Origin: a virus
Length of the DNA: 25,754 nt
Strand: one strand, 5' to 3'
IMG/VR virus record: IMGVR_UViG_3300025896_000179
Span: 1-25,754 of that record
Shown: piece after piece, positions 1 to 25,754 of the stretch
How the letters are laid out: each line of letters opens with the position of its first letter
Position numbering within the stretch: position 1 is the first letter of the stretch
Notes under the pieces: generated by a model
Told to the model about the DNA's origin: nothing
The model's database searches: none
The model's input: only the letters and a program-made list of their open reading frames with translations
Translations under genes and position numbers: made by a program

Positions 1-627
1 ATTCTTAAAGCTAGCTCTCATATATAAATACTTTGAATCACCTATTTTTAACTCATCTTTGTAGTCATATAAGTGATAACCCTCAGCAAAACCTCTAGGG
101 TTTAATATAGGATTTTCAACGATAAAATTTACTGGAATCTGAACTGCTGGTTTTGGTTGACCTGGGACACCATTCGTTACATTTATAGATAAAAAATCAT
201 TACTATTCAAATTAGAATATAAGGTTAGATATGACACTAATTTTTGTGTCAAAGGATTATCGCTATTATAAAAATTCAAGGTTAAAGCAGTTTCTAAAAA
301 ACTATTTTTTCTGTATTTAATATCATCATTCGAAAATCCAACATCACCATAAAAATCTACATAAGTACCAGTATTACCGAATAGTTTTACATCGTAAACT
401 ATTTTATCGATATGGTTACCTTGTAAATCTAAAGGTAAGTATCTAACTCTATCATTATCAACAATAGGGTTTATAGAAGCCTCAACTTCAGTATCAACAA
501 AAACACGCTCAATCAATTCAGCTTGGTCTACATTTTGAAAATCCATACTAATAGGAAACGTGATAGTAGTAGCTGTTGTGCCACCACTAAGTGTTGATAG
601 GTTTATTTTAAATTTATTAACAAACAT
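1..627 (-). CDS. Probable virion structural protein, partial (3' end beyond left edge)
   Basis: I do not recognise the family. The frame is open for 209 codons from an ATG at 627-625 to the left edge, so the C-terminus is missing. It begins MFVNKFKINLSTLSGG and is rich in beta-prone, Asn/Asp/Thr-containing stretches with few charged helices, which fits a phage structural protein. No signal peptide or membrane helix is visible. The start overlaps the stop of the upstream 602-aa gene by 11 bp, which indicates translational coupling and that the two are made together. Its place at the end of the gp25-gp6 block suggests a baseplate or tail-tip part, but this is inferred from context only. The coding frame is well supported by length and overlap; the role is not. 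Confidence 0.75.
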   Translation of the reverse strand, partial: MFVNKFKINLSTLSGGTTATTITFPISMDFQNVDQAELIERVFVDTEVEASINPIVDNDRVRYLPLDLQGNHIDKIVYDVKLFGNTGTYVDFYGDVGFSNDDIKYRKNSFLETALTLNFYNSDNPLTQKLVSYLTLYSNLNSNDFLSINVTNGVPGQPKPAVQIPVNFIVENPILNPRGFAEGYHLYDYKDELKIGDSKYLYMRASFKN

Positions 628-2425
628 CTGGGTCTACTGATTTAACTATAAAATTATCTATTATACGGTCACCTACTGGGTCAGCTGGGAATGTCCCATA
701 ATATAATTTCCATACGGCAAATTGGTCTTGTCTTCTAACGTGAAAACAATAGTTTTGATACATATAATGTGCTCCATTTAAAAAAGGATAATTTAAAGGT
801 TTTTCATCCGTTTCGTTAAATCCTATATCTATCAAATCTCTCCATAAATATCTATCATCACCTAAATTTATAGCATAAGTAGGTAAGCCATTTGTATGTA
901 TATCACCTTCTTCGATATAATTAGAAAATCGTCTAATTTCAATTCTATGATGTGCTTGATAAAAATAACCCTCTTGTCTAGGACCTAAATTTGTCGCTAT
1001 TATTTCTGGTTGTGTTGTGTTAAGAATAACTTTATTAACATAGCTAAATCCAACTGGGTTTGATTCTCTATTTTTCGTGTTAAATCTATGTGAAACACTA
1101 GCTAATACTGTTTCTTTAATCTCACCTATATTATATTCAACTAAATCACCATAAAAATCAAAATTACCAACTAAAACATTATTTTCTAATGGAATATGAC
1201 TTGGAAATGGTAGAGATGTTGATGAATACCCACCGTTATGTATTTTATTTATACTTGGTATGTCTTTTAAATATGATAATGAACTTAGGTTACTAGAGTT
1301 TAGTGTAGCAATATATGGTGTTTCTATTCCAGATGAAACGTTAGTAAATAACCCGTTACTGTCTGTTTTTATCATACTAACATATATTTCACTCAAAGGT
1401 CGACCTAAATTATCAGTTAAATCTGAAACATCAATATCTTCATTAAAAACAAATTGAATTATTTGGTCATTAAAAAAACTTTCACTAAAACCAGCTTGGT
1501 ATGTTTCGTAGTCATCAGTTTCGATAACTGCCGATACCTTTGTTTTTATTTTTCTAAATTTTCTAAAATAATATTCAGATTCAAACCCACTAACAATTTT
1601 TTTCATTCTAGAATGATTACCTATTGGCCCTAAATTCGTTGAATCTATTACAAAATAATAATCTTTTAAATCACCATTATCTAACCCTGTTCTAATCACT
1701 GTGTGGTCACCATCGTAAACTGTTGTACCTGTGATTCTAACTGTATCACCAACAACTAAATTGTGTAAACATGGAATACCAAATGCTATCATATTTCTGG
1801 TAGATACTATTACATCAACAAGCTCAACTAATAGCAGCCCACCAGCTACCATGTTATGGGTTTTATCAGATGAATTTGGATACGTTACGGTTATTTCCCA
1901 ATTTTTAACTGGGGATTGATTTGTAACCCCATGGAATGGTTTAGTATCTGGAATAAAAGAAAATCTTTCTCTTTTTGGTTCCATATCAAAATAGTTACAT
2001 AATGATGATGCTGTTATGTTTGGGTCAAAATATCCAAACCAACCATCTTTTTCTTTAAGGTATTTATTGATACTTTGTCTGTATGTTAAATCACCTTCAT
2101 CCGACACATCTCCATCGTGTGGGTATGATGAATCTAAAAACTCATATGAATTAAAACCAGACCACGTATATTTATCCAACGATAACGAATCAGTTATATT
2201 GAATAATGGGTTACTAACCAATGGGCTTATCGTACCAATTAATCTATAATATGTACAACGTTGTCTTTCAGTGTTAAATCTTTCAGCAACATTAACTATC
2301 TTATTAATTTCGTTAGTAGGTAATAGTCGCTCACTACTCTCAACGTTAATTTTAACTAACGTATCGGTATTAACTGATTTTTTTGATTTCTCACTATTTA
2401 ATCTCTGTTGTATTCTATCTGTCAT
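617..2425 (-). CDS. Unknown tail/baseplate-region structural protein (602 aa)
   Basis: No family is recognised. The 602-residue product is soluble in character, with no signal peptide and no membrane helices. The first 25 residues are charged (RIQQRLNSEKSKKS), and the rest is a mix of beta-prone segments and aromatic-rich stretches. Near the C-terminus there is an aromatic and basic patch (about 565-590) containing YMYQNYCFHVRRQDQF. The ATG start lies 17 bp downstream of the stop of the 1540-aa gene, and its own stop overlaps the next start by 11 bp, so it sits in a tight operon with both neighbours. Being between a large adhesin-like protein and another structural-looking gene, downstream of gp25 and gp6, it is probably a virion protein of the baseplate or tail tip. 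That is an inference from position; the sequence shows no catalytic motif. Confidence 0.8.
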   Translation of the reverse strand: MTDRIQQRLNSEKSKKSVNTDTLVKINVESSERLLPTNEINKIVNVAERFNTERQRCTYYRLIGTISPLVSNPLFNITDSLSLDKYTWSGFNSYEFLDSSYPHDGDVSDEGDLTYRQSINKYLKEKDGWFGYFDPNITASSLCNYFDMEPKRERFSFIPDTKPFHGVTNQSPVKNWEITVTYPNSSDKTHNMVAGGLLLVELVDVIVSTRNMIAFGIPCLHNLVVGDTVRITGTTVYDGDHTVIRTGLDNGDLKDYYFVIDSTNLGPIGNHSRMKKIVSGFESEYYFRKFRKIKTKVSAVIETDDYETYQAGFSESFFNDQIIQFVFNEDIDVSDLTDNLGRPLSEIYVSMIKTDSNGLFTNVSSGIETPYIATLNSSNLSSLSYLKDIPSINKIHNGGYSSTSLPFPSHIPLENNVLVGNFDFYGDLVEYNIGEIKETVLASVSHRFNTKNRESNPVGFSYVNKVILNTTQPEIIATNLGPRQEGYFYQAHHRIEIRRFSNYIEEGDIHTNGLPTYAINLGDDRYLWRDLIDIGFNETDEKPLNYPFLNGAHYMYQNYCFHVRRQDQFAVWKLYYGTFPADPVGDRIIDNFIVKSVDPDVC

Positions 2426-2442
2426 GTTCTATTATTTTTATT

Positions 2443-5400
2443 TTATACTGATTTTTTACAACCCACGCTATCTGTAATCATACTGTTAATTACTGTACCT
2501 GTTGGTACAGAGTATTGTGTTAATGCAGTACCATCATATATATGGTATGGTGTAGAAGTATAAGGTTGAATCCCACCAAAAGCATTTAATTTTTTTATTG
2601 TATTAGGGGCAACTATTGTATCTGCCCATGAACCATTTAATAATGTATTCGGTAAAACTATAGGTCCAATATTCAATACTGGATAAGTACCTGGCAAACT
2701 AGGGTTAGCATTCGGTATTGTATAGAATCCTATATTTCCAAAAAAACATTGATTCATAAATGTTGTTTGAACATATATTGTACATGTTGCCGCTGGTAAA
2801 CCACCAACCATTGGTACTGGTAGTGTTATCGATTGTGCATTTTGAAACTGGTTAGTTCTTATTTGGGTAGCCGTAGTTTGCTGTACACTTTGTGTACCAG
2901 CTAAATTATGACCTGTAACCCAAATATCTGAAAAATACCCAGAACCACCTTGATTACAAGCACTAGCCCTATAATTAGGGTTATTCGTAGCATCTGGTGC
3001 ATTCTGTAAATCATTAATATTAAACTTAAATGTTACTTTATTTGGCGTACATTGTTTTGTATTGTCAATACCAGTTACATTCATTTTTAAAATACCAGCT
3101 GGTAAAATCATATCAGCTTTATCAAAACTAAGATTGGTACTATGACATGTTCTTTGTGTATTTGACATACGTATAAGAATATTTGAATTCAAACTATCAG
3201 CTGGAACTATCAACATAACGGGTTGTGTTGAATTCACAAATGGTATTGTTTGAGTTAAAAATATGTAGTCGCTATTTGCATCTTGTGCATCATCAATATT
3301 ATACTCAATAGTTATTGATGGGGCAGTACCACCATAATTAACATAAAAAATTATTTTATAATTATCTGGGTCATTCTGAGCTGATTGTAAATCAGCTGCT
3401 GATGTTTTAGCTATCTCCATATATGCGTTTAACGATAAAACCGTGCTAATAACATATGCAAAGTTATTTTCAGAATCAACAACTGTAGTAGAGTAAGTAG
3501 CAGCAGAAAGACCAGTTAGATTAAGACCTTCTTCATAATAACCATCAGCCGCTATTGTTGACGCTGAGTAAGGTCCTACACCACCATTAGCATTGATATG
3601 TATCGCACCATTATCACGACCAAAACATGTTACATTAGTGACAAGACTGGTAACTGTTAAAGCCGAAGGTCCATGGATTATTAAATTATGCACATCCACT
3701 GTTGCATTTACAGAATCAGTTACTGTTAAAGTATAACCCATATAACCACCATTTACACCCATATCTAAAGGTAAATTGTTTAATGTTTGTGGTGCGGTTA
3801 AATTTGCTGGACCTAAAATTAAAACACCTAGGCTATTAAATAATTCATATGTATAAGTACCAGAACCGTTACCACCACCAGCTGAACTAACTGTTATTTC
3901 ACCGTTAGGTGATAAATATGAATTACAATCATCACTAACAAAAGCATTTGCAAACAATGGTCCTGGTGGTAAGACTGATATGGTTTGTGATATATAACTT
4001 CCATCCGAACTAGTAACTTGTAGTGTATAAGTACCAGCGGCTAAACCTGTAACGCTAACTTCACTAACACCATTACTAGGTGTTACAACACCATTAATAA
4101 GTGTATTGTTTGGACCACTAATCGTATAACTAAAAGGGCCAACACCACCAATAAAACTAATATTTGCTGTAGCTGTTAAATTTGTAAATGTAATTGGTAT
4201 TAATGAAACAACAACATTAAATTCTACTTGAGTTTTTGGTATACACGTTGTAAAGAATCTTTGATTCATCTTATCTAACCCTGTTTTTCCAGGAATTATA
4301 CCAAAATAAAAGAAATATGAATGTTTTGGTTGTGCAAACATTGAAGCACCACCGAGAGGATACCCTCTAAATTTAATATAATCATTACCATTTGTACATG
4401 GGTCTGACGTACCACCAGAATATGAAAAATCATATTGTCCACAATTAAGTAAATTAAAATTAGTTGAATATGGATAGTTAAGTGTCCAAGTATTTGCAGA
4501 AATATTTAAACCGTAAAATACATCTCTAACCCATTTTGCTCTATCATCGTTGCTTAAATCTAAATCAGCTACACCTATAATACCATTAGCAGCTGGGCCA
4601 CCAATTAATTGTCTATTCTCATCTAATTCCACACCAAACTCACACTGATGTCTAAGGTTTAGACATTGTGTTTCATTAACGTGTAAACCAAGACAATTTA
4701 TACTAAAAAATATTCCAAGAGTATTACCATCAATATCACATTGTCCTGTTGTTAGTACAGTAGCTTGGTCATCAGCAATTTCTTGAATATCTGGTGCTAT
4801 TTTATATGTTGTTGGGACTAAATGTGGTTGAACCTTTGGGACTCCTTGCCAATCACAACTAAATACCGCACCTAAATTAATAATATCTGTTGCAAATATT
4901 TTAACTCTGGCATCATGTGATGATGCAGCGTAATAAAATTCATCACCAAGTTTTTTAATTAAACCTTCTCTTACTGAAGTTTTAAAAACTTTAAATTGTG
5001 AATCTTTTCCACCATTAAAACAAACATCAACTAGACTGTTATTTCTACAGTCATTATCTGGATTACCATTATTATTACCGTCAACGCCACCTTCGGCTAT
5101 TCCCCAATCTGAACAGTCGTATTCGCAGAATTTTTCAGCTGTTTTTCTTTTTTTCTTATATTTTAAAAGAAAACTATAAAGAGAACCATTTATCCAATCA
5201 TTATAAAAATCAAATTGGAATAAATGCATTGATTTCGCCATTTCAAATGCCACACAATCATCTAAACCACACAAATCGAATAAACCACCATGTCCAAAAG
5301 AATCACCATTATAATAATCTGGATAATCTGGTCCAGTTGCTTTATACGATTTATTACCATCAAGACCATGTTTTGAACAACCTGGTGCAAATATATTATG

Positions 5401-7065
5401 GTCACCTTCATTTGGACATTTAACATGAACACACGGAATGTATGATAAAATTTCATCACAATCACAACATGTACCCCTTTTTATACAGAGCTTACACGCA
5501 TTAAACGAGAAAAATGGTATTGAGTCAATAATCCTACCTATCGAATATAAAATTTTACAAATAATCATTAAAACAACATTTAAAATCATCAACACAACAT
5601 TTATAAGTGGGATAATCAAAGCATTCATCATATAGATTAGAAATCCTACAATTTTAATAATCAAACATATTATAAAAAATAAAGGAGTGAATGATGTATT
5701 TACTTTGTTGTATGGGAATGGTGTTTTATCACCACCACAATCATCAACGTCTTTAATACCAGTAATATTTCTAGTATGAACACCGCCAGCAAATGCTGAT
5801 GTTTGTTGATATCTCGAAATGAAATTGCTAACCGAATATATCTTATTCCAATATAAATCTCTAAAGCTAGTTTTTTTGGTTTTATTACCGAATTCGTAAT
5901 CAATTTCTGTTTGTAAACTAGGGTTATTTGGAACTAAGTATTTAGCCCTAGTTCTAAGTCTACCTTCACCACCTGTTTGGTCAAGACCAATTCTAAATCT
6001 AACACTAGCTCTAGTTGGTAGACCTTTGTTTGGGTCGTCAGACGGTTGTAAAACACCAGTTTCTGATGTAACCATATAATCTAAATTCATAGGTATTTGA
6101 TACGCCCATGAACCATTTTCATCTATTAACCTAGTACCTTCAACATCAAAATTTTCAACTGTTCCCTCTATAGTTTCTCTAATCATTTCGATTGTACCTT
6201 CGTTAGATACTTGATTACATAAACCACCTACATCTCGTCTAGGTTTACAGTTTTTACTGACACTATCTTTATCTTGGTCACCAAACATGTTACCCATAAA
6301 GATAGCTGATGGTTTTATATTGTAATTTAAGTCTAAATCAACACGAGTAATACCAATTTCACATGTGTCAGTATTACCCCAAAAAGGTTGTACATTAACA
6401 CCAGCGTTAGCTGATTTAACTTGAATTAGTCTATCTAAATTTGTTCCACCTTTATATTTTGTTGAACTATCAAAGAATTTTGTTGGTGTTCCTTGACTGA
6501 TACTGTCGTAAGGTCTTTGTGATGCTATTCCTATATCCGAAATATCAGCATCAACATGGATTGTGTATGTTCCTAGTGGTACACCAAATATCATGAAATC
6601 ACCAGCATAATTAGTTGTTGTTGTAAATTTATAATATTTACAATAAACCTCTAACATATCTGTGTTATCTAATATTTCTCGTTTGTTTGGGAAGGTACCT
6701 ATTTCTGTGAAACAATCATTATCAGTTTCAGAACTTTTAGGTAATGTATTATATCGAATACCGTCATGATTTTTATCTGTAATTACTTCATATGGATATA
6801 AACCCTTTATTTGTGGGTTATTTTTATCAATATCATCCAAAGGTATAAAGATACTAACTCTAGCGTTTGGAACCCCAAATCCACTATTAATTATTACCCT
6901 ACCAGCAACAACACCATAGTCAGAACAATAGTTTGTATAGGCTTCTTCTTGAGTAATCTTTAGAGAAAGAATCTCAATAAAATCAAAATCTTGCTCTAAT
7001 TTTACTTTAAGGTATTTATCACTACCATTTGGTGTAGTTCTTATTCTTACGGTATTATTTGACAT
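2443..7065 (-). CDS. Giant tail-region protein: carboxypeptidase-regulatory-like domain, hydrophobic block, Cys cluster and SprB-like repeats
   Basis: The 1540-residue product has a mosaic layout. Residues about 50-75 and 150-172 (GVVAGRVIIN, GVPLGTYTIHVDAD) look like a carboxypeptidase-regulatory-like beta sandwich. Residues 458-518 are almost entirely hydrophobic, long enough for two or three membrane passes. A Cys-rich cluster follows at 524-563 (C524, C527, C533, C534, C536, C545, C550, C563), which may bind zinc. Residues about 955-1210 hold three SprB-like repeats (pattern GGxGPY ... LxAGTYxxxVxDS), and the C-terminus ends in another such motif (FGGIQPYT ... ITDSVGCKKSV). SprB is the flavobacterial gliding adhesin, so I infer a host-surface binding or tail-tip role. 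No signal peptide is visible, which fits a virion protein better than an exported one. The start is 5 bp after the 117-aa gene. Coding is certain; the function is an inference. Confidence 0.82.
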   Translation of the reverse strand: MSNNTVRIRTTPNGSDKYLKVKLEQDFDFIEILSLKITQEEAYTNYCSDYGVVAGRVIINSGFGVPNARVSIFIPLDDIDKNNPQIKGLYPYEVITDKNHDGIRYNTLPKSSETDNDCFTEIGTFPNKREILDNTDMLEVYCKYYKFTTTTNYAGDFMIFGVPLGTYTIHVDADISDIGIASQRPYDSISQGTPTKFFDSSTKYKGGTNLDRLIQVKSANAGVNVQPFWGNTDTCEIGITRVDLDLNYNIKPSAIFMGNMFGDQDKDSVSKNCKPRRDVGGLCNQVSNEGTIEMIRETIEGTVENFDVEGTRLIDENGSWAYQIPMNLDYMVTSETGVLQPSDDPNKGLPTRASVRFRIGLDQTGGEGRLRTRAKYLVPNNPSLQTEIDYEFGNKTKKTSFRDLYWNKIYSVSNFISRYQQTSAFAGGVHTRNITGIKDVDDCGGDKTPFPYNKVNTSFTPLFFIICLIIKIVGFLIYMMNALIIPLINVVLMILNVVLMIICKILYSIGRIIDSIPFFSFNACKLCIKRGTCCDCDEILSYIPCVHVKCPNEGDHNIFAPGCSKHGLDGNKSYKATGPDYPDYYNGDSFGHGGLFDLCGLDDCVAFEMAKSMHLFQFDFYNDWINGSLYSFLLKYKKKRKTAEKFCEYDCSDWGIAEGGVDGNNNGNPDNDCRNNSLVDVCFNGGKDSQFKVFKTSVREGLIKKLGDEFYYAASSHDARVKIFATDIINLGAVFSCDWQGVPKVQPHLVPTTYKIAPDIQEIADDQATVLTTGQCDIDGNTLGIFFSINCLGLHVNETQCLNLRHQCEFGVELDENRQLIGGPAANGIIGVADLDLSNDDRAKWVRDVFYGLNISANTWTLNYPYSTNFNLLNCGQYDFSYSGGTSDPCTNGNDYIKFRGYPLGGASMFAQPKHSYFFYFGIIPGKTGLDKMNQRFFTTCIPKTQVEFNVVVSLIPITFTNLTATANISFIGGVGPFSYTISGPNNTLINGVVTPSNGVSEVSVTGLAAGTYTLQVTSSDGSYISQTISVLPPGPLFANAFVSDDCNSYLSPNGEITVSSAGGGNGSGTYTYELFNSLGVLILGPANLTAPQTLNNLPLDMGVNGGYMGYTLTVTDSVNATVDVHNLIIHGPSALTVTSLVTNVTCFGRDNGAIHINANGGVGPYSASTIAADGYYEEGLNLTGLSAATYSTTVVDSENNFAYVISTVLSLNAYMEIAKTSAADLQSAQNDPDNYKIIFYVNYGGTAPSITIEYNIDDAQDANSDYIFLTQTIPFVNSTQPVMLIVPADSLNSNILIRMSNTQRTCHSTNLSFDKADMILPAGILKMNVTGIDNTKQCTPNKVTFKFNINDLQNAPDATNNPNYRASACNQGGSGYFSDIWVTGHNLAGTQSVQQTTATQIRTNQFQNAQSITLPVPMVGGLPAATCTIYVQTTFMNQCFFGNIGFYTIPNANPSLPGTYPVLNIGPIVLPNTLLNGSWADTIVAPNTIKKLNAFGGIQPYTSTPYHIYDGTALTQYSVPTGTVINSMITDSVGCKKSV

Positions 7066-7070
7066 AAAAC

Positions 7071-7424
7071 TTATTTACTCTTTATTGTTATATCTTCAAC
7101 GTTTAACATAACAACATCGTCTTCAGTTAAGTATTCGTCATCATCATCATCATCGTCATCGTCATCGTCATCATCACTGTTAAAAAATTTCTTATTTTTA
7201 ACAAATTTATCTATAACAACTCTTAAATCAACTTCTTTATTTAAAACAATAGTATCAAACATAAACCATATTATCATCAACATTATCAATGGTAATAACG
7301 CTACCGCAACTAAAAACCCTATGATTTTAGCAACATACTTAAGTATTATTGGAATTAATTTTTCTTTTTTTTCATTTTCATCAAATTTAGGCATAGAGCC
7401 CGATGCTTTACAATTACAACCCAT
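7071..7424 (-). CDS. Small membrane protein with poly-aspartate tract (117 aa)
   Basis: No family is recognised. It opens with a short Cys-containing head (MGCNCKASG), followed by a charged segment and a long hydrophobic stretch at residues 23-61, which could be one long or two short membrane helices. A soluble tail follows with 13 consecutive Asp residues (84-96) and further acidic residues. The leading Cys residues are not a lipobox, since no signal sequence precedes them. The hydrophobic part resembles that of the neighbouring 1540-aa protein: both have KI(I/V)GFL followed by a P-L-I and L-M-I pattern. The next gene starts 5 bp downstream, so the two are co-translated partners. A host-type promoter lies just upstream. 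A membrane-inserting or chaperone-like partner of the big protein is possible, but this is inference. Confidence 0.75.
   Translation of the reverse strand: MGCNCKASGSMPKFDENEKKEKLIPIILKYVAKIIGFLVAVALLPLIMLMIIWFMFDTIVLNKEVDLRVVIDKFVKNKKFFNSDDDDDDDDDDDDDEYLTEDDVVMLNVEDITIKSK
7137..7175 (-). repeat. GAT/GAC trinucleotide tract encoding 13 aspartates
   Basis: Thirteen consecutive GAT or GAC codons (9 GAT, 4 GAC) lie inside the 117-aa membrane protein gene. The tract is interrupted at the third base, so it is not a perfect microsatellite, but it can still gain or lose whole codons without breaking the frame. A tract this acidic could bind divalent cations or basic surfaces. Confidence 0.9.
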
Positions 7425-7454
7425 TTTCTTTTTTTTTTAGTTATTTGTTATTCA

Positions 7455-7485
7455 CAAATATAGTTATTTAAAAACAATAAGGAAA
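7455..7485 (-). promoter_or_regulatory. Host-type (Bacteroidetes) promoter before the 117-aa/1540-aa genes
   Basis: On the minus strand the -7 element is TATATTTG (7455-7462), matching TAnnTTTG exactly. At a 19-bp spacing upstream is TTTC (7482-7485), one base from the -33 consensus TTTG. It lies between the gp6 stop and the start of the 117-aa gene, about 30 bp upstream of that start. It could give the membrane/adhesin block its own transcription in addition to read-through from gp25-gp6. No experimental start site is known here. Confidence 0.5.
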
Positions 7486-7490
7486 CCCTA

Positions 7491-9311
7491 TTACTTAACC
7501 CTTACAATAATATCCATTGTTGGGTATTTAATTTCAAACATAGTAGTTGGTTCACCGAAAAGAGTATAGTCTTCACTTAAATCAATTTGTCTGGTGTCTG
7601 AATCGATATATGGTTGAGAAATCTCATTAAGACTATATTTCCCACCACCTACTTTATTGAATATCCTCAAACCAGTTACGTTTAAAACACCACCTACATT
7701 ATTGATAGTTTCTAATAATGGTGATATATAAACATTATCCCCCATATCAAATTTATTGATATCTAGGTAATCTTTTACGTCAGTAATTACTTGTGATATA
7801 ATTTGTGATGAAGGCATTTTTTTATCTATAAATAAATCAATTTCAAACGCTAAATTAACAATTCTACCATTGGTGATTTGAACGTAGTCATTAAGCATTC
7901 TATAATCAGCTAAATATGTTGCAATATTATCTCTCAAAGCACTAGTTGATTCGTTAGTAAGTCTACCAGCAGCATCTAAACCTAAGATATATGTTTTAAT
8001 TTTGTTTTGTTCTTCAAATACACCACATCTAAACGGTACACCAAATTTTCCAGGCATTTGTGCTATTCTAGTTTGATAATCTTTTATCGTTACAGCTCTA
8101 TTTTGTGAAGCGAAATTGTATCTAACCATATTTCTAATTTCTTCAACACTAGGTACATCTTTTCCACCTAAAGCTGGAAAAGCATTATTAACCTTAAGTG
8201 AGGCTCTAACACTTGTATTCATTGTGTCGTTTGAACCGTTAACACTCATATTTAAAATACCTAAAGATTTTAACACATTTGGTCCTAGATTTGTATCAGC
8301 ACCACCACCAACTCTATATTTTACAAACATAGTTGTATTTGCTGTTGGTACAACACCCAATGATAGGTTATTAACAAAATCGCCAATTTGGTTAACCAAA
8401 GCTGTATTCGTATCAAAATCACAAAGACTACTAGTATCTTGTGCACCAGCACCTAGAATAATCTTGGTAAAACCTAAATCAGTATATTCTGTTATAAATT
8501 TTTTAACAGTTGATATCCATTTTCCTGGTCTAACACCAGCATTATCGGTAACCTTGCTATTATCTTCAATGAAAACTTTATCTTCAGCCAACGCATCCAT
8601 TTCAAACCATCTATTATTCAAGTTTAAAAATTCATCTAATGAAGGTTCTTTTATAAAATTAGTACCAGAAAGTGTAATGATAGAGTCAATAGATAAAACA
8701 TTATCTTCTGGTAATACTATTTCTAAAAATGGTCTTACATCATTTGTTGTTATAACTCTTTTAAATACTTTGGTATAACCATTCATAACTATTTCTCTTT
8801 TGGTTATGGTATAATTAATCAATGTACCATTTGAGTTAAAGTTAGGTATGATTATTCTATTTGGAATCCCACCTATTGTAAATGGGTTTGCAAAATCAAT
8901 ATCATCATTAGCTTCAAATACTTTTCCACCACCACTAACTTGTGAGCCAGCTCTAATCACTGGTGCATACGATACATCAAATGTATCCCCTAACACAGGT
9001 AACGTCACACTGAAATCGACAATTGTAACACTAGGTCTTTTCCCTGGAATCTTTAACCCAAATGTTCTAGCTAAAGATAAAACTGATTTACGCTCTTTTG
9101 CGTAATCGATTTGTGTTTCTTGGAACATTCTATCGGTATTGGTAGAAAGCATGTCACCAACCGCTGCATTTAACTCTAAAAGCATCATACCGACACTTGC
9201 GTCATTAAAATCATTAAAGATGTCTGGATAATATTGTTTAACCATATTGACTAAGTCTGAACGAATGTCAGCGAAGTTTCTAGAAGTGTATTGAATTCCT
9301 TGATTTGCCAT
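7491..9311 (-). CDS. Baseplate wedge protein gp6-like (baseplate J family)
   Basis: The 606-residue product matches the T4 gp6 / phage P2 gpJ family, which forms the wedge ring that opens during sheath contraction; T4 gp6 is about 660 residues. The N-terminus carries the family signature: YTSRNFADIRSDLV (8-21), YYPD followed by NDFNDASVGMMLLELNA (33-49), then MFQETQIDYAKERKSVLSLA (62-81) and FGLKIPGKRPS. This is typical of phages where each wedge protein binds tail core and neighbouring wedges. The C-terminal half is beta-rich and less conserved in character. It starts 6 bp after the gp25 gene, the conserved gp25-gp6 order of contractile tails, so the two wedge parts are produced together. 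Coding and family assignment are firm; the exact T4 equivalence is by signature and order rather than by full-length alignment. Confidence 0.92.
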   Translation of the reverse strand: MANQGIQYTSRNFADIRSDLVNMVKQYYPDIFNDFNDASVGMMLLELNAAVGDMLSTNTDRMFQETQIDYAKERKSVLSLARTFGLKIPGKRPSVTIVDFSVTLPVLGDTFDVSYAPVIRAGSQVSGGGKVFEANDDIDFANPFTIGGIPNRIIIPNFNSNGTLINYTITKREIVMNGYTKVFKRVITTNDVRPFLEIVLPEDNVLSIDSIITLSGTNFIKEPSLDEFLNLNNRWFEMDALAEDKVFIEDNSKVTDNAGVRPGKWISTVKKFITEYTDLGFTKIILGAGAQDTSSLCDFDTNTALVNQIGDFVNNLSLGVVPTANTTMFVKYRVGGGADTNLGPNVLKSLGILNMSVNGSNDTMNTSVRASLKVNNAFPALGGKDVPSVEEIRNMVRYNFASQNRAVTIKDYQTRIAQMPGKFGVPFRCGVFEEQNKIKTYILGLDAAGRLTNESTSALRDNIATYLADYRMLNDYVQITNGRIVNLAFEIDLFIDKKMPSSQIISQVITDVKDYLDINKFDMGDNVYISPLLETINNVGGVLNVTGLRIFNKVGGGKYSLNEISQPYIDSDTRQIDLSEDYTLFGEPTTMFEIKYPTMDIIVRVK

Positions 9312-9317
9312 AATTTA

Positions 9318-9704
9318 TTATAAATTTATTACTACGATGTCAGTTGTTGTAAAAACATCGTCAGTTATTGTATATTTTAAAGTAACAACCGCAGCATATT
9401 CGCTTTCAGTTGATTCGACTACTGTTATTTCATCTATTTGAAGTTGTGGTAAAAATCTTTTTACCGTTCCTTTTATCTCGCTTTTAATATCATTAAGAGT
9501 CATTCCATCTTCTGGTTCGAAGATAAATTTGATTAAATCAGTACCAAAATCTGGATTGTAAAGTCTTTGTCCTTTTCTAGTAAGTATCAAATGAAGAAGG
9601 TCAGCTTTTATTGCTTGACTGTCTTCATCGTTTAAATCCAAGAAAAAACCCTTGTGACTATCCTTAAAAGGATAATTTATATTGATGTATTTTCCGTTAG
9701 CCAT
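9318..9704 (-). CDS. Baseplate wedge protein gp25-like (GPW/gp25 family)
   Basis: The 128-residue product has the size of T4 gp25 (about 132) and its family pattern: DLLHLILTRKGQRLYNPDFGTDL (35-57) followed by FIFEPEDG (60-67). gp25 nucleates sheath polymerisation on the wedge and is the most conserved baseplate piece of contractile machines. Family members usually carry an EPR motif after the second helix. Here the corresponding place reads FLPQL (84-88), so this motif is degenerate while the fold signature remains. It is the first gene after the terminator that closes the nucleotide/replication cluster and is followed at once by gp6. I am confident of the family. Confidence 0.92.
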   Translation of the reverse strand: MANGKYININYPFKDSHKGFFLDLNDEDSQAIKADLLHLILTRKGQRLYNPDFGTDLIKFIFEPEDGMTLNDIKSEIKGTVKRFLPQLQIDEITVVESTESEYAAVVTLKYTITDDVFTTTDIVVINL

Positions 9705-9760
9705 AACTTGTTTATTAGATAAATATAATACTAAAGTATTTTTATAAGTAAATATGCCAA
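9705..9760 (-). promoter_or_regulatory. Leader/promoter region of the gp25-gp6 block
   Basis: This AT-rich gap between the nrdA terminator and the gp25 start must carry the promoter for the structural block, since the terminator should stop most read-through. It lacks the TAnnTTTG box seen at the other promoters. On the minus strand it has TTATAAAAATACTT, about 45 nt before the start, reminiscent of the T4 late element TATAAATA, and an inverted repeat AATACT-aa-AGTATT at 9727-9740. A phage-specific late promoter is plausible but the sequence alone does not prove it. Confidence 0.3.
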
Positions 9761-9761
9761 A

Positions 9762-9797
9762 TAAAAAAAGGGACCATATGGTCCCCTTATTTTTTTG
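9762..9797 (-). terminator. Strong intrinsic terminator after nrdA
   Basis: A perfect palindrome GGGACCATATGGTCCC (9770-9785) forms a 6-8 bp GC-rich stem. On the minus strand it is followed by seven T residues, and the opposite side is also T-rich, so it could work in both directions. It begins 12 bp below the nrdA stop. It marks the end of the replication/nucleotide operon and separates it from the gp25-gp6 structural genes. Confidence 0.9.
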
Positions 9798-9808
9798 TAT
9801 TTATTTTT

Positions 9809-12163
9809 TTATGATGAACATCCGATACATTCAAATTGACTTTCTGTTGGTTTCTCAACAACTTTTTGTTTAGTCATATCTATCGCTAAGTGTTTCGCTT
9901 TATTATCAACTGATTCACTTCGTAAATAATATTGTCCAGTTTTAAGTCCTAACTTCCATGCTAAGCTATGTGATGTAGTTAACTTACCCACTGTCGGTGT
10001 GCTAAAGAAAATATTAAGACTCTGTGATTGGTCGATGAATGGTGCTCTATCAGCAGACATTTCAATAAGAGCCTTTTGTGATATTTCCCATACTGTTTTA
10101 TATCTATCTTTCATTTCTTGACTGATAACTGGAATGTTTTGAACACTTCCATCATTTTTAATCAATTCACTAAGAATTTCTCTATTCCATAACCCTTCAG
10201 CTTCTAAATCTCTAACCAAGTGTTTGTTTACCATTGCAAATTCGCCACCAGTTACTCTACGAACATATAAATTAGAAGTAAAAGGTTCGAACGCTTCATT
10301 AGACCCAATTACACGAGCTGAACTAGCTGTTGGTGGACATGTAGTTACCAGTGAATTTCTAACACCGTATTTTTTTATGTCTTTTCTTAATTGTTTCCAA
10401 TCGTGCATACCAGATAAATCTTCTTCTTTTCTTTTTCTAGTTGTTACGTTTCCTAACTCGTCTGTTTCGGTTACATCCCACATTTGCCATTGGAAAATAC
10501 CTTCTGAAATTGGTGAACCTTCATAACCATCATAGGTTAAACCAGTTTCTTTAGCCAAATCACAGGATTCTCTCAATGCATTGAAGTAAATGGTTTCGAA
10601 TATGTCTTTGTTTAACTGTCTAGCTTCATCTGATGTAAATACTAATTTCAACATAGCAAACACATCCGCTAACCCTTGAATACCTATTCCTAATGCTCTT
10701 TGTTCTAAACCACCTTTTCTACCTTCTTCAGTTGAATAATCGTTAACCTCTAAAGCTATATTTAATGATTTTGTTATTGAACGTGAAACTCTACCTAATT
10801 CTTCAAAATCATATTTACCATCAATAACATATTTTTGAACTGGAATACTAGTAAGTGTACAGATAGCTGTTGTTTTAGCATCGGTAACTTCCATGATTTC
10901 AGAACATAAATTACTAGAGTGAATTACACCCATATTTTTTTGGTTCGATTTTTTGTTGGCGTGGTCTTTGAAACACATATATGGCATTCCGCTTTCAATT
11001 TGAGCTTCTAATATCTTCAACCATAAGTCATGTGCTTTGATTTTGGTACCAATTCCCATCTCTACGGCCTTATTATACTCTTCTTCGTATTCGGACCCAT
11101 AAATCTCATAAAATGGCTTTAAACCAGCTGTTTTTATCTCATGAGGACAAAATAAATGCCAATCACCATTTGTTTCAACAGCTTTCATGAAATTATCTGG
11201 AATCCAAAGAGCAGAAAATAAATCTCTAGCTCTTAATTCTTCAGCACCAATTTTCTTTCTAATGTCTAACACATCGAATATGTCTTTATGCCATGGTTCA
11301 ACATATACGGCACAAGAACCAGGTCTTTTACCACGTTGATTCCAAAACCTAAGAGTTTCATTTACAACTTTAAGGTATTTAAGAATACCACCAGCTTTAC
11401 CGTTAGAATTACCAACGTTGCTTTCTTTTGAACGAATATTAGAAATTGCCAAACCAATACCTTCGGCTTTAGAAGATGAAATAGCTATTCTACCTAATAT
11501 GTTCAATAACCCTTCAGTTGAATCATCTGGAACAATAGATAAATTACATGAAGCAATCTGTCCAATAGTTGTTCCGATATTCATTTTCAATGGAGTCGCT
11601 GGACTTTCTTGTTGATGACTTAAATCATAATATTTTTCTTTGAAGTCTTCTGGTGTGTTGGTTGTCATAAGAGCAACCCTAACGTACATTTGTTGTGGTC
11701 TTTCTAATATTACACCCTCAGATGATTTTAATAGATAGATATCTTTAAGTGAGCACCATCCGAAATAATCAAATTGGAAATCTCTCTTGTAATCTATTGT
11801 TGATTCGATAAGTTCAATATTTTCTTTTATTTTATTGAAATATGTATCGTTCAACAAACCAGCGTTGTACATTTTTTTGGCGGCTTTCATAAACGAATCT
11901 TCGGTTTCTTTATGAAGTTTCGTTATCGAAATATTTGCGGCCAATTTTGAATAGTCTGGGTGGTTCATCGCTAACGACTCAGCAACAACTGAAATAAGGT
12001 CATCCAATTGGTTGGTTGTCATATCATCAGCGATACCTTGTGTTACTTTGATGAAAACTTCATCAGCATTAACTTTTAACCCTTCTGATTGTTTTTTAAT
12101 CCTAGTTAATATTTTATTTGGATTGAAGTCAATCTTACTTCCGTTTCTTTTTATTACTTGCAT
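9809..12163 (-). CDS. nrdA: Ribonucleoside-diphosphate reductase, large (alpha) subunit, class I
   Basis: The 784-residue product reduces ribonucleotides to deoxyribonucleotides with NrdB. An N-terminal ATP-cone (about 1-90, beginning MQVIKRNGSKIDF) indicates allosteric activity control by ATP/dATP. The catalytic parts are visible: C206 in ASCNLS pairs with C435 in AICTLTS as the redox pair; C420 in SSNLCSE is the thiyl-radical Cys with N418 and E422; Y745-Y746 in QYYLRS carry the radical to the active site. The C-terminal shuttle pair C779/C782 is present in FECIGCSS. So all key residues are intact and an active enzyme is expected. The gene lies 11 bp downstream of nrdB, ends at a strong terminator, and gives the phage its own dNTP supply. 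No thioredoxin or glutaredoxin gene is seen in the window, so the reductant must come from elsewhere. Confidence 0.97.
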   Translation of the reverse strand: MQVIKRNGSKIDFNPNKILTRIKKQSEGLKVNADEVFIKVTQGIADDMTTNQLDDLISVVAESLAMNHPDYSKLAANISITKLHKETEDSFMKAAKKMYNAGLLNDTYFNKIKENIELIESTIDYKRDFQFDYFGWCSLKDIYLLKSSEGVILERPQQMYVRVALMTTNTPEDFKEKYYDLSHQQESPATPLKMNIGTTIGQIASCNLSIVPDDSTEGLLNILGRIAISSSKAEGIGLAISNIRSKESNVGNSNGKAGGILKYLKVVNETLRFWNQRGKRPGSCAVYVEPWHKDIFDVLDIRKKIGAEELRARDLFSALWIPDNFMKAVETNGDWHLFCPHEIKTAGLKPFYEIYGSEYEEEYNKAVEMGIGTKIKAHDLWLKILEAQIESGMPYMCFKDHANKKSNQKNMGVIHSSNLCSEIMEVTDAKTTAICTLTSIPVQKYVIDGKYDFEELGRVSRSITKSLNIALEVNDYSTEEGRKGGLEQRALGIGIQGLADVFAMLKLVFTSDEARQLNKDIFETIYFNALRESCDLAKETGLTYDGYEGSPISEGIFQWQMWDVTETDELGNVTTRKRKEEDLSGMHDWKQLRKDIKKYGVRNSLVTTCPPTASSARVIGSNEAFEPFTSNLYVRRVTGGEFAMVNKHLVRDLEAEGLWNREILSELIKNDGSVQNIPVISQEMKDRYKTVWEISQKALIEMSADRAPFIDQSQSLNIFFSTPTVGKLTTSHSLAWKLGLKTGQYYLRSESVDNKAKHLAIDMTKQKVVEKPTESQFECIGCSS

Positions 12164-12174
12164 CTTTATCTTAG

Positions 12175-13128
12175 TTAAATTTCCTCATCAAATGAGATTG
12201 GCCCACTTAAGTCAGCCGATTTATATTCTGTCGAACGACCTTCAAAGAAGTTTTGTTTTGTTTTCAAAGCAATTTGATTCATAAACTCAAATGGGTTTTT
12301 TGAATTAAACTCTTTTTCACAATTTAACTGACTTAATAGTCCGTCAACAACAAATTCTAAGTATTGTTTCATCAAATCAGCATTCATACCGATAAGTGAT
12401 ACTGGTAAAGATTCAGTGATGAATTCTTTTTCTATTTCTAAAGCAGATAAAAAGATTTCTCTAATTCTTGCTTCGCTTGGTTTATCAACGATGTGGTTAT
12501 TCAATAAATGTATTGCAAAATCAGCATGCATTGATTCATCTCTAGAGATGAAAACATTAGAGTCACACAATCCAGGCATAAGACCTCTAGATTTAAGATA
12601 AAAAATACTACAAAATGACCCAGAAAAGAAAATTCCTTCTACTGCAACAAATGCAATTAGTCTATCAACGAAAGAATCCGATTCAATCCAATTCAACGCC
12701 CACTCTGCTTTCTTTTTAACTGGTGGCATGTATTCGATAGCGTTAAAACATTCTTGTCTTTCTTTGGTATCTTTAATATACGTATCGATAAGTAAAGAAT
12801 ACATTTGACTATGAATATTCTCCATCATGATTTGAAAACCATAAAAGAATTTTGCTTCAGTGTATTGTACTTCATTTAAGAAGTTTATAGCTAAGTTTTC
12901 ATTCACGATACCATCTGAAGCAGCAAAAAATGCTAAGATGTTTGTGATAAAAAATCTTTCGTTATCTGTTAATTTGGTTTCCCAGTGAGCAATATCTTTT
13001 GATAAATCAATTTCTTCTACCGTCCACATGGCCGCTTTTTGGTCCAAATAATGCTGCCAGATGTCTTGATGTTCTATTGGAAATAGAACAAAACGATTTG
13101 GGTTGTTAATTAATATTGGTTCTGTCAT
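12175..13128 (-). CDS. nrdB: Ribonucleoside-diphosphate reductase, small (beta) subunit, class Ia-type
   Basis: The 317-residue product builds the diiron-tyrosyl radical used by NrdA. The metal ligands are all in place: D72, E103, H106, E164, E198 and H201. Y110 lies seven residues after E103, as Y122 does after E115 in E. coli, and is the likely radical tyrosine. The segment [20 protein letters not shown] (163-182) resembles eukaryotic and Bacteroidetes R2 proteins more than E. coli or T4 NrdB. The C-terminal tail ([11 protein letters not shown]), which in this family binds the large subunit, is present. The gene sits between the helicase and nrdA with short gaps (28 and 11 bp), clearly one operon. 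Classification as Ia rather than Ic is based on retention of the tyrosine. Confidence 0.96.
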
Positions 13129-13156
13129 TTTGTTTGTTATTTTTTATTGTTAATTT

Positions 13157-14584
13157 TTATTCCTCAGCCTTTGGAACCGTAATTCCACTTAAAACTGATT
13201 GTCTATTTTTTGCCGCAGTCAAAACTGAGTTAACTCTATCTTGATTGTTGACATTTACATCTTGTTTGTGTTGTGTTTGCGTTCTACCACCTTTACTCTC
13301 ACCCATGTCAATTTGAATTCTTGCGTTATCAAATTTGATATCAGTGAAAATAATACCATCTTTACCAAAACGAGATTTAAGGATTGCCATTGTTGCGGTT
13401 CCAGCTTCTTTTTGGTCTAGAGTTTTCGCAATTGACACAATGAAGTGACCAATTTGCCCTTTTTTAATTGAACCACCCATTTGGTCTGCTTCAACTACTT
13501 CAGCTTTAATCGAACTTCTGTTTCCTTGAACCGCTGTCCATCCAGCCATATCCAATTCAGATAACATAGTTTCAAATTGTCTCATCACACTACCTTCACC
13601 AGCATTTACATCATCAAACCTTCTAGATGGTTCAACACAGTCAATGTAATCTAATAACACGATATCTGGTCTAAAACCTTGTGCTATTAGCTTTCTAATG
13701 TAGTGTCTAATAACTGGAATCGTTGTTCCATCACTAGAAAACTTTTTAAGCCTTAAGATACCTTTATCTGGTCCTACTGTCATATCAGTAACCATAGATA
13801 ATAGTTCGTCTTTGTGTAATGATAAGCTATTCAAATCATAACCAGACCAACATGATAAATGTTTTCTTTGTATTACCTTTGGGTTATCCTCGAAAAACAC
13901 TTGTAACACCTTTTTACCATCAGTCATAGCGGTATTGGCTATCTTGGTCATCATAGTTGTTTTACCAACACCAAATGGTGCTAAAATAACTGCTAATTCA
14001 CCTTTGGATAAACCACCATCCATTACATCGTCCAAACCTGTAATACCAGTACGAATTGGTTTTCTAAAATCATCGACCAAAACATCATTAATGTTGTCGA
14101 AGATGTCCATACCATCGTCTTTATTATCACCATGCTCCAAAGCTTTTCTAAGTATAGCTTCACATTTGTCATAATCCTCAATATCACCTTTGTTGATGAT
14201 TTTGGTTATCTCATTTACTGATTTTTTAAGTTCTTGTTGTTTACAGAACTTCATTGCGATATCTTGCACTTTAAGAGTATCGTGTAAATTGGCATCTTGA
14301 ATCTTACGGAGTTGTGAAATGGCGTATTTTCTTTGTACATCATCTTTCACGTCTTCTAATAATCTGAATTCCAGACTACCAATGTCTGGAACGATATCAT
14401 CGGTCATTTTAGCATCCTTAATTGTTGCAGCCACAACTCTTAAGTATGGGTCTTCAAAATAGTTTGGGTCAACAATATCTATTATTGAATTTGCGAATTT
14501 CCTATCAGTAAGAATCTGTGCTATTAATCTTAATTGGTAGTCATACCCCAAATATCCTAAACTATTTTTATCTATTTTTGCCAT
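13157..14584 (-). CDS. Replicative DNA helicase, DnaB/T4 gp41-like
   Basis: The 475-residue product is a RecA-fold hexameric helicase that unwinds the phage fork 5' to 3' on the lagging strand. The N-terminal part (about 1-150) is helical and matches the DnaB-N style domain. The motor begins near 178 with TGITGLDDVMDGGLSKGE; Walker A is APFGVGKTT (202-210), the catalytic glutamate lies in FFEDN (E232), and Walker B is IVLLDYID with D312. A downstream QGNRSS fits the sensor motif. The C-terminus is polar and probably disordered. No primase is fused to it and none is in the window. The gene follows the unknown 167-aa gene by 54 bp and is followed by nrdB. The assignment is firm to DnaB-like helicase; equivalence to gp41 is by context. 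Confidence 0.94.
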   Translation of the reverse strand: MAKIDKNSLGYLGYDYQLRLIAQILTDRKFANSIIDIVDPNYFEDPYLRVVAATIKDAKMTDDIVPDIGSLEFRLLEDVKDDVQRKYAISQLRKIQDANLHDTLKVQDIAMKFCKQQELKKSVNEITKIINKGDIEDYDKCEAILRKALEHGDNKDDGMDIFDNINDVLVDDFRKPIRTGITGLDDVMDGGLSKGELAVILAPFGVGKTTMMTKIANTAMTDGKKVLQVFFEDNPKVIQRKHLSCWSGYDLNSLSLHKDELLSMVTDMTVGPDKGILRLKKFSSDGTTIPVIRHYIRKLIAQGFRPDIVLLDYIDCVEPSRRFDDVNAGEGSVMRQFETMLSELDMAGWTAVQGNRSSIKAEVVEADQMGGSIKKGQIGHFIVSIAKTLDQKEAGTATMAILKSRFGKDGIIFTDIKFDNARIQIDMGESKGGRTQTQHKQDVNVNNQDRVNSVLTAAKNRQSVLSGITVPKAEE

Positions 14585-14638
14585 TTTTTTCTTCTTTTTT
14601 TAAAAACATTGTTATAATAAATATACCGATAATTGAGA

Positions 14639-15142
14639 TTAACGCTCAATAATTGTATATTTTTTTTGACTCATCGAATGTCTGATTTCAGACATGATTG
14701 ACGGGATTATTTCCCTAACGTCAACTGCGTATCTAACTTTTGGTGGAAAAAAGTTTCCACTAAATTGAGTTTTAGCGACAGACGTTTTGTCTACTTTTAC
14801 TTCGAATTGGAAGTTGTCTTCTTTTTCGAAAATATTCTTAGAACCTTCTTCTGGTTGTAAGAAATATGGGTTATAATTATCCCATAAATAAGTTAAAGAT
14901 TTCTCTTTTAAATGGTTAGGAATAATACCTTGACTACCATAGTCACCATTGTTCATTCCAGCAATGTTGTCCATCATTTCTTTAAGCTCTAAAGACTTAA
15001 TAGAATCCTCATTAAAGTCGTAGATATTGAAATATCTTTGACAGATAATGTGGTCGTTAATATACAATACGAATTCGAATCTTTGGTCTTCGATTTTTTT
15101 CCCATCTGTACGTAAACTTGGTTTTGTTGTTGTTGTCGTCAT
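14639..15142 (-). CDS. Conserved-looking unknown protein in the replication operon (167 aa)
   Basis: I do not recognise a family. The protein opens with a Thr-rich head (MTTTTTKP), then reads as a compact mixed alpha/beta protein: RFEFVLYINDHIICQRYF (21-38) looks like paired beta strands, and the C-terminal REIIPSIMSEIRHSMSQKK looks like a helix. No nucleotide-binding motif, zinc site, signal peptide or membrane helix is visible. It lies between the 5' nuclease (15 bp upstream) and the helicase (54 bp downstream), the place where a helicase loader, recombination mediator or polymerase accessory factor might be expected, but no sequence feature links it to any of these. A role in replication is therefore inference from position alone. 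The ATG choice is supported by its short spacing to the upstream stop. Confidence 0.75.
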   Translation of the reverse strand: MTTTTTKPSLRTDGKKIEDQRFEFVLYINDHIICQRYFNIYDFNEDSIKSLELKEMMDNIAGMNNGDYGSQGIIPNHLKEKSLTYLWDNYNPYFLQPEEGSKNIFEKEDNFQFEVKVDKTSVAKTQFSGNFFPPKVRYAVDVREIIPSIMSEIRHSMSQKKYTIIER

Positions 15143-15157
15143 TTTGTTTTTTTAATG

Positions 15158-16210
15158 TTAAAAATTTAGTTTTTCTCTTTCGATAAGCTTTTTGAATGGT
15201 ATCAAATAATCTGGATACCTATGTTCGCCAATTGTTTTATCTAACCCATCTCGTTTCATGTATATAAGAACATTTTTTAAATCTCTACCCGATGAGTCAA
15301 GGGTACCATCTATCAATTGTTCTAACTCTCTTATTCCATCTTCAGTCATCATTGGTTTTTTTAAGTCTACTAATCTCTCGTTTATTTCGTAAACCTTAGT
15401 ACCTTGCACACCTTCTGTGACTTTATTGACGATGTTGTCTAACACCTTAAGAGGTGGTTTTTTTTCTTTAATCCTATTTTCTTGTAGTATTTTTGCTTCC
15501 TCTAAAACTTCGGTTAGACTTACATGTCTTTCACCGATTTGTGGGAAGTGTGTTAATAATGTTTTTTCACCTAAACCTTTTATTCCTTTAATTGAATCAC
15601 TTTTATCCCCTAGCATAGTCTTAACTAAAACAGAGTTTTCTTGATTATAACAAAAGTACGAAGAAAAATTGTCTTTTCCAACATATTCTTTCAAATGTAG
15701 GAAATAAATTTTAACATCTTCACTAATTAATTGTGCCATATCAACATCGTTGGTACAAATGGTGATTTTTTCGTTTGGTTTTTTGGTTAGACAATAATAA
15801 GCTATAAAATCATCACCTTCGATGATTTCATGTTTTAATTGTCTGATGTACATTTCATCTATGTATTCAGCAGCTAATTCACGTTGTAATAATTCCGATT
15901 CATCTATAGGTTGAGTGCCATTGATGAAGTCTTTTCCTCTATCACTTTTGTAAGGTTCGTAAATTTCGTATCTAAGTTTACCACTAAAATTTCCATCCCA
16001 GAATACGAAGACTCTATGGTATAGGTCTTCAGTTAATAACATTCTAAGTGTTGTGATAAATTGGTATAGGCCACCAACATGGTGTCCATTGACATTATAA
16101 GTGTCCTTGGCTCCGAAAAACCCTGTCTTGAACAGGGCATTTCCGTCTACCAATAAAGTATTTTGTATTTTTGAAACAGTTTCACCGTTACGTGGTGGTC
16201 TTTTGTTCAT
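15158..16210 (-). CDS. 5'-3' exonuclease / flap endonuclease (T4 RNase H-like, FEN family)
   Basis: The 350-residue product belongs to the FEN/5' nuclease family, which removes RNA primers and flaps. The metal-binding acidic residues are visible in order: D22 (VDGNALF), D72 (FWDGNFSGK), E131/D133/D134 (EGDDFIAYY), D155 and D157 (TNDVDMAQ), D202 and D205 (GDKSDSIKG). The helix-three-turn-helix for DNA binding follows as IKGIKGLGEKT. The basic/aromatic arch region YEIYEPYKSDRGKD (81-94) is typical. The length is close to T4 RNase H (305) with a longer C-terminus. The gene sits between uvsX (33 bp) and the unknown 167-aa gene. A terminator-like hairpin lies inside codons 24-32, where codon use turns unusually G/C-ending. 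All catalytic positions look intact. Confidence 0.94.
   Translation of the reverse strand: MNKRPPRNGETVSKIQNTLLVDGNALFKTGFFGAKDTYNVNGHHVGGLYQFITTLRMLLTEDLYHRVFVFWDGNFSGKLRYEIYEPYKSDRGKDFINGTQPIDESELLQRELAAEYIDEMYIRQLKHEIIEGDDFIAYYCLTKKPNEKITICTNDVDMAQLISEDVKIYFLHLKEYVGKDNFSSYFCYNQENSVLVKTMLGDKSDSIKGIKGLGEKTLLTHFPQIGERHVSLTEVLEEAKILQENRIKEKKPPLKVLDNIVNKVTEGVQGTKVYEINERLVDLKKPMMTEDGIRELEQLIDGTLDSSGRDLKNVLIYMKRDGLDKTIGEHRYPDYLIPFKKLIEREKLNF
16116..16137 (-). promoter_or_regulatory. Terminator-like hairpin inside the 5' part of the nuclease gene
   Basis: On the minus strand CCCTGT-TCAAG-ACAGGG is followed directly by five T residues, the layout of an intrinsic terminator. It falls within codons 25-32 of the 5' nuclease. 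Ribosomes moving closely behind RNA polymerase should prevent its formation, so it may act as a translation-coupled attenuator or it may be a chance structure. Confidence 0.4.
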
Positions 16211-16243
16211 GTTAGAACATTTAAAAGGTTAATAGACTAACTC

Positions 16244-17359
16244 TTAGTCTTTTTCGTAAGCATCAGCTTTAAAGTCTTCTTCAACAACTTCAAAATCAGA
16301 GAAGCTAGTCCCTAATTTAGCATTGATGAAAACGTTGTTTGCTTTAACATACGCATTTTTTTCATCTGGATTAACAAACCCGTGTGGTGTAGAACAAATG
16401 GAACCCATTCTCTCAATACCATTTACGTGGTTTTTAACACATTCAATATCAGTTCTTACACCGAAGTTAAAACTTCTACCACCATTTACAGCGTCTAATT
16501 TTTTAGCTGATGATGTTGATTTACCACCCATATGGAAAATCATTCTAACACCGTATTTAAAACCTTCACCACCATTATGCATGATTGTCGGTTGACCTAC
16601 AGCATTTGGTCTTAACCAAATTTTTTGTACAGCAACGAATGTGTTGATGTATGGGGCACCTTCTCTTCTAGAAGCTGGGATTCTGAAATTCAATATTGAT
16701 TCAAATTCTCTTTTTAACGCACCAGCAGTCCATTGGTTATTGTTTGTGTTTGATACAGCACCTTGGTAACAACCGATAGAACCGATAGAATCCCAAAGGA
16801 ATGTAATGTTGTGTGGAAATTCACCTTTTTCTTGTTTGTCTAAGATTTCATTCATCAAACGAGCAATATCTTCTACAACTGGAATGTATCTTAAAGGTGT
16901 TGTTTTCATTTTGGCATCTTTATAATCAAAATTTTGATACATAGCTAGTAAATCACTACCACCAAAATACATAAAGTCTTCACCATCGTAATCTAGGATT
17001 TCCCCAGTGTCTTCATCAACAACTTCTTCAAATTTAAAACCGACCAACTTTGCGTGTTCCCAGTTAAAACTTCCTTCAGTATCTATGATGATACAGTAAT
17101 CTCCTAATTTTTGAGCTCCAGCTAAAGATTCGTAAATCCCTGTTGATTTTCCAACATCTGAAAACCCTCTAAATTGTGTTGTGTAACCTCTTGGAACCCC
17201 AGGCAATCCAACGGCATCATGGAAAGCTTTTTTAAACGGAATCCATGTTAAATCTTTTTCTTTAACGATTTGTTCACCTAAACCTAGGTTTTTTTTAAAA
17301 GCTTTATTATCAAAGGCTTTTTTTTCAATAGGTTTCTTTTCTGGTTTTTTTTGTGCCAT
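16244..17359 (-). CDS. uvsX: UvsX-like RecA family recombinase
   Basis: The 371-residue product is a RecA-fold strand-exchange protein, expected to drive recombination-dependent replication and repair of the phage genome together with gp32. Walker A is GFSDVGKST (65-73), the catalytic glutamate is E95 in IIDTEGS, and Walker B ends at D190 in ITFLWD. The first 24 residues are very Lys-rich (MAQKKPEKKPIEKK...), an extension that may help bind DNA or be disordered. The C-terminus is acidic (FEVVEEDFKADAYEKD), as in RecA proteins, where it tunes DNA binding. It follows gp32 across a hairpin terminator and precedes the 5' nuclease by 33 bp. RecA family membership is firm. The symbol uvsX rests on the T4-like setting, since a bacterial-type RecA would be closer to 350 residues with different N-terminal motifs. 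Confidence 0.93.
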   Translation of the reverse strand: MAQKKPEKKPIEKKAFDNKAFKKNLGLGEQIVKEKDLTWIPFKKAFHDAVGLPGVPRGYTTQFRGFSDVGKSTGIYESLAGAQKLGDYCIIIDTEGSFNWEHAKLVGFKFEEVVDEDTGEILDYDGEDFMYFGGSDLLAMYQNFDYKDAKMKTTPLRYIPVVEDIARLMNEILDKQEKGEFPHNITFLWDSIGSIGCYQGAVSNTNNNQWTAGALKREFESILNFRIPASRREGAPYINTFVAVQKIWLRPNAVGQPTIMHNGGEGFKYGVRMIFHMGGKSTSSAKKLDAVNGGRSFNFGVRTDIECVKNHVNGIERMGSICSTPHGFVNPDEKNAYVKANNVFINAKLGTSFSDFEVVEEDFKADAYEKD

Positions 17360-17395
17360 TCTTCTTATTAATTTTTCTTCTTGTTATTTTAGAAC

Positions 17396-17422
17396 AAAAA
17401 AGAGGCAATTTCTCACCTCTTT
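17396..17422 (-). terminator. Intrinsic terminator between gp32 and uvsX
   Basis: On the minus strand AAAGAGG, a 10-nt loop, then CCTCTTT forms a 7-bp stem followed by T residues. It lies 22 bp below the gp32 stop. Since no clear promoter is seen between it and uvsX, it probably works partially, lowering uvsX and later genes relative to the abundant gp32. Confidence 0.75.
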
Positions 17423-17443
17423 ATGTTTTAGTTAAACCTCTAA

Positions 17444-18340
17444 TTAAAAAGGTAAATCATCTTCGTCTTCTTCAACGCTAACCGTTGCTGTTGTAGTTGC
17501 TTCAGCAGCTTGTACATTAGCTTTAACGTTTTCAACACCCATTGTTAATTCAGACTCTAAAGTTGAATTTTCATCAGTACCGATTGAAGCTTTGTCAACG
17601 AATTTTTTCTCGTCCTTATCCCATACTGGAACACCACCTTTAACAATGATTTCTAAGTAATCGTAAGTTCTTACAGAGTAAACATCTTCCCAAGTTCTTA
17701 CATCTTCTAACCATTCCGTTTTTTGGTCTTGGTCTTCAGATAAACCACTAGGGTCTAAAGAAGCAACAGCTGATACAACTGGGATACCGTTTTGATTTCT
17801 GTTAATAGTTAACAATAAATCTCTACCTGTTTCTGCGTTTGTAACGTCTTTTTTGATTGCGTTAAGAACACCGATGATTTTGTCATAGATACCCTCTTTA
17901 CGGTAATCGTGGTTGAATCTCCAGAATTTAACTCCTTCTTCTTCATTATCTCTGTCGATAACTTTTACAACGTACATCTTACGTGCATTGTATTTTTTAG
18001 CTAATTCTTTATCAGAATCTTTTCCAGTCGCTAATAAAGCTTCACGAGCTTCGCAGAAAGGACAAGCCTCACCTTTTTCATGTTTCAAACATGGGAATGT
18101 TTTCCATTCACCATCAACTTGAACTTTGTGTGCGTGTAATTCAACGAAAGGTGTAGAACCATCAGTTGTAGGAAGGACTCTAATTTGTTTAGTAGCCGAT
18201 TTCACACCTTCTTTAATGAACGTGTTAAAATAATTTTTTAAGTCATAAACCTTAGCGGTTTCTGATTTCACGTACTTCGGAGCGTTGTTCTTCTCGTACT
18301 GTGCTAACATTGCATCTAATGCATTTTTTTCATTACTCAT
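17444..18340 (-). CDS. Single-stranded DNA-binding protein, T4 gp32-like
   Basis: The 298-residue product coats single-stranded DNA at the fork and helps the recombinase and helicase; T4 gp32 has 301 residues. The zinc site is H71-x12-C84-x8-C93-x2-C96, nearly the same spacing as T4 (H64-x12-C77-x9-C87-x2-C90). The N-terminal part is Lys-rich and helical, as needed for cooperative self-binding. The C-terminus is acidic and ends EEDEDDLPF, close to the DDDIPF tip of bacterial SSB that recruits partner proteins. The gene has its own tandem host-type promoters in a 236-bp gap and its own terminator, which suits a protein needed in large amounts. The family call is firm. Confidence 0.95.
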   Translation of the reverse strand: MSNEKNALDAMLAQYEKNNAPKYVKSETAKVYDLKNYFNTFIKEGVKSATKQIRVLPTTDGSTPFVELHAHKVQVDGEWKTFPCLKHEKGEACPFCEAREALLATGKDSDKELAKKYNARKMYVVKVIDRDNEEEGVKFWRFNHDYRKEGIYDKIIGVLNAIKKDVTNAETGRDLLLTINRNQNGIPVVSAVASLDPSGLSEDQDQKTEWLEDVRTWEDVYSVRTYDYLEIIVKGGVPVWDKDEKKFVDKASIGTDENSTLESELTMGVENVKANVQAAEATTTATVSVEEDEDDLPF

Positions 18341-18392
18341 TTTTGTTTTTTGTTTATATATTTACGTTATTTATTCTCTTCTTTTTATACTA

Positions 18393-18423
18393 CAAATATA
18401 CGAAATTTTACAAAAAAGTCAAG
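18393..18423 (-). promoter_or_regulatory. Proximal gp32 promoter (host type)
   Basis: On the minus strand TATATTTG (18393-18400) matches TAnnTTTG, with CTTG (18420-18423) 19 bp upstream as the -33 box. The same stretch also reads TTGACT and TATATT, so an ordinary sigma-70 layout would fit as well. It lies about 50 bp before the gp32 start. Confidence 0.65.
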
Positions 18424-18472
18424 CTTTTTTAACACTTATTTTAAAGTATTTTTTATGTAATTTTCCTTTAAA

Positions 18473-18504
18473 CAAAGATACGAATGTTTTTCAAAGATTG
18501 CAAC
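18473..18504 (-). promoter_or_regulatory. Distal gp32 promoter (host type)
   Basis: On the minus strand TATCTTTG (18473-18480) matches TAnnTTTG, with GTTG (18501-18504) 20 bp upstream as the -33 box. It shares TTCGTAT-n-TTTGT with the proximal copy 80 bp downstream. It starts below the terminator of the preceding operon, so gp32 has two independent starts. Confidence 0.6.
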
Positions 18505-18532
18505 ATTTTTACAATAAAAAAGTATTTAAAAT

Positions 18533-18557
18533 AAAAAAGCCCCTAAAATAGGGGCTT
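18533..18557 (-). terminator. Strong intrinsic terminator after the 249-aa gene
   Basis: On the minus strand AAGCCCCTA-TTT-TAGGGGCTT forms a 9-bp stem with a 3-nt loop, followed by six T residues. It lies 20 bp below the stop of the 249-aa gene and separates the four-gene unknown operon from the gp32 unit. Confidence 0.92.
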
Positions 18558-18576
18558 AATTGTTATTTGTTTTTAA

Positions 18577-19326
18577 TTACATATCTTCTTCATCAAAATC
18601 ATCTGGTGTTGAACCAAAGCTTTTTTTGATTTCTGGTTCGCTAAAATCAGAGTCAACATCGTCTTGTGTTAACACGTATTCTTTTTTCTTTCCTTCACCA
18701 TTCATTACATCATATTGACCTTCTTTATCGGCCCAATAATCTGTAAGTTTTTGTGAATAAGGGAATGAACTTAGAGAACGCATTTCTAATTTTTCAACAT
18801 CAGTTGGGTTTCTTTTTATGATTTCATTTTCTAATTCTTCAATCTTAGCACTTACCATATCCATCTTAGCAATACGAGATTCTAAGTCAGTTAATTTTTG
18901 TAAAAGCATTTCAGAATTTTGACTAGCTTTATCAGCTGCCATTTTAGCTTCTTCAGAACCTTTAACTAATGAAGTAACATCTACTTCAACGTCATCAGTC
19001 GCTGGTTCAGCTGGCATTGCTGGAGCTGGTGCTGGAGCCGCTGGCTCTGGTGGTGCTTCAGTATCTGTTGGTTCCGCTGGTGCTTCCCCATCTGCTGGAG
19101 CTGCATCGTCAACACCTAATTCAGCACCAATACTTGCTGCCGCATCGTCTGCTGGTTCTAAGTCAGTTGGAACTTCATCGGCTTCGTCTAATTCCTTATC
19201 AATTAATAAAGGTTTTTCGTATTCTACAGGTGATTGACTTTCAGCATACCATTGATAACCTTCCATTTGATTGAAACGTCTTAATTCTTCTTTAAGTAAC
19301 TCTGGGTTAAATTTTGTTTTCTTCAT
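18577..19326 (-). CDS. Acidic Pro/Ala-rich coiled-coil protein of unknown role (249 aa)
   Basis: No family is recognised. The N-terminus is a basic helix (MKKTKFNPELLKEELRRFNQ). Residues 44-115 are a low-complexity acidic segment built from Asp, Glu, Pro and Ala, surely disordered. Residues about 120-172 form a probable coiled coil (LLQKLTDLESRIAKM ... IEELENEIIKR). The tail is acidic and ends DDFDEEDM. The layout suggests a linker-type or scaffold-like structural protein, and similar disordered plus coiled-coil proteins occur in virion cores or tails, but nothing here proves it. Its start overlaps the stop of the 64-aa gene by one base (TAATG), so translation is coupled. The Pro/Ala segment is visibly richer in G and C than its surroundings because of its amino-acid content. 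It is the last gene before a strong terminator. Confidence 0.8.
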   Translation of the reverse strand: MKKTKFNPELLKEELRRFNQMEGYQWYAESQSPVEYEKPLLIDKELDEADEVPTDLEPADDAAASIGAELGVDDAAPADGEAPAEPTDTEAPPEPAAPAPAPAMPAEPATDDVEVDVTSLVKGSEEAKMAADKASQNSEMLLQKLTDLESRIAKMDMVSAKIEELENEIIKRNPTDVEKLEMRSLSSFPYSQKLTDYWADKEGQYDVMNGEGKKKEYVLTQDDVDSDFSEPEIKKSFGSTPDDFDEEDM

Positions 19327-19520
19327 TAGAATAATAATTGTCTACCGTCTTCTGTTATTATTTTTTTGTTGATTCTTTCTAAGATGCTTTTATCACCTTT
19401 GATAATACAAACACCAGAACTACAATCTAAGTTAGGGTCTTGTCCTTCTGTATTCAAAAAACTATCTAGAGTTTTATCTAAAGTTTTTGTTGGTTCTTTC
19501 TCTATTTTTTTATTTTCCAT
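19326..19520 (-). CDS. Small unknown protein with Cys pair (64 aa)
   Basis: No family is recognised. The 64-residue product begins with charged Lys/Glu-rich sequence (MENKKIEKEPTK) and then has a compact part with two cysteines, C33 and C38, in LDCSSGVCIIKGD, followed by a helix-like stretch and the ending TEDGRQLLF. It has no membrane segment. The stop and the next ATG overlap as TAATG, which supports it being a real, translated gene coupled to the 249-aa protein. Upstream is a 52-bp AT-rich gap after the 133-aa gene. The strong coupling suggests the two products act together. Confidence 0.75.
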   Translation of the reverse strand: MENKKIEKEPTKTLDKTLDSFLNTEGQDPNLDCSSGVCIIKGDKSILERINKKIITEDGRQLLF

Positions 19521-19572
19521 GATATTAAATTTTAAGTATATTTTTATCTTTTATATAAATATCACAAAAACA

Positions 19573-19974
19573 TTAAAAAATCCTAGATATGTTGAAAATG
19601 GTAAGGTCTTTACCGTTTAATAGTATAAGTTTATTTTGATATTCATCCCAATCTATCTTGATTGATTTATTGTCAACATTTCCAATAGACTCTGGAAATT
19701 TTTCCTCTATCAGTTTGTTTAGTGCGTTTATGGTATATAAAGCGTTACCTCGTTTGTGTATTGATACAGCACTAGGGAATAGGTTTTTAAGGTTTAATGG
19801 TTTATCTTCTGGAATCGCTATTTTAAACGTTATGATAACTTTGGATTCATCATCTAGGTTTTCATACCCAAAGACTTTATCTTTGTTTATATTAAATTTT
19901 ACTTCTAAGTAGTTCAGAAACCATTCAACCCTCTCTGGGAATATGAATGATGCTAGTAGTATCGTTTTGTCCAT
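19573..19974 (-). CDS. Unknown protein (133 aa) overlapping its upstream neighbour
   Basis: No family is recognised. The 133-residue protein looks like a compact alpha/beta domain: a start strand and helix (MDKTILLASFIFPERVEWFLNYLEVKF), a central strand KVIITFKIAIP, and a helix in KRGNALYTINALNKLIEEKF (74-93), then DWDEYQNKLILLNGKDLTIFNISRIF. No catalytic motif, zinc site or membrane helix is seen. Its first 50 bp overlap the end of the 212-aa gene in another frame, an unusually long overlap that points to coupled translation and a long-standing gene pair. It belongs to the operon begun by the promoter at 20568-20599. Function unknown. Confidence 0.78.
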   Translation of the reverse strand: MDKTILLASFIFPERVEWFLNYLEVKFNINKDKVFGYENLDDESKVIITFKIAIPEDKPLNLKNLFPSAVSIHKRGNALYTINALNKLIEEKFPESIGNVDNKSIKIDWDEYQNKLILLNGKDLTIFNISRIF

Positions 19975-20563
19975 TTTTTATAGAAAATAAGTAAGGTATG
20001 TATCGAACTTTATTACCTAGTTCTTCCACAGTGTTTTTATATTCTATAAGTATCTCATCAGAACCCAAAAAGACCGCACTCATTGACTTAATTTTATTTC
20101 GTATCTTGCCAGAATTTAATCCAATGTAAGATAATAGCTTCAAATCTATCCCAAATAGATATTTATCACCATATAGATAAATCATATCACCATGAACATA
20201 TGTGATAATTTTTTTCAATGAATAAATTTTTCTTACTATTTTCCAAAGAGTTCTGCTTCGATATTGTATTGGGTCAACAAATATATATATAATTTCTTTT
20301 GTTAAGTCCCCATACACCTTTCTTATAAACCAAGATAAGTCTTCTTGGAATTTATCTCTCTTTTCTGTTCTTTTGAACGTCCAATAAAGATTAGCTTCAA
20401 CACGAATATCCATGATATCAAAATCTGGATAGTGTTTGTTTACATAGTCGTAACCAACAATTAGTGTAGGTAATCCATGGATTATTTCATCCATGGATTG
20501 TACTACATTAAATTCTTCTGAAACATCTATTTTATTATTTGAAACTATATTTGCAATTTTCAT
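19925..20563 (-). CDS. Unknown protein (212 aa), first gene of a four-gene operon
   Basis: No family is recognised. The 212-residue product is mixed alpha/beta, with a strand-rich start (MKIANIVSNNKIDVSEEFNVV), LPTLIVGYDYVNKHYPDF (31-48), an aromatic and basic middle (LYWTFKRTEKRDKF) and a C-terminal half rich in Lys, Ile and Tyr. It has no membrane segment. The ATG at 20563 lies right at the predicted transcription start of the consensus promoter, so the mRNA may be leaderless; the next in-frame ATG, M24, sits within a strong inverted repeat. The 3' end overlaps the 133-aa gene by 50 bp. It is separated from the giant hub gene by only 36 bp. Its role, and whether it is early or late, cannot be read from the sequence. 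Confidence 0.8.
   Translation of the reverse strand: MKIANIVSNNKIDVSEEFNVVQSMDEIIHGLPTLIVGYDYVNKHYPDFDIMDIRVEANLYWTFKRTEKRDKFQEDLSWFIRKVYGDLTKEIIYIFVDPIQYRSRTLWKIVRKIYSLKKIITYVHGDMIYLYGDKYLFGIDLKLLSYIGLNSGKIRNKIKSMSAVFLGSDEILIEYKNTVEELGNKVRYIPYLFSIKNGQNDTTSIIHIPREG
20473..20498 (-). repeat. Double CCATGG-type inverted repeat inside the start of the 212-aa gene
   Basis: The 10-bp palindrome ATCCATGGAT occurs at 20473-20482 and again at 20489-20498, centres 16 bp apart. The left copy extends to a 14-bp palindrome, TAATCCATGGATTA (20471-20484). In the transcript the two copies pair as a stem of at least 10 bp with the 6-nt loop GAAATA, enclosing codon M24. It could be an operator or an RNA hairpin controlling translation. 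The codons here (Q22-L31) also encode protein, so chance is possible. Confidence 0.7.
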
Positions 20564-20567
20564 ACTG

Positions 20568-20599
20568 CAAAGGTACTAAATTAATTTGAATAAAACAAA
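20568..20599 (-). promoter_or_regulatory. Consensus Bacteroidetes promoter for the 212-133-64-249 aa operon
   Basis: On the minus strand a perfect -33 box TTTG (20596-20599), 20 bp spacer, and a perfect -7 box TACCTTTG (20568-20575) are present. It fills the 36-bp gap after the giant hub gene, with the -33 box touching that gene's stop codon. The expected start of transcription is at or within a few bases of the ATG of the 212-aa gene. Confidence 0.8.
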
Positions 20600-23500
20600 T
20601 TATGTCATCCATGTATTCATTTTATCATCAACATTAATATTGAATCCATAATCTTTTAACGTAACCGCAATACCCGCACAATATGTTGTTGGGTTATTAT
20701 TATCACCCCATGGGGCGTATACATTAACAAATTGTCTAAGTGTTGGTGAATTACCAGCAACATAGTTATAATCACCAGTTGCTTTGTATGGAACACCACT
20801 ATCGTCAAATAATTTATTTGAGTCAATGTCGTAACAATTAGGATAATTAGCTGATGCTGTCGCTGTTACTTTACCACTAACCCATTTATTTAATTTACCC
20901 AAGTAAGCAGTCCAACCCTCGGCCCATGTAGCGTAATGTGCATATCCATCACCACTTCTTATGTTTCCTGGATTTTTTCTTTCTGGTGAAGTATCTAAAC
21001 CTTCAATTACACCTTGTGTCATAGCCATAACACCTTTTTTAGTTAAAGCACCATTTGTATAAAATTCTGGTACTAGTTTTAAACCAGCTACTGATTGTGA
21101 TGGACCAGTCAATTTTTTAATGATTTGATTCTTGTATGATTTTTGTGTTGTAAATGGTTTATTTTTACTAACCGCTGGACAACCAACTTCAGTTCCGTCA
21201 CCAGCACCTTTAACATATTTATATTCACAACCAACATATACAGCTGGTGTTCCATCTTTTGTTTTAGGGTTTGTAACTAAACCTGGTTTGTAATCTTTAT
21301 TAACAGAAACCGTATTACCGTAACTTGCTGGGTTTAATTCCATTAAACATTTTGCAGCTGTACCATGGTATTCAAAATGCCAATGTTCTTCTAACCCATT
21401 ACCATCTCTAAGTTTATATGGTTGCATCCAACCATATTTATATGAATTAGTCATCAACCAGCCATAAGCTGGGTTTGTTGTCCAATTAAAGAAACTAGCT
21501 GGACTACCATTTTTATTATCATTGTGGAATACCTTACCGTCTTTACTAAACATTTGTAAATCGACAGCAATACCCCAACCATGGTTAGTTCTACCAACTT
21601 TTGCAACACCTTTACTACCTGTACCAGCTAATTCTATTTGATGTGCTGTACTTCTATATAATGATGTAATATAAGCATAAGTTTTACCTTCACCACCGAC
21701 TACAAAATTTTCAGATTTCATCCACGCAACCCAATCAGTTAACATTTGAACTAAAGGTTTAACTGCTTCATCTACCAATACTCTTTCTGATTTAGCATAA
21801 GTGGCATTTAAAATAATATTTATACCAGGAATTTCTGGTACATATGTAAATTTGATATTATCAGTGTTGCCTTTTGTACCACCATTCATCACACCATTTT
21901 CCATTATAGTTTGTACAATTGGTGGGAATATACCACTTGTTTCAGTACCACCAGCTGTATTACCGCTAGCTTGACTTGTATCAATGGTATCAGCCAATGA
22001 CATGTATAAATCCATAGCTGATAATGTTGGTGTTTTAGTGTATTTAATTCTAACACCTGTGAAATTTGTCATCATTGAGTTTGGTTTAATAGCGTGTTTA
22101 ACTCTAGTAATCATATAAGCTCCATGGAACATAGGTATATTATCCAATTGGAAGTACATCATAGGTTGAATCATGGCATTACCCATCATCTCAACTTGTG
22201 CTGTATAACTTCTTACTGAATATACGTTATATATGTTTTGACCAGCAATACTTCTATTTGTTTCTGAACCCTTTTGTGATATATCTTCTTGAATTTGAAG
22301 TGATTCATCAGTTTCTGAAAATTCACTTTGGTCAAGATTTATATCTTTGAATATATTTTGGTTCTGTTGGCTATATTTTACCGTAAACACACCCATACCG
22401 TCTTCATAATCCTTGGTTTCTGTTGTAAAGTCAACTGGTGTAGCAGCCATATCAACATTTGAAGAACCGTTACCGTTATCTACACATCTAAAGTCAACAC
22501 CATCATTAGGATAATCTGCGTTTTTAAAATCTAAGTGTTTAGATTTAACACCAGTATATACACAAACAAATGATGGACCACACGAACCCTTACTAATAGC
22601 TTCATCGTAATCACCATAAGGTTTAAATATTGCTTCAATTTCTTCTTGTTTTCTAAAATTAATAAAATTAGGTAAAGCAACAAAGTCGAAATTATTTGAC
22701 GCTAATAATGAACTAATAGAGTCATAAACACTAGTATTTGTATTTTCAACCAAATAATCATTTATCGGTAATGGGTTAATATAAAGCTCTCTACCGATAT
22801 CTTTGAATGAACGACTAACAAATCTAAACGTATCAATAAATTTAGGACTTTTATTACCATATTCTATAGCTAATCCAGTATCAACAACACTTCTACCATT
22901 TGTCCCACCGCATTGATACATAATATTCGCTGCATCTGTTGTTCCAGCTAACCATTTATCACGTATGTTTTTACATGTACGATATAGTACTAATTTTATT
23001 GTATCCTCGTTAGACGTTCCAAATATTGATTGTTCTAAATCTTTCTTGATATTCGATTCAGAATAAGCATCAGCTGTCGTCTTTAACTTGGTTATCATTG
23101 CGTTAAAATATTTATCAAAAACTTCTTTTTTAACTAAAATTGGTTCACGTAATTTTTGGTAAAATACGGCTTTGTCAGTTATTGGTGTTTCCCAAATTTT
23201 CCAACCCGTATTAACTATAATTAATTCTTGAGTCAACCCATCTATGATTCTAGTAACAGCTGGGTTTGTTGTATAATCACCTTTTAACTCTAAAAACATA
23301 TAATAAGCATGCTTTGGTTGTCTAGTATTAGTTTCTGGTATGCGGTCACCTTCTTGAATCACTATTGTCATGATATCATATGACTCTATATTTTTAATGT
23401 TTGGTTCGTTTACAATTAAACTAGCTGGTAGATGATAATTACCTAAATTATCTAAAACAGCAGCATTGTGTAACTTTTGTAGGTATTTATAATAACTAGT

Positions 23501-25754
23501 TGAGTCACCGCTCCAAATTTCTAATTTCTCTCTAATAGTATCCCATGATAACATACCATCAGTACCATTAACAAAATCTAAAAATACTTTCTTAAATTCG
23601 TTTTTTGCTTGTTCTGGTAATCTATTAATAATCTGAAGTTTTTCAATATTTGGATATTGGTATGAACTACCATCTCCATCTGTATCTAAAATTGGTGGTA
23701 TATATTCATCTCTACCTGGTTGTAAAAAATTAGTAGTGTTTAAACCATTTGATGCTAAGATTTTACCTTTTGTCCAAACTAATGGGTCTTTCTTACCACT
23801 ACCACCACCAATGATTCTACCTGTAGAATCAACTATAGGATATTCAACCCCAGAACCTAGTATTTCATTACCATCTTTATCTCTATTATTCGGTTTATTA
23901 ATTCTCCAAAGAATACTACCAATATACGCACACCAAAGTCTAGGTGCGTGTATGAAACCACCTTTTTTATTAAACAAATGTTTTATTTCATTATTACCAA
24001 ACGGGTCAGCAGAACCATTATTATCATTCGCACCATAAATTTTAATATTATGTTCAGTATTAAAAGGTATTGTGTGTAAAAATAATGTCGCTTTTGCATA
24101 TTGTTCACATGAAATCGTTGTATTATTTGCAAGTGTACATTTTGCTTGGTCTTGGAAGTAATAGTATTCACTACCGAATAAACTAAAACTATCATCCGAA
24201 TAAGCATTTCTCATCCATTTATTGGTAAACCAATTAGAACCATCAAACCTAGTTTCGATATATGGGTATGTTACGTCTTTATTAGCACCACTAACAAATG
24301 TATTTAACAATGTTCTATTTTGACCTAAATTAGCGTGTAAATAATACTTATCAGTCATTGATTTATAAGCATCTTTTTTTCCACTATGAATAACTTTAAT
24401 GTTGCCAGTTTTTGTTAAGTCATAATAAGAATCAGTTGCTCTACCATCTTTATCTATTTTTTGTTGTATACCAGAATTTTTACGATTAGAAGCTAAACCA
24501 TTATCAAAATCTTTATAAAAAACATACATAAGTGGTAAACCTTTTAAAGGGGCATCACCAAAATCCATATTCACATATTCTTGAATACCTAAAGTACCAC
24601 CAAAGGAATTATAACCAGCAGATACGTCAACAGTATCTTCCATTAATTTTGATAATATGAAAGTGTTATCTGGTTTTACTTTTTCTGGTGCTGTGTATAG
24701 TACAACATCTTTTTTGTATTCTTCTGGTTTAATTATTTTAACATACATACCACCATCATTTGGCTTATCTACATATTTGTAATTAGCACCGTAAAGTTTA
24801 CCATATGAACGACTATAATTTGTTAAAAATCTAGCACCATTATCAGCTCGTTTAATCAAATTTTCTGGTGAATTATATGGCCAATCTCCCGAAAAACCAT
24901 CGTTTATCGGTAAAACAACTCCCATATCTATATTTGTATGTTTATATTTTTTCGTGGCTGTATCTACAGGTTCACCACCAATATAATTGTAAACATAGTC
25001 ACCGTTTGATAGGATTACAACATTGGTTTCGTTTGAGTTTATTGGCCCTGTTATTTTAGTAACAGAATCTAAAGTTAAAAACGTTAACGATGATTTTATT
25101 TTATCATCTTTAACACCTCTTAAAATAGCATCAGCTTCTATTTCAGCCATACTAGTAATCTCATCATCACTAAGTAATGTTGGGTCGTTTGTATAACCTA
25201 AAAATGTCATAGCTCTGATAACCATAAGTCTTGTTACATCATTATAGTTTTTCATCTCCATTCTAGCGTATGGGTCAAGTTCTGTATAAACTAAAGTATC
25301 GACAGGGTTAACTGGATACCATGTTGACACTTCTTTATCCATATCTGCTTTTACTGCGTCACTAGCTTTCTTTGCTTTTAGAAATGCTGCTAATAAATCA
25401 TCAATAAATACCAACTCATTAACATCTTGTGGTCTTTCTAAAACACCTTTTTCACCTAAATATTTTTCAACATATGTGTTTTCTTTTTCATCTTTTTCTC
25501 GATAATCTGGCCATGAAAAGAATTCTTTTTTATCTAAATATTGTTGGGCAATATCAGAATTAACTAAATTTGTTCCGAATTTTTTTTCTAATTGAGCTGT
25601 TCTAGCGGTATTTGTTGTCGCTTCAGCTGCAACAGAAACATCAAAAATAGTTTCCATAAATACTTCGACAGCCGCTGTAAATATTTCAACAATATTTCTA
25701 ACGGTTGGTTCAAAACCTAGGGTATTCGCAACTGTTTTTTTTAATTCCTCAGCA
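20600..25754 (-). CDS. Giant baseplate hub protein with two peptidoglycan hydrolase domains, partial (5' end beyond right edge)
   Basis: The reading frame stays open from the right edge, 32 codons above the first in-window Met (25657), so the true start lies outside and the protein exceeds 1717 residues. Numbered from that Met, residues about 1100-1200 (VRSYTAQVEMMGNAMIQ ... FHGAYMITRVKH) resemble the gp27/late-control-D hub fold. Residues about 1290-1435 are a VanY/M15 peptidase: H1359-x6-D1366 in TNHGWGIAVD, and H1427 in EEHWHFEY, are the zinc ligands. Residues about 1530-1680 resemble the P5-like lysozyme/transglycosylase family: KNPGNIRSG (N1562) and YAPWGDNNNPTTY. It would cut both the peptide and the glycan of peptidoglycan at the tail tip. 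The N-terminal 1100 residues are unrecognised. The hub domain fused to two hydrolases is larger than T4 gp5 plus gp27 together (about 970). Confidence 0.9.
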   Translation of the reverse strand, partial: AEELKKTVANTLGFEPTVRNIVEIFTAAVEVFMETIFDVSVAAEATTNTARTAQLEKKFGTNLVNSDIAQQYLDKKEFFSWPDYREKDEKENTYVEKYLGEKGVLERPQDVNELVFIDDLLAAFLKAKKASDAVKADMDKEVSTWYPVNPVDTLVYTELDPYARMEMKNYNDVTRLMVIRAMTFLGYTNDPTLLSDDEITSMAEIEADAILRGVKDDKIKSSLTFLTLDSVTKITGPINSNETNVVILSNGDYVYNYIGGEPVDTATKKYKHTNIDMGVVLPINDGFSGDWPYNSPENLIKRADNGARFLTNYSRSYGKLYGANYKYVDKPNDGGMYVKIIKPEEYKKDVVLYTAPEKVKPDNTFILSKLMEDTVDVSAGYNSFGGTLGIQEYVNMDFGDAPLKGLPLMYVFYKDFDNGLASNRKNSGIQQKIDKDGRATDSYYDLTKTGNIKVIHSGKKDAYKSMTDKYYLHANLGQNRTLLNTFVSGANKDVTYPYIETRFDGSNWFTNKWMRNAYSDDSFSLFGSEYYYFQDQAKCTLANNTTISCEQYAKATLFLHTIPFNTEHNIKIYGANDNNGSADPFGNNEIKHLFNKKGGFIHAPRLWCAYIGSILWRINKPNNRDKDGNEILGSGVEYPIVDSTGRIIGGGSGKKDPLVWTKGKILASNGLNTTNFLQPGRDEYIPPILDTDGDGSSYQYPNIEKLQIINRLPEQAKNEFKKVFLDFVNGTDGMLSWDTIREKLEIWSGDSTSYYKYLQKLHNAAVLDNLGNYHLPASLIVNEPNIKNIESYDIMTIVIQEGDRIPETNTRQPKHAYYMFLELKGDYTTNPAVTRIIDGLTQELIIVNTGWKIWETPITDKAVFYQKLREPILVKKEVFDKYFNAMITKLKTTADAYSESNIKKDLEQSIFGTSNEDTIKLVLYRTCKNIRDKWLAGTTDAANIMYQCGGTNGRSVVDTGLAIEYGNKSPKFIDTFRFVSRSFKDIGRELYINPLPINDYLVENTNTSVYDSISSLLASNNFDFVALPNFINFRKQEEIEAIFKPYGDYDEAISKGSCGPSFVCVYTGVKSKHLDFKNADYPNDGVDFRCVDNGNGSSNVDMAATPVDFTTETKDYEDGMGVFTVKYSQQNQNIFKDINLDQSEFSETDESLQIQEDISQKGSETNRSIAGQNIYNVYSVRSYTAQVEMMGNAMIQPMMYFQLDNIPMFHGAYMITRVKHAIKPNSMMTNFTGVRIKYTKTPTLSAMDLYMSLADTIDTSQASGNTAGGTETSGIFPPIVQTIMENGVMNGGTKGNTDNIKFTYVPEIPGINIILNATYAKSERVLVDEAVKPLVQMLTDWVAWMKSENFVVGGEGKTYAYITSLYRSTAHQIELAGTGSKGVAKVGRTNHGWGIAVDLQMFSKDGKVFHNDNKNGSPASFFNWTTNPAYGWLMTNSYKYGWMQPYKLRDGNGLEEHWHFEYHGTAAKCLMELNPASYGNTVSVNKDYKPGLVTNPKTKDGTPAVYVGCEYKYVKGAGDGTEVGCPAVSKNKPFTTQKSYKNQIIKKLTGPSQSVAGLKLVPEFYTNGALTKKGVMAMTQGVIEGLDTSPERKNPGNIRSGDGYAHYATWAEGWTAYLGKLNKWVSGKVTATASANYPNCYDIDSNKLFDDSGVPYKATGDYNYVAGNSPTLRQFVNVYAPWGDNNNPTTYCAGIAVTLKDYGFNINVDDKMNTWMT

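Follow-up and report, generated by a model that had tools for sequence, protein, structure and literature searches.

Hydrophobic segments in the tape measure protein of the lactococcal phage TP901-1 are thought to meet the host membrane, and removal of the first of these regions leaves a phage that neither forms plaques nor lysogenises (PMC5099701). In the T6SS of Bacteroidota, the membrane complex TssNQOPR is linked to the baseplate through TssN (PMC10781749). We analysed a 25.7-kb IMG/VR virus record (the window, meaning the whole stretch of DNA studied here), whose gene content points to a contractile-tailed phage, and within it two neighbouring minus-strand genes that encode a 117-aa protein, SMALL (7071..7424), and a 1540-aa tail-cluster protein, BIG (2443..7065). 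The first-pass annotation had these ORFs 5 bp apart, as is the case (7066-7070), and proposed that their products either carry paralogous membrane hairpins or form a tail device that engages membranes, packed one against the other.

Gene context and protein architecture

The pair is flanked on the minus strand by baseplate and other conserved genes. A gp6-like baseplate wedge gene (Baseplate_J, 7491..9311) and the wedge gene gp25 (9318..9704), both named from Pfam and PHROGs matches, lie ahead of it, and a conserved 602-aa gene (617..2425) comes after BIG here and in relatives. Ribonucleotide reductase and replication genes, named by eye from ORF translations, lie upstream in the window. The remaining tail cluster was seen in a relative with a 274-kb record (L053), where it comprises sheath, tube and an 829-aa protein that is a separate tape measure protein (phrog_167 match, E 8e-18); BIG itself matched no tape measure family in a PHROGs search. 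The tail cluster of this relative also encodes a 1341-aa protein with an OmpA-family domain (L171:5792-9814, E 3e-6). A 1685-aa protein of the window (20600-25657, minus strand) has a VanY D-Ala-D-Ala carboxypeptidase domain at residues 1332-1432 and probably acts as a tail hub or as a component that degrades the cell wall.

A Bacteroidetes host is probable for this large, uncultured phage group, given its promoter type, the SprB repeats described below and one metagenomic bin assigned to Bacteroidota (L088). Distant gp6 homologues with named hosts occur in Flavobacterium phage vB_FspM_immuto and Microcystis phage Mel-JY01 (27% identity), but the genes behind gp6 differ from those of the window, and neither BIG nor SMALL was seen in them.

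BIG begins with a highly conserved part (residues 1-420, 5806..7065) that includes an Ig-like domain of the CarboxypepD_reg / CNA-B type (approximately residues 45-252, 6310..6933). By sequence this assignment scored 18.4 bits, below the curated cut-off of 32.3; by fold (VIA-align) it gave Z-scores of 8.0-8.6 with rmsd 2.2-2.4 Å over 82-84 residues (3e8v, 6hif, 3mn8), a moderate match because such values lie near the background of 7-8. Domains of this type are a common fold, uninformative on the hydrophobic helix of BIG or on SMALL. The predicted model of residues 1-960 had a mean pLDDT of 86, and in it residues 461-514 (5524..5685) form one continuous 54-residue hydrophobic helix, with pLDDT of about 94 over residues 461-480 falling to about 73 by its end. 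At 1.5 Å per residue the computed length is about 80 Å. One face of this predicted helix carries polar residues at approximately seven-residue spacing, namely C467 (codon 5665..5667), N481, N489, N496 and C503, and conservation of the asparagines is 99%, 87% and 68%, respectively. Past the helix comes a cysteine-rich stretch of variable length (approximately residues 520-565, 5371..5508), and the variable C-terminal part matches SprB repeats (PF13573; 32.6 bits, above the curated cut-off of 28) in two stretches, both in this variable end, the better of which spans residues 1142-1167 (3565..3642, E 6e-8).

Beyond the Ig-like domain and SprB repeats, BIG matched no known family, and we found no mention of it in the literature searched. 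Among the matches listed from Pfam, PHROGs and PDB folds there was no baseplate protein, T4-type gp7 and gp10 included; its position beside gp6 is the only feature that fits a T4-type wedge protein. The sole match spanning nearly the whole BIG model was A0A8S5LA66 (BFVD, Myoviridae sp. ctPuP5), an unnamed and uncharacterised protein with near full-length structural similarity (32% identity, E 3e-83). In one relative, a short and apparently duplicated stretch (L074:2800-2860) interrupts BIG and shifts the frame, which may be an assembly error.

SMALL has a common build across relatives: an N-terminal C-x(1-2)-C-K motif is followed by a single membrane helix containing proline. Window-like relatives add an acidic tail that closes with V-E-D-I-T or a similar peptide. 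In the window these correspond to a CNCK motif (residues 3-6, 7407..7418), a predicted membrane helix with a hydropathy maximum of 3.06 (approximately residues 24-58, 7251..7355), a poly-Asp stretch (residues 84-96, 7137..7175) and the C-terminal VEDIT peptide (7086..7100). Of 91 distinct SMALL proteins, 90 retain the close cysteine pair near the N-terminus and all 91 the proline within the helix core. The poly-Asp run is encoded by a GAT/GAC repeat whose length varies among relatives. Median net charge over the 91 proteins is +3 before the helix and -12 after it, and we thus predict, by the positive-inside rule, a single-span protein with its N-terminus inside and its acidic tail outside. No known family was matched: PHROGs returned weak matches, all to unnamed families of unknown function, and no Pfam holin family was hit.

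The shared motif and a probable shared promoter

The motif on which the hairpin proposal was based is present in both proteins. SMALL reads KIIGFL at residues 33-38, PLI at 45-47 and LMI at 49-51, and BIG reads KIVGFL at 471-476, PLI at 486-488 and LMI at both 492-494 and 499-501. The presence of KI(I/V)GFL and P-L-I in both counts in favour of paralogous membrane hairpins, but the similarity did not rise above that of random hydrophobic segments. The Smith-Waterman score of 44 between the two segments was reached by 8% of shuffles and, when each was compared with 154 further hydrophobic segments of these loci, by 1.3% (SMALL) and 8.4% (BIG); cognate SMALL/BIG pairs had a mean score of 33.8 versus 32.9 for non-cognate ones. 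Profile-profile alignment with hhalign gave a probability of 0.9% (E 0.06) versus 0.7% for a reversed-profile control, and 7 of 100 column shuffles were equally good. Paralogy of the segments was thereby rejected, and a hairpin in BIG is not supported by the model, which predicts the segment as a single continuous helix. Because similarity is at chance level and the BIG segment is one helix, we rejected the paralogous hairpin, whose probability we now put close to nil. Judged by these alignments, the common KI(I/V)GFL/P-L-I/L-M-I pattern is a chance likeness of two hydrophobic stretches.

The proposal of a common host-type promoter fared better. A Bacteroidetes-type -7 element, TATATTTG, lies at 7455..7462 on the minus strand, 38 nt before the SMALL start. 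The pattern TAnnTTTG occurred upstream of 27 of 87 SMALL genes versus 6.2 expected from shuffling, with the occurrences concentrated 36-39 nt ahead of the start; of 65 BIG genes, 0 had it upstream. This enrichment before SMALL and absence before BIG are statistical grounds for thinking that one promoter probably serves both genes.

Pairing across relatives and the cysteine of the BIG helix

An IMG/VR search with BIG alone yielded 145 relatives, from which 80 loci were kept, and a second search with a wider alignment yielded at least 599; yet BIG was absent from all phage records searched in the collection. The loci are metagenomic, in many cases fragmentary, and because several from the second round share contigs with first-round ones, we quote non-redundant counts where this makes a difference. 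SMALL lay directly before BIG in 81 of 81 first-round genomes showing upstream sequence, the window included. Overall there were 91 distinct SMALL-BIG pairs, separated by -35 to +41 nt, and the co-occurrence expected of a matched pair was therefore found in other genomes. Two loci (L042 and L074) have an extra gene between gp6 and SMALL, and SMALL still adjoins BIG in them. The pair is also kept in two divergent relatives (L086 and L088; BIG 42-45% identical), where SMALL is shorter and has no acidic tail; their bins belong to Mycoplasmatota and Bacteroidota genomes, respectively, although such bins do not establish hosts. Nine window-like records, 121-362 kb long, each have a single copy of SMALL, and a SMALL-BIG fusion was not seen at any locus examined. 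In phages that bear SMALL, the two genes thus look like an obligate two-gene module of the baseplate cluster, a partnership well supported by the genomics.

Other features of these genomes were noted in passing. The extra genes upstream of SMALL are L074:53-640, which resembles a GIY-YIG homing endonuclease by eye, and L042:9269-9652. Helicase and ribonucleotide reductase genes are apparently split by intein-like or homing elements, again by eye (L012:12-5538, L041:3556-7233, L086:1855-4392). Identity of the group with the bS21 phages of PMC9723584 was rejected, the S21 gene being absent from 13 of the 15 records examined for it, among them all nine that are window-like.

SMALL might instead be a holin, a superinfection-exclusion protein or another host-membrane protein that merely lies under the promoter of BIG. 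A short protein with a single span, a charged tail and weak, unnamed PHROGs matches would suit such a role. However, it adjoins BIG even where genes have been inserted beside gp6, its motifs and C467 vary with BIG, and neither the ORF list nor Pfam gave a lysis gene adjoining it within the window. We consider this explanation very unlikely.

About half of the wider set, among the matches listed, have BIG without SMALL; most of them form a single clade whose gp6 is different. SMALL is also missing from two other loci (L092 and L095), and a third (L087), with no SMALL upstream and a different gene order, was left out of the counts. The idea that this group keeps SMALL elsewhere was rejected: four partial records (L092, L116, L125 and L129) had no match, and two others (L130 and L165) had only non-significant ones (E 0.026 and 0.145). 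In two of the SMALL-less loci, a gene for a 516-542 aa protein overlaps the start of BIG (L118:4439-5989, L132:4373-6001), with an N-terminal MGFLC and, in L132, a short extension. The SMALL-less sister group offers a ready natural comparison.

C467 was present in 66 of 67 non-redundant BIG proteins from SMALL-bearing phages versus 0 of 26 from SMALL-less ones, and the SMALL motif of the sole exception (L097) is also down to one cysteine. Of 162 conserved BIG columns, C467 and Q183 alone follow all three contrasts. Only two gains or losses of SMALL are forced by the tree, each of them tracked by C467. With two forced changes and L097 being too few, this linkage, drawn from aligned residues, is suggestive and not significant. 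Cysteine pairing between SMALL and BIG would be a contact concrete enough to test.

The BIG helix differs between the two groups in hydrophobicity as well. Its median hydropathy is 2.89 with SMALL versus 2.01 without, and the helices of SMALL-bearing relatives have fewer charged residues. The division is imperfect: L095 has no SMALL yet a hydrophobic BIG helix (2.89), and some SMALL-bearing phages have a weak one (1.82). Charged residues within the helix in SMALL-less relatives, together with its continuous 54 residues and a polar face spaced as in coiled coils, would be expected if it were buried in a protein assembly, such as a homo-oligomeric baseplate bundle, and never met a bilayer, with SMALL linked by function or expression only. 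We find this doubtful, as the hydropathy reaches up to 3 over 19 residues and involves most faces, and the strictly linked partner is a membrane protein.

Proposed membrane engagement and comparison with known systems

Within the tail cluster of L053, segments with hydropathy above 1.98 were found in SMALL (2.63) and BIG (2.77) alone; the tape measure protein also contains a hydrophobic stretch, Gly-rich and weaker than these. The first-pass suggestion that the two proteins pack together in a membrane-engaging tail device is the part of that annotation which survives in some form. Adjacency, the covariation of SMALL with C467 and the status of the two as the only strongly hydrophobic proteins of this cluster argue for it. 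When SMALL and BIG of one relative (L012) were co-folded as one chain, with the stop codon read through as Lys, SMALL was not confidently placed against BIG (pLDDT of its helix about 55-66), and a mutual-information scan between the two proteins showed no clear coupling signal at an Neff of 64; neither result speaks for contact. Packing of SMALL and BIG in such a device is our leading inference.

We tentatively favour a reading in which SMALL acts as a membrane partner dedicated to the BIG hydrophobic helix in the contractile-tail baseplate, the two making up a two-part membrane-associated module. The data show gene adjacency, conservation, a predicted continuous helix, on statistical grounds a promoter common to both genes, and SMALL and C467 being present or absent together; contact between the proteins, their topology, insertion into membranes, its timing and a place in the virion are inferred. 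The Ig-like N-terminal core of BIG would probably sit on the wedge beside gp6 and gp25, followed in order by the 54-residue helix, the cysteine-rich stretch and the variable adhesin-like end with its SprB and Ig-like elements. SMALL would be translated just ahead of BIG from the same promoter, and its helix would pair with the hydrophobic helix of BIG, with contributions from the SMALL cysteine pair and C467. In the producing cell, SMALL would then keep that helix in place and shield it while the baseplate is assembled, most likely at the inner membrane; afterwards the BIG helix would meet the envelope of a new host. The SMALL-less phages, in which BIG can do without SMALL, count against this reading. 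If SMALL and BIG do cooperate, these phages would handle the membrane step, whether in contractile injection or in assembling the baseplate, through a dedicated two-gene module beside the baseplate wedge.

A different timing would follow if SMALL were itself a virion component. The helices of SMALL and BIG would in that case be carried by the tail together and jointly enter the target cell's membrane at contraction, as part of an entry pore. The exclusive hydrophobicity of the two proteins in the L053 tail cluster is consistent with this, the Cys/Asn stripe on one face of the BIG helix suits a helix bundle, and tape measure proteins, in which hydrophobic regions can be essential, provide a precedent (PMC5099701). 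Conversely, a strong single-span helix with the N-in/C-out bias of SMALL would insert in the producing cell, a relative's tape measure has a hydrophobic stretch of its own, and SMALL-less relatives exist. We regard such a pore as rather improbable and retain the producing-cell partnership as the preferred account. It is also unlikely, in our estimation, that the pair constitutes a previously undescribed two-component envelope-crossing device, in which a single-span cysteine-pair protein and a cysteine/asparagine-lined baseplate-adhesin helix of about 80 Å, apart from the tape measure, would open or anchor to a membrane.

Like TssNQOPR, in which several proteins span the membrane once, SMALL and BIG may be viewed as membrane proteins whose genes accompany those of a contractile machine, in what is probably the same host phylum. 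TssNQOPR, however, belongs to a cellular secretion system, and the likeness would be one of analogy alone. BIG resembles the tape measure of TP901-1 in being a tail-cluster protein with a hydrophobic segment. Unlike that protein, it is encoded after gp6, abounds in Ig-like domains and comes with a small membrane partner as a separate protein, and the tape measure of these phages is another gene.
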